From Candidatus Buchananbacteria bacterium (GTDB taxonomy: Bacteria > Patescibacteriota > Patescibacteriia > 2-01-FULL-39-33), in the NCBI GenBank assembly GCA_903888345.1, contig CAISTG010000038.1, positions 1 through 55,598 of the forward strand: DNA of 55,598 nucleotides, read 5' to 3'. The position numbers and the translations under genes were made by a program. Each line of letters begins with the position of its first letter. Position 1 is the first letter of the stretch. Below are positions 1 to 55,598 of this stretch, piece after piece. A model generated the notes under the pieces. That model had not been told where the DNA came from and ran no database searches. It saw only the letters and a program-made list of their open reading frames with translations.

Positions 1-26
1 CAATGACGACCAAATTTTGCTAATTT

Positions 27-52
27 TAGATAAAATGTAATTATTTTATCTA
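27..52. repeat. AT-rich perfect hairpin upstream of the sigma factor gene
   Basis: A perfect 10-bp inverted repeat (TAGATAAAAT and its complement) surrounds a 6-nt loop. It could end transcription entering from the left or act as an operator for the sigma gene. The stem has only one G-C pair at each end, so a terminator would be weak. A CTAATTTTAG variant of the intergenic palindrome seen elsewhere overlaps its left side (20-29). Confidence 0.4.
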
Positions 53-123
53 TATATACTATATATTGTATTAATTAATCCTGTTCGAACTGTAACACTT
101 TAACTATTTTATCGTCTTATAAG

Positions 124-681
124 ATGAAGAACCCTTTAGTCGAACAAATCCTGTTTTTACGGGTTAAAAATAAAGATCATCAGGCGTACGGCCAGTTTTA
201 TGATTTGTATGTAGAGCGAATCTATCGTTTTATCTACTTTAAGATCAATTCTGAGGACGACGCTAAAGACCTGACTTCCGAAGTCTTTTTGAAGACTTGG
301 CAGTACATTAAAGAAGATCGATCCATTAAGAACTTGAATGCCTTCATCTATATGGTAGCGCGCAATTGCGTGATTGACTTCTATCGCTCACGTTCGCGCA
401 AGGAAGAAAATGAAGATTTTATCAGTGATGCCCAGGCCGATGTGCCAAGCAATGACTTACTTACCAAGCAAATTAAGGAATTTGAGGTCGCTGAAGTCCT
501 CAAAGCTCTCGCCGAGCTCAAAAGCGAATATCGCGAAGTAATCGTTCTCCATTATTTAGATGAGTTATCAACCCGAGAAATTGCCCAGATTTTACAAAAA
601 TCTCCCGGCGCTGTCCGCATTCTCGTCTATCGCGCGCTCAATGCTCTAAAAACTTCTATTAATAGTAAAACAACTAAGTAA
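124..681 (+). CDS. ECF-type sigma-70 family RNA polymerase sigma factor
   Basis: A 185-residue protein with the two-domain layout of extracytoplasmic-function sigma factors. Residues about 20-90 match region 2, including the FIYFKINSEDDAKDLTSEVF segment that binds core polymerase and the -10 element. Residues about 125-180 match region 4, with the helix-turn-helix segment STREIAQILQKSPGAVRI. It would direct RNA polymerase to a dedicated set of promoters. The start is the ATG at 124; no Shine-Dalgarno sequence precedes it. The next gene begins 6 nt after its stop and encodes a DUF5667 membrane protein, a common partner that probably controls the sigma factor. The large surface-protein gene downstream is a plausible target, but that is inference. 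Confidence 0.9.
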   Translation: MKNPLVEQILFLRVKNKDHQAYGQFYDLYVERIYRFIYFKINSEDDAKDLTSEVFLKTWQYIKEDRSIKNLNAFIYMVARNCVIDFYRSRSRKEENEDFISDAQADVPSNDLLTKQIKEFEVAEVLKALAELKSEYREVIVLHYLDELSTREIAQILQKSPGAVRILVYRALNALKTSINSKTTK

Positions 682-686
682 TTAAG

Positions 687-1892
687 ATGTCTCACCAAGC
701 TTTAATTAAAAACCTAAAGAAAGTGAAAAACCTCGAGTCGGTAGGCCGACCCGGGGATGCTTGGGTTTCTAGCAATCGCGCCATCTTGATGAGCCAGATC
801 AATCCACAAAACAAAGAGCTCGAATATAATCCTGTCCAATATTATGTTGATTATTTTTCGTCTCTCATGCAACAAAAGATCTTGCGTCCAGCGCTCATGG
901 CAGTCTTAGTGGTTGGTGCTTACTTTGGCTATTCAGCGGTCACTTTAGCCGCTAAAGCCAGTTTACCTGGTGAAGCCTTGTATCCGATTAAGTCCTTGGG
1001 AGAAAAGATCCAATTAGTAACAACTGTGGGCGATGAAGCTAAAGTTAAACTCAAAATGATTTTTGTTTCCCGTCGTGGTGATGAATTACAGCAATTAGCT
1101 CGCAAGCCCGATACCGATAAAGCCAAATCCGAAAATATTTCCACTGCTGTTAAGAAGATTACTGAAGATGTGGCTGATGTTAAGAAATCAATTGATCGTA
1201 TGGCTACTGGATCATCGGCCGCGTCGCTTATCAGTACCGCCAAGATCGTTGATGAAAAAACTCTGAAAGTTGAAAAGGATATTGTCGATGTTCACGCCTC
1301 CTTATCAATTGATGTCAAAAAAGAAGTAGCTAAAGACGTCAAGGACGCGATTGCTAAGACCGAAGAGGTTGGTACTAGCGCCTTAACCACAATGGTTACT
1401 AAGTCTGACGAAAAGAATGTTAAAGACACTAATCAAGCTGTACCAGACAAAGAACTAGCCTTAAGAGTTTCGGAAAGAATTAAAAGCTCAGAAGTGGCCA
1501 TTGAAACCTTGACCACCGATATGAGTAAGATGGCTAGCAATACTCCAGCGCTGATTTTGGCCAAAGAGGTCCCGCTCAATGTCGTGCCGATCAATCCTCT
1601 CAACCAGTCATCCACCCCCGCTAATTCCACTGGCACCGCTACCTTAAAAGAAGCCCTGAAAGAAGTAGTTGATACGAAACCACATGAAGCCAAAGATGTG
1701 ATTGAAGTGGCGAAAAGTTTATTAGATAATAAAGATTACGCCGCTGCCTTACAAAAGGTAGTCGAAAGCAAATCAATTGTCGCGGAAGTAATCGAGAAAG
1801 CACCAATCATTACTAATGCCATTAAAACTGAGGTAGCTAGCTCAACTCAAGCAGCGGCACTAAAAGCCTCATCATCGGTTATTGTTAAATAG
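687..1892 (+). CDS. DUF5667 domain membrane protein, probable anti-sigma partner
   Basis: A 401-residue protein. One membrane segment lies near residues 70-95, followed by the DUF5667 signature (residues about 92-140: SLPGEALYPIKSLGEKIQL, then a charged helix with a R-R-G-D-E-L-Q-Q motif). The remainder is Lys/Ala/Val-rich and predicted helical, ending in a low-complexity Ala/Ser tail. DUF5667 proteins are typically encoded next to ECF sigma factors. The N-terminal about 70 residues would face the cytoplasm and could hold the sigma factor; the helical part would be outside and could sense envelope state. This role is inferred from context; the gene is translationally close to the sigma gene (5-nt gap). 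Confidence 0.75.
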   Translation: MSHQALIKNLKKVKNLESVGRPGDAWVSSNRAILMSQINPQNKELEYNPVQYYVDYFSSLMQQKILRPALMAVLVVGAYFGYSAVTLAAKASLPGEALYPIKSLGEKIQLVTTVGDEAKVKLKMIFVSRRGDELQQLARKPDTDKAKSENISTAVKKITEDVADVKKSIDRMATGSSAASLISTAKIVDEKTLKVEKDIVDVHASLSIDVKKEVAKDVKDAIAKTEEVGTSALTTMVTKSDEKNVKDTNQAVPDKELALRVSERIKSSEVAIETLTTDMSKMASNTPALILAKEVPLNVVPINPLNQSSTPANSTGTATLKEALKEVVDTKPHEAKDVIEVAKSLLDNKDYAAALQKVVESKSIVAEVIEKAPIITNAIKTEVASSTQAAALKASSSVIVK

Positions 1893-1947
1893 TAGTTTGT
1901 CATTGCCGTCCGCTGCGGCGGAGCGGGAATCCACCGCCACCGTTACT

Positions 1948-1973
1948 TGTCATTCCGGGCTTGACCCGGAATC
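1948..1973. repeat. REP-like palindromic unit
   Basis: TGTCATTCCGGG, then TTGA, then CCCGGAATC: an 8-bp stem around a short loop. The same unit recurs at 2071-2096 (diverged), in an array at 10744-10956 (opposite orientation) and as a fragment at 23821-23836. Confidence 0.7.
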
Positions 1974-2070
1974 TGTCCCACATCTTTATAAGTAAGGCCT
2001 AGAATCTATATCGATCTTAACGATTAGATTACTGGCCTCGCTCGTAAAACAGTGAGAATTTCTAAAGCTC

Positions 2071-2096
2071 TGTCATTCCGGACTTGATTCGGAATC
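2071..2096. repeat. REP-like palindromic unit (diverged copy)
   Basis: Second copy of the TGTCATTCC...GGAATC unit, about 120 nt after the first. The centre is changed from GGGCTTGACCC to GGACTTGATTC. Confidence 0.6.
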
Positions 2097-2265
2097 TCGT
2101 GAGTCTAGAACTTTAAATTAAACTCTGAGGGGACTTGGGCCACTGGCCCTTAGGTTCCGCGTTTTATAAGCAAAGGTCGCATTGACAACCGTCAAGCTTA
2201 TAAGATTTCGGCTTTTTCTGACAATTCTGTCAGAATTAAGTCCGCCGCGATTTGGGCAATAATGC

Positions 2266-2343
2266 CTGTAGAGACGCCGCGCTGTGGCGTCTCAAAAGGA
2301 GCATTCGCTTCATGCGAGGCGCAACGACGTTGCGTCTTTACAG
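2266..2343. repeat. Nested inverted-repeat element with GTAGAGACGC-type arms
   Basis: Outer arms at 2266-2277 and 2332-2343 are complementary with one mismatch. Inside lie two further hairpins: GAGACGCC/GGCGTCTC (2271-2293) and a 10-bp stem with one G-T pair around a single base (2317-2337). It resembles short non-coding palindromic repeats of the GAGACGC type. It could also fold as the leader of the surface-protein mRNA. Confidence 0.5.
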
Positions 2344-2432
2344 ATACGAATTATTGAACAAATCTGCGTCGGATAACCTAGGGATTCCCAGCCAAGAAGT
2401 ATCTTAGTTTAATCTAACAAATAAAATTAATT

Positions 2433-5400
2433 ATGAAAAAGTTTTTAACTTATTCCGTAGTTGCTGCCACCATGGCTTGGTCCATGGGTATTTCTGCTGT
2501 CTTGCCAGCCGCTGCTGCCACTGCCTATGTCCCAACTGATGGTGACATTGTCAAGGTTGCTGCTGCTAACAGACCTGGCGTTTACTACATCATGGGTGGC
2601 AAAAAGTATCTTTTTGTTAACCGTGTCACTTACACTACCTGGGCTTCTGCTATTGGCGATACCGCTGATAGTTTCAAAGGATTAAAAGGAATTACTCAGG
2701 CTGAATTCGATGCTTTAGACTTAGGTGGTAACATTACCGCAAGAGCTGGTGCCAGTCTTATCAAATTTGATAATAGTGACCTAGTTTATGCTGTTGCTCC
2801 AGGAGCTAAGCTTTGCAAATTGGCTGATACTGCGGCTAAAACTGCCCTTTATGGTGCAGCTACTCCAATCTTGATCCAATCTGCTTTCGAAACTGGTTAT
2901 ACCAAGGATGCTTCTTGCGCCTTGACCGCTACTTCAAAGTATCCTGATGGAACTTTGATCAAATCCGGCACCGCTTATTCTTATGTTGAAGGCGGTTTGT
3001 TGAGAGCTGTCGGAGCCGATGCTTTCTCTGCTAATGGCTTCAAGGAATCTTGGGCTGTTTCAGTTGCTAACACTTCAGCTTACACTGCTGGATCTGCCAT
3101 CTCTGGCAAATTCGTTAGCGTAATCTCTGGTGCTTCTACTGCTCCTATCGTCAATACTGGTTCTGTCACTGTTTCTTTATCATCTGACACCCCAGCTGCC
3201 GGTACATTAGTAGCTACTCAAGCTTCTGCTGATTTAGCTCACATTGTATTCTCTGGTACAGGTACTGTTTCTGGTTTAAAATTGACCAAAATCGGTGTAT
3301 CTGGTGATGATACTTTAAGCAACATCTATTTATATGATGGTGCTACTCGTTTGACTGATGCTGGAACTTTCTCTAGCGGTGTTGTTAGCTTTAGCAATGG
3401 CTCTGGCTTATTCACTGTTTCTGGAACAAAGGTTATCACTGTTAAGGCCGATGTAAAGGCTTCAACCGGTGGTTTATCTGTCGGCGTTTCTGTTAATGCT
3501 GCAGCTGATGTGACTGGTGTTACTGTCGGTGGCTCATTCCCAGTTAAGGGTAACGTTATGAGCATCGCTAGCACTCCTTCTGACATGGTTACTGCCACTA
3601 TTGGTTCTGCAACTAATGTTGGAACTACCGTTACTGCTGGCACCTCCAATGTTACCTTATGGTCAAATAGCTTAACCACAAATCAGAGAACTACTTTGTT
3701 GAAGGGTTTAACTCTTAATCAAATTGGTTCAATGTCTGCTGATTCTATCGCTAACATTAATATGTTTGTTGATGGAGTTCAGGTTGGTTCAGGTGCTATT
3801 AATACCAATGGTATTTTAGTGTTTGATTTATCAGCTAGCCCAGTTTCTATCAAGAATGGTGTTCATACCATTGATGTACGTGGAGATGTTGTTAAGGGTT
3901 CTTCCAGAACTTTCAAATTCTCTTTACGTTCTCAAGCTGATGTAGTTGTTTATGATTCAACTTACGGTGTAAATTTAGCTGCTGCTGGAACTTTCCCATC
4001 TGAAGCTAATTCTGGTTCCGCAACAACTATTAGTGCTGGAACTCTTTCCGTAACAACTGATCCTTCTTTCAACACCACTCAGATCATTTCTAATGCCACT
4101 GGTCAAACTTTAGGCAAATGGACAATGAAAGCTTATGGTGAAGATTTGAAGGTTATGAATCTTTATGCTTCTACCACTTACACTGGTTCATTAACTTCTG
4201 GTGATAAGATTAGCAATTTTGCTATTTTTGTTAACGGCGTGCAGGTTGGATCTTCACAGACCTATACCTTAGCTAGCAGCGGTTATGCTCAATTTGGTTC
4301 TACCAATTTGTTCACTATCCCTGCCGGTACAACCGTTACTGTTGAAGTTAGAGGTGATTTATCATTGAGCAGCCCTGCTACCGTGACTGGTTTAGGATCA
4401 GCAATTAAGATTGCTGCTAACCAAGTTCAAGGTATGACTTCGTTTGCTACAACTGCGGTTGGAACTGACGCTACTTACGCTTCATTAAACACTTTGACTG
4501 TTGCTTCTGGTGCTTTGACTTTAGCTGCTAACGCTGCTTTGGCCAATTCTACCACCTCTCCAAACGTTGTCGGTGCTAAGGTTGGATCATTCGTGATCAC
4601 TAACTCTAATGCTGATACCGTAAGAGTAACCAACGTTAAGATTGGTTTAGCTAATAGCACTCTTGGTTATGCTACAAACACTTCAGATTTGTATATTTCT
4701 GAAACTCCTAGCAATAAAGTAAGTCCTCAAAGCTCTAATAACTTTGCTGTTGACTTCTCTTTAGCTCCTAGTGCTACTAAGGTTATCGATGTTTATATGA
4801 CTATCGGTAATGTTACTGGTAATGACTTGAATAAGGGTATTATCACTACAATGGATATGACTGCTAGAACTAGCGCTCAAAGTGATGCTTATGCATCTGG
4901 TGCTAAGACTGGTCAGACCACTATCGTTGCAGTTGGTACTTTAAGCTCTGTCACTAAGACTAATGATTCAATGTCTTCTCAATATGTATTGGGCGGAACA
5001 TCGAACACAAACTTAATGATGTTGAACTTCAAGACTGCCAATTCTTCTGTTATTATCGATGAATTAGGCTTCCAATTCCGTGGCACAGCCGTTGGTGCTA
5101 GCTCTGTTCCAGTTACTTCTGTAACTGTTAATGGTGTTACTGCTAGCGTATCTGATGCTACAGCTACTACTACTTTAACCGGTTTGAACTTAACCGTTCC
5201 TGCAGGTTATGCTGGTTTGGATGTACCTGTCATTGCTTCTTACAATAACGTTGGTTATGGTGCTTTATCATCCAACATATTGGTAAGCTCTTCATTGGCT
5301 TACATCAAGTATCGTGGAGGTGCAACTACTTATTATTCTTATAACAATGCTTATAGCGTAACTTCAAGCGATATGCTTTTAGTTGCTACTAAGCCTACTG

Positions 5401-5855
5401 TTGCTTTGGTAGCTCCTACCAATGCTTTAGCAGCTGGTACTGTAAGAATTGGTAGAATCACTGTCAATGCTGATGCCAAGGGAGGTCTTAAATTAAAGAC
5501 TTTGAACTTGACTTTAGCTACTACTAGCGCTGCCTTCGATTACACAGCAGATAAGTTGGTAATTAAGACTGCCGCTGGTGATATCTTGACAACTACAAAC
5601 CTTGCAGTTCTCAATGGAAGCACCACTGTTAGCTTCACTAACGGTTACACCGTTAATGCAGGTAGCCAAGCCATTATGGATGTTTACGTCCAAACAGCTA
5701 GCTATTCTGGCTCAACATCTGGCGCTTCTAAGATCACTATGGGTCTTGGAACAAAATCATTATTCACTTGGGATGATGTTAATGGCAATGCCACTAATAT
5801 CACAGGTGCTTACTATAGCAACTGGCCAATTGATACCGTTTCTGTCCAGAACTAA
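2433..5855 (+). CDS. Large secreted S-layer-like surface protein
   Basis: A 1140-residue secreted protein. Residues 1-29 form a signal peptide (Lys-rich start, hydrophobic core, AAAATA before YVP). Residues about 30-240 contain three repeats of an aromatic module (GVYYIMGGKKYLFVNR, SLIKFDNSDLVYAVAPGAK, TAYSYVEGGLLRAVG) of a kind seen in surface proteins of candidate-phyla bacteria. The remainder is a tandem of Thr/Ser/Ala/Gly/Val-rich beta-sandwich domains with recurring 'FVDGVQVGSG', 'FVNGVQVGSS' and 'VRGDV/L' motifs. Cysteine is nearly absent. Codon choice is strikingly narrow (GCT, ACT, GGT, TTC, AAG, AGA), unlike neighbouring genes, as expected for a very abundant protein. Most likely the S-layer or main cell-surface protein. 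A strong terminator follows at 5888-5916. No Shine-Dalgarno site precedes the ATG. Confidence 0.7.
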   Translation: MKKFLTYSVVAATMAWSMGISAVLPAAAATAYVPTDGDIVKVAAANRPGVYYIMGGKKYLFVNRVTYTTWASAIGDTADSFKGLKGITQAEFDALDLGGNITARAGASLIKFDNSDLVYAVAPGAKLCKLADTAAKTALYGAATPILIQSAFETGYTKDASCALTATSKYPDGTLIKSGTAYSYVEGGLLRAVGADAFSANGFKESWAVSVANTSAYTAGSAISGKFVSVISGASTAPIVNTGSVTVSLSSDTPAAGTLVATQASADLAHIVFSGTGTVSGLKLTKIGVSGDDTLSNIYLYDGATRLTDAGTFSSGVVSFSNGSGLFTVSGTKVITVKADVKASTGGLSVGVSVNAAADVTGVTVGGSFPVKGNVMSIASTPSDMVTATIGSATNVGTTVTAGTSNVTLWSNSLTTNQRTTLLKGLTLNQIGSMSADSIANINMFVDGVQVGSGAINTNGILVFDLSASPVSIKNGVHTIDVRGDVVKGSSRTFKFSLRSQADVVVYDSTYGVNLAAAGTFPSEANSGSATTISAGTLSVTTDPSFNTTQIISNATGQTLGKWTMKAYGEDLKVMNLYASTTYTGSLTSGDKISNFAIFVNGVQVGSSQTYTLASSGYAQFGSTNLFTIPAGTTVTVEVRGDLSLSSPATVTGLGSAIKIAANQVQGMTSFATTAVGTDATYASLNTLTVASGALTLAANAALANSTTSPNVVGAKVGSFVITNSNADTVRVTNVKIGLANSTLGYATNTSDLYISETPSNKVSPQSSNNFAVDFSLAPSATKVIDVYMTIGNVTGNDLNKGIITTMDMTARTSAQSDAYASGAKTGQTTIVAVGTLSSVTKTNDSMSSQYVLGGTSNTNLMMLNFKTANSSVIIDELGFQFRGTAVGASSVPVTSVTVNGVTASVSDATATTTLTGLNLTVPAGYAGLDVPVIASYNNVGYGALSSNILVSSSLAYIKYRGGATTYYSYNNAYSVTSSDMLLVATKPTVALVAPTNALAAGTVRIGRITVNADAKGGLKLKTLNLTLATTSAAFDYTADKLVIKTAAGDILTTTNLAVLNGSTTVSFTNGYTVNAGSQAIMDVYVQTASYSGSTSGASKITMGLGTKSLFTWDDVNGNATNITGAYYSNWPIDTVSVQN

Positions 5856-5887
5856 CCTTTGATTCTTTCGAGAATTTAAGTTTACAA

Positions 5888-5916
5888 AACTCCCGCCACT
5901 CGTGGCGGGAGTTTTT
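5888..5916 (+). terminator. Intrinsic terminator of the surface-protein gene
   Basis: AAACTCCCGCCA and its complement form a 12-bp GC-rich stem around a 3-5-nt loop, followed by a T run. It lies 33 nt after the stop codon at 5855. Confidence 0.9.
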
Positions 5917-5936
5917 GTATAATTAAATTTTGTTGA

Positions 5937-6044
5937 TTTACCCCGTTAAATAAGCGCTCATAGGAAGTCAGTCTAAAGTACTAATTAAGCGCTACTAAAT
6001 TTAGTATGCCTAACAAGATTACTAACACTATTTAACAGGGTGAA
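5937..6044. repeat. Inverted repeat with central palindrome, upstream of the RNA gene promoter
   Basis: The arms at 5937-5952 and 6029-6044 are complementary over 16 nt with two mismatches. The perfect 14-bp palindrome TACTAAATTTAGTA sits between them (5993-6006), and AAGCGCT occurs twice (near 5952 and 5985). The right arm covers the -35 box of the RNA promoter, so it could serve as a regulatory site or be the scar of a small element. The whole of 5856-6562 is free of protein-coding genes. Confidence 0.55.
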
Positions 6045-6060
6045 TATTTTATGCTATAAT
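6032..6060 (+). promoter_or_regulatory. Extended -10 promoter of the structured RNA
   Basis: TTAACA (6032-6037), 17-nt spacer, TATAAT (6055-6060), with TGC directly before the -10 (extended -10). The predicted transcription start is near 6067. Confidence 0.75.
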
Positions 6061-6066
6061 AAATAT

Positions 6067-6340
6067 ATTGTCAGGAAGGCGATGACGCTCGTTGTCGTTT
6101 ATGGGGTGGCAAAATGAGATGGTTATAAATTATTTTATAAATAAATTTAGGATTTTTGATTCGAGACTAGGAGGATCAGTAAAATAGTTTGAGGTGTAGT
6201 TTAACTACAGTGAAAATTATTTTACGCCAATCCGACGACGTCGTAGCCAAAAAGACAAATTTAGAATGAAATAATTTATAACCATCTCATAACGTAAGGC
6301 TTAAATTCCTTGTTTGTAATGGACAAGGAATTTTTGTTTT
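6067..6340 (+). ncRNA. Structured non-coding RNA, possible 6S-like RNA
   Basis: No credible reading frame, but a good promoter upstream, a terminator at 6303-6340 and extensive complementarity. A perfect 22-bp closing stem joins 6114-6135 to 6268-6289. Inside is a large, loosely paired middle (6136-6172 against 6234-6267, with the palindrome ACGACGTCGT in the 3' side). An inner stem follows: GGAT/ATCC (6173-6176 with 6230-6233), then 6179-6190 with 6213-6225. It is capped by TGTAGT-TTA-ACTACA (6195-6209). Long closing stem, central bubble and terminal hairpin over about 176 nt is the architecture of 6S RNA, which traps RNA polymerase. A 5' extension carries its own small hairpin (about 6080-6097). 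The 6S assignment is inference; a palindromic element is the alternative. Confidence 0.55.
6303..6340 (+). terminator. Terminator, first copy of an identical 38-bp pair
   Basis: ATTCCTTG and CAAGGAAT form an 8-bp stem followed by TTTTTGTTTT. It would end the structured RNA transcript. The same 38 bases occur at 7156-7193 after the toxin gene. Confidence 0.85.
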
Positions 6341-6507
6341 TTTTGATATTATGTAACTCACCGGAATTTCCGGATAGTTCGATAATATGAAGGCAACTAT
6401 TGCAAAAATTGCAACGGTTGTAAAAGTAATGTAAAAAACGCATATTGCTAAAATATGGTTCTGGATATTGCCTGAGATTATAAAAATATCGGGGTGGATA
6501 ATTCATA

Positions 6508-6536
6508 TTGACAATGTATAGACAATGTAATACAAT
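6508..6536 (+). promoter_or_regulatory. Promoter and probable autoregulatory operator of the toxin-antitoxin operon
   Basis: TTGACA (6508-6513), 17-nt spacer, TACAAT (6531-6536). The spacer contains the direct repeat ACAATGTA twice (6511-6518 and 6522-6529), well placed to be bound by the antitoxin or the antitoxin-toxin complex. That is the usual regulation of RelB/DinJ modules; binding here is inferred. Confidence 0.75.
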
Positions 6537-6562
6537 ATAGATATATCAATAATATTAAACAT

Positions 6563-6847
6563 ATGACCGAAATGGTTCAAGCCAGAGTGGATAGTAAAAT
6601 CAAGCATCAGGCTGCCAAGATTTTTGATTCTTTGGGTTTAGATATGAGTACCGGCATTAAGATCTATTTGGCTAAGGTAGTTAAGGATAAAGGCGTGCCT
6701 TTTTCATTATTGACGGAAAATGGGTTTACCGAAGAACAGGAAAAGCGAATCTTGGCCGAGTCTAAGGCAACCATGGCTGCATTTAAGGCGGGTAAAATCC
6801 CCAAGATTACCAGTGCCGCAGAATTGCATAAATATTTATTAACTTAA
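6563..6847 (+). CDS. RelB/DinJ family antitoxin
   Basis: A 94-residue protein with the N-terminal ribbon-helix-helix of RelB/DinJ antitoxins: MVQARVDSKIKHQAAKIFDS, followed by LGLDMSTGIKIYLAKVV and the VPFSLL segment typical of the family. The C-terminal half is helical and would wrap and neutralise the toxin encoded 4 nt downstream. The N-terminal domain should bind the operon's own operator. The unit has its own promoter and terminator. No Shine-Dalgarno site; predicted leader about 20 nt. Confidence 0.9.
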   Translation: MTEMVQARVDSKIKHQAAKIFDSLGLDMSTGIKIYLAKVVKDKGVPFSLLTENGFTEEQEKRILAESKATMAAFKAGKIPKITSAAELHKYLLT

Positions 6848-6851
6848 TAAT

Positions 6852-7130
6852 ATGGCATATCTTGTCGTACCTTCAAAAAGATTTACCCGTCAATATAAAA
6901 AACTACTGAAATCTGACCCCGAGTTATCTGGGGAGTTAAAAATAGTTATTGATTTATTAGCTAGGCCTACTAGTTTGCCGAGTAAAAATCGTAATCATCG
7001 GCTTGTTGGCAATTTTAGTAATTATTGGGAGTGTCATATCTCATACGATTGGTTACTGATTTATCAGTATCATCATGATGTTTTAGTTTTAGAATTGATA
7101 GCTACTGGCTCGCATAATGATCTGTTTTGA
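6852..7130 (+). CDS. YafQ family mRNA interferase toxin
   Basis: A 92-residue RelE-superfamily toxin that would cut mRNA at the ribosome. It keeps the residues known to matter in E. coli YafQ at nearly the same positions: His49 (NHRLVG), His62, Asp66 and Trp67 (ECHISYDWLLIY), and His88 and Phe92 (TGSHNDLF). It therefore looks catalytically intact. The start codon lies 4 nt after the antitoxin stop, so the two are co-translated. A terminator identical to the one upstream of the module follows, which suggests the pair moves or was inserted as a cassette. Confidence 0.92.
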   Translation: MAYLVVPSKRFTRQYKKLLKSDPELSGELKIVIDLLARPTSLPSKNRNHRLVGNFSNYWECHISYDWLLIYQYHHDVLVLELIATGSHNDLF

Positions 7131-7155
7131 ATGTGCCATAATCTCTCAAAATATA

Positions 7156-7193
7156 AAATTCCTTGTTTGTAATGGACAAGGAATTTTTGTTTT
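7156..7193 (+). terminator. Terminator, second copy of the identical 38-bp pair
   Basis: Base-for-base the same as 6303-6340 over 38 nt, including the loop, which terminator function does not require. It closes the toxin-antitoxin operon. Confidence 0.85.
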
Positions 7194-7201
7194 AAATATA
7201 T

Positions 7202-7231
7202 TTGACAATGATTGCCGTATATTTGTATAAT
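7202..7231 (+). promoter_or_regulatory. Promoter of the coiled-coil gene
   Basis: TTGACA (7202-7207), 18-nt spacer, TATAAT (7226-7231). The predicted start near 7238 leaves a leader of about 20 nt before the ATG at 7259. Confidence 0.75.
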
Positions 7232-7258
7232 TAATTCAATATCAATTAATTGCCATAT

Positions 7259-7702
7259 ATGGAAGAAAGTAAAATTGAAAAAAATTTAACCGATTTGATC
7301 GAAACCGTAGGCTATTTAGTTGAAACTGTCGGTTATATTAAGGAAAATATGGCTACTAAGGCAGAATTGGCTGAGGTTAAGAGTGATGTTTCTATCCTAA
7401 AGAGTGATATGGCGGGAGTTAAAGAAGACATTTCTGGTCTTAAGAGTGATGTTTCTACTCTCAAGAGTGATGTGGTGGGGGTTAAAGAAGACATTTCTGG
7501 TCTTAAGAGTGATATGGCTAATATGGAGACTCGACAAATTTTTATGGCCAAAGAGATTGCCGCCACTAAGGTCATTGTTGAGGCGATTGACGTGAGAACC
7601 GCGGAAGATGATCGGATGATTCTCGATGAAATTAGCAAGTTAAAGGCAACTGACAATGATCAGGAGATCAGGATTAAAAAGTTGGAACTGCAACGAGCTT
7701 AA
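7259..7702 (+). CDS. Small coiled-coil protein with 21-residue internal repeats
   Basis: A 147-residue soluble protein of unknown function. It is almost entirely heptad-patterned: ETVGYLVETVGYIKE near the start, then two near-identical 21-residue units (LKSDVSILKSDMAGVKEDISG and its partner) and a helical C-terminus. The repeats are also near-identical in DNA (63-bp units 7377-7439 and 7440-7502). A trimeric or dimeric rod, like those of phage tail or stalk proteins, is likely. A TTG at 7250 in frame would add three residues, but the ATG at 7259 is preferred because the TTG lies closer to the promoter and both lack a ribosome site. It directly follows the toxin-antitoxin module. Confidence 0.75.
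   Translation: MEESKIEKNLTDLIETVGYLVETVGYIKENMATKAELAEVKSDVSILKSDMAGVKEDISGLKSDVSTLKSDVVGVKEDISGLKSDMANMETRQIFMAKEIAATKVIVEAIDVRTAEDDRMILDEISKLKATDNDQEIRIKKLELQRA
7377..7502 (+). repeat. Two tandem 63-bp repeats inside the coiled-coil gene
   Basis: Units 7377-7439 and 7440-7502 differ at few positions, and a third partial unit begins at 7503. Each encodes exactly three heptads, so unit gain or loss would keep the frame and change rod length. Confidence 0.85.
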
Positions 7703-7719
7703 CTTTTATATTATATTGA

Positions 7720-7748
7720 CTGCCGGACCTAGGTCCCGCAGTTTTAAT
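7720..7748 (+). terminator. Terminator of the coiled-coil gene
   Basis: CTGCCGGACCT and AGGTCCCGCAG (7720-7741) pair over 11 bp with one mismatch and are followed by TTTTAATTT. It lies 17 nt after the stop. Confidence 0.7.
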
Positions 7749-7768
7749 TTATTAATAACTTCAATGTT

Positions 7769-10345
7769 ATGAAGAGTCGTTCTTTTAGTTTCCTGGCGCT
7801 TTTAGGCGCGGGATTTTTTGTTGGTTTGATTTTGGCGCCGGTGCGACCGGTGTTAGCGGCTTGGGAGATTAAGACCAATACAACTTGGAAATTGAGCGAT
7901 AGCCCAATAATCGCTGCCGATTGGGTGGCAGTACGTGCTGGTGCGAAATTAACGATTGAACCGGGCGTCGTGGTGAAATTTTCGGCGCCCGATGTTTACG
8001 ATCGCGCCATCTTTGTCCAAGGAACGCTCGAGGCGGTGGGTAGCGCTGATCAGCCGATTATTTTTACTTCGATTGCTGATGATACGGTTGGCGGTGACAG
8101 TAACAATGACGGTACAGCGACCAGTCCCAGTCCAGGCGATTGGTGGAAATTGGTCTTTCAAAATAGCCTGAATAATAAATTATCCAATGTAATTATTCGC
8201 TATGGCGGTACGGGCGGGTCTAACACGGTTGAAAATTATCGCAGCCAGTTGGTAATTACGGACTCGACTATTACTAATAATGTGGCCGCGCTTTGGAATA
8301 ATGATGGCGATTTAACTATTAGTAATTCGGTGATTGCTGACAATTGGCTGCCCATGAATGGCTATTCCATGGCCACTGGCCTGCAGAATGATGGCGGGAA
8401 AACGGTGGTGGCTACTAATAATTGGTGGGGGACAGCAGATGGGCCTTGTCCTTGGCAGTCTTTAGTTGATCCGGAAACTCCGCGGTGGCAAATTAATTTC
8501 CTCTATCTTTGCGGGTCTAAACCGATTGTTGATTCCAATGTTAATTATGACCCTTGGCTCAAGCAATCGCCGACCGCGGTGCAGAAGATTAATCCAGTCA
8601 TAGTAATCCCCGGCATTATGGGCAGCTGGCAGGATTGGACGGGCCAGTGGCAGATTGATCCGATCCTTCATACCTATGATGATTTATTGGACGCCATGCG
8701 GTTGGCTGGTTATCGCGATGACGAAACTTTGTTTACTTTTCCCTATCAGTGGCGCCAGTCTAATGTGATTAGCGCGCAACAGCTAAAAGACAAGATTCAG
8801 GCTGCTAAGGCAGTTTGTAAAGGTGACGACAAGGTTGATTGCTCTAAAGTGGATTTAATCGGTCATTCGATGGGCGGATTGGTTGCCCGCGCCTATATCG
8901 AGGGTAACGATTATCAAAATGATGTCGATCAAATGATTTTCATTGCCACGCCGCATCGAGGGGCGCCTAAGGCTTATTTGATGTGGGAGGGAGGGGAGTT
9001 AAATCCAGATAATTGGATATATAATATTGTGATAAAGAAAATATTTGAAATTGAAGCCGAACTTCAGGGCTACAAAACGACAGTCATTAGTGATGGCGTT
9101 TACCAATATGTCAAAAATGAAGTTCCCGCCGTTCAACAGTTACTGCCAATTTATAATTATTTGCGAGATAATGCTACTGGTGTTATCAGAGACTATCCGA
9201 ATAATTACCCAGTTAATATTTTTTTAGAAACGATAAATAGTGTAAATAGTCTGAGTAAATTAAAAAACGTTAATTCACTTAACTTATTGGGTGATAGCGG
9301 AGCAACAACAGTTTCCGGTCTGCGTTTGGTGGCCACTGCTTTCAATTTTGATGACAAGTGGAGCGATGGAATACCAGACGACTATAATAATTTATTAAGT
9401 GATCGGGGGTTAGAATTTGGTGCAGGAGATAATACGGTGCCGATTAGTAGTAATGGAGGATTTAACGGGCTTACAGATATTGTAATAGCGGCGGCTGATC
9501 ATTCTACTATTGTTACTAAGGCGCAGAAGATAATTATTAAGGCCTTAACTGGGTCTGAGCCTACTACCGAAGTGAATACTTCGGTAGTGGATAGGATATT
9601 GATGTTTAGAATCTTTTCTCCGGTCGATTTTGAAGTGATCGCGCCCGATGGGCGACGTCTGGGAAGAAATATCGCTGGTGCAGGTAATATATCAGAAATA
9701 TCCGACGGCTTTTACTCTGGGTATACTAGTAGCACCTTGCCGGAGTTTGTGGTTATTCCCAATCCGTTACCGGGCAATTATCAAGTAAAATTACTGGGGA
9801 ATGGGAACGGCGGCAGCTATCGACTCTCAACCAGTCTGGTTTCTAATTCTACAAGCTCCGAGAGTGATTTTAGTGGTCAAATATTGGCCGGCAGTGAGCG
9901 TAATGTAAATTTTAGTTTAGATAATTCGGAATTAGTCGCTGTAGCAAAAGCCGATATTACGATTGAATCGGCAATTAGTGATATTTCGAACTTGATGGTA
10001 CGAGGACTATTAATCGATAGGCAGGCGAAACAAAAGTTAATTCAACAATATCGATTACTGCAGGTCAAGGTTAAGGTCTTTGATTTAACTTTAAAATTAG
10101 CTGATGCTGCTTTACAGAAATTGGTCAGTGATAATAAACTGAAGCCAGAAAATAAGACTAAATTAGTTACTTTGGCACAAAAAGAGCTAGATAAAATAAG
10201 GTTGAAGCGTTTAGAGGTTATTAGCGAAGAGTTGAATAAAATAAGTGAGGTGGCTAATAATTATCGAGCCAGGGGCGTGCTTAAGCAATTGGGGTATGAT
10301 ATAATTAAAGCAAATAATGATTATTTAAAAATTAATTGGCAATAA
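7769..10345 (+). CDS. Secreted lipase-like alpha/beta hydrolase with N-terminal beta-helix
   Basis: An 858-residue protein. Residues 1-31 are a signal peptide. Residues about 32-250 read as a right-handed beta-helix (IEPGVVVKFS, IFVQGTLEAVGSADQPIIFTS, ATNNWWGTADGPCPW). Residues about 272-590 are an alpha/beta hydrolase of the LCAT/PGAP1-like type. It has an oxyanion segment VIVIPGIMGSW, the nucleophile Ser367 in GHSMGG, Asp554 in GDNTVP and His578 in DHSTI, a complete catalytic triad. A beta domain (about 615-720) and a C-terminal helical stretch of about 130 residues follow. It probably hydrolyses an ester or acyl substrate outside the cell; the beta-helix may bind polysaccharide. The substrate is unknown. 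The next gene starts immediately after. Confidence 0.8.
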   Translation: MKSRSFSFLALLGAGFFVGLILAPVRPVLAAWEIKTNTTWKLSDSPIIAADWVAVRAGAKLTIEPGVVVKFSAPDVYDRAIFVQGTLEAVGSADQPIIFTSIADDTVGGDSNNDGTATSPSPGDWWKLVFQNSLNNKLSNVIIRYGGTGGSNTVENYRSQLVITDSTITNNVAALWNNDGDLTISNSVIADNWLPMNGYSMATGLQNDGGKTVVATNNWWGTADGPCPWQSLVDPETPRWQINFLYLCGSKPIVDSNVNYDPWLKQSPTAVQKINPVIVIPGIMGSWQDWTGQWQIDPILHTYDDLLDAMRLAGYRDDETLFTFPYQWRQSNVISAQQLKDKIQAAKAVCKGDDKVDCSKVDLIGHSMGGLVARAYIEGNDYQNDVDQMIFIATPHRGAPKAYLMWEGGELNPDNWIYNIVIKKIFEIEAELQGYKTTVISDGVYQYVKNEVPAVQQLLPIYNYLRDNATGVIRDYPNNYPVNIFLETINSVNSLSKLKNVNSLNLLGDSGATTVSGLRLVATAFNFDDKWSDGIPDDYNNLLSDRGLEFGAGDNTVPISSNGGFNGLTDIVIAAADHSTIVTKAQKIIIKALTGSEPTTEVNTSVVDRILMFRIFSPVDFEVIAPDGRRLGRNIAGAGNISEISDGFYSGYTSSTLPEFVVIPNPLPGNYQVKLLGNGNGGSYRLSTSLVSNSTSSESDFSGQILAGSERNVNFSLDNSELVAVAKADITIESAISDISNLMVRGLLIDRQAKQKLIQQYRLLQVKVKVFDLTLKLADAALQKLVSDNKLKPENKTKLVTLAQKELDKIRLKRLEVISEELNKISEVANNYRARGVLKQLGYDIIKANNDYLKINWQ

Positions 10346-10346
10346 T

Positions 10347-10739
10347 ATGAATAAATATCTTAAGTATTTTTTAGTCGTTCTTTTAACTTTGGTTTTGATT
10401 ACTATTTTTACACCGATTTTTGGAATTGTTTATGTTAATCTATTTGGAAATCTTGGTGGGGGTATGGATAGCTTAAATTGGGGTAATTTTTGGAATATTT
10501 TAGTTGGTTTATTTATTTCTTATGTTTTGTTTATTCCATTAATTGTCGCTGTCTTTGTTATTAAATCAATTAAATATTTTTTAATATTGGCCTTGGTTGG
10601 GTTGCCGTTGTTATTTATCATTTTAAGTTCAAATTTATTAACCGGGATTCAGTTAGTATTGCCATTTATTGGGATAGCATTAGTGGGCTGGTTGATTGGT
10701 GAGGGAATATTGCTGGCTTATAATAAACTCAAAAAGTAG
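10347..10739 (+). CDS. Small polytopic membrane protein of unknown function
   Basis: A 130-residue protein with four predicted membrane segments (about 8-30, 48-75, 78-98 and 100-124) and little else. It starts 1 nt after the stop of the secreted lipase gene, so the two share a transcript; it may help anchor or export that enzyme. No family was recognised. Confidence 0.7.
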   Translation: MNKYLKYFLVVLLTLVLITIFTPIFGIVYVNLFGNLGGGMDSLNWGNFWNILVGLFISYVLFIPLIVAVFVIKSIKYFLILALVGLPLLFIILSSNLLTGIQLVLPFIGIALVGWLIGEGILLAYNKLKK

Positions 10740-10743
10740 GGGT

Positions 10744-10956
10744 GGATTCCGGGTCAAGCCCGGAATGACAAGGAGCGAGTGGTGGATTCAGGGTCAAGTT
10801 TACCCTGCCGTTAGGCGTGAGGGCCCGGAATGACGGGGCGAGGGGTAGATTCCCGCCTGCGCGGGAATGACAGAGAGCGAGGGGTGGATTCCTGACTTCT
10901 CGGGAATGGCAGGAGATGAGGAGTGGATTCTCGCCTCTGCCTGACGGCAGGCAAGT
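10744..10956. repeat. Array of REP-like palindromes with about 39-bp period
   Basis: Five GGATTCcGGGTCAAGCCCGGAATGACA-like units begin at about 10744, 10783, 10848, 10887 and 10925, separated by G-rich spacers (AGGAGCGAGTGG type). The unit at 10783 and the last one each contain an inserted CCTGCCGTYAGGC-type palindrome, in opposite orientations. The array lies between the membrane-protein gene and the convergent HD gene. Confidence 0.8.
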
Positions 10957-10983
10957 TCGCAGTAATAACAATATAAAATAAAA

Positions 10984-11011
10984 GACCCCGCGCAGCTTGG
11001 CTGGCGGGGTT
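10984..11011 (-). terminator. Terminator of the HD hydrolase gene
   Basis: ACCCCGC and GCGGGGT (10985-10991 with 11004-11010), with an inner CAGC/GCTG pairing. On the minus strand a T-rich run follows. Confidence 0.75.
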
Positions 11012-11017
11012 TGTTGG

Positions 11018-11683
11018 TTAGGGTTTAGGGGGCGAAGTGGAGTTCAGGGTTTTGGCGAACTCCCTTTGCAGATATTGGCCTTGTATTGGGTACACGGCGG
11101 TAACGCAGGGAATCAGGGGAACATAGTGTACTATTGACTCGGTGCTTTTCCGTTCCTGCTTCTCGTCCGTGCAATCGAATCTAGTTCTCATGTTGTTCAA
11201 GTTGTCGAGGAACTTGATCATCATGGCGTCAACTTCGGCGTTTCTTATTTGCTGATGGTAGAAGTCGTGTCGCTCTTCGTCGCTACTGAAGCGAGGATCA
11301 TCCTTCTTGGGCTTCGTGACAGTTCGAACTAGACGGGCGACTTTCTTGCCAAACAATTTTTTGATGGTCCGGCGGTTGACCACATACGAATCTTCAATCA
11401 CGTCATGCAGGAGAGCAGCAATAACCAGTTTGTAACGGGTTATGCCGAGCTCTTCAATCAAAATCAGTGCTGTCTGGCGACAATGCTCGAAATAGCGTTC
11501 GCCATTGTCTCTAAACTGGTTGCGGTGGCCATATTTGGCTAGGTTGTAAGCCTGGTCAATTAGTTCGAGCTTCTTGGGAGAAACACGCCCGCGTAGAATA
11601 TTGAGGAACCTCTCATGGTTTTGTGGGTTAGCCTCCAATTCATCCATATTGGCGAGGTTTTTCGGATCAAGGTTGTCGGTCAT
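11018..11683 (-). CDS. HD-domain phosphohydrolase, SpoT/MESH1-like
   Basis: A 221-residue protein resembling the ppGpp-hydrolase half of RelA/SpoT enzymes. Metal and substrate residues line up: His53 (YGHRNQF), His67 (YFEHCRQTA), His93-Asp94 with Glu97-Asp98 (LLHDVIEDS), and Asp160...Asn164-Met-Arg (IKFLDNLNNMRT). It is short and has no synthetase or ACT/TGS domains, so it would be a stand-alone alarmone or nucleotide hydrolase in the cytoplasm. The extreme C-terminus is Pro/Ser-rich. A strong site (GAGGAG) and a consensus promoter precede it, and codon use is more GC-rich than the flanking genes. The exact substrate is inferred. Confidence 0.8.
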   Translation of the reverse strand: MTDNLDPKNLANMDELEANPQNHERFLNILRGRVSPKKLELIDQAYNLAKYGHRNQFRDNGERYFEHCRQTALILIEELGITRYKLVIAALLHDVIEDSYVVNRRTIKKLFGKKVARLVRTVTKPKKDDPRFSSDEERHDFYHQQIRNAEVDAMMIKFLDNLNNMRTRFDCTDEKQERKSTESIVHYVPLIPCVTAVYPIQGQYLQREFAKTLNSTSPPKP

Positions 11684-11733
11684 GATAGCAACTCCTCTTG
11701 GTTCTCGTTGTTAAATGTTCAAGTTAATAGTTG

Positions 11734-11762
11734 ACTATATTATATTATTAGATCTTTGTCAA
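11734..11762 (-). promoter_or_regulatory. Promoter of the HD hydrolase gene
   Basis: On the minus strand TTGACA (11757-11762), 17-nt spacer, TATAGT (11734-11739). A CTAAATTAAG palindrome variant sits just upstream (11771-11780). Confidence 0.75.
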
Positions 11763-11798
11763 ATTGACGCCTAAATTAAGGCAATCTAAGTAACTTTT

Positions 11799-11827
11799 TT
11801 GCCAATCACTCGTAAAAATGCTATAAT
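11799..11827 (+). promoter_or_regulatory. Promoter of the ABC exporter gene
   Basis: TTGCCA (11799-11804), 17-nt spacer, TATAAT (11822-11827) with TGC before it (extended -10). The transcript would start near 11834, giving a leader of only about 14 nt. Confidence 0.75.
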
Positions 11828-11847
11828 AGTATCTAAAATATCCAATC

Positions 11848-13620
11848 ATGAAAACAAATACTAAAAAAACAATTAGTTATTACTGGCAAGCAGCCAAAAA
11901 GCATCCCATCTCCGGTCTTTCCTTGTTTGGCACGATGTTTGTGGCCACAATTTTGGGCTTAGTCACTCCTCTATATTACAAGCAATTATTCAATCAGTTG
12001 GCAGCTGGTGTCGGCAGTACTAACGCGGCGCAAGCAGCGCAAACCGCCTTAATCGCGACTTTGATAATTATTGCCTGTTTGAAATTTGGTGCTTTATTTT
12101 TGCGACGCTTGAATAATTTTTTGTTGAACTATTTCGAATCAAAAGTCATTGCCGAATTGACGGATTTTTGTTTTGCCGAAATGCATAAGCGGTCGTTTAG
12201 TTATTTTAATAATAATTTTGTCGGATCACTGACCAAGAAAATTAAATGGTTTGTCAGTGCTTTTGAGGCTTTGTGCGATCGCGTGATCTGGAATTTCTTG
12301 CCGTTGGTTGTTTCTCTGGTCGTAATAATTTTTGTCTTTTGGTCCATTAATCGTAACTTGGCGATTGGCGTCATCGCTTGGATTGTATTGTTTATGATTG
12401 TTAATTGGGTGTTTACGCGCTACAAGATGAAATTCGATTTGGTTCGCACCGAACTGGAAACTAAAAGCACCGGTTTGCTCGCTGATACTTTAACTAATAA
12501 TGCTAACGTTAAATTGTTTAATGGCTATCAGCGCGAAGTTAAAAAATATGCGAGTGTTACCGAATCTTTACGCAAGGCGCGTCGCTGGACTTGGGATTTG
12601 GGCGCAATCTTCGATTCAATTCAGGGCTTATTTATGGTGGCACTTGAAGTCGGAATTATTGCTTATGCGATTTATTTGTATACCTTAGGTCAATTCACTA
12701 TTGGTGATTTTGTTTTAGTGCAATCTTACGTTGGCAACTTAGTCGACAAGATGTGGGATTTTGGTAATGTCATTCGTTGGACTTATCAGAATTTAGCCGA
12801 TGCTGAAGAAATGACCGTTGTTTTAGAAACGCCGCCGGATATTGTTGATGTACCCAATGCTAAAAAGTTAAAAGCAGGAGAGGGAAGTATTGAGTTTGAT
12901 AAAGTTAATTTCAAATATGGCGATAGTCACGATATCTTAAATAATTTTTCACTGACTATCCCGGCGCGGCAACGCTTGGCGATTATTGGGCCATCGGGTG
13001 CCGGCAAAACAACGGTAATTAAATTATTGTTCCGCATGCATGACCTAACTGGTGGCCGCATTTTAATTGATGGCCAGAACTTATCCGAAGTTACTCAAGA
13101 AAGTTTATGGAATGCCGTTTCGTTGGTACCGCAGGATCCGATTTTGTTTCATCGCACCATCAAAGAAAATATCCAGTATGGCCGGCCAAGTGCGACCGAA
13201 AAGGAAATTATTGCTGCCGCTAAAGCTGCGCACTGTCATGAATTTATTTCTAAATTAGATAAGGGCTACGACACCTTTGTCGGAGAACGTGGCATTAAAT
13301 TGTCGGGTGGTGAACGCCAGCGCGTCGCCATTGCGCGAGCCATTCTAAAGAACGCGCCAATTTTGGTGCTAGATGAGGCGACTTCGTCACTCGATTCGCA
13401 GTCCGAGCGCTTGATTCAGGCCGCTCTTGATCGTTTAATGAAAGACAAGACGGTTATTGTTATCGCGCATCGTTTATCAACGATTCGCAAAATGGATCGC
13501 ATAATTACGGTTGATGCGGGGCGAATCACTGAAGATGGCACGCATGATGAATTATTACATCAAGCCAGTGGCACCTATTCAAAGTTGTGGAACTTACAAG
13601 CAGGAGGATTTATAAAATAA
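11848..13620 (+). CDS. ABC transporter, fused permease and ATPase (MsbA/MdlB type)
   Basis: A 590-residue half-transporter that would work as a homodimer in the membrane. The N-terminal six-helix domain spans residues about 20-325; the nucleotide-binding domain starts near 345. Walker A is GPSGAGKTT (381-389), the signature is LSGGERQRV (485-493) and Walker B is ILVLDE (505-510), followed by a D-loop (SSLD) and a switch His (IAHRLS). All ATPase motifs are intact. The family exports lipids, peptides or drugs; the substrate here cannot be told. It is followed closely by a TIM-barrel protein gene on the same transcript. Confidence 0.9.
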   Translation: MKTNTKKTISYYWQAAKKHPISGLSLFGTMFVATILGLVTPLYYKQLFNQLAAGVGSTNAAQAAQTALIATLIIIACLKFGALFLRRLNNFLLNYFESKVIAELTDFCFAEMHKRSFSYFNNNFVGSLTKKIKWFVSAFEALCDRVIWNFLPLVVSLVVIIFVFWSINRNLAIGVIAWIVLFMIVNWVFTRYKMKFDLVRTELETKSTGLLADTLTNNANVKLFNGYQREVKKYASVTESLRKARRWTWDLGAIFDSIQGLFMVALEVGIIAYAIYLYTLGQFTIGDFVLVQSYVGNLVDKMWDFGNVIRWTYQNLADAEEMTVVLETPPDIVDVPNAKKLKAGEGSIEFDKVNFKYGDSHDILNNFSLTIPARQRLAIIGPSGAGKTTVIKLLFRMHDLTGGRILIDGQNLSEVTQESLWNAVSLVPQDPILFHRTIKENIQYGRPSATEKEIIAAAKAAHCHEFISKLDKGYDTFVGERGIKLSGGERQRVAIARAILKNAPILVLDEATSSLDSQSERLIQAALDRLMKDKTVIVIAHRLSTIRKMDRIITVDAGRITEDGTHDELLHQASGTYSKLWNLQAGGFIK

Positions 13621-13622
13621 TT

Positions 13623-14306
13623 ATGAAAATTCTCCTCTCCATCACTACGACTCGCGGCTCTAATTGGCGCGAGAAAATTATAGAAGCCAAAAAGTTAGGC
13701 ATCACTGAAGTGGCATTCTTTTTGACGTGCTTAAACGCGCCGCACCGCCAGGAATTTTATCGCTTAGCTAAAGCAGCCGGTATCAAGAAAGCTCCCTTCG
13801 TTCATTTGCGCTCCGATATGAGTCCAACCGAAATTGATTATTTGATTAAAGAATTCGGTGCTAAATATTTTAATATTCACAGTCAAAAGGACCATCAGCT
13901 GACGCATGATCTGACAAAATATCGGGCGAAGATCTATATGGAAAATAATTTGGATCCGATTGCTGACGAAGCGCGAGACTGGGCTGGAGTCTGCTTAGAT
14001 GTTTCGCATTATGAAGATAAGCGCTTAAGGAAAATTAAAACTTTGCGGCAAGATGTTACTAAAGCGTTGCGTCGCTATAAAGTTGGTGCTTGGCATCTTA
14101 ACGCCATCGCCGCGCAGCCGTTTTATGATAAGAATGGTATCCACGGCTATGATTGTCATCATTTTACTGAGCTAAAGGAATTCAATTATTGTCTGAAATA
14201 CAAAAAATATTTGCCACAACATTATATCGCGCTCGAGCTAGAAAACACTTTGGCGGAGCAATTACAAGCCAAGGCATACCTGACAAAACTCTTGCGAAAT
14301 TCCTAA
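13623..14306 (+). CDS. TIM-barrel protein, xylose-isomerase-like fold
   Basis: A 227-residue protein whose pattern (MKILLSITTTRG, then alternating strands and helices; FVHLRSDMSP; YFNIHSQKDH; IYMENNLD; VCLDVSHYED; AWHLNAI) resembles sugar-phosphate isomerase/epimerase TIM barrels. Glu at YMENN, Asp-His at LDVSH and the late Glu at ALELEN would form the usual metal site. The function is unknown. The ATG at 13623, 2 nt after the ABC transporter stop, is taken as start because the upstream extension only re-reads the end of the ABC gene. Confidence 0.65.
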   Translation: MKILLSITTTRGSNWREKIIEAKKLGITEVAFFLTCLNAPHRQEFYRLAKAAGIKKAPFVHLRSDMSPTEIDYLIKEFGAKYFNIHSQKDHQLTHDLTKYRAKIYMENNLDPIADEARDWAGVCLDVSHYEDKRLRKIKTLRQDVTKALRRYKVGAWHLNAIAAQPFYDKNGIHGYDCHHFTELKEFNYCLKYKKYLPQHYIALELENTLAEQLQAKAYLTKLLRNS

Positions 14307-14317
14307 ATTACAACAAA

Positions 14318-14347
14318 AAAATCTCGGACAGTGTCTGGGATTTTTTA
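14318..14347 (+). terminator. Terminator after the TIM-barrel gene
   Basis: AAATCTCGGACA and TGTCTGGGATTT pair with two G-T wobbles and are followed by a T run. Confidence 0.75.
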
Positions 14348-14365
14348 GTTACGTAAAATTTGTGG

Positions 14366-14371
14366 TATAAT
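14366..14371 (+). promoter_or_regulatory. Extended -10 element of the PH-domain gene
   Basis: TATAAT preceded by TGG (TGnTATAAT). No convincing -35 lies 17 nt upstream. The ATG is 25 nt downstream. Confidence 0.6.
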
Positions 14372-14396
14372 TAAGCTGTCAAATTAGGTGATAATT

Positions 14397-14996
14397 ATGA
14401 TTAATAGTTTTTTAACTAAAAAACTCTGGCTCAAGCAAGAAGAGATTCCCATTGTGGTTATCCGCACCTCATTTTTAAATTGGTGGCCATCTTGGTTGCT
14501 GGGCGGAATTTTTCTCTTGGCCTCCTTTTTCTTAATGTTTTATTTGTGGCAACAAAATGTTTGGGGCCCGCTGGTCTTTGGGGCGCTGATTATAGTAGCC
14601 TTAATATTACTGCTTCGAGCTTACTGGCAGCATTATTTTACGGCCTGGATTCTGACCAATTTGCGTTTGGTAGATTTTTATCAGCAAGGCTTTTTTCATC
14701 AAGAAACCAGTGAAGTTATTTATGATAAAATTCTGGAGGTCTATAGTCGCAAAGAAGGGGTGATGAGTGGTTTATTTAATTTGGGTGATGTTTATGTGGA
14801 AATCTCCGGCAGCAAGGCTAAATTGAAGCTAAAGCGAGTGCGCAGTTATGATCGGGCGGTCGCTGAGATTTTATTGCAGCAAGAAGATTACCAAAAAAAC
14901 CTGCTCAATGAGCATGAGCGACGCGCGCAGTATTTATTGCTTAAAATCAAACAAAAAATCGGCGAAAAAGCGTTTAATAATTTAATTGGAGCTTAA
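14397..14996 (+). CDS. Membrane protein with bacterial PH domain (DUF304/YdbS-like)
   Basis: A 199-residue protein. Two adjacent membrane segments (about 28-50 and 54-76) follow a short cytoplasmic N-terminus. Residues about 80-150 form a bacterial Pleckstrin-homology domain (WILTNLRLVDFYQQGFFH, then EVIYDKILEVYSRKEG and LFNLGDVYVEIS), the classic DUF304 pattern. The C-terminus is a charged helix. The function of such proteins is poorly known; membrane-stress roles have been suggested. An in-frame GTG at 14388 exists, but the ATG at 14397 is preferred. The promoter of ftsB lies inside its last codons. Confidence 0.75.
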   Translation: MINSFLTKKLWLKQEEIPIVVIRTSFLNWWPSWLLGGIFLLASFFLMFYLWQQNVWGPLVFGALIIVALILLLRAYWQHYFTAWILTNLRLVDFYQQGFFHQETSEVIYDKILEVYSRKEGVMSGLFNLGDVYVEISGSKAKLKLKRVRSYDRAVAEILLQQEDYQKNLLNEHERRAQYLLLKIKQKIGEKAFNNLIGA

Positions 14997-15014
14997 GCGA
15001 TTTTGTGTTATAAT
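14986..15014 (+). promoter_or_regulatory. Promoter giving a leaderless ftsB mRNA
   Basis: TTGGAG (14986-14991), 17-nt spacer, TATAAT (15009-15014) preceded by TGT (extended -10). The ATG of ftsB is only 4 nt after the -10 box, so transcription should begin at or within the start codon. Confidence 0.65.
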
Positions 15015-15018
15015 TATT

Positions 15019-15471
15019 ATGTCCAAGGAAGGTATAGTCAAAAATAATTCAGCAGTCAAGAGAGTGGCTTTTTTTCTCAGCTTCTTGCTGTTTTTTGTAT
15101 TAATGTTCGCTTTAACCAAGGAATTAGTTAATCGGCGACAAATTGATCGTCAATTAGCAGATTATCAGCTTCGAATTGATAAATTACAATCAGAAAATAG
15201 TTCTTTAGCAACGAAAATTAGCTCTTGGGATCAAAGTGGAGAATTGGAAGCGAGCGCGCGTCAGAAATTAGGTTTAGAAAAGCCTGGTGAACAGACGATT
15301 ATTATTGCGCGTAACAGTTCCGGTGTTGTGAGTCAAGCATTGAAGAGCAATCAGGAGGTAGTTGATTTGGCACCAAAGATCGCCTCGAGTAATTATGAAA
15401 GCAACGTGACGCAGTGGTGGAAATATTTCTTCGAGTCCAACAACGTAAATAATAAAGCACAAAATAATTAA
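15019..15471 (+). CDS. ftsB: FtsB/DivIC-family septum formation protein
   Basis: A 150-residue bitopic protein with a cytoplasmic N-terminus, one membrane helix (about 14-36) and then a leucine-zipper coiled coil (RRQIDRQLADYQLRIDKLQ, about 37-75). The pattern ending in EASARQKLGLEKPGEQ is the DivIC/FtsB signature. It would join the divisome and bridge early and late division proteins. The ATG at 15019 (MSKEGIVK) is chosen; upstream in-frame codons only re-read the end of the previous gene. It is 15 nt upstream of the parvulin gene and probably co-transcribed with it. Confidence 0.75.
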   Translation: MSKEGIVKNNSAVKRVAFFLSFLLFFVLMFALTKELVNRRQIDRQLADYQLRIDKLQSENSSLATKISSWDQSGELEASARQKLGLEKPGEQTIIIARNSSGVVSQALKSNQEVVDLAPKIASSNYESNVTQWWKYFFESNNVNNKAQNN

Positions 15472-15486
15472 CGTACTTTTAGTCAT

Positions 15487-17079
15487 ATGGCACTAAAAAA
15501 ATCTAATCTTTCGCCGGAAGTAAAATCCAGGTTGAGGCAAGCTGTTTTGGGAGAAATCACGCACAAGGCGGCGCCAGCTAAAGCAAAAACTGCAGCCGCT
15601 AAGGTTCCAGTCGTGGCAGCTGCATCGAAGCCGGCTCTAAAAACTCTCAATAAAATTACGGTAGCTACTCCGGTGATTACTCCAATTAAGGCGGTGGTGG
15701 CAGCACCTAAGCCTGCTGTCGTTAAGGCTCAAGTGGTTAAGGCTAAGGATGCGGCACCGATAATTACTGCTAAACCGGAAGTTGCTCCTGCTAAGGCCGT
15801 CAAAAAAACCAAGGCGCATAAAAAGGCGGTTGCTAAAGTCAAAAAAGCCGCATCCCGGACGACTAAGAAAAAAATTAAAGCCGTGCCGGCCATAAAACCA
15901 CCGGTCGCTGTTAAAGCGGTGGCACCGATTGTCGGTGTGCCTAAAGTCGCGCCGGCGAAATCAATTTATTCTAAGCCGCGTCCTGTTGCTAAACGTGATT
16001 GGGAATTGCCTCAGAAGCCGAGTCAGTCATTAGAAGCCCTATTTTCGAAGCCAAAATCGACCATCTCTCCGTCGACTGGATTTTTCCGTAAACCGGCCAG
16101 TACGTCGGTTCGGGAAACTAAAGTTGTTTTTCCTAGCGCTAAGTTAGCAAAGGAAAAAGCTCGTAAACATTGGGGTGGCGCTAGAATTTTAAAGTTTATC
16201 GGATTAATTGTTCTGTTATTAATCGTATTGTTGGCTTTTGATATTTTCGGTCTTTATCAACTAGGTTTCCGCGATACAGTTAGTTACCAGGTTTCCCAAA
16301 ATTTACAGTTGCCAGCTGGCAGTGTTAATGGTAGCTATATTCCCTTAGCCAACTATTTGAGTGACGTTCAGCTGTTGAATTTACCAATGTCCCAGAAACG
16401 CGAAGGCATGTTCGATTATACCGACCAAACAGATATTAAAGCAAAGATATTTTATCGTTTGGCGGCCTTAGATATCATGACTCAGAAATTAACCGGTTAT
16501 GGCAAGTCAGTTACAATGGCTGATATGGATAATCAAGTGAATTTGTTATTACAGCAGACCGGCGGTAAAGATCAGGCGGAAAAAATCGTTGGCAACTTGT
16601 ATGGCCTGAATTTAGCTCAATTCCGTGAAAAGATTCTGGGGCCAATGTTGTTACGAGAGGGTTTACAGCAAGCAATTATTAATGATGAAACAGTGGCAAT
16701 TAATAAGGCGGCTAAAGATCGCGCCGATGAAGTTCTGAAATTAGCGCAAGTATCCAGTACTGATTTTGCTGCGTTAGCACACCAGTATAGTGATGATGAG
16801 GCGAGTATTAATACCGGCGGCGATTTGGGTTGGGTGATTAAGGGCCAATTAGATCAGCAATGGGAAAATTTAATTTTTAGTGGTACCAGTACTAAAGTTT
16901 TGCCACAATTAGTTAAAAGCAATTTTGGTTATCATATCATTAAGATTGAACAGCGAGTGGTTGATCCGAAGACTAATGTCGAAACCGTTAAGCTCCGTCA
17001 TATTTTAGTTAAAGTTGATATCGATAAGTATATTAAAGAATTATTAGACGGTGCGAAATTAATAAAATATATAAAATAA
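15487..17079 (+). CDS. Membrane-anchored parvulin-type peptidyl-prolyl isomerase with histone-like N-terminal tail
   Basis: A 530-residue protein. Residues about 24-170 are Lys/Ala/Pro/Val-rich, like histone H1 or bacterial histone-like tails. A membrane helix lies at 234-256. A SurA/PrsA-type chaperone domain (about 265-410) and a parvulin PpiC domain (about 413-495) follow (FAALAHQYSDD, GGDLGWVIKGQL, FGYHIIKIEQR). A second parvulin start (KLRHILVKVD) is cut off after about 25 residues. The isomerase would fold exported proteins outside the membrane, while the basic tail stays in the cytoplasm and could touch DNA or RNA. The tail's role is unknown. No Shine-Dalgarno site. Confidence 0.85.
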   Translation: MALKKSNLSPEVKSRLRQAVLGEITHKAAPAKAKTAAAKVPVVAAASKPALKTLNKITVATPVITPIKAVVAAPKPAVVKAQVVKAKDAAPIITAKPEVAPAKAVKKTKAHKKAVAKVKKAASRTTKKKIKAVPAIKPPVAVKAVAPIVGVPKVAPAKSIYSKPRPVAKRDWELPQKPSQSLEALFSKPKSTISPSTGFFRKPASTSVRETKVVFPSAKLAKEKARKHWGGARILKFIGLIVLLLIVLLAFDIFGLYQLGFRDTVSYQVSQNLQLPAGSVNGSYIPLANYLSDVQLLNLPMSQKREGMFDYTDQTDIKAKIFYRLAALDIMTQKLTGYGKSVTMADMDNQVNLLLQQTGGKDQAEKIVGNLYGLNLAQFREKILGPMLLREGLQQAIINDETVAINKAAKDRADEVLKLAQVSSTDFAALAHQYSDDEASINTGGDLGWVIKGQLDQQWENLIFSGTSTKVLPQLVKSNFGYHIIKIEQRVVDPKTNVETVKLRHILVKVDIDKYIKELLDGAKLIKYIK

Positions 17080-17081
17080 CT

Positions 17082-17102
17082 AAAAAAGCCGCCAACTTGG
17101 CG
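17082..17102 (-). terminator. Terminator of the tRNA transcript
   Basis: CGCCAA-C-TTGGCG stem (17090-17102), with a run of six T on the minus strand. It lies 16 nt beyond the 3' end of tRNA-Thr and converges on the parvulin gene. Confidence 0.75.
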
Positions 17103-17118
17103 ACTGCAGAAGTTATTT

Positions 17119-17191
17119 AGCCGACCGTGGGGATCGAACCCACGACCTACGGTTTACGATACCGTCGCTCTACCAACTGAGCTAGGTCGGC
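17119..17191 (-). tRNA. tRNA-Thr (anticodon CGT)
   Basis: On the minus strand a full cloverleaf is present: acceptor GCCGACC/GGTCGGC, D-arm with AGCTCAGTTGGTAGAGC, anticodon stem ACGGT/ACCGT around ATCGTAA (anticodon CGT, reads ACG), and T-arm GTGGG-TTCGATC-CCCAC. It is 73 nt with discriminator U. No CCA is encoded, so the CCA-adding enzyme must supply it. Confidence 0.93.
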
Positions 17192-17196
17192 AAAAA

Positions 17197-17267
17197 AGCG
17201 GGTAACGAGAATCGAACTCGTGCATCAGCCTTGGGAAGGCCGCATTCTACCACTGAATCATACCCGC
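17197..17267 (-). tRNA. tRNA-Gly (anticodon CCC)
   Basis: Minus-strand cloverleaf: acceptor GCGGGTA/TACCCGC, D-arm TTCAGTGGTAGAA, anticodon loop TTCCCAA (anticodon CCC, reads GGG), and T-loop TTCGATT. It is 71 nt with no encoded CCA. It lies 5 nt upstream of tRNA-Thr, so the two are processed from one transcript. Confidence 0.93.
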
Positions 17268-17278
17268 AAATCAATAAA

Positions 17279-17307
17279 ATTATAACTTATAATTATTAAA
17301 AAAGCAA
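17279..17307 (-). promoter_or_regulatory. Promoter of the tRNA-Gly/tRNA-Thr unit
   Basis: On the minus strand TTGCTT (17302-17307), 17-nt spacer, TATAAT (17279-17284). It overlaps the putative plus-strand -10 (TATAAT 17288-17293) of the divergent RlpA-like gene, so the two promoters may compete. Confidence 0.65.
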
Positions 17308-17310
17308 CTC

Positions 17311-18147
17311 ATGAACAATACTTTTTTTCGGTTTAAGGGGGTAAAAACCGTATTCATTTCATTATTTCTTGTTTTATTCTGTGGTTTCCTGTGGTTCACT
17401 GATCTAATTCCAGCTCAGGCGGATGATTGGGCGATTATGGATGTTATTCCAACTGAGCGTTCGACAAAATTGACTTTTGCATCTACTGATAATCAAGTCA
17501 CGTTAACTTTTGCGGCCGGAACTTCGACCATTGTTTCCTATGTTAAGTTCATGTCATATTTAGCGCCCGAGGAAATTGCTGCTAAATATCCTTATACTGA
17601 TATTGTACCAGTGAGCAGTCTTTATTTTCTGGAATTATCGCCCATTGAAGTTGAGTATTCGTTGCAACCAAAGGTGGCAGTCAAGTTTACTAACGATAAT
17701 AAGTTAAAGAGTTTGTATTATTGGAATGAAGCGCAACAGCAATTTATTAAACTAGACACTGTTCGTGATACCAAAAAAAATATTTTGACTTTTGTTGCGC
17801 CTAAGGTCAAAGATCTGACTTTTGCTTTGTTTGAAGAGCCAATACAGTTGGGAACTGCCTCCTGGTATGTGCATCCAAGATACAAAAAGGAGTTAATGGC
17901 AGCGTCGACTGATTTTTCTTTCGGCTCGAAAGTAAAAGTAACCAATTTAGCTAATAATAAATCGGTGGTAGTGACAATTAAGGATTACGGTCCAGTTAAG
18001 AGTATCCATCCTGATCGAGTGATTGACCTCGGCAAAGAAGCCTTTAAAAAAATTGCCTCGACTGGCGCCGGCGTGATTAAGGTTAAAGTAGAGCCGTATC
18101 TAATTGAAACGAGCACCGCGACCACGACTAGTATTATAAAAAAATAA
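17311..18147 (+). CDS. Secreted RlpA-like double-psi beta-barrel protein
   Basis: A 278-residue protein with a signal peptide (1-37, ending AQA-DDW), an N-terminal beta domain (about 40-180) and a C-terminal double-psi beta-barrel (about 183-270). The barrel has LGTASWYVHPRYKKELMAAS, FGSKVKVTNLANNKSVVVTI and the RlpA-type DYGP...HPDRVIDLGKEAF. RlpA proteins bind or cut glycan strands at the septum. The usual GxxTASGE segment between the first strand and the FG motif is missing, so enzymatic activity is doubtful. It lies between ftsB and ftsEX, which fits a role in division or the cell wall. Confidence 0.75.
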   Translation: MNNTFFRFKGVKTVFISLFLVLFCGFLWFTDLIPAQADDWAIMDVIPTERSTKLTFASTDNQVTLTFAAGTSTIVSYVKFMSYLAPEEIAAKYPYTDIVPVSSLYFLELSPIEVEYSLQPKVAVKFTNDNKLKSLYYWNEAQQQFIKLDTVRDTKKNILTFVAPKVKDLTFALFEEPIQLGTASWYVHPRYKKELMAASTDFSFGSKVKVTNLANNKSVVVTIKDYGPVKSIHPDRVIDLGKEAFKKIASTGAGVIKVKVEPYLIETSTATTTSIIKK

Positions 18148-18220
18148 GTTCAGCGAAATATTATCTGATTACCTCGCTTGCAATTAGTAATTTTTAATTC
18201 GTCACTCTTAATTTAACCCT

Positions 18221-18901
18221 GTGATCCATTTAGAAAAAGTTTCTAAAAATTTTCAGCCTAATGTTAATGCACTCTCTGATATTACCTTGCATATTGATGC
18301 GGGGGAGTTTGTTTCGATTGTTGGTCAGTCCGGATCAGGCAAGACGACAATTGTGCGCTTACTTATTTCGGAAATCCAGCCAGATGCGGGCGAAGTGGAG
18401 GTCGGCGGTTGGAATATTACCAAAATTAAAAAAGTTCAAGTACCGTTACTGCGCCGCCAAATTGGAGTTGTATTTCAGGATTTTAAATTATTACCAAAGA
18501 AAACTGTTTTTGAGAATGTGGCTTTTGCCTTGCAGGTTTCCGGAGCGCCACGAGCTAGAATTCAGCAAGTAGTGCCTCAAGTCTTAAATATTGTCGATTT
18601 AAGCGATAAACTCCATCGCTATCCGCAGGAACTCTCTGGCGGTGAACGCCAACGCGTCGCCATTGCCCGCGCCTTGATTCATCGGCCGAAAGTGTTATTG
18701 GCGGATGAGCCGACGGGTAATCTAGACGCCTTAAATACCAAAGACATTATCGAGTTATTATTGAAAATCAATGAATTCGGCACTACTGTCGTCATGGTTA
18801 CTCATAATAAAGAAATCGTTAATTCGCTGAAGCGACGTGTTATCACCCTCGATCGGGGACTGATGGCCGGTGATCAGCGTGTTGGTAAATACGTAATTTA
18901 G
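18221..18901 (+). CDS. ftsE: Cell-division ABC ATPase FtsE
   Basis: A 226-residue ATPase. Walker A is GQSGSGKTT (35-43), the Q-loop is VFQDFKLLP, the signature is LSGGERQRV (138-146) and Walker B is VLLADEP (158-164) with GNLD. These are the diagnostic FtsE/LolD-type motifs. With FtsX it forms a membrane complex that controls peptidoglycan hydrolases at the septum. The start is GTG at 18221 (MIHLEKVSKNF), which matches the family N-terminus. ftsX follows after 3 nt. Confidence 0.92.
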   Translation: MIHLEKVSKNFQPNVNALSDITLHIDAGEFVSIVGQSGSGKTTIVRLLISEIQPDAGEVEVGGWNITKIKKVQVPLLRRQIGVVFQDFKLLPKKTVFENVAFALQVSGAPRARIQQVVPQVLNIVDLSDKLHRYPQELSGGERQRVAIARALIHRPKVLLADEPTGNLDALNTKDIIELLLKINEFGTTVVMVTHNKEIVNSLKRRVITLDRGLMAGDQRVGKYVI

Positions 18902-18904
18902 CTT

Positions 18905-19822
18905 ATGTTCTTACATGCTCTCTCCCGTGGAATAATTTTTGCCCTGCAGTCATTTTGGCGCAACGTTTGGTTGTCGATTGCCACGATTTTTGTGATCTTC
19001 TTGACTTTAGTATCGGTTAACTTTTTGATTGCGGTTAATGTTATTGCTGATTCAGCTATAAATGTCGTCAAGGAGCGCATCGATGTTTCTATTTATCTGA
19101 AACCAGATATTCAAGAAAGTAAAATTGCTGAGCTTAAAACGCGACTAGAGTCTGATTCGCAGGTAAAAAATGTTGTCTATCGTTCGCCAGCAGATAATTT
19201 GGCAGACTTTAAGGCCAAACATGTTAATGATGAAAAAATTAAAGAAACGCTCGACTCACTGAATGGTAATCCGATGGGTGCCACCCTTATTATCAAGGCC
19301 AAGAATCTTAAGGATTATCCGGTCATTTTACGAACTCTAGAAGATCCGATACTGAATGAGATTATCGAAGAAAAAAATTACGACGACAATCAATTAGTTA
19401 TCGACCGTATCAACCTGATTGCCAGTAATATCAAGCGCGTCATCTTGGCTATTTCCATTATTTTTATTATTATTTCAATTTTGATCGTTTTTAATACTGT
19501 GCGTATTGCGATTTTTACACATCAGAACGAAATTGCGATTATGAAGTTGGTCGGCGCGAGTAATTGGTTTATTCGTTTTCCATTTGTTTTCGAAAGTATT
19601 TTGGCGGGGCTCTTCGCTTGTATCTTAGCGATGTTTTTTATCTATCCGCTACTGTCTTTTACGCAAGGTTATATTGGCGGTTTCTTTGGGGGTGCTGATT
19701 TCAATATCATCAGTTATTTCAATGCTAATTTTTTCTTAATTTGGGGTGCGCAGCTGCTCGGCATTATTGTCATTAATGCTATTTCTTCTTCAATTGCCCT
19801 ATCGAAGTATTTGAAGGTCTAG
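18905..19822 (+). CDS. ftsX: Cell-division permease-like protein FtsX
   Basis: A 305-residue membrane protein with the FtsX topology: one N-terminal helix (about 22-45), an extracellular domain (about 50-175, VDVSIYLKPDIQESKIAELK) and three C-terminal helices (about 180-300). The cytoplasmic segment NEIAIMKLVGASNWFIRFPF is the FtsX/MacB coupling motif that contacts the FtsE ATPase. It ends with the terminator at 19848-19876. Confidence 0.92.
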   Translation: MFLHALSRGIIFALQSFWRNVWLSIATIFVIFLTLVSVNFLIAVNVIADSAINVVKERIDVSIYLKPDIQESKIAELKTRLESDSQVKNVVYRSPADNLADFKAKHVNDEKIKETLDSLNGNPMGATLIIKAKNLKDYPVILRTLEDPILNEIIEEKNYDDNQLVIDRINLIASNIKRVILAISIIFIIISILIVFNTVRIAIFTHQNEIAIMKLVGASNWFIRFPFVFESILAGLFACILAMFFIYPLLSFTQGYIGGFFGGADFNIISYFNANFFLIWGAQLLGIIVINAISSSIALSKYLKV

Positions 19823-19847
19823 ATCATAGAATAGACATCATCTTGAC

Positions 19848-19876
19848 AGAATAGCCTTAATTGGGCTATTCTTTTT
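19848..19876 (+). terminator. Terminator of ftsEX
   Basis: AGAATAGCC and GGGCTATTCT form a 9-bp stem around TTAATT and are followed by five T. A TTGACA box (19843-19848) abuts its left edge. Confidence 0.85.
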
Positions 19877-19921
19877 AAATCAACGAACTTTTGGCAATTA
19901 TAACAATAAGGAGTAGGTGCC

Positions 19922-20245
19922 ATGAACGTCCTAATGCAGCTTTTGGGTGAGTTCAGTATGATTGCTTTTGCGCTGGGATTCTTTATCTATTTAACCGGCA
20001 TTAAGGTTGCTTGTCCGCATTGTGGCGCTAGATTCTATTATCAGAAAAATCAAAGTACTTGTCCCAGTTGTGAGCGCGACCTGGAAACGACAGAGGAGGC
20101 GACGGTTGAAGAAACCGAGCCAGAATTAGAGACTTATGTCTGCTATAATTGCGGTTTTGAGGTAGCAACCAAGGTTGATCAGTGTCCTCAATGCTCGGCC
20201 TGGATTGGTCAGTCTGAAGAGGATGAACCGGCGGCCAATAAGTAA
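19922..20245 (+). CDS. Membrane-anchored double zinc-ribbon protein
   Basis: A 107-residue protein of unknown function. It has one N-terminal membrane helix (about 9-28), then CPHC...CPSC (zinc ribbon 1, about 32-55), an acidic linker, CYNC...CPQC (zinc ribbon 2, about 74-95) and an acidic tail. Such proteins often bind other proteins or nucleic acid at the membrane. A strong AAGGAG ribosome site sits 9 nt before the ATG, unlike the cell-division genes upstream. It is a single-gene unit ended by the terminator at 20273. Confidence 0.75.
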   Translation: MNVLMQLLGEFSMIAFALGFFIYLTGIKVACPHCGARFYYQKNQSTCPSCERDLETTEEATVEETEPELETYVCYNCGFEVATKVDQCPQCSAWIGQSEEDEPAANK

Positions 20246-20272
20246 ATAATAGTATTGCTCATTGAACCAGAA

Positions 20273-20295
20273 GATCGGTAGCTACCGGTCTTTTT
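20273..20295 (+). terminator. Terminator after the zinc-ribbon gene
   Basis: GATCGGTAG/CTACCGGTC self-complementary stem (20273-20290) with a T run. Confidence 0.8.
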
Positions 20296-20312
20296 AATTT
20301 AACGCCAAAATA

Positions 20313-20341
20313 TTGACAAAATTGGTTATTTAGGATATATT
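20313..20341 (+). promoter_or_regulatory. Promoter of the coaB-coaC operon
   Basis: TTGACA (20313-20318), 17-nt spacer, TATATT (20336-20341). The leader would be about 55 nt. Confidence 0.75.
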
Positions 20342-20401
20342 AATCTGAATCGAACTTTGATAATTTGAGTATATTTAACCATCAACCAGGAGAACAGACC
20401 C

Positions 20402-21256
20402 ATGGAAAAAAGAAAACGCGTTTTGGTGACGGCTGGCAATACCATTGTGCCAATTGATCAGGTGCGCAGTATCACCAATATTTTCAAAGGTAAGACCGGA
20501 ACTGAGATCGCCATTTATTTGGCAGATTATGGTTATCAGGTGACCTTGATTACTTCGAATCCAACGCTGCTTGCTGAGCTTATTTGGAAATATTCTGAAG
20601 CGGCGAGTGAATGTAGTTATCTGAGGACAATTGAGTCTTTGAATAACAATATCGATGAATATCGGGCCAAGTTATCGGCAGCCATAAAGGTTGTCCCGTA
20701 TCGTACCTATGATGAGCTGTATCAGGCAATGGAGGTTGAGATTCGCGATGGTCAATATGACATCGTGATTCACTCGGCCGCGGTATCGGATTATTATGTG
20801 CAGGCAGTATGCGTGATGGAAGAGACGCCGGCTGATAGTTGTGCCGAGCCGCACTTGATCGAGATCGACAAGAGTAAAAAAGTCAGTTCCGATTATGAGA
20901 CCATGTATCTGCGCCTCAAAAAGACGCCGAAAATTATCAGCTTGATTCGTGAACCCTGGGGGTTTAAGGGTCAGCTGGTGATGTTTAAGCTTCAGGTCGG
21001 AATTTCTAATACCGAGTTGATGGATATCGCTGGTAAAAGTATGCGCCGTTCTCAGGCTGACATTATTGTCGCCAATTGTCTCGAGTGGGCGAACGATCGC
21101 GCGATTATCATTCGGCCGTTTTCAACCCGGAACACGTCGGCGCCACGTAATGGTACACTCTGTCGGATCATCAAAAGGTCTCAGTTGCCGTCAAGGCTCG
21201 TAGCTGAGCTGGAGCGTATGGCCACTGAACCGAAAAATACGGAGGCCACTTCATGA
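20402..21256 (+). CDS. Phosphopantothenate-cysteine ligase domain protein (CoaB-like)
   Basis: A 284-residue protein homologous to the CoaB half of CoaBC, which joins phosphopantothenate to cysteine in coenzyme A synthesis. Family motifs are clear: VTAGNTIVPIDQVRSITNIF with KGKTGTEIA (nucleotide binding), IHSAAVSDYY, and the Lys-rich DKSKKVSSDYETMYLRLKKTPKII. The last part (ADIIVANCLEWANDRAIII) matches the ADxxVaN element. It is encoded separately from, and upstream of, the CoaC half; in most bacteria the two are fused in the opposite order. The stop overlaps the coaC start by 4 nt. An AGGAG site precedes it. Codons are more GC-rich than in ftsEX. Confidence 0.82.
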   Translation: MEKRKRVLVTAGNTIVPIDQVRSITNIFKGKTGTEIAIYLADYGYQVTLITSNPTLLAELIWKYSEAASECSYLRTIESLNNNIDEYRAKLSAAIKVVPYRTYDELYQAMEVEIRDGQYDIVIHSAAVSDYYVQAVCVMEETPADSCAEPHLIEIDKSKKVSSDYETMYLRLKKTPKIISLIREPWGFKGQLVMFKLQVGISNTELMDIAGKSMRRSQADIIVANCLEWANDRAIIIRPFSTRNTSAPRNGTLCRIIKRSQLPSRLVAELERMATEPKNTEATS

Positions 21257-21852
21257 GTAATACGATCAAAGGCAAAGTACTCTTGGGAGTAACTGGATCA
21301 GTCGCCGCGACAGTGGCGGGAAAACTAGCTAACCTGCTTTTGAACAATGGTTTTGACACACGCATAATGGCGACCGAAAATTCTTTCTACTTTACTGGCT
21401 GGACTGAGGATAAATTTATGGCAGAGGCCTGTGGAATGAGGTTTCCGGTCAAAGTTTATACACGTCAGGATGAATTCACCGGTCAAGGCTATCAGAAGAA
21501 TCAGGCGGTTACCCATATTGATTTGGGTGTCTGGGCTGATGTGCTCTTGATTGCTCCTGTTGATGCTCTGACGATTGGCAAAATGGCCAATGGCTTACCA
21601 GACAATCTCGTTGCTTCCACTTATCTGGCGTGGCCAATGGAAAAGCCGATTATTTTGGCGCCAGCAATGAATACGCGGATGTGGGAACATCCTGCCGTTC
21701 AGGAAAACATCGCTAAGCTGCGTAAGTGGCATCAAGATTGTCTCACCCTGTTTGTTCCAGTCACTAAGAGGCTCGCCTGTGGCGAGACTGGTGTTGGCGC
21801 GATGGCTGATATCGGCGATATTGTTAGGGCAGTGGAATTTTACTTGTCGTAA
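21253..21852 (+). CDS. Phosphopantothenoylcysteine decarboxylase-like flavoprotein (CoaC-like)
   Basis: A 199-residue flavoprotein of the HFCD family, the CoaC step of coenzyme A synthesis. It has the N-terminal GVTGSVAATVAGKL FMN-binding segment, the catalytic His in THIDLGVWADVLLIAP, the PAMNTRMWEHP substrate-recognition clamp (the family's PXMNXXMW) and a late Cys in LACGETG. All key residues are present. The gene overlaps coaB by 4 nt (ATGA) and carries a GGAGG ribosome site inside coaB, so the two are translationally coupled and the proteins probably form a complex. Confidence 0.82.
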   Translation: MSNTIKGKVLLGVTGSVAATVAGKLANLLLNNGFDTRIMATENSFYFTGWTEDKFMAEACGMRFPVKVYTRQDEFTGQGYQKNQAVTHIDLGVWADVLLIAPVDALTIGKMANGLPDNLVASTYLAWPMEKPIILAPAMNTRMWEHPAVQENIAKLRKWHQDCLTLFVPVTKRLACGETGVGAMADIGDIVRAVEFYLS

Positions 21853-21871
21853 AAGAAAGGAACAAAACAAG

Positions 21872-22075
21872 ATGTCAACACCACTGGTTAATGAGCTTAA
21901 AGCGCTTAATGATGACCCGGAATTTTTTGAGGAAGTGGCAAGACTTGCAGCCAATACCAATGCGGCTGTCTTTAAGGAGTGTAAGAAGACTATGAATTAC
22001 GATTCCATAAATATAGTAACTGCCGGATTGGTTTCTGGAATTGTTGGTGCTCTGATCAACAAAAACGGAGGCTAA
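21872..22075 (+). CDS. Small protein with C-terminal hydrophobic helix
   Basis: A 67-residue protein of unknown function starting MSTPLVNELKALNDDPEFF. The charged helical N-terminal two-thirds is followed by a glycine-rich hydrophobic stretch (INIVTAGLVSGIVGALI) that could insert in the membrane. The ATG at 21872 is chosen because an AAAGGA site precedes it and upstream codons re-read coaC. It lies 19 nt after coaC in the same transcript. Confidence 0.6.
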   Translation: MSTPLVNELKALNDDPEFFEEVARLAANTNAAVFKECKKTMNYDSINIVTAGLVSGIVGALINKNGG

Positions 22076-22213
22076 AGTTATGGCCAAATTCAGTCTGCAT
22101 AATTGGTGGATGCGCTGATTGCAGAAAATGACAGGTAGCGGCTTGGGTTGCTCAACCTTGCTTTATCAGGATAAGCCACGTCAGAGCCATAAGAAATAGT
22201 ACTTTGAACTTTC

Positions 22214-22242
22214 AAGGATCAGTCTCGAACTGGTCCTTTTTA
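22214..22242 (+). terminator. Terminator of the coaB-coaC unit
   Basis: AAGGATCAGT and ACTGGTCCTT (22214-22223 with 22229-22238) are followed by a T run. Between 22076 and 22213 only tiny frames (12 and 23 codons) occur. Confidence 0.85.
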
Positions 22243-22244
22243 AT

Positions 22245-22273
22245 TTGATTTTTTGGGTCTATCTTAGTATAAT
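22245..22273 (+). promoter_or_regulatory. Promoter giving a leaderless mRNA for the WecA-like gene
   Basis: TTGATT (22245-22250), 17-nt spacer, TATAAT (22268-22273). The ATG at 22280 lies 6 nt after the -10, where transcription should start. Confidence 0.7.
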
Positions 22274-22279
22274 GAAGCC

Positions 22280-23335
22280 ATGGAAAACACTGATTTTTTA
22301 ATTTATTTTGGCGTAATTTTAGCCTCATTTTTGCTGGCAGCCGCGCTAACGCCGCTGATTATTATGATTGCCAAAAAATACCGCATCACTGACGATCCAG
22401 AAGCGGCCCTACGCAAGGTTCACGTTCAACCAACGCCCCTGCTAGGTGGCTGGTCGGTGTTTTTAGCGACCACGTTAGTAGTTCTGGCGGCGAAGCTATT
22501 TAACTTCGCTAATTTTTCTCAAATTCCCTTAGTGTTATTGTTAGGCATTATCGGCGCCTCGGCCGTAATTATTATTGGTGGGACTTTGGATGATAAATAT
22601 AATTTAAAACCACAAGAGCAAATTATTTTTCCCATAGCAGCGGTCATGATTGTTTTGGTTTGCGGCTTGCGAGTCGCCTTTATTACTAATCCACTTGGCA
22701 ACCTGGGTTCTGTTATTTATTTCGGTCAATGGTTGGGTTTAATCTCGGCCGGGCTTTGGTTGCTGGGTATGATGTATACCACTAAATTTTTGGATGGCTT
22801 GGATGGCTTAGTTGCTGGTATTGCCACGATTGCCGCCTTTTTTATTTTTTTGGTCTCGCTCAATTGGGATGTGCCTCTTTCAGCGACGGGAATCTGGGCA
22901 TTGGCTTTACTAGGTGCTTCGCTTGGTTTTTTGATTTACAATTGGCAACCAGCGAAAATATTTTTAGGTGAAGGTGGTTCGGTACTGATCGGCTTTACAC
23001 TTGGTGTTTTGTCGATTGTAAGTGGCTCCAAAATAATTACCACTCTATTAGTCATGGGTTTGCCGGCACTAGATGTCTTGTTTGTTATTGTTAAGCGATT
23101 GTTAGAAAAAAAATCTCCCTTCCACGGTGATCGCAACCATTTACATTATCAATTGTTAACCTGGGGCTTATCAAAAAAGCAAGTAGTTTTAATTTTTTAT
23201 TGTTTAGCAATTGGCTTTGGTGCTTTGGGGGCGATCAGTTCGAGTTATGGCAAAATGGTATTATTTATCTGCTTAATTTTAGTTATTGTTTTGGTTTCTT
23301 TGGGATTAAAGTTCAAGCAAAAGCCACTGAATTAA
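22280..23335 (+). CDS. Glycosyltransferase family 4 (WecA/TagO/MraY-type) polyprenyl-phosphate sugar-1-phosphate transferase
   Basis: A 351-residue polytopic protein with about ten membrane helices. It would attach a HexNAc-1-phosphate to undecaprenyl phosphate, the first step of surface glycan synthesis. Motifs: Asp104-Asp105 (GTLDDKY), FLDGLDGLVAG (Asp172 and Asp175), NWQPAKIFLGEGGS and the WecA-like HGDRNHLHYQLL (282-292). The acidic residue of the GD/GE motif is Glu231 rather than the usual Asp. The HxDR...HLH ending favours WecA/TagO over MraY. It likely feeds the exopolysaccharide or surface glycan pathway of the 45-55 kb region. Confidence 0.82.
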   Translation: MENTDFLIYFGVILASFLLAAALTPLIIMIAKKYRITDDPEAALRKVHVQPTPLLGGWSVFLATTLVVLAAKLFNFANFSQIPLVLLLGIIGASAVIIIGGTLDDKYNLKPQEQIIFPIAAVMIVLVCGLRVAFITNPLGNLGSVIYFGQWLGLISAGLWLLGMMYTTKFLDGLDGLVAGIATIAAFFIFLVSLNWDVPLSATGIWALALLGASLGFLIYNWQPAKIFLGEGGSVLIGFTLGVLSIVSGSKIITTLLVMGLPALDVLFVIVKRLLEKKSPFHGDRNHLHYQLLTWGLSKKQVVLIFYCLAIGFGALGAISSSYGKMVLFICLILVIVLVSLGLKFKQKPLN

Positions 23336-23338
23336 TTT

Positions 23339-23809
23339 ATGAATAATTTGTTTGTTACTAAAAAACTAGGTTTGGTTGTAGTGGTTGTGGTGATAATTGT
23401 TTTGCTGATCGTGGGCATTTTTGTTTCATTTGGCGCCAAGTCAGTTAAGCTTAAGACTTTAACTATTAATGGTGGTCCGAGTGTTAAAGTGGAATTAGCA
23501 ACAACCGAAGAACAATGGGCACAAGGATTAAGTGGCCGCCAAGCGTTACCGCCCGGCCAAGGAATGATTTTTCTATTTACTGATTATTCGGTCAAGAAAT
23601 TTTGGATGAAAGATTTAAATTTTCCTCTTGATTTGGTTTGGATTTATGATGGCAAGATTATTGGAATAGAAAAGAATTTACCGCCGGCAGGTTCTAAACC
23701 GACAGTTTCATATGCTTCGCCTGGTCCGGTAAATCTGGTGCTAGAAGTAAACGGTGGCTGGGTTGAGGCTAATACTATTAAAGTGGGGGATGTAATATTG
23801 ATTAAATAG
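23339..23809 (+). CDS. DUF192 family protein, membrane anchored
   Basis: A 156-residue protein with one N-terminal membrane helix (about 10-32) and a DUF192 domain (about 45-155): ELATTEEQWAQGLSGRQALP, GMIFLFTDYSVKKFWMKDLN, PLDLVWIYDGKIIGI and the closing LVLEVNGGWVEANTIKVGD. The domain is well conserved, but its biochemical role is unknown. It starts 3 nt after the WecA-like gene and shares its transcript. A fragment of the REP-like repeat follows (23821-23836). Confidence 0.82.
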   Translation: MNNLFVTKKLGLVVVVVVIIVLLIVGIFVSFGAKSVKLKTLTINGGPSVKVELATTEEQWAQGLSGRQALPPGQGMIFLFTDYSVKKFWMKDLNFPLDLVWIYDGKIIGIEKNLPPAGSKPTVSYASPGPVNLVLEVNGGWVEANTIKVGDVILIK

Positions 23810-23877
23810 TCAGACTCACTGTCATTCCCGTGTAGGTGGTAACAGAAACATAAAAAATGATTTATTAATATAAAACT

Positions 23878-25293
23878 ATGTTGAAGATTTATAATACCTT
23901 AACAAAGACACAAGAAGAATTTAAGCCAATTAATCCTAAACTGGTCAGTTTTTATCAGTGTGGCCCGACGGTTTATTGGACCCAGCATCTTGGCAATATG
24001 CGCGCCATGGTTTTGGCTGATTTAATTCGCCGATCTTTGTCGTATTTGGGTTATCCAGTTAACTTTGCTCGCAATTATACTGATGTTGGTCATATGACTA
24101 CTGATGATGATGGTGGTGAAGACAAGATGACTAAGGCGGCCAAGCGAGAAAATTTATCACCACTAGAGATTGCTAATAAGTATATTGCACAATTTGAAGG
24201 CGATATCGCGCTTTTGAATTGTTTGCCGCCGGATGAAAAACCCCGTGCCACTGAGTATATCACTCCAATGCAGGAAATGGTCCAAGCGCTACTTGATAAG
24301 GATTTCGCTTATGTCACCGATTTGGCAATTTATTTTGATATTTCCAAAGCGACTGACTACACTAAGCTGTCCGGACAAAAATTAGATATGAATCAAAGCG
24401 AAGCGGGCAAGGGTGATGTTGGCGATCCGGGTAAGCGGCAAGCGGCTGATTTTGCTGTTTGGTTTTTTAAAGCCGGTACGCATGCCAATGCTTTACAAAC
24501 TTGGCCATATAAATTTAGTGTAGGGGAATCGGTTATTGAAGGCGAAGGCTTTCCCGGCTGGCATTTGGAATGCTCCGCTATGAATTATGCGTTATTTGGG
24601 TCAACGATTGATATTCATTTAGGTGGCATTGAGCATGTGCCAGTGCACCATACCAATGAAATTGCCCAAAGCGAAGCGTTTACTGGAAAGACTTTTGTTG
24701 ATTATTGGATGCATAATGAACATTTGAATGTTGCTGGTGGCAAAATGTCTAAGTCCGAAGGTACTGCCTATGCAGTCGCTGATATTATTGCCAAAGGCTA
24801 TGATCCTCTTATTTTAAGATATTTTTTCTTAGGGGCGCATTATCGTAGTAAACAGAATTTTACTTGGGAAGCGCTCGACGGTGCCAAATCGGCACTCGAC
24901 AATTTAAGAGCACAATTAATTGATTATCTCGCGGACGGTATTAGTAACGGAGAAATTGATCTCGATATTAAAAACAAGTTTATTGCTGCTCTCGAAGATG
25001 ATTTTAATTTACCACAAGCATTATCTCAGGTGTGGGAAATTTTAAAATCCGATCTACCGGTAGCCAACAAATATGCAACAATCATTGATTTTGATCAAGT
25101 TTTGGGCTTGAATTTAGCGCAACTAAAAGCCGAAGAAATTCCGGCAGAAATCCAAGCAGCGGCTGAAGCACGTTGGCAAGCGAGACAACTCAAAGATTGG
25201 ACGGAAACAGACCGCTTGCGACTAGAACTTACAGCGGCTGGCTGGCAAATGGAAGATGGTAAAGATGACTATAAATTAAGAAAAATTCAATAA
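23878..25293 (+). CDS. cysS: Cysteinyl-tRNA synthetase
   Basis: A 471-residue class I synthetase that charges tRNA-Cys. The HIGH motif is HLGN (37-40), after the zinc ligand Cys28 (FYQCGPTVY). The other zinc ligands are Cys232 (WHLECSAM), a His at 257/258 and Glu261 (VHHTNEIAQSE). KMSKS is at 289-293. The C-terminal helical anticodon-binding domain is present, and the length is typical. No Shine-Dalgarno sequence precedes the ATG. Confidence 0.96.
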   Translation: MLKIYNTLTKTQEEFKPINPKLVSFYQCGPTVYWTQHLGNMRAMVLADLIRRSLSYLGYPVNFARNYTDVGHMTTDDDGGEDKMTKAAKRENLSPLEIANKYIAQFEGDIALLNCLPPDEKPRATEYITPMQEMVQALLDKDFAYVTDLAIYFDISKATDYTKLSGQKLDMNQSEAGKGDVGDPGKRQAADFAVWFFKAGTHANALQTWPYKFSVGESVIEGEGFPGWHLECSAMNYALFGSTIDIHLGGIEHVPVHHTNEIAQSEAFTGKTFVDYWMHNEHLNVAGGKMSKSEGTAYAVADIIAKGYDPLILRYFFLGAHYRSKQNFTWEALDGAKSALDNLRAQLIDYLADGISNGEIDLDIKNKFIAALEDDFNLPQALSQVWEILKSDLPVANKYATIIDFDQVLGLNLAQLKAEEIPAEIQAAAEARWQARQLKDWTETDRLRLELTAAGWQMEDGKDDYKLRKIQ

Positions 25294-25297
25294 AAAA

Positions 25298-25319
25298 AAC
25301 ACAGCAAGGTTGCTGTGTT
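25298..25319 (-). terminator. Terminator between cysS and the small-protein operon
   Basis: AACACAGCAA/TTGCTGTGTT perfect 10-bp stem around GG. The run of T is on the minus strand, so it mainly ends the small-protein operon, but the stem also serves cysS. Confidence 0.8.
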
Positions 25320-25329
25320 GGTAAGGTGC

Positions 25330-25629
25330 TTAATACTCTTCAATCCGATAAATGGCGCTCAGGTCATAATAGTAGGTGTGAATGGTAGAATTTTCAACGT
25401 CAGTTCTCTTTTCATGAACTTCGACATACCCACTATAGCTGATCGCGCTGATCAAGTTTAGACTGATAGTTGCCTCATAGCCAGTGTTACCGAGTGTATT
25501 GTCGTTGATAACGAATATTCCAGTTATCGGAACTTGAATATCAAATTTCAAGCCGAAATCCACACCAAATTTTTCTCTCAGAATTGTTACTACTACTTCG
25601 GGTAGGAATGGCAATCTCGCCTTACACAT
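25330..25629 (-). CDS. Hypothetical protein, last gene of a small-protein operon
   Basis: A 99-residue protein of unknown family. The N-terminal part is helical (PEVVVTILREKFGVDFGLKF); the rest is beta-rich with many Tyr, Thr and Ile (ATISLNLISAISYSGYVEVH). No membrane segment or Cys cluster is visible apart from Cys2. An AGGAG site precedes the ATG. It is the fifth gene of a unit running leftwards from 26607. Confidence 0.65.
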   Translation of the reverse strand: MCKARLPFLPEVVVTILREKFGVDFGLKFDIQVPITGIFVINDNTLGNTGYEATISLNLISAISYSGYVEVHEKRTDVENSTIHTYYYDLSAIYRIEEY

Positions 25630-25651
25630 CGTTAGACTCCTTGGTTGAGGT

Positions 25652-25900
25652 TTAAAATATATGTCGACCTTGATTATCGCAATCAGTGTTAAGACATCTC
25701 GGATGTCCGCTGTCGATTAGTTTCTTAGCTTCCAGTAGACCGCTGGCTTGAGGGTAACCCAAGAGCTTTAATACTGGCATAATCACGTTATGATGCACAA
25801 TATGATTAGCATTATGCGGATGATCGGATAATTGCTTGGGTCGAACCATGTCGCGCCAAGCTGCTACACCGTTAAGGTTAATGAATTCTAGTCTACTCAT
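25652..25900 (-). CDS. Hypothetical protein with His/Cys-rich elements
   Basis: An 82-residue protein starting MSRLEFINLNGVAAWRDMV. It is rich in His (HPHNANHIVHHN) and has two Cys in CLNTDCDNQG near the end, so metal binding is possible. No family was recognised. The start overlaps the stop of the upstream 59-codon gene by 8 nt and has a GGAGG site inside it, showing translational coupling. Confidence 0.65.
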   Translation of the reverse strand: MSRLEFINLNGVAAWRDMVRPKQLSDHPHNANHIVHHNVIMPVLKLLGYPQASGLLEAKKLIDSGHPRCLNTDCDNQGRHIF

Positions 25901-26072
25901 TTTTTACCTCCGGTGGATGATTTTTTTCCGCTTGAGCTTGAATCATAGCTTGCTCTCCAAGGTTCTCGCAGGCGTGATCGCCGAAACAAAGTCGGGGATC
26001 AGTGATGCCATTGGGACAGGGAGTAGTGGGTTCATTGGTCACTCGAGCGCGGGCGGGACAATCAGGACACAT
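25893..26072 (-). CDS. Small Cys-rich protein (59 residues)
   Basis: This frame runs from the ATG at 26072 to the TAG at 25893. The N-terminus has CPDCPARARV, then CPNG, LCFGDHAC and a helical, Glu/Gln-rich C-terminus. The five Cys suggest a small zinc-binding protein. Support for it being real: an AAAGGA site 7 nt before the ATG, an 8-nt overlap with the next gene whose ribosome site it contains, and position in an operon of similar small genes. No family was recognised. Confidence 0.65.
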   Translation of the reverse strand: MCPDCPARARVTNEPTTPCPNGITDPRLCFGDHACENLGEQAMIQAQAEKNHPPEVKNE

Positions 26073-26132
26073 AGTCAGTTCCTTTTTGGTTGTTGGATTA
26101 TCTGAAATTGAGAAAAGGATTAAGTGTGTTTA

Positions 26133-26333
26133 CTATGTATTTCCACCATAAATCTTTTCAGCTTCTCCCGGTGCTAATTCTTTTTTGGACCAACGGCCGA
26201 AACGTTTTTTACAACGCTTGCACTGAATTTCGCTGACACCGTCATAATGATTCGGATCATCATAAGAATATTCAACTAGGGTAATCCTTTTGCTTTGGCA
26301 ATGAGGACAGCGATCAGGAATTGGAGTTAGCAT
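26133..26333 (-). CDS. Small zinc-ribbon protein
   Basis: A 66-residue protein with CPHCQSKRITLVEY and CKRCKKRFGRW, a classic single zinc ribbon (Cys9, Cys12, Cys38, Cys41), and a short charged tail. It probably binds nucleic acid or protein; the role is unknown. It lies 13 nt after the 86-residue membrane protein gene. Its ribosome site is weaker (AAGGA, very close to the ATG). Confidence 0.7.
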   Translation of the reverse strand: MLTPIPDRCPHCQSKRITLVEYSYDDPNHYDGVSEIQCKRCKKRFGRWSKKELAPGEAEKIYGGNT

Positions 26334-26346
26334 AATCCTTGTTCCC

Positions 26347-26607
26347 TTAGGTTAAGAATTTGAAGGCTAAGCAGATTAAGGTCATGGTGCCAATTGCAGT
26401 GATGCTGATGGCAAGTCCGACCAGTACGCCAATAATGATATCTCGTTTGCTTTTCTTTCGCAGTTCAAGTTGAATTGCCAGCTGAATTGCGGATTCATTG
26501 CTTGCCTGTAATTCTTTTTGGCGCTCTAATGCTTTTCTCTCTTGTGATTCTTTGTCCAAACCCCAGAACTCTGGAGAAATGTCTTCGCCGTATCTTGGCC
26601 AGCCCAT
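26347..26607 (-). CDS. Small C-terminally anchored membrane protein
   Basis: An 86-residue protein, first gene of the five-gene unit. A charged, Gln/Glu-rich helix (about 18-52) is followed by a single membrane segment (about 56-80, IIIGVLVGLAISITAIGTMT). The N-terminus MGWPRYGEDISPEFWGLD is aromatic-rich. A GGGAG site precedes the ATG. The function is unknown. The operon promoter could not be assigned with confidence. Confidence 0.65.
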   Translation of the reverse strand: MGWPRYGEDISPEFWGLDKESQERKALERQKELQASNESAIQLAIQLELRKKSKRDIIIGVLVGLAISITAIGTMTLICLAFKFLT

Positions 26608-26634
26608 AATGCTTGCTCTCCCTTTCAGGTTGTA

Positions 26635-26663
26635 TTGACAGAATATTGTTAAAGTGCTAAAAT
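26635..26663 (+). promoter_or_regulatory. Promoter of uvrA
   Basis: TTGACA (26635-26640), 17-nt spacer, TAAAAT (26658-26663). Start near 26670; leader about 30 nt. No SOS-box-like palindrome was recognised around it. Confidence 0.7.
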
Positions 26664-26701
26664 TACTCTCTTCATATAACCATATCTAATCAAATAAGTC
26701 A

Positions 26702-29320
26702 ATGGAAGATAAAATCATTATCCGCGGCGCGCGGGTTCACAATTTAAAGAATGTTTCGCTGGAAATACCGCACAATAAGCTAACGGTGATGACTGGCGTC
26801 TCGGGAAGCGGCAAGTCTTCCTTGGCTTTTGATACCATTTTTGCTGAAGGCCAACGCCGTTATATTGAGTCTTTGAGCCCTTATGCTCGTCAATTCTTGG
26901 GTCAAATGAAACCGGCTGATGTTGATGAAATCATTGGTTTAGCACCAGCGATTAGTATTGACCAAAAGGCTCTCTCCCATAACCCACGTTCGACCGTGGG
27001 AACTTTAACTGAGATTTATGATTACTTGCGCGTATTGTATGCGCGTTTAGGAGAAGTCTATTGTCCTTTATGTGGTACTAAGATTTCTAAAATGGCACTT
27101 GATGAAATGTTAGAGATCATTGCTGGGCGTGCTAAAGAATTGGGAGCGGAGCATGTTAAAATATTGGCTCCAGTAGTTGTTGATCGCAAAGGCGAATATT
27201 ATCAAATGCTTTACGATCAATTGGCGCTCGGTTATAGTGAAGCCAGAATCGACGGCACCTATTATTCTTTGCGCGATCAAATTAAATTAACTAAAACTAA
27301 AAATCATTCAATTGATATTGTTGTTGATAAGGTGATGCCTGATGCTGAGTCGCGCTTATCAGAATCAGTGGAAGCGTCACTCGACATGGCAAATGGTTTA
27401 GTGCGTATTATTTTTTCTGATGGCGCCAAAGATTTAAGTGAAATGCTCTTATCATCTAATTGGACTTGTCCGAATGATGGTTTTGCTTTTCCCGAATTAG
27501 AGCCGCGCTTATTTTCTTTTAATTCGCCACATGGCGCCTGCCCCGAATGTCATGGCTTAGGCCATAAAGAAAAATGGGTCTTGCGCGAAAAAACCGAAGA
27601 TGATGATGACGATAATAAATATGAACGTGTAGTAGAAGACTGTTTGGTTTGCGAAGGCAAGCGCTTGAATGAAAATGCCTTATCGGTAAGAATTAATAAT
27701 AAAAATATTGCTGAAGTAACTGCTTTGAGTTTAGATAAAGCGCATCATTTCTTTGCTGACTATTATAATAAAATGACGGAACGCCAAAAAACGATCGGTG
27801 AAACCGTGGTTTACGAAATTTCAGCGCGCTTAGATTTCTTACTGAAAGTTGGAATTAATTATTTGACGCTCGATCGCGGTGCGGAAACACTCTCGGGTGG
27901 CGAAGCGCAACGCATTCGTTTGGCTTCCCAAATTGGTTCACATTTATCGCATACACTATACGTGTTAGATGAACCGACGATTGGCTTGCACGAACGTGAT
28001 ACTGATCGTTTGATTGAAACCTTAAAATCCTTGCGTGATCAAAATAATACCGTGGTCGTGGTTGAACATGACGAGCGTACCATTATGGAATCAGATTTTT
28101 TGGTTGATCTCGGTCCTTATGCTGGGAGACACGGCGGGGAAGTAGTAGCGATTGGTGAAACCAAAAAGTTGTTGGCACCAGTTGTCGCCAAACCAACGCG
28201 CGGTAAAACTGCGAAATCAGTAACAGCGCCGGCGGTTAGTACTGATTTTCCTAAATCCTTAACCTTACAATATTTACGCGGCGAAAAAGAAATTAATTTA
28301 GATCGCGCGCGTCGCGTTAAGGAAGCTGAATCTATAAAAGTGATTGGAGCGAAAGTGAATAATTTAAAGAATATTGATGCCGAATTTCCATTGCGCAAAT
28401 TAGTGGTTATCACTGGTGTCTCCGGATCAGGCAAGTCAACTTTACTCTATGACGCTTTGTATGAAAACTTACTGAAAGTAAAACACGGTTTCCGTAAGGA
28501 TATGCATGGAATTGCCAAGTTAATCGGCAGCGAGTATATCAATAAGATTGTCATTGTTAATCAGTCACCAATCGGCCGCACGCCGCGTTCTAATCCGGCG
28601 ACTTATACTGGTATCTTTACGCCGATCCGTGAATTCTTTGCGCAATTGCCGGCCAGCCAAGAACGCGCTTATACTCCATCACGTTTTTCTTTTAATCGTC
28701 CCGGCGGACGCTGTGAATCGTGCGATGGTGCTGGTTTTAACTTGATTGAAATGCATTTCTTGCCAGCGGTGTTAGCGGAGTGCGAAGTTTGCCGTGGCAA
28801 AAGATTTAATCGCGAAACGTTGCAGGTTAAATATAAAAATAAAAATATCGCTGAGGTTTTGCAATTGACCATTGATGAGGCCGTCGATTATTTTGATGGC
28901 CAATATTTGATTACGGATAAGTTAAAAGTTTTGTCGGAAGTTGGTTTGGGTTATTTACAATTAGGCCAATCAGCCACGACCTTATCGGGCGGTGAAGCGC
29001 AACGCATTAAATTGGCACGCGAACTGACTCATACCCTAGGCTCAAAAACTTTATATCTTTTAGATGAGCCATCGGTGGGATTGCATTACCATGATATTGA
29101 ATTGCTTTTACATACTCTAAATAAATTAATCGACAAAGGGAATAGCGTGATTGTGATCGAACACAATATGCATATTATTAAAGAGGCGGATTGGGTGATT
29201 GATCTTGGCCCGGAAGGTGGCGATGGCGGTGGTAAGATTGTTGCCAAAGGCACACCAGAACAAGTCGCTAATGCTAAGGACTCGTTAACTGGCAGTTATT
29301 TAAGAAAATATTTGAAATAA
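26702..29320 (+). CDS. uvrA: Excinuclease ABC subunit A
   Basis: An 872-residue DNA damage-recognition ATPase of nucleotide excision repair. It has two ABC modules: Walker A GVSGSGKS at 32-39 and again in the second half (VITGVSGSGKSTLLYD), with signatures LSGGEAQRIRLA and LSGGEAQRIKLA. Zinc modules are at CPLC (121-124), CPECHGLG...CLVCEGKR and CESCDGAG...CEVCRGKR. It is some 70 residues shorter than the usual about 940, mainly because the UvrB-binding/insertion region is compact. A Lys/Ala/Pro linker (about 485-510) is lineage-specific. All catalytic motifs are intact. uvrB and uvrC are not in this window. Confidence 0.96.
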   Translation: MEDKIIIRGARVHNLKNVSLEIPHNKLTVMTGVSGSGKSSLAFDTIFAEGQRRYIESLSPYARQFLGQMKPADVDEIIGLAPAISIDQKALSHNPRSTVGTLTEIYDYLRVLYARLGEVYCPLCGTKISKMALDEMLEIIAGRAKELGAEHVKILAPVVVDRKGEYYQMLYDQLALGYSEARIDGTYYSLRDQIKLTKTKNHSIDIVVDKVMPDAESRLSESVEASLDMANGLVRIIFSDGAKDLSEMLLSSNWTCPNDGFAFPELEPRLFSFNSPHGACPECHGLGHKEKWVLREKTEDDDDDNKYERVVEDCLVCEGKRLNENALSVRINNKNIAEVTALSLDKAHHFFADYYNKMTERQKTIGETVVYEISARLDFLLKVGINYLTLDRGAETLSGGEAQRIRLASQIGSHLSHTLYVLDEPTIGLHERDTDRLIETLKSLRDQNNTVVVVEHDERTIMESDFLVDLGPYAGRHGGEVVAIGETKKLLAPVVAKPTRGKTAKSVTAPAVSTDFPKSLTLQYLRGEKEINLDRARRVKEAESIKVIGAKVNNLKNIDAEFPLRKLVVITGVSGSGKSTLLYDALYENLLKVKHGFRKDMHGIAKLIGSEYINKIVIVNQSPIGRTPRSNPATYTGIFTPIREFFAQLPASQERAYTPSRFSFNRPGGRCESCDGAGFNLIEMHFLPAVLAECEVCRGKRFNRETLQVKYKNKNIAEVLQLTIDEAVDYFDGQYLITDKLKVLSEVGLGYLQLGQSATTLSGGEAQRIKLARELTHTLGSKTLYLLDEPSVGLHYHDIELLLHTLNKLIDKGNSVIVIEHNMHIIKEADWVIDLGPEGGDGGGKIVAKGTPEQVANAKDSLTGSYLRKYLK

Positions 29321-29325
29321 AAAAT

Positions 29326-29360
29326 GCCCGCTCTGTCTTACGACATTGCGGGCTTTATTG
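29326..29360. terminator. Bidirectional terminator between uvrA and the convergent coiled-coil gene
   Basis: GCCCGC/GCGGGC (29326-29331 with 29348-29353) with inner TGTC/GACA pairing. T-rich flanks occur on both strands. Confidence 0.8.
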
Positions 29361-29387
29361 TTGTACAATTCGCTAGTATGCGCTGGT

Positions 29388-30164
29388 CTAGAATCCTTTG
29401 CTCATGCTAGGTCGACCACTGCCCAAACGTTCGGACAGCTTTTGGTACCAGGGACGTCGTGTCCATAAGTTATCATACTGAGTCTGCAGTTGGTCACGTT
29501 GTGACTTAAATATTTCAATTTGTGTCGTCAGGCTATTTTCAGTCGTCTCCAATTCGACAATTCTCTGATACAGCCTGGCACGCTCGGATTCAAGGTCTTC
29601 AACGCAGCCTTGCCGGCTTGTGAGAAGGTCTTTCAATCGGCGAATTTCCGTCTGGAAACTGTTGAGCGTTGTTTCTGAGTCCTTGAGTTGTTGCTGCAGT
29701 TCCTTGACGAGCTCAGGAGCGGTTTTGTCAACCGGTAGCGGACTCAGCTCGTTGGCCACGATAGCCTGGTACAGTCCAATGACATCATCGATACAATCGC
29801 CGTAAACTTCGACGATACAATGGATGGACGCGCCACTGGGATTGAGATGTTGGGTAACTCGGGCCTCGGATCGGGAAAATTTTTCATCCCGGTAGATGCC
29901 AGGCTCGCGAAAGCCACGCACATCGCTGTTGAAGATCGAGCAGGTCCCATCCAGCAACTCGCTGAACACACAAGGAACTTTGCCGTTGGCGGCATCGATG
30001 AAGAATTGACCTTGGTCAAATCTGATCGGCAAGCTGGCAATGGAGTGATATACATTTGGTCCCTTGCTGTCAGTTCCATGTTGGCCGTGGTTCATGACCT
30101 TGTCCGCATCAAAGTAGACTCGCACTGTCGTCGGAATAAACACGGGCTTCGTTGAATTTTCCAT
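29388..30164 (-). CDS. Hypothetical protein with C-terminal coiled coil and RRPWY motif
   Basis: A 258-residue protein of unknown function. Residues about 1-140 are a mixed alpha/beta globular domain (VRVYFDADKVMNHGQHG, GQFFIDAANGKVPCVFSELL). Residues about 150-235 form a long coiled coil, ending in TRRPWYQKLSERLG. The start at 30164 (MENSTKPVF) is chosen because an AAGGAG site precedes it; the upstream in-frame extension to 30212 has no ribosome site. The C-terminal RRPW plus aromatic motif after a coiled coil is shared with the 87-residue protein at 31376. It is a single-gene unit with its own promoter and terminator. Confidence 0.7.
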   Translation of the reverse strand: MENSTKPVFIPTTVRVYFDADKVMNHGQHGTDSKGPNVYHSIASLPIRFDQGQFFIDAANGKVPCVFSELLDGTCSIFNSDVRGFREPGIYRDEKFSRSEARVTQHLNPSGASIHCIVEVYGDCIDDVIGLYQAIVANELSPLPVDKTAPELVKELQQQLKDSETTLNSFQTEIRRLKDLLTSRQGCVEDLESERARLYQRIVELETTENSLTTQIEIFKSQRDQLQTQYDNLWTRRPWYQKLSERLGSGRPSMSKGF

Positions 30165-30279
30165 GTCTTTGCTCCTTCTTGCTGCTCGGTGTATTCGCCT
30201 GGCTTCTACCATGACGGGCCGTAGTCAGCTTTGGAGTTGCGGTTTTGATCGTGCTGGAACACCCAGTACAAATCATTAA

Positions 30280-30308
30280 ATTGTATCATGTTTTGTAATG
30301 TTTGTCAA
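30280..30308 (-). promoter_or_regulatory. Promoter of the 258-residue coiled-coil gene
   Basis: On the minus strand TTGACA (30303-30308), 17-nt spacer ending ATGA, TACAAT (30280-30285), giving an extended -10 (TGA before it). Confidence 0.8.
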
Positions 30309-30360
30309 TAGGCGGGGCTAATTTATCCATAATACGAGAAATAAATGTTTAAATTTAAAT

Positions 30361-30396
30361 AAAAAAAGCCCCGCCGATCATTCTATCTGGCGGGGC
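30361..30396 (-). terminator. Terminator of the three-gene unit 31639-30420
   Basis: GCCCCGCC/GGCGGGGC stem (30368-30375 with 30389-30396), with seven T following on the minus strand. Confidence 0.9.
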
Positions 30397-30419
30397 ATTG
30401 CGTTCAAAAAAAGTACTGA

Positions 30420-30702
30420 TTACGACTGATAGGGTCGAGTTTCACATATGGCGGTGCAGGTCATTACACGACCCTTGCCTTCGCGTGAGGTGTTCGTCTC
30501 GGTTTGAATAACGACCCATTTATCCTGATTCGGATCATCCTCGGCGAAGCATTCTTCGAGGTTCTCGTTGAGATTTTCCATCTCACGCTCAAGTTCCTCG
30601 GTCAACCTTTTCGCCAACTGTCCAATGCCCAGAAGGCCGAATTCAGTCTCAACGCCACAAACACAACCTTTCGGTCACTGACGGGGGCATTTTTTTCATC
30701 AT
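30420..30702 (-). pseudogene. Small acidic protein gene with an apparent frameshift near its start
   Basis: The C-terminal 65 codons (30617-30420: AKRLTEELEREMENLNENLE and an acidic, Thr-rich tail) read well. The same frame extends naturally upstream (CVCGVETEFGLLGIGQL) but has no start codon and meets a TGA. In another frame an ATG ATG with an AAGGA site (30702) reads MMKKMPPSVTE before diverging near 30670. Removing one base around 30670-30675 would join the two into a protein of about 93 residues. The cause may be a sequencing error, a real mutation or a programmed +1 shift. It is third in the unit, 21 nt after the membrane-protein gene. The function is unknown. Confidence 0.5.
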
Positions 30703-30723
30703 TGATTCCTTGTTGTTGTTCGG

Positions 30724-31359
30724 TCAGACCTTCAGCCACAATGGCCGAAGGAAGATGAGTGTCAAAATACATGTATTATTAAAAGAGAAACCAATCGGCT
30801 GAATCATATCGGCCCAAGTCAAATGGGGTATGGCAATCACCGCACAGACACAGGACAGCCAACCCAGGGTCCAAGCCAGTTTGTTTTCTCGTTGGGGCTT
30901 TTCCCAAATCGAGATAACGGTCGGAATGGCACCAATCAGATTAACTCCGGCGGCAACCAGGATGGCAATTACTGGATTAATTGGTAAGAGCCAGAGAAAA
31001 ATTCCCACTTCGGCTCCGAAGATGCAAACCTTTTCCAGTTGCGTCCAGCCACCCTTGCCCTTGATGAGTGCGAGAGTCGTAATCATGGTGACGCTGCACA
31101 TAATTCCGCACATTTGCCAGTTTAGTGTTTTCGCCGAATACATACCCAGAAAGGTAATGGCGTCGACTGCAAACCAAATGATCCACGACGATTTGGCCGG
31201 ACGAACATCCGGATTGGTGATCACAGCCTTAGTATAAGGAATAGCTCCGGCAATGCAGAGGATCCCGGCAATAACGCCGATAACTATTTGGGCTAGCAAA
31301 AAGTACATGCCAGGAACGAAGTTCACCAGCAAGATTAGACACGCTAGACTGTCACGCAT
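30724..31359 (-). CDS. Polytopic membrane protein with PQ-loop-like duplicated halves
   Basis: A 211-residue protein with about seven membrane helices. Two related segments recur: GAIPYTKAVITNPDVRPAKS, and later GAIPTVISIWEKPQRENKLA, each a proline-bearing loop after a helix and followed by a Trp-rich helix. This resembles PQ-loop/SWEET-type membrane proteins, which transport small solutes or act as receptors. The similarity is judged by eye only. A perfect AAGGAGG site precedes the ATG, and the gene lies 16 nt after the 87-residue coiled-coil gene. Confidence 0.6.
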   Translation of the reverse strand: MRDSLACLILLVNFVPGMYFLLAQIVIGVIAGILCIAGAIPYTKAVITNPDVRPAKSSWIIWFAVDAITFLGMYSAKTLNWQMCGIMCSVTMITTLALIKGKGGWTQLEKVCIFGAEVGIFLWLLPINPVIAILVAAGVNLIGAIPTVISIWEKPQRENKLAWTLGWLSCVCAVIAIPHLTWADMIQPIGFSFNNTCILTLIFLRPLWLKV

Positions 31360-31375
31360 TCACTATCCTCCTTTT

Positions 31376-31639
31376 CTAGAAGTTAATTCGCTCAAAACAA
31401 TAATTGAGAGCGAGTCGGCAATCGTCGCAGATTTGCTCAAACCAGGGGCGACGCGCCAACCTGAGTTGTTCGGTCTGTTGATCAGACAGCTTCTGATTAG
31501 CTTCCACCAGCTTGGTTAAGCGCTGTATTTCCCGATTTGCTACTCGTAGTGCTTGGGTGGCCCGTTCAATGGCGGCGTCCTTTGCGACACCCGCCTGCTT
31601 TAGCTCGGCGATAATCCGTTGTTCGTTAGTCATATCCAT
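31376..31639 (-). CDS. Small coiled-coil protein with RRPWF motif
   Basis: An 87-residue protein. Residues about 5-58 are a continuous coiled coil (QRIIAELKQAGVAKDAAIER onward), followed by RLARRPWFEQICDDCRLALN with two Cys three residues apart. The function is unknown. The RRPW plus aromatic motif after a coiled coil is the same as at the end of the 258-residue protein in the neighbouring unit. AGGAG precedes the ATG at 31639. It is the first gene of a three-gene unit. Confidence 0.65.
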   Translation of the reverse strand: MDMTNEQRIIAELKQAGVAKDAAIERATQALRVANREIQRLTKLVEANQKLSDQQTEQLRLARRPWFEQICDDCRLALNYCFERINF

Positions 31640-31712
31640 CGTATTTACTCCTGTTAGGTAGTATATTTTAGAGTACGTTGATTCTAAAGGAACGCCCAGT
31701 AGAAATCATTTC

Positions 31713-31741
31713 ATCATATCATATTTTAATAAATTTGTCAA
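31713..31741 (-). promoter_or_regulatory. Promoter of the unit 31639-30420
   Basis: On the minus strand TTGACA (31736-31741), 17-nt spacer ending ATGA, TATGAT (31713-31718), extended -10. A CTAAATTTAA variant of the intergenic palindrome lies upstream (31771-31780). Confidence 0.8.
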
Positions 31742-31851
31742 TCAAGACCAAACTGCTCGTAAACAATCGTCTAAATTTAAACAAAATTGTAAATATATTA
31801 CTAATTTTGGCTATTTACTGCTATAATACCTTTAGTTAGCTATCAATTTTT

Positions 31852-32463
31852 ATGAAAAATTTAGTTTCCATTTTGGTCATTATTACTTGCCTGGCTTTAA
31901 TTATTATCGGTTTGAGTAGTAAAAATATTTGGGTTAAATCTAATGAAACTAGCGCCAATCGAGTTACCGATTCGACCTCAAATGTGAAGGCCGAGACTTC
32001 GAGCCCGGTGACTCAGCGGGCAGTTATTAGTTCACAGTTAGCCAAGTATTATCCGGACGATGGTGCTGTCGCCGTTGACTCCGCTAGTCAAGCCGATCAG
32101 AACTTTATGCTAACGCCGCGCTTGCTAGCGCAGCTAGACTTGATTGATAAGTATAAGCCGGGAATTTGTTTTGGCACACCAGTAGCGCCAACTCAACTGA
32201 TGGTTGTTAATGCTTTGGACGTAAATCCGTCTTTAACGAAATACCTCAAGCAGCACTATAACTTAATGAGTGATCTAGACGTTTATAATAAATTAATACA
32301 ATTGCAAAACGTTAGTTTGATTGAAACGCAAAGTAGCAACTTCGACTTCAGTTTTGAAGACGGCGAATGTTCGAATGTTATTGTCTATCAGGGGACAATT
32401 AGTGTCGCCGATAATCAGGTTAGTGTTAAAGTTATTTCTTCGGCTACTAAATCACAACCATAA
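31852..32463 (+). CDS. Hypothetical exported/membrane-anchored protein
   Basis: A 203-residue protein with an N-terminal hydrophobic helix (about 4-23), a Ser/Thr-rich linker (about 30-65) and an extracellular domain with two Cys (CFGTPVAPTQ and GECSNVIVYQG) that could form a disulfide. No family was recognised. An extended -10 (TGC-TATAAT, 31822-31827) lies 24 nt upstream. The next gene, a C39-like lipoprotein, begins 4 nt after its stop, so the two may act together outside the cell. Confidence 0.7.
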   Translation: MKNLVSILVIITCLALIIIGLSSKNIWVKSNETSANRVTDSTSNVKAETSSPVTQRAVISSQLAKYYPDDGAVAVDSASQADQNFMLTPRLLAQLDLIDKYKPGICFGTPVAPTQLMVVNALDVNPSLTKYLKQHYNLMSDLDVYNKLIQLQNVSLIETQSSNFDFSFEDGECSNVIVYQGTISVADNQVSVKVISSATKSQP

Positions 32464-32467
32464 TTGT

Positions 32468-33283
32468 ATGATGAAATTTTTAAAAGTATTGTCACTAGCC
32501 GCGCTGATAATCATCGGTAGCGGTTGTCAAAAGCAAGGAAGTCTAGTGACGGTCTCATTGCAGCCAGAACCCCCAGCCACTAGTTCGATCACAAGCGTTA
32601 CAGCAACCTCAACCATCAAAAAGACGTCAACGCCGATTGTTGGTAGTACTGCGACGAAACCGACCTCTAGTCCAACCCAACAAGCTCAAATACCAAATGT
32701 TTTTCAATTGAATGTTGCGTTTGTGCAACAAGCACCTTTTGGTAAGTGGGATGTTGTTCATGAGGAAACCTGCGAAGAGGCTTCGATGATTATGGCGGAT
32801 AAGTATTTCCGTCAACAGCCACTTACTGAAACCATTGGTGAACAGGAAATTCAAAAAATTATTGCTTGGGAAAACTTACATAATTACACAGTTGATTTAA
32901 CCGCCGCCGAAACAGTCAAAGTTTTGAATGATTACTATGGCTTGTCCGCACGTTTAAGTCGCGATGTAACTGTTGATCGGATTAAGTATGAATTATTTAA
33001 GGGTAATATTGTAATTATACCAGCGGCCGGCCGTTTACTCGGTAACCCTAACTTTAAGGCGCCAGGACCCATTTACCATATGTTGCTGATCAAGGGCTAT
33101 AATGATACTGAATTTATTACGAATGACCCGGGGACGCGCAAGGGTAATAGCTATAAGTATTCATATGAGCGTTTACTAAATGCCATTCATGATTGGAATC
33201 CGGTTTTAGCAAAGGATGGAATGACTGATGGGGAAATGGCACAAGGTGAAAAGGTGATTATTGTGGTTGAAGGCAAATTATAA
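32468..33283 (+). CDS. Lipoprotein with C39-like cysteine peptidase domain
   Basis: A 271-residue protein. A lipoprotein signal (MMKFLKVLSLAALIIIGSGC, Cys20 as the lipidated residue) is followed by a Thr/Ser/Pro linker (about 28-75) and a papain-like C39_2 domain. The likely catalytic residues are Cys102 (HEETCEEASMIM), His204 (PIYHMLLIKGY) and Asp220 (NDPGTRKG). The pattern YNDTEFITNDPGT is typical of the family. The substrate is unknown; it may be a surface protein or peptide. The start is the first of two adjacent ATGs; the longer upstream frame re-reads the previous gene. Confidence 0.8.
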   Translation: MMKFLKVLSLAALIIIGSGCQKQGSLVTVSLQPEPPATSSITSVTATSTIKKTSTPIVGSTATKPTSSPTQQAQIPNVFQLNVAFVQQAPFGKWDVVHEETCEEASMIMADKYFRQQPLTETIGEQEIQKIIAWENLHNYTVDLTAAETVKVLNDYYGLSARLSRDVTVDRIKYELFKGNIVIIPAAGRLLGNPNFKAPGPIYHMLLIKGYNDTEFITNDPGTRKGNSYKYSYERLLNAIHDWNPVLAKDGMTDGEMAQGEKVIIVVEGKL

Positions 33284-33297
33284 CCAAAATTAAAAGG

Positions 33298-33321
33298 GCG
33301 GCCTTGACAGCCGCTTTTTTT
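33298..33321 (+). terminator. Terminator of the C39-lipoprotein gene, overlapping the next promoter
   Basis: GCGGC/GCCGC stem with a TTGACA-containing loop and a run of seven T. The loop TTGACA is also the -35 of the Rrf2 gene promoter. Confidence 0.75.
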
Positions 33322-33332
33322 GTTGGTATAAT
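33304..33332 (+). promoter_or_regulatory. Promoter of the Fe-S operon (rrf2 gene)
   Basis: TTGACA (33304-33309), 17-nt spacer, TATAAT (33327-33332) with TGG before it (extended -10). The following 26 nt to the ATG could hold a site for the Rrf2 protein itself, but no clear palindrome was found. Confidence 0.8.
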
Positions 33333-33358
33333 TATATTACTGAGTAATTTACTAGGAT

Positions 33359-33748
33359 ATGCTATTTACGACTAAAACTGAATATGGCTTAAAGGCTCTG
33401 GGCTTTTTGGCTAAATCTAAACTCAAAGAACCGGTATCACTAGGGGAAATTAGCCGGCAAACCGGTATTTCTTTAAGTTATCTTGAACAGATTTTCTCCA
33501 AACTCAAAAAGGGTGGAGTGGTCTTAAGTCTTAAGGGTGCTGACGGTGGTTATGTTTTGGCGCGTTCAGCTAAGCAGATTAATTTATTTGATATTATCGA
33601 AAGTATTGAGGGTGACCTCGAAATCTTCTATTGTATGGCTAATGGCGGTTGCTCGTCTCGGGGCTGCTTAACCAAAAAAGTCTGGGTAGATTTACAAGGC
33701 ACAATTACTAAGACACTAAAAAAATATAAACTAAGCGATTTGATTTAA
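33359..33748 (+). CDS. Rrf2/IscR-family Fe-S-sensing regulator
   Basis: A 129-residue repressor with the Rrf2 winged helix (MLFTTKTEYGLKALGFLA; ISRQTGISLSYLEQIFSKLK as recognition helix; GGYVLARSAKQINLFDII). Three Cys (92, 98, 103) match IscR's cluster ligands 92, 98 and 104 almost exactly. It should therefore bind a [2Fe-2S] cluster and turn the downstream Fe-S assembly genes down when clusters are plentiful. It heads the operon rrf2-iscU-nfu-iscS. The G-free tract that follows separates it from iscU. Confidence 0.88.
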   Translation: MLFTTKTEYGLKALGFLAKSKLKEPVSLGEISRQTGISLSYLEQIFSKLKKGGVVLSLKGADGGYVLARSAKQINLFDIIESIEGDLEIFYCMANGGCSSRGCLTKKVWVDLQGTITKTLKKYKLSDLI

Positions 33749-33885
33749 TATACTTTCAACTTTAAACACTTTATACTTTACACTTTAAACTTTCCACTTT
33801 ATACTTTATACTTTACACTTTAAACTTTCCACTTTTCACCTTCCACTTTAAACACTTTAAACTTTAAACTTTCCACTAATAATAT
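33743..33885 (+). repeat. G-free, C-containing repetitive tract before iscU
   Basis: 143 nt without a single G on the plus strand, made of degenerate CACTTTA/AACTTTCC units. A 20-nt block recurs at 33781 and 33816 (35 nt apart). The RNA could barely fold and has regularly spaced C, as in Rho-loading sites. Confidence 0.85.
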
Positions 33886-34261
33886 GTATACCGAAAAAGT
33901 AATGGATCATTTCAGTCACCCGCGCAATCAAGGCATTATTCCTGATGCCGATGCGATTGGCCAAGTTGGCAATCCGAAGTGTGGTGATGTCATGAAGATC
34001 TATTTGAAACTAAATAAAAACAAGACCGGAGATGATGTAATTAAAGACATTAAATTCGAAACTTTAGGTTGTGGTGCGGCCATTGCGACTTCTTCGATGT
34101 TAACGGAAATGGCTAAGGGCAAAACAATTAAAGAAGCTCTCAAAATCAAGAAATTAGATATCGCTGACGCCTTAGGTGGTTTGCCGGAACCGAAACTACA
34201 TTGTTCTATTCTGGCGCATGATGCTTTAGCTGAGGCGATTAAAAATTATCAAACTAAATAA
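33884..34261 (+). CDS. iscU: IscU/NifU-type Fe-S cluster scaffold
   Basis: A 125-residue scaffold on which clusters are built from IscS-derived sulfur. The three cluster-ligand Cys are present: Cys33 with Asp35 (GNPKCGD), Cys63 (LGCGAAIATSS) and Cys107 (KLHCSILA). The C-terminal LHCS motif is nearer SufU/NifU than E. coli IscU, whose LPPVK chaperone-binding motif is absent. The operon has no HscA/HscB. No Shine-Dalgarno site precedes it. Confidence 0.9.
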   Translation: MYTEKVMDHFSHPRNQGIIPDADAIGQVGNPKCGDVMKIYLKLNKNKTGDDVIKDIKFETLGCGAAIATSSMLTEMAKGKTIKEALKIKKLDIADALGGLPEPKLHCSILAHDALAEAIKNYQTK

Positions 34262-34275
34262 TATTAAAAATATAC

Positions 34276-34340
34276 GTCATCCTGAACTCGTGAAGGATCT
34301 CGCGACCAAAACATGAGATCCTTCGTAAACTCAGGATGAC
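34276..34340. repeat. REP/MITE-like imperfect palindrome inside the Fe-S operon
   Basis: GTCATCCTGA...TCAGGATGAC outer arms with GAAGGATCTC...GAGATCCTTC inner arms, 65 nt in total. It lies between iscU and the Nfu gene. Its transcript would form a long hairpin that could stabilise the upstream mRNA. Confidence 0.85.
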
Positions 34341-34363
34341 AACAAAGCTAAATAATCTAAAAT

Positions 34364-34603
34364 ATGTCAGAATTAACTTTAAAAGAAAAAATTGAAAAAG
34401 CTCTAGACGCGATTCGACCACAACTGCAAATGGACGGCGGTAATGTGGAATTTGTCGCTTTTGATGAAGCGACTGGAGAATTACAAGTTAGAATGCAAGG
34501 CGCTTGCCATGGTTGTCCGATGGCCCAAATGACTTTACAAAATGGCATCAGCCTGGTCGTGAAAGAACAAGTGCCGGAAGTCAAAGCGGTGTTCGCCGTT
34601 TAA
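34364..34603 (+). CDS. NifU C-terminal-like (Nfu) Fe-S carrier
   Basis: A 79-residue Nfu domain alone: IRPQLQMDGGNVEFV, then MQGACHGCPMAQMTLQNGI with the CxxC pair Cys48/Cys51 that holds a cluster between two subunits, and the closing VPEVKAV. It would pass finished clusters from IscU to target proteins. Confidence 0.9.
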   Translation: MSELTLKEKIEKALDAIRPQLQMDGGNVEFVAFDEATGELQVRMQGACHGCPMAQMTLQNGISLVVKEQVPEVKAVFAV

Positions 34604-34619
34604 AATAATCAACATTTTT

Positions 34620-35810
34620 ATGAAAGCGATCTATTTGGATAATGCGGCAACTACCAGAATCGACCCTAAGGTTTTGGCAGCGATGTTGCCTTATCTGCAG
34701 GAGGATTTCGCCAACGCCTCGTCGATTCACGACTTAGGCAATAAAAGTGCGGTCGCGGTAATGGCTGCTAGAGCCAAGGTGGCGACCTTTTTGGGCTGTT
34801 TACCGGAAGAAGTAATCTTTACCGGGGGAGCCACCGAAAGCGATAATTTGGCCATTCTGGGGCTAATTAAGGCCATTGTAGGGGCAAAATCTACTCTTAA
34901 GCCGCACGTGATTGTTTCGGCGATTGAGCACGAAGCTGTTTTAGAGCCGGCGCAGGTGCTTAAACGCGAAGGCGTGATTGAGCTGACTGTCTTACCAGTT
35001 AATAATTTCGGCTTAGTCGAATTAGCAGAATTAAAAAAAGCGATTAAACCGAACACGGTTTTGGTTTCCATTATGTTAGCTAATAATGAGATTGGCACCA
35101 TTGAACCGATTACGGAAATCGGCAATCTGCTGGAGCAATTAAATTTAACACGAACACAAAAAATCTATTTTCATACTGACGCCACGCAAGCCCCCGCGTA
35201 TGTTGATTGTAACGTCAAGAAATTAAAAGTTGATTTATTATCAATGTCAGCGCATAAGATTTATGGTCCCAAAGGCGTCGGGGCTCTCTATATTAAAAAG
35301 GGAACACCACTCAAACCCCTCGTCTACGGCGGTGGCCAAGAACGGAAAATTCGTTCCGGCACCTATAATGTCGCTGGTATTGTTGGTTTGGCGACAGCGA
35401 TCGAATTAATTAGTAATAAAAAATCCCGCGTTAAAGAAATCGGAGAGATTAAAAATTTGCGTGATTATTTAATTAAGGCCCTCAAGAAAATTCCGCGCGC
35501 GAAATTAAACGGTGCTCTTAAAAATCGTTTGGCTAATAATGTTAATTTTGTCTTTCCGGGTGTTGAAGGCGAAAGCATCGTCCTGATGTTGTCCCAAAAG
35601 GGAATTATGGCTTCCACTGGCTCGGCTTGCTCTTCCGGATCACTTGATCCGTCGCATGTTTTACTAGCGATTGGTTTGCCGGCAGAAATTGCTCATGGGA
35701 GTTTGCGTTTAACCTTGGGTAGATATACCACCAAAAAAGAAGTTGATGCCTTTATCAAGGCGTTGCCTCCAATTATAGAAAAGTTGAGACAGATGTCACC
35801 GTTAAAATAA
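34620..35810 (+). CDS. Cysteine desulfurase (NifS/IscS type)
   Basis: A 396-residue PLP enzyme that takes sulfur from cysteine for Fe-S clusters and probably tRNA thiolation. Landmarks: YLDNAATT N-terminus, His104 (SAIEHEAV), Asp187 and Gln190 (HTDATQ), PLP-lysine Lys213 (SAHKIYGPKG), and the persulfide Cys337 (STGSACSSGS) on a long, flexible loop, as in class I enzymes. It is the last gene of the rrf2-iscU-nfu unit, starting 16 nt after nfu and ending at a strong terminator. Confidence 0.93.
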   Translation: MKAIYLDNAATTRIDPKVLAAMLPYLQEDFANASSIHDLGNKSAVAVMAARAKVATFLGCLPEEVIFTGGATESDNLAILGLIKAIVGAKSTLKPHVIVSAIEHEAVLEPAQVLKREGVIELTVLPVNNFGLVELAELKKAIKPNTVLVSIMLANNEIGTIEPITEIGNLLEQLNLTRTQKIYFHTDATQAPAYVDCNVKKLKVDLLSMSAHKIYGPKGVGALYIKKGTPLKPLVYGGGQERKIRSGTYNVAGIVGLATAIELISNKKSRVKEIGEIKNLRDYLIKALKKIPRAKLNGALKNRLANNVNFVFPGVEGESIVLMLSQKGIMASTGSACSSGSLDPSHVLLAIGLPAEIAHGSLRLTLGRYTTKKEVDAFIKALPPIIEKLRQMSPLK

Positions 35811-35817
35811 AAATATT

Positions 35818-35855
35818 AAAATCCCGCTGCCAGTTATTGGTAGCGGGATTTTTTA
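35818..35855. terminator. Bidirectional terminator between the Fe-S operon and the pilus genes
   Basis: AATCCCGCT/AGCGGGATT (35820-35828 with 35842-35850) with T runs on both strands. It ends both convergent transcripts. Confidence 0.9.
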
Positions 35856-35862
35856 AAGTCGA

Positions 35863-36465
35863 TTATTTTTTGGTTGTCGTGGCGCTAGTTGAAGCAACGC
35901 TCGTAGTGGTAGCTTTTGTTGAGGCGGTGGTCGAAGAAATTTTGATTGGTGTGGTGCTGGTTTTAGTAGAACTAACAGTAGTTAGGGTTGAAGACGTTGT
36001 CGTCAGGGGAGTGGAGGTCGCTGGTAGTGGTGTGGTCGAGGTTGTGATCGAGTTTATGTAGTTATTACGCGCTCCAAAGTTAAAGGGGCTTAGTAGACTA
36101 CTTAGTCGATTCCAGTTGGCTAGAGCCGCTTTGGCCTCAATGTTCTTGATGATTTCGTTGAATTTTGCTTGATTAAGTTGACTAGCGGCGACCTCAATTT
36201 TTAAATTACTGACAACTTCCGCCTGAGTCATGGTTAAATAGAAATTGTTGTAAAGAAAAGCAAAAAACCAAATTAGGATCGCCACAATTAAGACGATGGT
36301 GAGGGGATAAATACGGCGAATCAAGGCCGAGGTGTCTAAGTTCAGTTGCTTATTTTTTTTGTCACCACCAAAAGAGAAATTAAAAAATTTCTTACTGAGT
36401 ACCGGTGTCGTTGCTTGCTCGTTTTGTTCGGCGAGGGTTTCGGTTAATTTTTCGTTTGGTAGCAT
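35863..36465 (-). CDS. Membrane protein of the pilus operon with Ser/Thr-rich tail
   Basis: A 200-residue protein. A cytoplasmic N-terminus (about 1-50) is followed by one membrane helix (about 55-78), a short helical domain (about 80-130) and a C-terminal tail of some 55 residues made almost only of Thr, Ser, Ala, Pro and Lys. It is the last gene after pilM-pilN-pilO (6-nt gap), the place where PilP lies in other bacteria. It lacks the PilP lipobox and no homology is apparent, so it may be a functional replacement. The tail may be glycosylated or span the wall. Confidence 0.6.
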   Translation of the reverse strand: MLPNEKLTETLAEQNEQATTPVLSKKFFNFSFGGDKKNKQLNLDTSALIRRIYPLTIVLIVAILIWFFAFLYNNFYLTMTQAEVVSNLKIEVAASQLNQAKFNEIIKNIEAKAALANWNRLSSLLSPFNFGARNNYINSITTSTTPLPATSTPLTTTSSTLTTVSSTKTSTTPIKISSTTASTKATTTSVASTSATTTKK

Positions 36466-36471
36466 AATAAA

Positions 36472-37035
36472 TTATTGCTTGATCTTCGTTTCTTCGTCCA
36501 TCAGATAGACTTGGCCCGTTAAGGATAGCTGCATGGTAGAAGTGGCAGCGGTTGTGGCCCCAGTTAAATCAATATTGTCGACAATATAGTAATAGGGGGT
36601 GCCATCAAGATCGTTGGTAAAAGACATGAGGTCACTAAAAGTGCCACGAGCATTAATGGTTAAGGGAATTTTGATCAGTTGATCGCCGATTCTTTGTCCA
36701 GTAAAGTCGGGACTAATGGAGATGGCCACATGATGTTGGCTGGCCAGAGCCTCATAAATTGTCAGCAGGCTTAGCTCTTCGCCGGGTTTAATAAAGACTT
36801 GGTCGAGATTTTTGACTGAACCTTCGATGTTGTCTAATTCGTTCTTGATTCTTTTGGCATTTAAACCGCTGTTTAATTTTTTCTCTAAATCGGATTTTTC
36901 TTGGCTAATTTGATGCTTGATGGTTATGATTTTGTGGAAGGCTGGATAAATTAAAACTAGACTAACCACACCCAACATAAAAATTAGGAACAGTGAATAG
37001 ATGAGATAATAGCGATAGATTGGCTGATTCTTCAT
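36472..37035 (-). CDS. pilO: PilO-like type IV pilus alignment protein
   Basis: A 187-residue bitopic protein. A membrane helix (about 10-32), a coiled coil (about 35-75) and a ferredoxin-like domain (ISISPDFTGQRIGDQLIKIP, GTFSDLMSFTNDLDG) give the PilO layout. With PilM and PilN it links the cytoplasmic motor to the pilus across the envelope. It overlaps pilN by 4 nt. Confidence 0.75.
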   Translation of the reverse strand: MKNQPIYRYYLIYSLFLIFMLGVVSLVLIYPAFHKIITIKHQISQEKSDLEKKLNSGLNAKRIKNELDNIEGSVKNLDQVFIKPGEELSLLTIYEALASQHHVAISISPDFTGQRIGDQLIKIPLTINARGTFSDLMSFTNDLDGTPYYYIVDNIDLTGATTAATSTMQLSLTGQVYLMDEETKIKQ

Positions 37036-37574
37036 AGTTGAGGCAGTTTGGTCGGGTTAAGCTCCAAACGAATAATGAAATCATTATTTTCTTTGTCGAT
37101 TAAGGAGGCCATGGGTAGATCGACTGATTTGATCCAGTTAATAATGGACAATTGATTTTTGAAGTCCACTAGATCATTGCGAGTGCGCGCGCTGCCGGTA
37201 AGTTCGACGAGATTTTGCTGGCGGTAGACATGGATTTCCTGGTAAGCGACGTTGGTGGGCGCCAGTAATGACAGATCTTCGAGTAAACGACGATTAGAAA
37301 TAAAATTCGCCTGCACATTACTGATTGTTTGAATGCGAGCATTTAATTCAGAGATTTTTTTATCAGTGCTGGCGTTACTGGCAATAAAAGTGGCATTAGC
37401 AATGGCTAAATCCACTAGTTCTTTCTCGAGATAATAACGCGAGACCCAGAGCAGAGTCGCAATAATTGTGGCAAACAAAAATAATAAAGTCAGCGATTCT
37501 TTGATGGCTTCGTAAAGTCGCGTATTGCGTAGAGCGATTTTTTGTTCTTTGGGTATTAAATTAAGGGCGATCAT
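37032..37574 (-). CDS. pilN: PilN-like type IV pilus protein
   Basis: A 180-residue bitopic protein with a conserved short N-terminus INLIPKEQKI (MIALNLIPKEQ here), which docks into PilM. A membrane helix (about 27-48), a coiled coil and a ferredoxin-like domain follow. The gene overlaps pilM by 14 nt and pilO by 4 nt. Confidence 0.8.
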   Translation of the reverse strand: MIALNLIPKEQKIALRNTRLYEAIKESLTLLFLFATIIATLLWVSRYYLEKELVDLAIANATFIASNASTDKKISELNARIQTISNVQANFISNRRLLEDLSLLAPTNVAYQEIHVYRQQNLVELTGSARTRNDLVDFKNQLSIINWIKSVDLPMASLIDKENNDFIIRLELNPTKLPQL

Positions 37575-38631
37575 AAAAAGTTTCTGGTTGTAAACCTCGA
37601 AGGCCTAAGCCGAAAGTGGTGATGAATGATTGACTTTTGGCTGGCGTAAAGAAGCCCTTGTTAGGATTAGTGATAACCGTAAAGGGCTCACTAATTGTTG
37701 TGGCAATGTCGGTTGATTTCTTAATAATCTTGGCTAAATTCAGCATATTGGAGCCGCCACCACAAATAATTATCGCTTTAATTTCCTTGGGGTTGATAAA
37801 ATTCTCGTAATAAAAATTGACCGCATTCAAGATTTCGCGCGCCAGTTCTTCAATTGTTGGAGCCAGGATTTCTAAAACTGCGCCTTGGCATTTGGTTTCG
37901 TCGAGGCCACAAATAATCTTCGCTTCTTCGGCTTGCGGCAAGGTTAAGTCTAGGGTCTGGGAAATGACTTCATCAATTTGGTTTCCGGAAATGTTGAGAC
38001 TAACCGTGAACTGAATGGCATCACCGTCGTAAAGGAAAAGACCGGTGCGATTTTGACCGATATCGATAACGATTTGCGGAACATGATTTTTGTTGATGTC
38101 AATGAGAAGATTACTGATAGCGGCGGCTTCAATTTCTAAAACCACTGGAATAATTCCCGCTTCTGCAAAAATCTTGAGGTAATCATTAACTAGCGTTTTG
38201 GGCGAAGCCCCGACAATAACTTGACAAGTGGTAGCATCTTTTTTAACTATTTGATAATCCCAATAAATTTCCTCCATACTTAGTGGTAAGGCCTGAGGTA
38301 AAACTTGTTCAATTAAATCTGGAATTTGCGAATTTGAATTAATTTCAAGATTAAGGGTTTTAAGAAAAGTTTCCGTTTCCGGTAGCGAGATCACCGCTTC
38401 TTTGGATAGTTGACCGCGACCGATTTTGGTTTTTAGTAATTTATGTAGATGCGCAATAAAAACTTCCGGCTGTTTGATTTCGCCTTTAACTAAGCAACCG
38501 ACTGGCAGCTGTATTTCGTTATAGATTTTTAGCTTGGGGTGTTTACGTCCGGTCGAGAATTGCGCTAAGCGCAAAGTCTGATCGGAGATATCTAAACCAA
38601 AAGCTTTTTCTTTAGTCGAAAATAACGACAC
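37561..38631 (-). CDS. pilM: PilM-like actin-fold ATPase of the type IV pilus
   Basis: A 356-residue cytoplasmic protein with the FtsA/actin-like fold: FGLDISDQTLRLAQF (phosphate 1), VIDIGQNRTGLFLYD (phosphate 2) and IICGGGSNMLNLAKII (adenosine). It binds the PilN N-terminus and forms the cytoplasmic ring of the pilus machine. It heads the unit pilM-pilN-pilO-tail protein. A candidate extended -10 (TGT-TATAAT) lies at 38679-38684 on the minus strand. Confidence 0.85.
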   Translation of the reverse strand: MSLFSTKEKAFGLDISDQTLRLAQFSTGRKHPKLKIYNEIQLPVGCLVKGEIKQPEVFIAHLHKLLKTKIGRGQLSKEAVISLPETETFLKTLNLEINSNSQIPDLIEQVLPQALPLSMEEIYWDYQIVKKDATTCQVIVGASPKTLVNDYLKIFAEAGIIPVVLEIEAAAISNLLIDINKNHVPQIVIDIGQNRTGLFLYDGDAIQFTVSLNISGNQIDEVISQTLDLTLPQAEEAKIICGLDETKCQGAVLEILAPTIEELAREILNAVNFYYENFINPKEIKAIIICGGGSNMLNLAKIIKKSTDIATTISEPFTVITNPNKGFFTPAKSQSFITTFGLGLRGLQPETFYDRP

Positions 38632-38678
38632 GATAATTTTTTAGTTACTAACAAAAATAATTAGTGGATGTTACTTAT

Positions 38679-38684
38679 ATTATA
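38679..38684 (-). promoter_or_regulatory. Extended -10 element of the pilM operon
   Basis: TATAAT preceded by TGT on the minus strand. The -35 is weak (TTTCTT). It lies in the 113-nt gap between the PilX-like gene and pilM. Confidence 0.55.
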
Positions 38685-38744
38685 ACACTAACTGGCAATT
38701 AAAGAAAATATTTTGACAACGTTTAATTGATTTCGGGGTATTAT

Positions 38745-40013
38745 TTAGTATTCCTCTTCCCAGTGATCAACAGTAACGATTGGCGAAAATTGAGGGTCGC
38801 TGCCTAAAACAATAGGATTGTCATAAGTCAAGTAGATCCCTTTCACGCTTGATACCGATAGTCCATTGCCGCCGATAATTGCCCCGGTTACGTATACATC
38901 ATTGGGCAGTCCAGAAAAAGTAATGCCATTAGCCGTGTAGATGAGGCCTGTTACGTTCATTCCTTTGAGGCAAGACTGAAAATTAATTCCATTCATGCTT
39001 ATAATCCCCGTCGCATCAGTCGGGTTCAGTCTATTGATTGTTAGGTAGGTTCCATTGCAGTATGAGCCGGAACAACAGTCCGATGTTGCTTGACCGATAA
39101 TCATGCTATTTTCTGCTACCAGCGCCCCATTTATTACGAGGTTAGTACTGCCCTTAATCGTGATACTGCCAGTAACATAAATAACGCCATTAAGAGTCAG
39201 CGTTTTACCCTGATTGGCTGCTAATAAATTACTAAATTCGGTCTGGCTATAAATATGCCCATTTCTCGTAGCCATCGATTTGTAGGAGTCTGGATCATTG
39301 GAATTAGTAACAGAGATCGCTGGCATTGGGGTAGAGGTGGGAGCGGGGTTGTCGTGTTTGTCGGCAGTAGATGAGGCGTATAAGAGGGCACCACTATTAA
39401 CAATTAAGTTGTTGACGGCTCTAACTGATCCATTTACCCTGACGACGCTTGATTGCATTATTTGGGTGTTATTATTAGAAAACATGCCGCCGTTAGTAAC
39501 GTAAAGTTTGGAATTATTAATATCAATGCCGTTGGCCGAATATTTAGCTGTTCCCGGCAATACGGTAGAAGTAATTGCCTTATAAACTCCGGCTTCAATT
39601 ACTCGACGTGAAGAGTTTGTTCCTAGATTGAGGTTGGCAGTAACCGTGATAACACCTCGAGCATTATCAGTATTTTGGATGTGAATAGTGTAGGAGCCAT
39701 TGGGGTAGAGTGCCGAACTTCTGGTGGTGGTAACTGCCCAGGTTGGATCATCTTCAAAATTAGTTTTCCAAGTTGAGTCATTTTTTAATTTCCAAATCGC
39801 TTCAGCTACACCGGCTTCTGCCAAATAGTAGGTTTGGACGGAAGTTTTTTGGCTGCTGGCAATACGACGTTCAGTTAATGTAAAGCTGGTCGCATAAATG
39901 GCTAATGATAATATTAAGAGCATAACTAGCATTGCTGTTACTAGAACAAAACCAGCCTGAGAAGTTTTTGTTAAGCGTAATTTACGCTGATAAAAATTAA
40001 AGGTTGCGGCCAT
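38745..40013 (-). CDS. PilX-like minor pilin with large C-terminal beta domain
   Basis: A 422-residue protein. The N-terminus (SQAGFVLVTAMLVMLLILSL) and the following PilX_N-type segment (SFTLTERRIASSQKTSVQTY, YYLAEAGVAEAIWKLKND) are those of a pilus-tip minor pilin. Residues about 150-410 are a long repetitive beta region (GIDINNSKLYVTNGG, LVINGALVAENSMIIGQ, MNGINFQSCLKGMNVTGLI), probably a beta-helix displayed at the pilus tip. A Cys-rich loop (DCCSGSYC) is unusual. It may be the adhesive subunit. The start overlaps the previous pseudopilin gene by 17 nt. Confidence 0.75.
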   Translation of the reverse strand: MAATFNFYQRKLRLTKTSQAGFVLVTAMLVMLLILSLAIYATSFTLTERRIASSQKTSVQTYYLAEAGVAEAIWKLKNDSTWKTNFEDDPTWAVTTTRSSALYPNGSYTIHIQNTDNARGVITVTANLNLGTNSSRRVIEAGVYKAITSTVLPGTAKYSANGIDINNSKLYVTNGGMFSNNNTQIMQSSVVRVNGSVRAVNNLIVNSGALLYASSTADKHDNPAPTSTPMPAISVTNSNDPDSYKSMATRNGHIYSQTEFSNLLAANQGKTLTLNGVIYVTGSITIKGSTNLVINGALVAENSMIIGQATSDCCSGSYCNGTYLTINRLNPTDATGIISMNGINFQSCLKGMNVTGLIYTANGITFSGLPNDVYVTGAIIGGNGLSVSSVKGIYLTYDNPIVLGSDPQFSPIVTVDHWEEEY

Positions 40014-40560
40014 AAACTGAAGTATTGATAATGATATTTTTATTATTTTTAGTTAAATATAAATTAATATTAATCAGGCTTTCACCCCAAAACTCAATAT
40101 CGTCGATGTATTCTCCGATTATTTTTTCATCGAGTGTTTGTTGAATTGGTTGACTGTAAGGCGGATCGCTATCAGTGTCAAAGAAATGGACGTAAGCAGT
40201 TGAGCTCGCAGCAAAATAATAGATGATTGTCTGCCGTTTAAGATTGGTGCCATCCATGAAATAACGAATATATCGAATATCGCTGGTATTGTGTCCGTCT
40301 TGAAACATAATCTCTGATGGTAATAGATTGGGGTTCGAATTCGATTCTGGAAGTTGCGTGACAACCTCTGGTGTTTGTCGCACCTCGCGAACAATTCGGT
40401 CCAAAATAACGCGGCCATTTTGACTTAATTCCGCCTTGGTATCAGTTTCCGTATAGACTCTCTGACTAATAATATAGACGCCACTGATTAAAATAAATAT
40501 CAAGGCCGCAATGGAGATAGTGATTATAACTTCAATTAAACTAAAAGCCCTCTGTTTCAT
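39997..40560 (-). CDS. Type IV pilus minor pseudopilin (PilW/PulJ-like)
   Basis: A 187-residue prepilin-type protein. The leader MKQRA is followed by FSLIEVIITISIAALIFILI with the conserved Glu5; the residue before the cut is Ala instead of Gly. The C-terminal pilin head is about 150 residues, beta-rich (SEIMFQDGHN...FMDGTNLKRQTIIYYF). It lies within the pseudopilin run fimT-pilV-pilW-pilX. Confidence 0.8.
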   Translation of the reverse strand: MKQRAFSLIEVIITISIAALIFILISGVYIISQRVYTETDTKAELSQNGRVILDRIVREVRQTPEVVTQLPESNSNPNLLPSEIMFQDGHNTSDIRYIRYFMDGTNLKRQTIIYYFAASSTAYVHFFDTDSDPPYSQPIQQTLDEKIIGEYIDDIEFWGESLININLYLTKNNKNIIINTSVYGRNL

Positions 40561-40562
40561 AA

Positions 40563-40991
40563 TTATTTTTGACTTATTAAAATTGTCACTGGTAGACTAC
40601 TGGAAGTATTAATCGTCGGAAGGTGGTAAAAGACGGTAACAGTAATTTTTTTGAGCCCCAGATCAGCAGTCGAGGTATTCAGGTTACTGTCAACGGTTGT
40701 GACTACAGTTTGTCGCTCGTAATTATAAAAGGGGTTTTGAGTGCTGGTGGCTAAACGATGACGTGCTTCAATCGTGCTGGTGCCGATACTTTCATAGCCT
40801 AACGAAAATAGCTCCTCGATTTTTGCCTGCGCCAAATCAGCAGCAACTGTTTCTTGCTCGGCGTTTTTGGAAATTTTTAAGGCTAAAGGAAAAAGTTTAA
40901 TGATACCCAAAATACCGATCGTTAAAACGGCGACCGCTAAGACGGCCTCGATCATGGTGATACCGCGTTTGTTATTAATCGATTTTAACAT
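40563..40991 (-). CDS. Type IV pilus minor pseudopilin (PilV-like)
   Basis: A 142-residue prepilin. The leader ends KRG, cleaved before ITMIEAVLAVAVLTIGILGI. A short helical spine (TVAADLAQAKIEELFSLGYE, typical of PilV/GspI) and a beta head follow. It overlaps the upstream gene by 17 nt. Confidence 0.82.
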   Translation of the reverse strand: MLKSINNKRGITMIEAVLAVAVLTIGILGIIKLFPLALKISKNAEQETVAADLAQAKIEELFSLGYESIGTSTIEARHRLATSTQNPFYNYERQTVVTTVDSNLNTSTADLGLKKITVTVFYHLPTINTSSSLPVTILISQK

Positions 40992-41424
40992 AGCCCGATG
41001 GTTTAATTTCTATGATTGCCGTATGATTGAGGGGATTAATGAGGGTAATACTGCCAATAGAGAGTGCTGCCCCTGTGGCATTGAAAGTGACGGTACTGCT
41101 GGTTAGACCGCTAATATTTTGCAGACGAATATTATTTTTTATGGTTACGGTTTTAATGGCCGTGCTGGTAGCTGTATTTTTGATTTGATAAGAGTTGGAG
41201 TTGACGTTAAAGCTGACGCTGTAGTTGACTTGCGTAGTGACGGCCAGTTGCTGGGCATAACGCAAATCAGAGGTTAAATCACGGGTAGCCGAACTAAGAT
41301 TGTAGTTTTTGATGGCACCATCAAAGAATGGCACACAAATAATGGCGATGATGGCTAAAATGCCAATCGCAATTAATAATTCTATTAAAGAAAAGCCCGC
41401 AGGCGTAGTTTTGATAACTAACAT
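40975..41424 (-). CDS. GspH/FimT-like pseudopilin
   Basis: A 149-residue prepilin. The leader ends PAG before FSLIELLIAIGILAIIAIIC. A GspH/FimT head begins LRYAQQLAVTTQVNYSVSF. It overlaps pilC by 1 nt and the PilV-like gene by 17 nt. With the other pseudopilins it probably forms a priming tip complex. Confidence 0.85.
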   Translation of the reverse strand: MLVIKTTPAGFSLIELLIAIGILAIIAIICVPFFDGAIKNYNLSSATRDLTSDLRYAQQLAVTTQVNYSVSFNVNSNSYQIKNTATSTAIKTVTIKNNIRLQNISGLTSSTVTFNATGAALSIGSITLINPLNHTAIIEIKPSGYVKID

Positions 41425-42494
41425 TAAAAAGCTTGAGTCAAAGAATAAATTGGCAAGATAACGGCGATGGCCAGGCCACCGACAGCGGCGCCCATCATCA
41501 ACATCAGAATTGGTTCGATGATAACTGGCAGATTTTCCATGGTTTGTTCAACTTCTTCTTGATAAAAATCAGCCATATTTTTTAGAACAACGTCCAAGGC
41601 TCCAGTTTCTTCACCGACTGAAATCATCTGAATAACAATGGGCGACATAATATTAGAATATTCTTTAAAAATATCGGCGATCTTTTTTCCTTTTTTAACT
41701 TTTTCCGCTGCTTCTAATAAGGCTCGTTTATACAGTTCGTTGTTTAAGGTATTGGCGGTAATCTTCAGGGCCTCTGGAATGGCGATATCGGTTTGAATGA
41801 GATTACTTAAATTAAGTGCGAGTCTAGCAATATTAACCTTTTTAATAATGTCTCCAGCAATCGGAGTTTTAAGCAGTATTTGATGCCAGATGGGGCGACC
41901 GAAGCTAGTGCGTGTCCAACGTAAGAACAGAAAAATAAAGATAATCAGAGCCGGAAAAAAGATTAAGCCGTCGTTTTGGGCGAAATTAGAAATGCCGATT
42001 AAGATTTTGGTTGGCAATGGTAAATCGACATTCAAATCTTTAAACATTGAAGTGATATTGGGCAGCACAAAGAAAATTACTAAAGCCCCAATGCCCAACA
42101 TCGCGCAAACGATGATGACCGGGTAAGTCATGGCATTACGGATTTTAGTTTTTAAGGTGTGATCTTTTTTGGATTGAATATATAAGCCATTAAGAACGCC
42201 TTCAAGACTGCCAGACGCTTCGCCGGCAGCGATCATGTTAATGAAAATTTCACCGAAATCCTTAGCATAGGGCGTCAAGGCTTCGGCAAAAGATTTGCCC
42301 GCTGTAATTTTTTCTTTGGTGTCGAGTAGGATGTTTTTTAATTTTGGGCTTTTGGTTTGATCGGCAATAGTATTGAGGGCCTCACCCAGTGGTAATCCCG
42401 CTCGAATCATAACGCCCAAATTTTGCAGTAAGAAGATTTTAGCCGTGGCGGGAATTTTTTGGAGATTAACAAACCAGAATTCAATTTTAGTCAT
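41424..42494 (-). CDS. pilC: Type IV pilus inner-membrane platform protein PilC
   Basis: A 356-residue GspF/PilC protein with two duplicated GspF domains (about 20-145 and 215-345), each ending in membrane helices. The signatures LQNLGVMIRAGLPLGEALN, GEIFINMIAAGEASGSLEGV and the second MISVGEETGALDVVLKNMADF are present. It is turned by the PilB ATPase to add pilins. It starts 8 nt after pilB. Confidence 0.9.
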   Translation of the reverse strand: MTKIEFWFVNLQKIPATAKIFLLQNLGVMIRAGLPLGEALNTIADQTKSPKLKNILLDTKEKITAGKSFAEALTPYAKDFGEIFINMIAAGEASGSLEGVLNGLYIQSKKDHTLKTKIRNAMTYPVIIVCAMLGIGALVIFFVLPNITSMFKDLNVDLPLPTKILIGISNFAQNDGLIFFPALIIFIFLFLRWTRTSFGRPIWHQILLKTPIAGDIIKKVNIARLALNLSNLIQTDIAIPEALKITANTLNNELYKRALLEAAEKVKKGKKIADIFKEYSNIMSPIVIQMISVGEETGALDVVLKNMADFYQEEVEQTMENLPVIIEPILMLMMGAAVGGLAIAVILPIYSLTQAF

Positions 42495-42502
42495 AATAAT
42501 TA

Positions 42503-44239
42503 CTATTCTTTAGTGACTCTTAGTACTTCTTCAATCGAAGTAATGCCGCTTTTGGCCTTAATGAAACCATCTTGCAAGATCGTGATCATGCCGTTTTTGA
42601 CGGCGGCTTTTTGTAATTCGGCGCGGGAGGCTTTGGTTAAGATCATTTGGCTGATTTCATCATTGATTTCAATGATTTCATAGATTCCAAGACGTCCCTT
42701 GTAACCACTGTTATTGCATTGTTGGCAGCCACGGCCGCGATAAAATAAAACGTTCTTGATTTTTTGTTTTTTGACTAAGAAGCCGAGTTGACTGAGATTT
42801 TTTTCAAGTTCAGGAATGTTGAATTCTTTTTCTAGTTCTTTATAAGTTTTGGCGTCCAGATTATAACTCTCGATGCAGTTGCGGCAGATTTTTCGGACTA
42901 AACGTTGAGCAATAATAATGTTGATAGTTGAGGAAATTAAAAAGGTTGGTACGCCCATATCGATGAAACGGGGGATAGCAGTAACGGCGTCATTAGTATG
43001 CAACGTTGAGAGCACTAAATGCCCCGTCATAGCGGCGTTAATAGCGATGTCCGCAGTTTCATTGTCACGAATTTCGCCCACCAGAATAATGTTCGGATCT
43101 TGGCGTAAAAAGGCGCGGAGTGCTCCAGCGAAAGTAAAGCCGATTTTTGGTTGTACTTGGCATTGATTGACGCCAGGCATTTTATATTCGATCGGATCCT
43201 CAATTGTGGAGATGTTGACCTCTGGTTTGTTAAGTATTTGTAACATGGTGTATAAGGTCGTGGTTTTACCGCTACCGGTTGGACCAGTCACCAGCACCAT
43301 GCCGTGTGGTTTGCTAATATTACGTTTGACGATTTCTAAGACTTGCGGTTGAAAACCCAGTTGCTCTAAGCTCATTTGTTGGGCTTGATCTGGCAAGAGA
43401 CGCATGACGACTTTTTCACCATCAAAAGTGGGAATAATAGACACACGGAACGACACTTGATAGTCAGAAGTTTTGATTTTGAAACGGCCATCTTGGGGTA
43501 AACGGTGTTCGTCTAATTTTAGATTGGAAAGAATCTTAATTCTCGCAATAATACCAGCATGGGCGGTTTTTGGTAGTGTCATTACTTTGCGTAAAATACC
43601 ATCAATACGATAACGCACGGACACCTCTTGATCGGTCGGCTCAATATGAATATCGGAAGCCTTTTCTAAAATTGCGTATTCGAGGAGGGTGTCAACGACG
43701 CGAACTACTGGCAAGTCTTGGGCCAAAGTTTTTAAATTTTCTTCTTTGGTGATGTTTTCGAGGCCGTTATTATTACTATTTTCTTTTTCACCAAGAATTT
43801 CTGCTGACAAACCCTTATGGTATTGTTTAATGATTTCACTAATATTTTCTGGGCTGGTTAAATGTAAACTAATCTCTAAATTAGTTTTTTTGCCTAAGTA
43901 GTCGAAGAGTTCGATATTCGAAATATCTAAGGTCGCAATTTTTAGTTCTTTGTCATCTTTATCAAAAGCGATTGTTTGGTGTGCCTTGGCAGTAATTTCG
44001 GGAATAATAAATAAGATATCCTTGCGAATAATGCGACTTTTAAGGTCAATATAGGGCAGTTTATAATATTTAGCTGCTGCCTCATAAATAACTTGGGAAG
44101 AAATAATTTTCTTTTCCAATAGAAAATCTTCGAGTTTTTTGCCGGCGGTGCGTGCCTTGGCCAGATAATCTTTTAGTTCTTTTTCTTTTAAGATGTTATT
44201 GGTCAGCAAAATTTCCTCAAAATCTTTTTGACTAAGCAT
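42503..44239 (-). CDS. pilB: Type IV pilus assembly ATPase PilB
   Basis: A 578-residue GspE/PilB motor. An N-terminal MshEN-type domain (about 1-145) is followed by the ATPase: Walker A GPTGSGKTT (319-327), Asp box STIEDPIEY, Walker B ILVGEIRD (385-392) and His box HLVLSTLHTND. The zinc-binding tetracysteine is Cys452/Cys455 and Cys505/Cys508. It powers pilus extension. No retraction ATPase (PilT), prepilin peptidase or clear major pilin gene is in the window. It is the first gene of the pilB-pilC-pseudopilin unit; no Shine-Dalgarno site. Confidence 0.95.
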   Translation of the reverse strand: MLSQKDFEEILLTNNILKEKELKDYLAKARTAGKKLEDFLLEKKIISSQVIYEAAAKYYKLPYIDLKSRIIRKDILFIIPEITAKAHQTIAFDKDDKELKIATLDISNIELFDYLGKKTNLEISLHLTSPENISEIIKQYHKGLSAEILGEKENSNNNGLENITKEENLKTLAQDLPVVRVVDTLLEYAILEKASDIHIEPTDQEVSVRYRIDGILRKVMTLPKTAHAGIIARIKILSNLKLDEHRLPQDGRFKIKTSDYQVSFRVSIIPTFDGEKVVMRLLPDQAQQMSLEQLGFQPQVLEIVKRNISKPHGMVLVTGPTGSGKTTTLYTMLQILNKPEVNISTIEDPIEYKMPGVNQCQVQPKIGFTFAGALRAFLRQDPNIILVGEIRDNETADIAINAAMTGHLVLSTLHTNDAVTAIPRFIDMGVPTFLISSTINIIIAQRLVRKICRNCIESYNLDAKTYKELEKEFNIPELEKNLSQLGFLVKKQKIKNVLFYRGRGCQQCNNSGYKGRLGIYEIIEINDEISQMILTKASRAELQKAAVKNGMITILQDGFIKAKSGITSIEEVLRVTKE

Positions 44240-44329
44240 AATTGTATAAATTACGAATTACGAAATTAAGAATGATAAATCAATTCTTAATAGATGTTTG
44301 TCGCCTTCCGGGGCATTAATATTATCATT

Positions 44330-44358
44330 ATTATAACATAATTTCATAAAGTAAACAA
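44330..44358 (-). promoter_or_regulatory. Promoter of the pilB operon
   Basis: On the minus strand TTGTTT (44353-44358), 17-nt spacer, TATAAT (44330-44335) with TGT before it (extended -10). Confidence 0.65.
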
Positions 44359-44360
44359 AA

Positions 44361-44393
44361 TTTAAAAACCACTAAGAGATTATCTTAGTGGTT
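44361..44393 (-). terminator. Terminator of the MBL hydrolase gene
   Basis: AACCACTAAG/CTTAGTGGTT perfect 10-bp stem (44367-44376 with 44384-44393), followed by T-rich sequence on the minus strand. It sits directly upstream of the pilB promoter. Confidence 0.8.
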
Positions 44394-44408
44394 CGAAAGT
44401 TCAAATTG

Positions 44409-45263
44409 TTAAAAAATGTATCTGATGCCTTGCTTGGCATAGCCTACAAAGTCACTGACGTCATGCTTATCAAAGTTATCATCATAATGTTTGAGTAGCA
44501 TTTTCTTTTTTATTTCCGGTGGCAACTGTTTCAAGTCAGTTAGCGGTGCATGGACGGCACCGGGGAAAAACTGAACGTCATGGAACATCATCTCAGAGCG
44601 ATCGGCATACAGTTCAATCAACTCCCGATCGAATTTAGTGTCACCAGAATAGAAGACACGGTCATCGATCAAAAGTCCATAGCTTAAAAAGGCCGCTTCC
44701 CAATTTTTGGCTTGCTCGGGAATATGGACCGTGCGGAAGATTTCCAAATGAATGCCTTCATAATCAAGCTCAAAAGTTTCTCGCGGTTGATGCGTTTTCC
44801 AGCCGGGATGAATAATATCAAAGAGATCAGTAACCATCATGCTATGGCCATCACTAATCGCTTCTTCATTCCATTCCAGCCCGCCGCGCAGCGTATTATC
44901 CCAGAGGACCCGCTGATATTCTCGACAAATAATCATTTTGATTTTCGGATGATTGAGTAGTGGCCGGCCGATGTAACGATTTTGTAAAGCCAGGCACTCA
45001 AAACCGCCGACATGATCGGCATGAGAGTGGGTGGGCAAAACGCAACGGATATCTGTTGGCTTTAAACGTGTAGTTTTGGCAATAGCCATTTTACCATCGG
45101 CGCCGAAATCTACCAATAAGTGTGCCTGACCTTTGATAATCAGCGCGCACGTATTAAAATGGCGGGTCGCGTTGGCCGATCCGGTACCAATAAAGAATAG
45201 TTCTAATTCTCCGTTGTTCGTTAAAGAGAGCGTATCTTTTTTCAGTAACCGTTTGGTTTTCAT
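44409..45263 (-). CDS. Metallo-beta-lactamase fold hydrolase (RNase Z-like)
   Basis: A 284-residue protein. FFIGTGSANATRHFNTCALI opens the fold; the metal motif HSHADH (79-84) with VGG, a later SGDTKFD and a His near HYDDNF supply two metal sites. The overall pattern is closest to RNase Z/phosphodiesterase-like members, but the tRNA-processing exosite is not evident. It could cut RNA, a cyclic nucleotide or another phosphoester. A GGAGG site precedes the ATG. It follows the glycosyltransferase gene after 102 nt containing a GC-rich hairpin. Confidence 0.75.
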   Translation of the reverse strand: MKTKRLLKKDTLSLTNNGELELFFIGTGSANATRHFNTCALIIKGQAHLLVDFGADGKMAIAKTTRLKPTDIRCVLPTHSHADHVGGFECLALQNRYIGRPLLNHPKIKMIICREYQRVLWDNTLRGGLEWNEEAISDGHSMMVTDLFDIIHPGWKTHQPRETFELDYEGIHLEIFRTVHIPEQAKNWEAAFLSYGLLIDDRVFYSGDTKFDRELIELYADRSEMMFHDVQFFPGAVHAPLTDLKQLPPEIKKKMLLKHYDDNFDKHDVSDFVGYAKQGIRYIF

Positions 45264-45321
45264 GGTCAGCCTCCGTTTGACTAGTTGTTGTAAAGTTCTT
45301 AATTAACTTACTAAACCATGA

Positions 45322-45349
45322 CGGCGCCGGAAAATAAATTCCGACGCCG
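45322..45349. repeat. GC-rich hairpin between the glycosyltransferase and MBL genes
   Basis: CGGCGCCGGAA/TTCCGACGCCG with one mismatch around a 6-nt loop. There is no T run on either side, so it is a poor intrinsic terminator. It may be a processing or stability element. Confidence 0.5.
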
Positions 45350-45365
45350 AACATAGATTGCTAAG

Positions 45366-46502
45366 TTACTCAGTGATATTAATTGCTACTTTAGCAGCGA
45401 GTTCTTGGTAAGTCAAGGCAGTTTCTTTGGCGATGTTATTCCAGTCGTATTCGCTGGCAGCGCGAGCTTTGGCTTTAATGGCGAGATTATTCATGATTTC
45501 TGGATTAGCTAAGGCAAATTTAAGTTTTCTTTTTAGGTCATCAACCGATTTATTGGCGAATTCCAGTGAAACGCCTTCAGCGGCTTCTTGGTTTTCTTCA
45601 ATATTGGAAATAATTACCGGTACGCCGTAAAGCATGGCTTCTAATAATGCGATTGATAATCCTTCTGCCTCTGAAGGCTGAATGAATAAACCGGCATTAC
45701 TAAAGAGGGTAGTTAGATCAGCGCCGGACTTTTGACCGGCAAAAATAATATTTGGGTTGTTCTTGGCGAGGTCTTTGATTTCATTGACGTAGGAGTCAGA
45801 GTTAGCCCCATCGCCGACGATTACTAATTTTTGGTCAGTAGTTAAATGATTGTAAGCTTTAATTAAAGTATGCAAGCCTTTGTGGCGGACAATGCGAGAG
45901 ATGGCCACGATATAATTTTGTGGTTGCAATGATAGTTTATTCAAGATTTCAGTTTCGTTGGTCGGATGAATAGCGACGCCATTAGGAATATATTTAGCGT
46001 GAGTGTTGTATTGGTAGCGACTGTATCGTTCTAGAGTTTTGGAAATAACGATTGTTTGATGCGGAAATTTACAGGCTGCCCATTCACCAATCTGTAACAT
46101 TAATTTCGCAAATACGCCCCATTTTTGGTGTTGGCGATCTAAACAATGGAAAGTGACAATAACCTTGGTTTGTGGTTTAAAGATTCTTGGGATCCAAGAG
46201 AGTAATGCCGGACCGACACCATGATAATGAATAATGTCATAATCTTGGCGCAGGGCATGCAGACTGGAAATTAGGGTATGTGAAATAGCATCGAGATGCT
46301 TAGTGTTGAAAGATGGGGTGGTAATGACATTAACTCCGTTCCACTGGTAGGTTTTAGCAGAATTTCCAGTATAGTGCTTCCGAGCATAGACATAAATATC
46401 AAAACCTAACCCTGCCATTTTTTGGGAGAGTTCTTCGACGTGTTTTTCGATTCCACCTTGTTTGGTTGGAACGCCTTTTTGGCCGATGTAAGCGATTTTC
46501 AT
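45366..46502 (-). CDS. Glycosyltransferase family 4 (GT-B fold)
   Basis: A 378-residue retaining GT-B enzyme. The N-terminal domain starts KIAYIGQKGVPTKQGGIEKH with a glycine-rich acceptor loop. The C-terminal donor domain has the EX7E motif in PSEAEGLSIALLEAMLYG and IPNGVAIHP before it. It transfers a sugar from a nucleotide donor to a lipid-linked glycan. It fits the exopolysaccharide genes to its right but has its own promoter (46552-46580). No Shine-Dalgarno site. Confidence 0.88.
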   Translation of the reverse strand: MKIAYIGQKGVPTKQGGIEKHVEELSQKMAGLGFDIYVYARKHYTGNSAKTYQWNGVNVITTPSFNTKHLDAISHTLISSLHALRQDYDIIHYHGVGPALLSWIPRIFKPQTKVIVTFHCLDRQHQKWGVFAKLMLQIGEWAACKFPHQTIVISKTLERYSRYQYNTHAKYIPNGVAIHPTNETEILNKLSLQPQNYIVAISRIVRHKGLHTLIKAYNHLTTDQKLVIVGDGANSDSYVNEIKDLAKNNPNIIFAGQKSGADLTTLFSNAGLFIQPSEAEGLSIALLEAMLYGVPVIISNIEENQEAAEGVSLEFANKSVDDLKRKLKFALANPEIMNNLAIKAKARAASEYDWNNIAKETALTYQELAAKVAINITE

Positions 46503-46551
46503 ATGATATTTGTAGTTGTATATCTCAAAGCTAAAAGCTAATCAATAGATA

Positions 46552-46580
46552 ATTATAGCAAAAATATTTGATATTGTCAA
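46552..46580 (-). promoter_or_regulatory. Promoter of the glycosyltransferase gene
   Basis: On the minus strand TTGACA (46575-46580), 17-nt spacer, TATAAT (46552-46557) with TGC before it (extended -10). A perfect CTAAATTTAG palindrome lies 42 nt upstream (46623-46632). Confidence 0.85.
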
Positions 46581-46637
46581 TGATTTTATCCACAGTGGTG
46601 TTGATTAATGTCGATTGATTACCTAAATTTAGACAAA

Positions 46638-46677
46638 AAGAAAACCGGTCAGACAAGTTATTAGCTTGGCTGACCGG
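46638..46677 (-). terminator. Terminator of the Ig/InlB-repeat lipoprotein gene
   Basis: CCGGTCAG/CTGACCGG (46645-46652 with 46670-46677) with inner CAAG/CTTG pairing. A T-rich run follows on the minus strand. Confidence 0.85.
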
Positions 46678-46698
46678 GCAGGGGTTTAAAAGGTACTT

Positions 46699-48306
46699 TT
46701 AGACGGAGGCTTGGAAGGCTTGCTTGCCTTCCGAGTTGGCAACAAGCGGCATGAGCTCACCGTTGAGGGTGATAATCACAGCGTCGTTGGGCACAAATCC
46801 ATCGAGTGATACGTTGCCATTGGTGACAACGGTACAGCGCAAGATTCGGCTAATATTTGACCGAAACTGCGTGACCGTCCCAGAGGCGATACCCTGCGAG
46901 GAGACGTCCCAAAGTTCGCGTTCAATCCAAACCGCCGAAGGCTGATACAGTTCCAGCCCGATATGACCGCTGGCCGGGGCGTTCGTGGCAGCGAGTGTCA
47001 GGTAGGTCCCATTCCAAACGAGGTCGATCCGGAGCTTCTTGGTATCGGCATTGGTCGCGACGTGCACCGTACGGGTAATCGAGCTGGCGTTGCCGGCACG
47101 ATCAACTGCATGGTACGTCAAGACATAGTTCCCAACGACGGTCACATTAACGTTGCCAGTTACGGTAACGTTCACAACACCGTCGACGGCATCGTAAGCG
47201 GTGGCGCCCGGGTCAACCCAGACTCCGCCGACGATCAAATTGACCGTAGCCGAACCATTCAGCGTTATCACGGGAGGCGTAACGTCACCAACTGGCGGCG
47301 TCACGGCCCTAAACTTGGCGACGACCTTGACGGTTTCGCTGTTCATCTGCACCGAGGCGCTGACACTGGTAGTACCCAGTTCATCGTTCACTGTCCAATC
47401 CACGAATTCGAATCCGGCATTGGCATTGGCCTGAAGGCTAACGTCTTTGCCGTACTCATACTCGACGAGGGAGGGGTTAACGGTGACGCTGCCAGCTCCC
47501 GGAGGGGAGATGGAAACGATCAGCTTTGACATGTTCGACTTAAAAACGGCGATCAGAAGCACGTGGCCATCCATCTTGACAGATGCGTTGGCATCCAACC
47601 AAGGCGATTCGTCCGTGTTAACGGTCCAGTGGTCAAAGATGAAGCCTTCGTTGGCCACAGCCTGGACATCGACAGTAACACCGGCAGCGTAGAGATCCTG
47701 ATTCGGACTCACGCTAATTCCGCCGGCATTGGCAGGCGAAACCATGGTCGAGAGATGATACAGACCGGTTGGCGGCGGCGTTATGCCGTAGTGCCCGGGA
47801 CCGTAAAAAAGGGTCATGGCACTGCGACCATTACCACCAATAACGGTTAGAATGATCCGGTCGACAGCGTCGCCCGGCTTCAGACCGATGTTGAAGGTAT
47901 CATCGTTCAGGTTCTCGCCGATCATGGTGGCAATCGTGCCACCGATAGCGGCTGCAGCTGTTCCTCCCAGCAAGATCACGCCAGTGCAAGTCAGACACTT
48001 TTCGGCGTCTGCACTCTTTGCGGTGGCCTTGGTGGCGGGGAAGATGTTAATCGGTCTGGACACAGTCTCGCCCACCAGGAAAACTTCTCCCGTGGCTCGA
48101 CCAAACCCGTTGCCTCCCTGATAGGTCATGGAGACCTCAGCTCGGGCATCGACGACCGAACCCAAAGGGTTCAGGGTTGTCTGGACCGGATAGCCGGCCT
48201 CATTCAGGGTGTTCTGCATCACGGTCAGGTTGGAAGTGTCGGGGCAGCCTGTCAGGCATACTCCCAGTGACATCAATACGACGGCCAGTAACAGAGTCTT
48301 CTTCAT
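46699..48306 (-). CDS. Lipoprotein with InlB-type repeats and a DUF5011-like Ig domain
   Basis: A 535-residue lipoprotein. The signal MKKTLLLAVVLMSLGVCLTGC ends in the lipobox LTGC (Cys21). After an N-terminal domain with one internal hydrophobic, Gly/Ala-rich stretch (about 100-127), two InlB B-like repeats follow (about 190-260 and 262-335; VDVQAVANEGFIFDHWTVN and VSLQANANAGFEFVDWTVN). Then comes a Cry22Aa/DUF5011-type Ig domain (about 345-425; DVTPPVITLNGSATVNLIVG, VTYHAVDRAGN-like) and a C-terminal beta domain. It is a likely surface adhesin. Base composition is markedly GC-richer than its neighbours, with its own promoter, AGGAG site and terminator; this suggests transfer from elsewhere. 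Confidence 0.8.
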   Translation of the reverse strand: MKKTLLLAVVLMSLGVCLTGCPDTSNLTVMQNTLNEAGYPVQTTLNPLGSVVDARAEVSMTYQGGNGFGRATGEVFLVGETVSRPINIFPATKATAKSADAEKCLTCTGVILLGGTAAAAIGGTIATMIGENLNDDTFNIGLKPGDAVDRIILTVIGGNGRSAMTLFYGPGHYGITPPPTGLYHLSTMVSPANAGGISVSPNQDLYAAGVTVDVQAVANEGFIFDHWTVNTDESPWLDANASVKMDGHVLLIAVFKSNMSKLIVSISPPGAGSVTVNPSLVEYEYGKDVSLQANANAGFEFVDWTVNDELGTTSVSASVQMNSETVKVVAKFRAVTPPVGDVTPPVITLNGSATVNLIVGGVWVDPGATAYDAVDGVVNVTVTGNVNVTVVGNYVLTYHAVDRAGNASSITRTVHVATNADTKKLRIDLVWNGTYLTLAATNAPASGHIGLELYQPSAVWIERELWDVSSQGIASGTVTQFRSNISRILRCTVVTNGNVSLDGFVPNDAVIITLNGELMPLVANSEGKQAFQASV

Positions 48307-48461
48307 GATCTTTCATCTCCTGTTTCGTTTTTTTGCCTCGAGTCTGGCAACCATATAGCTGCCAAAACTCATATCCATTGAGTTGACAGCTACAGGCCGT
48401 CAGAGCTCGTTTTTCATGGCTTTCAAGGTACAATAAGCTAAGACCACAAAGTCTTACTTAA
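48307..48461 (-). other. About 155-nt leader of the lipoprotein mRNA with a strong hairpin
   Basis: Between the predicted start (about 48461) and the ATG at 48306, TAGCTGTCAACTCA pairs with a TGAGTT...CAGCTA segment around 48350-48395, with small bulges. It may be a regulatory leader. No known riboswitch was recognised. Confidence 0.45.
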
Positions 48462-48467
48462 TAGACT

Positions 48468-48496
48468 ATTATATCATGCCTATCAAAAAATGTCAA
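48468..48496 (-). promoter_or_regulatory. Promoter of the lipoprotein gene
   Basis: On the minus strand TTGACA (48491-48496), 17-nt spacer ending ATGA, TATAAT (48468-48473): both hexamers perfect and an extended -10. CTAAATTTAG lies upstream at 48556-48565. Confidence 0.88.
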
Positions 48497-48592
48497 TAGG
48501 CAAACTGGTTGACTACTGACATTTAAAATTGGCTAGTATTTGTAATTTATTTTACCTAAATTTAGCTAAAATATTTGATTAAAAAATAATAA

Positions 48593-49753
48593 TTATTTAA
48601 TCTTACCACCGCTAGCATCCTCGGGAATTTTGGAGGTTAGATTTGGCAGACTGAAATTCATGGTTTCTCCGGTGAATTTGTCTTGGCCGCTAGCCTTGAT
48701 ATTCTGCAATAAGTCCGCTAGTTGGCCAGTTTGACCCTTGGTTGGGATCAATTCCACCTCAAAAGCGGTGCCGACCTGTGGATAACTTACGCTCGGGGCG
48801 ACTAATTTTTGGATTTCCCAGCTGACGGTATTATTATCGCTGGCGAATTTAACGGGTTGCGGTGAGGTAGCACTCAGACGACCAGTGGGTCGAACGTTGG
48901 CTGGCAGGGTTGCTGTCAGTTGAACATTTTCAGCGTCGTTATAATCAGTTTCGGCGGCAAAGAAAATCCAGTACTTGGTTGCTTGTCCCACGATTGGTGG
49001 TAATGGACCGACGCCTAATTGGTCGCCTTCGTTTAGTCGATATTTAGCGACAGCGGTTAGAACCAGATTGGTGGAAATTTTTTGGGTGAGTTGCTGGCTA
49101 ATTGCCGTTAGCTCAGGCGTACCGGTTTTGGTATCATGGTAGGTTGCAGTTAGTTTGGCTTGAACTATATAGTTGTTAGGATTGGTAGGTTGTTCAACTT
49201 TAGTGTTCAGATTTAACTGATACTTAATGGTGCCGGTTTGACCTGGATTAATTGCTTTCAGCTCCGGATACTTGGTTTGGTCCAAGACAATTTTTTTGTT
49301 GATACCAGGAATCTCACTTTCTAAATTTAGAATCACCATTACCTTAGTGGCGACAGCGGCACCGTCATTTTTGTAATTGATCGAATAGGTAAAGGGAACG
49401 CCAGTTTTGATGTGGTCGCGATCTTTGACTAAGTCCAGCGTTAAATGTGGTTGCTGGTTGATGATTAAGACGCCTTGATCGAAATAACTCTGGATGGAGT
49501 TTTTGGCGGGATGCGTCAACAGAAAAATGTTTAGGCCGAAGAGACTAATAATGATGAGCAGTAGTATCACGTCGGCAATTAAGTGTGCGAGCCAGAAATT
49601 ATTAGTTGGATGATAAAACTTTTGGTAACGATTTTTGGCCGGAACCAAAAAAACGTTTAAGGTTTTAATAAATATACCATTAGCTGGAGCTGGAGTGGCC
49701 GGACTTAATGGCCGCGTTTCGACTTTGATTATTTTGTTTGATGTTTTTTTCAT
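48593..49753 (-). CDS. Membrane-anchored protein with DUF11/CARDB-like beta domains
   Basis: A 386-residue protein. A Pro-rich cytoplasmic N-terminus is followed by one membrane helix (about 58-82) and a large extracellular part with repeated immunoglobulin-like units. Typical sequences are KTGVPFTYSINYKNDGAAVA and NPGQTGTIKYQLNLNTKVEQ, then AENVQLTATLPANVRPTGRL. This is the pattern of DUF11/CARDB adhesion domains. It is the last gene of the exopolysaccharide operon, 2 nt after the fusion gene. It may anchor or organise the glycan. The function is inferred. Confidence 0.65.
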   Translation of the reverse strand: MKKTSNKIIKVETRPLSPATPAPANGIFIKTLNVFLVPAKNRYQKFYHPTNNFWLAHLIADVILLLIIISLFGLNIFLLTHPAKNSIQSYFDQGVLIINQQPHLTLDLVKDRDHIKTGVPFTYSINYKNDGAAVATKVMVILNLESEIPGINKKIVLDQTKYPELKAINPGQTGTIKYQLNLNTKVEQPTNPNNYIVQAKLTATYHDTKTGTPELTAISQQLTQKISTNLVLTAVAKYRLNEGDQLGVGPLPPIVGQATKYWIFFAAETDYNDAENVQLTATLPANVRPTGRLSATSPQPVKFASDNNTVSWEIQKLVAPSVSYPQVGTAFEVELIPTKGQTGQLADLLQNIKASGQDKFTGETMNFSLPNLTSKIPEDASGGKIK

Positions 49754-49755
49754 AG

Positions 49756-52700
49756 TTATTTAGCGTTAGCGGTAAAGACACCACTTGATAGAGCAACGAC
49801 TTCTACTTTGCCATCACCATCAACATCAGCCACACTGACGTTGACGCCTTGGCGGCTATTGGTATCAAAAGCAAACCACTCTTTGATTAGTTGTCCGGAA
49901 GCATTAAAGACTTTGACGTGAGGGCCGCCAGTGACGCCAGCACCAGTAACAACCTGATTGGTATTGTCGCCACTTAAATCACCGCAAGCAACATTAACGC
50001 CACCACGGAAATTTGAGTTATAAGCAAACCATTCTTTCAATAATTTTCCGGTTGAAGTAAACACTTTAATATGGGGACCGCCACCAGATCCAGCGCCCGT
50101 AATAATTTCAAATTCGCCGTCATTATTTAGATCACAGGCAGCAACACTAGCGCCGAGATTCTTCCAGAGAGGGGAATAGGCAGTGAAACTTTTGTTGGTG
50201 TCGATTAAATTATGATCAAAATATTTAATTAAGTTGGAACCACCCTTTTCTGGAGCGACAACAATTGATAACTCCGAATCAGACGGCAGTTTGGTTAAGG
50301 CTAGATTAAAGCCACCGCGGAAGTTAAGACCATAAGGGTAAACGGTTTTAAGATTATTACCATTCTTATCAAAGAGTGAAATGGAGCTTAGTCCGGCGGT
50401 GAGGATTTCATTCTCGCCATCGCCATTAAGATCAGTTTTAATAACTTTGTTGCCGCCGGTAAAGTTGGAATTATAGACGAAGAAACCCGTACGCTTAACT
50501 TGTCCGCTACCACTAAAAATTCTAGCGAAAGAACCATTAGTATAAACAGCGTCCGTTAATTCATTTAAAGGTTTTAATAAGATAATAGCGTCCCCAGCGG
50601 GTAGCGTCAGTTGATTGACAATCGAACCATCATTGGTGGTTTTGTCTTGAGTGCCACGGATTTTTTCTAATTCAGCGTCGAAAGAAAGTTTTTGTGCTTG
50701 TTGACTAGAATTTAATAAAACGACGCCGTTTTCAAAATTGCGTTGCCAAACAGCGGCACTCCAAGCTTTGTTGTTGGTTGTAAGATTGATAGGATTGCCG
50801 GTTGGTTGACCGAGACTGACATTATATTCATCATACCACCATAATTGTTCACGCAAGTTCGGACCATAGTCAAAGCTGTAATAGGCGTTAAACATTAAGG
50901 CGCTAGCCAGGCCAAAGCGCATGGTTTGGTAATCATTTTGGTTACCGGTATTATTGCTATCGGAATTGATAATGTTAAAACGGGGCTGATAGCCGGAATT
51001 GGTAGAAATTTCTAATTTTGGCATTTGGCCATTAAAGCCACCCTCCCAATATTCGGGGAAACCTTCTAGCTCTCGGCCATTGGTGTATTGTGAATAGTCA
51101 CCATCACCATTGCCAATAATTAGATAACGAGAACCGATGGAGGCGCGAAGTTTTTCGAAAAAGGTGTTGTAGGATTTCTGCCAAGCACTATTAACCACTG
51201 CGGCAGAATCGGCGCGGCCATCGTTATTGATATCGATGTTATTGTTGAGGCTCGAAACATTCTGCCAAGTATTATCGAATAACAAGCCATCCCAAAGTCC
51301 CGAGGACAAGAGTTGATTGGTGTAGAAGTTAACTAAATAATCGGCATAAGTTTGGCCATTGTTATCTTTGGTGCCCAGGTTCATCATTACGTTGCCCGCC
51401 CAAAAACTAATGTCTTCACCGTTAGCGGTTTTTAGATGCCAGATGTTTTGATCACCTTTGGCGAGTTGATGCCACATACCGTAACCCGCCGGCTCAATCG
51501 AGTTGAGTCGGCTCGTCGGCATTTCATTGGCCGAGGTATAGGCTAAGATAACTATTTTTGGATTCAATTTTCTAATGTCGCGAATGGCATCAGCGCTATA
51601 AGTCTGCGCTGTCATATCGAGAACAAGTACGTCCCATTTGGCAAGCTCTTTAGCAACTTCCGGAGTAATGGGATTGCGCCAGTAAAGATTAACCAGGCGG
51701 GGATAGTCATGATTCGGGATCAAATAGGCCTGGCCTTGTTCAATATTGATCTGGTAAAAGGGGATGGTTAATAAGGCTGATAAAGTGACTAGCAATATCA
51801 AATTCACCAGCAACATATTGATGCGGCGCAAGGGCTTTTTGTGGCGAGTGATCGCTGTTTGGTAAATGGCTAGTATCTTATGGTAGTAAGCTTGGCCATC
51901 GTATTTTTGGCTTTCCTGTTGTGCTTGATCGCCTAAATAGTTTCTTAAGGTTTCGTCAGAAAGTAATCGTGTTAGTTGTTCTTTTAGGGCACCTAAATCA
52001 GACACTTCATAAAGCAGTCCTGTTTTTTCATTTTCAATTAGTTCAGGAATTGCTCCGACTTTGGAGGCAATAACCGCCTTGCCCAAAGACATGGCTTCGA
52101 GTACGGTCAAACCGAAAGTTTCGTGGACGCGAGAGCAATTGACGACAAAGAGTGAGTTCTTAATTAACTCAATAATCTCGCCCCGATTCTTTTGGCCAAC
52201 TAATTCAATTTTGTCGGCTAGGCCGAAGTCATTAATCTGTTGCTGTAATTGCGTTTCATTGGGTCCGGCACCGGCGATTTTTAGTTTTAGACCATTAACG
52301 CCAATATTGGCAAAGGCAGTAATCAGACCGCTAAAACCCTTACTTTCATCGAGGCGGCCGTAACTGAAAATATATTTTTCGCTGCTAGTCGCTACTGGTG
52401 CCAATGCTGCTAGTAAGAATTCATCAGGCACGAAATGAGGTTGAACAACTATTTTGTTCGGATCAAAACCATGTTTAACTAGTTGGTTTTTCACAAACTC
52501 ACTGGGCGCGATAAAGAGGTCAACGTTGTTTTGGTAAACTTTAAGATAGCGATGAAGCCAGAATTCAAGGTGCAGAATCAGATCAGTTAAGAGTGAATCT
52601 TTATGTAGAAAAGCGCGACCGTCAGCGCGAAGAGTATAGTCGTGGCGAATCAATTTAAAATCATGAACCGTCATAACAACGGGCACACCGAGACGCTTAA

Positions 52701-53034
52701 GTGTCGGTAAGATTGAGGGTGAGAGTTGATGATAAATATTATGAATGTGGGCAATATCTGGTTTGGTTTCTAGTACTACCTTTTGAATTAAACGACTCGC
52801 CTTGAAGGACCAAAATAAACGCGGTAAACGATAGAGGGATTTAAGGGAAAAGCCACTGAGATCTAAATCTTCAATAAAGAGTGATTCTTGTTCGCAGGGG
52901 ATATTTAAAGGATTTTTTTGAGAAAAACAAACCACCCCTTGGCCGTTGTTCTCCAAGAGTTTCTTGAGTGCTAAGAGGTGGATTTCAGCTCCGCCCTTGG
53001 CGTAAAGATATTTGTTGATCTGTAAAATCTTCAT
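49756..53034 (-). CDS. Fusion: glycosyltransferase, membrane helix, putative glycoside hydrolase, FG-GAP repeats
   Basis: A 1092-residue protein in one uninterrupted frame. Residues 1-395 are a GT-B glycosyltransferase of family 4 (MKILQINKYLYAKGGAEIH; EX7E in VHETFGLTVLEAMSLG). A membrane helix lies at about 405-427. Residues about 440-815 resemble putative glycoside hydrolases of the GHL15 kind (WDVLVLDMTAQTYSADAI, SGLWDGLLFDNTWQNVS, ELEGFPEYWEGG), a TIM barrel with acidic residues at strand ends. Residues about 830-1092 are FG-GAP/VCBS repeats (DLNGDGENEILTAG, DLNNDGEFEIITGAG) that bind calcium. The transferase would be inside and the hydrolase outside, so one chain could build and trim the same glycan. 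The start overlaps no gene; wzy ends 4 nt upstream. Confidence 0.82.
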   Translation of the reverse strand: MKILQINKYLYAKGGAEIHLLALKKLLENNGQGVVCFSQKNPLNIPCEQESLFIEDLDLSGFSLKSLYRLPRLFWSFKASRLIQKVVLETKPDIAHIHNIYHQLSPSILPTLKRLGVPVVMTVHDFKLIRHDYTLRADGRAFLHKDSLLTDLILHLEFWLHRYLKVYQNNVDLFIAPSEFVKNQLVKHGFDPNKIVVQPHFVPDEFLLAALAPVATSSEKYIFSYGRLDESKGFSGLITAFANIGVNGLKLKIAGAGPNETQLQQQINDFGLADKIELVGQKNRGEIIELIKNSLFVVNCSRVHETFGLTVLEAMSLGKAVIASKVGAIPELIENEKTGLLYEVSDLGALKEQLTRLLSDETLRNYLGDQAQQESQKYDGQAYYHKILAIYQTAITRHKKPLRRINMLLVNLILLVTLSALLTIPFYQINIEQGQAYLIPNHDYPRLVNLYWRNPITPEVAKELAKWDVLVLDMTAQTYSADAIRDIRKLNPKIVILAYTSANEMPTSRLNSIEPAGYGMWHQLAKGDQNIWHLKTANGEDISFWAGNVMMNLGTKDNNGQTYADYLVNFYTNQLLSSGLWDGLLFDNTWQNVSSLNNNIDINNDGRADSAAVVNSAWQKSYNTFFEKLRASIGSRYLIIGNGDGDYSQYTNGRELEGFPEYWEGGFNGQMPKLEISTNSGYQPRFNIINSDSNNTGNQNDYQTMRFGLASALMFNAYYSFDYGPNLREQLWWYDEYNVSLGQPTGNPINLTTNNKAWSAAVWQRNFENGVVLLNSSQQAQKLSFDAELEKIRGTQDKTTNDGSIVNQLTLPAGDAIILLKPLNELTDAVYTNGSFARIFSGSGQVKRTGFFVYNSNFTGGNKVIKTDLNGDGENEILTAGLSSISLFDKNGNNLKTVYPYGLNFRGGFNLALTKLPSDSELSIVVAPEKGGSNLIKYFDHNLIDTNKSFTAYSPLWKNLGASVAACDLNNDGEFEIITGAGSGGGPHIKVFTSTGKLLKEWFAYNSNFRGGVNVACGDLSGDNTNQVVTGAGVTGGPHVKVFNASGQLIKEWFAFDTNSRQGVNVSVADVDGDGKVEVVALSSGVFTANAK

Positions 53035-53038
53035 GGTA

Positions 53039-54484
53039 TTAAGCTAATTCCTTATTGACTGGTTTATTATTAATTAGGGTCGCAGTTCGCAGTAAGCCGA
53101 GAATGATCCAGAGCCAGATACCCATTAAATTGGTTTCTAAGTAGGGTTGGAAAATACTGGAAATCAGAAAGACGGCTAGTGCACCGATCAGACCTAAATA
53201 GTATGGTGCTAAATCGGCAGATTCAAATAGCTTCTTTCTGATACTTAAAAGGACGGCGAGAATAAATAGTCCTAAAACCGCGATTCCTAACAGACCGGTT
53301 TGGACCATAATCGCTAGGGGTGAATTATGGATATTGCGAAGTTCTTCAAAGTCTTGCCAGTCACCAGTATCAACTAAGATTTGATGACCAAAACCAACAC
53401 CGTAAAATGGATTTTTTAGCCATTCGATTTTGGCTTGACCCCAAGTGTCTTCACGCCAACTGGCTGAGCTATCCTCACTGAGATTAACGACAGTAGCCGC
53501 TCGTTCGATCAGTGCATCAAGATTCGCCGTGACTTTATCCATTGATCCCGAGAAGTATAATAAATTTGAAGAAAGAAAAATAAATAGCACGAGAGCGGCC
53601 AAAGTTAAGCCGATTTTAAGGGCATAGCCACTAAAAACTTTTTTGTGTTGTTTATCGATGATTATAAATATTGACCCTAAACCAACGACCACCGCTAGCC
53701 ATAAATGGCGCATCAAAGAAACGCCGATACCTAAAGCCCAAAATGTCATTACGATCATTGCTAGAGTCGTTGAGCGTAAGCGATTATATAATAATAAACT
53801 GACACCCAACATGGCGGCTAGAGTTAAGTAGAAAGCATGAGTGCCAGCGAGATATCGAGTACCGGTGGTAGAAAGCGGCGTGAACTCGGTCCATAAACCA
53901 TTGCCTCGAATAAAGCCAATAAAGATAAAGGCGATTAATCCGGTTGCTACCAGCAAGATTAAATGAATGATGTTTTTTAATTTTTTGCCACTGTTAACGG
54001 TATAAATGATTAATAGGTAAAGCAGGGCATAGATGAAATAGTTTTTAAAAGAAGAAAAGGCGACCTCGAATTTAGCGTTAATATCAAAGACGCTACGCAA
54101 TAAATAACTGGCAGTTAAAATTAACCAAACCGCCAGGGCCTTTTCGGGCCAACCCCAGATAAAGCGAAAGGTTTTATTTTTGGTTTTATAACTGAAGGCT
54201 AGTGCGAGAAAAGAATAGGCAATGATAACGTCGAGTAAATAGAATTTATAGGTGGTGTCGTCGAAGACTAAACCCTGTAAGGTAAAATAACGTTCAAAAA
54301 CCATGGTTAAGGCAATTAATAAGCCAACACCCAAATAAGCACGATCTGGCAAAATACAAACTCCGGCCAGCACAGCAAAGGCTAGATAAAATATTGGTAA
54401 GGGGCCATAAGCAATCATCGCGATAATGATACCGCTTAAATAGAGATAGGCCAGGAAGTTAATGATTTTAGATTTAGCAATCAT
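53039..54484 (-). CDS. O-antigen ligase/polymerase family (Wzy-like) membrane protein
   Basis: A 481-residue protein with about 12 membrane helices and the Wzy_C (O-antigen ligase) signature near residues 375-420: a periplasmic loop with WREDTWGQAKIEWLKNPFYG, then GFGHQI...RNIHNSPLAIMVQTG. It would polymerise or transfer undecaprenyl-linked glycan repeats outside the membrane. It sits in the exopolysaccharide unit between the Wzz-like and fusion genes. Confidence 0.82.
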   Translation of the reverse strand: MIAKSKIINFLAYLYLSGIIIAMIAYGPLPIFYLAFAVLAGVCILPDRAYLGVGLLIALTMVFERYFTLQGLVFDDTTYKFYLLDVIIAYSFLALAFSYKTKNKTFRFIWGWPEKALAVWLILTASYLLRSVFDINAKFEVAFSSFKNYFIYALLYLLIIYTVNSGKKLKNIIHLILLVATGLIAFIFIGFIRGNGLWTEFTPLSTTGTRYLAGTHAFYLTLAAMLGVSLLLYNRLRSTTLAMIVMTFWALGIGVSLMRHLWLAVVVGLGSIFIIIDKQHKKVFSGYALKIGLTLAALVLFIFLSSNLLYFSGSMDKVTANLDALIERAATVVNLSEDSSASWREDTWGQAKIEWLKNPFYGVGFGHQILVDTGDWQDFEELRNIHNSPLAIMVQTGLLGIAVLGLFILAVLLSIRKKLFESADLAPYYLGLIGALAVFLISSIFQPYLETNLMGIWLWIILGLLRTATLINNKPVNKELA

Positions 54485-54540
54485 AGGTTGGGGGATGTTT
54501 TCGAAAAAGCCGCAGCTTAAAATAAAGCGGCGGCTTAGCG

Positions 54541-55365
54541 TTATTGATTTGGTGTATTAGGAAGGTTTTCTTCGTAATATTGCTCCAGCCAAGGATTATT
54601 AGTTGTTCTGGCGATGGTTTGCTCTTCTATCGGTGGTGTAGGAATTACGGTAGCCGCTGGTTGCGCACTAGCGATAGGAGCAGTGTAGACCGGTTGAGTC
54701 ACCGGAGTTGTTGGATAGGTGTTGGCCGGTTGGTAGGCTTTAACCTTCTTATTGAAAACAAATAGACGATGATTAGGAAAGATAATAATAAAAGTGAAAC
54801 CCAGTAAGATACCGGCTAGTAAGCCTAGTAAACCGTCACTAATAATTTTAGTGGTGGACCAGCTTTCAAAAATTGAGGGGACATCAATCATTTTCAGGGT
54901 TACGCGATCGGCCGAACCGTCATACAGACCGTGCTGACTAATAATGACAGAACTAATGTTGGTAGCCAAAAGGTTGGTTTGATAACGATCATCACCAAAG
55001 ACATCAATTGTTACAATACCCTTATTATCAGAAATACTAGTTTTGACAGCTTGTTTCCAGGCCCGTTGTTTTTGCTCTGGGTTTAAGCCGAGACTATCAA
55101 TCAAATTAGTATCGTTTTTATAGACAGAGTCAATGAAAGAATCGGAATAGATGACTTCACCCAAAATACCAGTAATGTAGTTAGCGGTTTTGCTGGCAGT
55201 ATAGGTGTCAATATTGGTTTGGTTAAAGACAGCCAAGAGTTTGACGGTTGATTTATAGCGAGGTGTTTGCCATAAACTGACGGAAAAGGCTAATAGGCCT
55301 AGTAACAGGGAAATAAAGCCGACCGTTAAGATGTTTTTAAGATTGAAATGTTTGTTTGTTGACAT
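54541..55365 (-). CDS. Wzz/chain-length determinant-like protein
   Basis: A 274-residue protein with two membrane helices (about 12-32 and 178-200) flanking an extracellular domain (about 35-175), the layout of polysaccharide co-polymerases (YRSTVKLLAVFNQTNIDTYT near the start). The C-terminus is a Pro/Thr-rich cytoplasmic tail without a kinase domain, so any BY-kinase partner must be encoded elsewhere. It would set glycan chain length with the Wzy-like protein. It is first in the operon, behind a perfect promoter. Confidence 0.75.
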   Translation of the reverse strand: MSTNKHFNLKNILTVGFISLLLGLLAFSVSLWQTPRYKSTVKLLAVFNQTNIDTYTASKTANYITGILGEVIYSDSFIDSVYKNDTNLIDSLGLNPEQKQRAWKQAVKTSISDNKGIVTIDVFGDDRYQTNLLATNISSVIISQHGLYDGSADRVTLKMIDVPSIFESWSTTKIISDGLLGLLAGILLGFTFIIIFPNHRLFVFNKKVKAYQPANTYPTTPVTQPVYTAPIASAQPAATVIPTPPIEEQTIARTTNNPWLEQYYEENLPNTPNQ

Positions 55366-55424
55366 ATTTATCTAAATTTAGACACTTTTTTAGTATTTAT
55401 TACACTTTTAATTCGTAATATATT

Positions 55425-55453
55425 ATTATATCATAGCTACGCAATTTTGTCAA
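55425..55453 (-). promoter_or_regulatory. Promoter of the exopolysaccharide operon
   Basis: On the minus strand TTGACA (55448-55453), 17-nt spacer ending ATGA, TATAAT (55425-55430): both boxes perfect and an extended -10. CTAAATTTAG lies downstream in the leader (55372-55381) and CTAAACTTAG upstream (55519-55528). Nothing coding was seen between 55454 and the end. Confidence 0.88.
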
Positions 55454-55598
55454 TAGAATGTACAGTTAACATCAAAGGGTGACATTTTGGTAAGATAAGG
55501 GTGACACTGTTAACTCACCTAAACTTAGCAAAATATATGCCAGGATCAAAGCTTAGCGCCCCTCAAGAAATAAGGTTCAGATGGTATCGTCAGGTCGA

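Follow-up and report, generated by a model that had tools for sequence, protein, structure and literature searches.

The DNA analysed here (hereafter, the window) is the 55,598-nucleotide contig CAISTG010000038.1, which belongs to a 1.39 Mb genome of the Patescibacteria (Ca. Buchananbacteria). On its minus strand, positions 49756-53034 of the assembled sequence form a single frame that opens with ATG and runs for 1092 codons with zero internal stops. This frame encodes a GT4 glycosyltransferase, a membrane helix, a GHL15 glycoside hydrolase and an FG-GAP region, in that order (Table 1). A first-pass annotation had proposed one continuous frame, which is borne out in the assembled sequence; the domains, membrane topology and surface-polysaccharide context that it described likewise hold, as judged by Pfam, structural models and neighbouring genes. 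Structure prediction had been suggested as a check, and AlphaFold models both halves with high confidence. Mean pLDDT is 93.9 for residues 407-1092 and 93.0 for the full-length product, with low confidence mainly at the junction (~403-433) and also at the extreme C-terminus. The full-length model contains a helix at 407-432, and its pTM of 0.64 is as expected for two independent bodies linked by a flexible tether.

Table 1. Features of the fused frame and its neighbours (window coordinates)
Feature	Coordinates	Strand	Basis
Fused ORF, 1092 aa: GT4, membrane helix, GHL15 hydrolase, FG-GAP	49756..53034	(-)	Open frame, Pfam, AF2 model
GT4 glycosyltransferase, residues 1-398, complete GT-B domain, EX7E motif E305-E313	51841..53034	(-)	Pfam, EX7E, alignment of 20 GTs
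Junction, residues 399-406 (KKPLRRIN), basic stretch ahead of helix; site of GT stop codon in homologues	51817..51840	(-)	Sequence, GT alignment
Possible internal start TTG (residue 402) for a separate hydrolase	51829..51831	(-)	Sequence, inference
Possible internal start ATG (residue 407)	51814..51816	(-)	Sequence, inference
TGA stop, +1 frame, just past ATG-407	51804..51806	(-)	Three-frame translation
Membrane helix, residues 407-432, equivalent to signal peptide/anchor of separate GHL15 proteins	51739..51816	(-)	Models, homologue N-termini
GHL15 (PF14885) TIM-barrel glycoside hydrolase, residues 488-771	50722..51573	(-)	Pfam 9e-27; profile match to GH168 structure 9nhf 1e-11; Foldseek
D587, predicted nucleophile	51274..51276	(-)	Invariant 51/51; aligned to Asp of GH168 catalytic pair
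E657, predicted acid/base	51064..51066	(-)	Invariant 51/51; aligned to Glu of GH168 catalytic pair
FG-GAP/propeller-type beta region, residues ~827-1084, ~20 strands (~5 repeats), Ca-loop-like DxDxDG motifs	49783..50556	(-)	Pfam, model, integrin and NHL matches
Wzz-like membrane protein, first gene of cluster	54541..55365	(-)	Pfam Wzz 0.008, below cut-off; conserved position
Wzy_C / O-antigen ligase-like membrane protein, upstream gene	53039..54484	(-)	Pfam 2e-11, above cut-off; conserved position
Single-helix surface protein, DUF11-like domain, downstream gene	48593..49753	(-)	Pfam DUF11 5e-5, just below cut-off; conserved position

The gene cluster and the parts of the frame

The fused ORF lies third in a compact minus-strand cluster, after the Wzz-like and Wzy_C genes and before the DUF11-like gene, with intergenic gaps of 2-56 bases. 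Describing this as a Wzz/Wzy operon is fair: Wzy_C is recognised above the Pfam cut-off, and Wzz, a weak Pfam match, by synteny and topology. The order Wzz-like, Wzy_C, GT4, GHL15-FG-GAP, DUF11-like is retained in the sole genus-mate and in other Buchananbacteria.

Other genes of the region also drew our attention. At 46699-48306 (-), the window carries a lipoprotein-like gene with InlB-B-type and Ig-like domains, whose GC content is 0.53-0.58 against ~0.41 around it; homologues occupy the same place in six Buchananbacteria loci (L029, L030, L031, L049, L105, L106) and are GC-elevated where measured. The gene at 44409-45263 (-) is predicted to encode a metallo-beta-lactamase-fold protein, with a Pfam Anti-Pycsar_Apyc1 match of 100 bits against a cut-off of 50. 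Near the cluster in genome G019 lies another GC-rich (0.60) gene (L104:560-2461), which encodes an Asp/Gly-repeat protein with MopE-type metal-binding motifs.

The glycosyltransferase half has the GT-B fold, the EX7E motif and both domains that define GT4 enzymes, Glycos_transf_1 (2e-37) and Glyco_transf_4 (2e-19), each above its curated cut-off. Both glutamates of E305-x7-E313 are invariant in 20 aligned GT homologues. These homologues stop at about window residue 393-402, right after the last helix, a few of them with short unrelated tails; judged by this alignment, the GT domain of the fused ORF is complete, its C-terminus falling exactly where homologues end. NCBIfam matches of this GT are all far below cut-offs, and NCBIfam gives no specific name for it or for its neighbour genes. 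A different Buchananbacteria genus has this GT4 gene (L030:4977-7004 and L031:4983-7004) with a C-terminal extension, identified in L030 as a SAM methyltransferase (676 aa in all); a separate GHL15 gene follows at both loci.

The hydrolase half matches the GHL15 model over its whole length (positions 1-271 of 271) at 95 bits, well above the cut-off of 27, and thus belongs to that family. A profile built from 51 homologues matches GH168 structures, 9nhf best (1e-11), and Foldseek likewise places GH168 enzymes at the top (TM 0.63-0.71 by target), ahead of weaker matches to GH114 and GH191 enzymes. For MeGH168, the predicted nucleophile is Asp167 and the predicted acid/base Glu237 (PMC12210190). 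D587 and E657 align with this pair, are invariant in 51 of 51 sequences and are spaced as in MeGH168, 70 residues apart, so the window's protein is likely an active retaining hydrolase, as far as sequence and model can tell. It resembles the GH168 endo-1,3-fucanases (Fun168A, MeGH168 9nhf, PbFucA 8rg3) in having a TIM barrel with the aligned Asp nucleophile and Glu acid/base of that family. It differs in that it bears an FG-GAP C-terminus and sits in a polysaccharide-synthesis cluster rather than a degradation locus. The structural alignment is only ~14-18% identical, and we rejected a formal placement in GH168 on the ground that this identity is too low.

The C-terminal ~250 residues consist of propeller-like FG-GAP repeats, with matches to integrin and NHL proteins in profile and Foldseek searches. 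FG-GAP_3 (3e-8) and FG-GAP (3e-7) both exceed their curated Pfam cut-offs and, together with the propeller-type matches of the predicted model, identify a propeller-type region of the FG-GAP/integrin kind, with Ca-loop-like motifs in its repeats.

Separate and fused pairs in relatives

Of 286 genomes sampled from the class, 124 encode GHL15 proteins of the window's type, as do 7 of the 10 genomes of the window's family, where the six besides the window measure 683-711 aa. Among the frames listed for the 286 genomes, GHL15 frames elsewhere in the class reach at most 824 aa, against 1095 in the window. In the full set of fetched loci, a GT4 gene lies directly upstream of 50 GHL15 frames, on the same strand; 49 of these pairs are separate and one, in the window, is fused. 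The separate pairs share both proteins and their order with the window (~46-56% identity within its family), and differ in consisting of two ORFs. They are tightly arranged: 25 overlap, 15 are separated by 0-50 bases and 9 by larger gaps. The overlaps comprise a few bases in a shifted frame. In the genus-mate, GT and hydrolase are separate as well, the GT stop lying 2 bases ahead of the hydrolase start. For the other 47 of 97 GHL15 frames, a GT4 directly upstream went undetected, with some contigs ending nearby and some GTs falling below the search threshold. In one group (L139, L140, L143, L152), the GHL15-FG-GAP gene follows an apparent seryl-tRNA synthetase gene (N-terminus MLDIKxIR, by eye) instead of GT4.

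The first-pass annotation had recommended a search for the same architecture in other genomes, and had named separate homologous genes, together with an assembly or frame error in the window, as the outcome that would count against its reading. The first part of this is indeed the outcome, since all 49 other adjacent pairs are separate: neither these pairs nor the listed frames of the 286 class genomes include a second fusion. A conserved GT-GH fusion family would show the fusion in more than one genome; here, one fused frame stands against 49 separate pairs. The first-pass idea of a design that physically links synthesis and trimming therefore does not generalise, even to the genus-mate. Four long GHL15 frames (G391, 1132 aa; G486, 972 aa; G548, 2920 aa; G013, 1507 aa) were rejected as candidates, as they lack this GT4 and have other architectures. 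G019, with an open frame of 912 aa, was also rejected; its genes are two separate ORFs. The fusion is a singleton, and the conserved gene pair behind it is the solid, little described and more useful finding. The literature in PMC on GHL15 is nearly empty, and the GT4-GHL15 pair was not found there.

Origin of the fused frame

Two complete genes, and nothing besides, make up the fused frame: the signal peptide or anchor that belongs to the hydrolase is the helix, which follows the GT tail directly, without a stop. Because the genes abut or overlap in relatives, a single event suffices to fuse them. Judging from the sequence, this could have been the loss of a stop codon, codons 399, 400 and 402 each being a single substitution away from one, or a 1-base indel that shifted the GT frame. 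We give an even chance to the reading that the fused ORF arose when neighbouring genes, both complete, were joined in frame within this lineage, and that it tethers two surface-glycan activities.

One caveat is that a single mutation or indel separates the fused state from the ancestral one, and a consensus error would yield the identical sequence. The organism may then have two overlapping genes like its relatives: the 49 other pairs are all separate, and in about half of them the genes share a few bases, read in different frames. The junction contains an AAAAA run, and the +1-frame TGA lies 10 bases beyond the start of ATG-407; a GT read in that frame would terminate there, overlapping the hydrolase start as in relatives. 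Over the ~12 codons that span the junction, codon usage shows no clear preference for frame 0. We nevertheless regard a one-base consensus or assembly error as unlikely. Both flanking frames are intact across ~3.3 kb, and if the assembly was built from short reads, single-base errors would be rare, as they are in general with such data. Moreover, the basic residues KKPLRR ahead of the helix lie upstream of ATG-407, contiguous and in phase with the GT tail; a hydrolase starting at ATG-407 would miss basic residues typical of homologous signal regions. This phasing is one of two small points that favour a true frame, the other being the GT-methyltransferase fusion noted above, which indicates that the GT4 gene can acquire fusion partners. 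It is also conceivable that the DNA is fused and two proteins are nonetheless made, whether by internal initiation at TTG-402 or ATG-407, which lie in frame where homologues start, or by a signal-peptidase cut beyond the helix (IEQGQA|YLIP), in keeping with the cleavable signal peptides of many homologues. By eye, neither start is preceded by an evident Shine-Dalgarno sequence, and the possible cleavage site is unusually distant from the hydrophobic core; such a two-protein outcome likewise seems improbable to us.

Proposed function and known counterparts

If the joined frame is translated as a single chain, its GT4 domain would remain cytoplasmic and add a sugar to a lipid-linked glycan. The former signal peptide or anchor of the hydrolase would serve as a type II membrane helix, as sequence and models suggest. 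Outside, the GHL15 barrel may cut or trim the glycan that the cell itself exports, much as PslG acts on Psl; to judge from conservation and fold, its mechanism would be retaining, like that of GH168, and would employ D587 and E657. The FG-GAP repeats may bind the glycan or another surface partner. Rather than creating a new pathway, the fusion would tether activities that are already side by side in relatives, often in overlapping genes. Tethering is no general requirement, since the majority of the homologous hydrolases seem to have cleavable signal peptides and to be secreted.

Whether fused or separate, the hydrolase is best read as self-acting, an enzyme that would trim or release the polymer made with the help of GT4. 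Alternatively, it may act on foreign glycans, of host or matrix, the operon merely coupling expression. Adhesion proteins commonly carry FG-GAP repeats, some GHL15 copies have no GT4 beside them, and the closest relatives to have been characterised are fucan-degrading marine enzymes of GH168. Against this stands the recurrent position of the gene directly behind GT4, which in Buchananbacteria lies inside the Wzy/Wzz cluster, and we consider foreign substrates rather unlikely.

The ways in which these reduced Patescibacteria make and modify the glycans on their surface are little known. The pairing of a GT4 gene with a GHL15-FG-GAP gene behind it, the latter with its invariant Asp/Glu pair, is a widespread module that lends itself to testing, and suggests a class of GH168-related hydrolases that act on the producer's own glycans. 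Should the fusion be confirmed, it would argue strongly that both proteins act on the same polymer in the same place.

Counterparts of such an arrangement exist in other systems. The psl exopolysaccharide operon of Pseudomonas aeruginosa encodes PslG, a membrane-localised hydrolase required for normal EPS production (PMC9075953). Like the window's hydrolase, it is a glycoside hydrolase encoded among synthesis genes; it is localised to the membrane, as predicted for the window's product, and its activity matters for the polymer. Unlike the window's hydrolase, PslG is the product of a separate gene, uses the catalytic pair E165/E276 and is not a GHL15 protein. The fungal alpha-1,3-glucan synthase Ags1 combines an intracellular synthase, a membrane segment and an extracellular hydrolase-type domain in one chain (PMC5753165). 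The first-pass annotation had called the design not commonly described; the fusion is seen in one genome only, and the inside-synthase/outside-hydrolase design has precedent in the Ags1 chain (PMC5753165). At the level of the ORF, the window shows this layout, which its protein may share. Ags1 differs in its GH13-type outside domain, its synthase family, its opposite domain order and its multi-pass export domain, and homology is not implied. Tentatively, and at somewhat less than even probability, the window's product may be an independent and recent counterpart of the Ags1 layout: a single-pass bacterial GT-hydrolase chain that co-locates synthesis and trimming of one glycan, and whose two-gene ancestor persists across the class.
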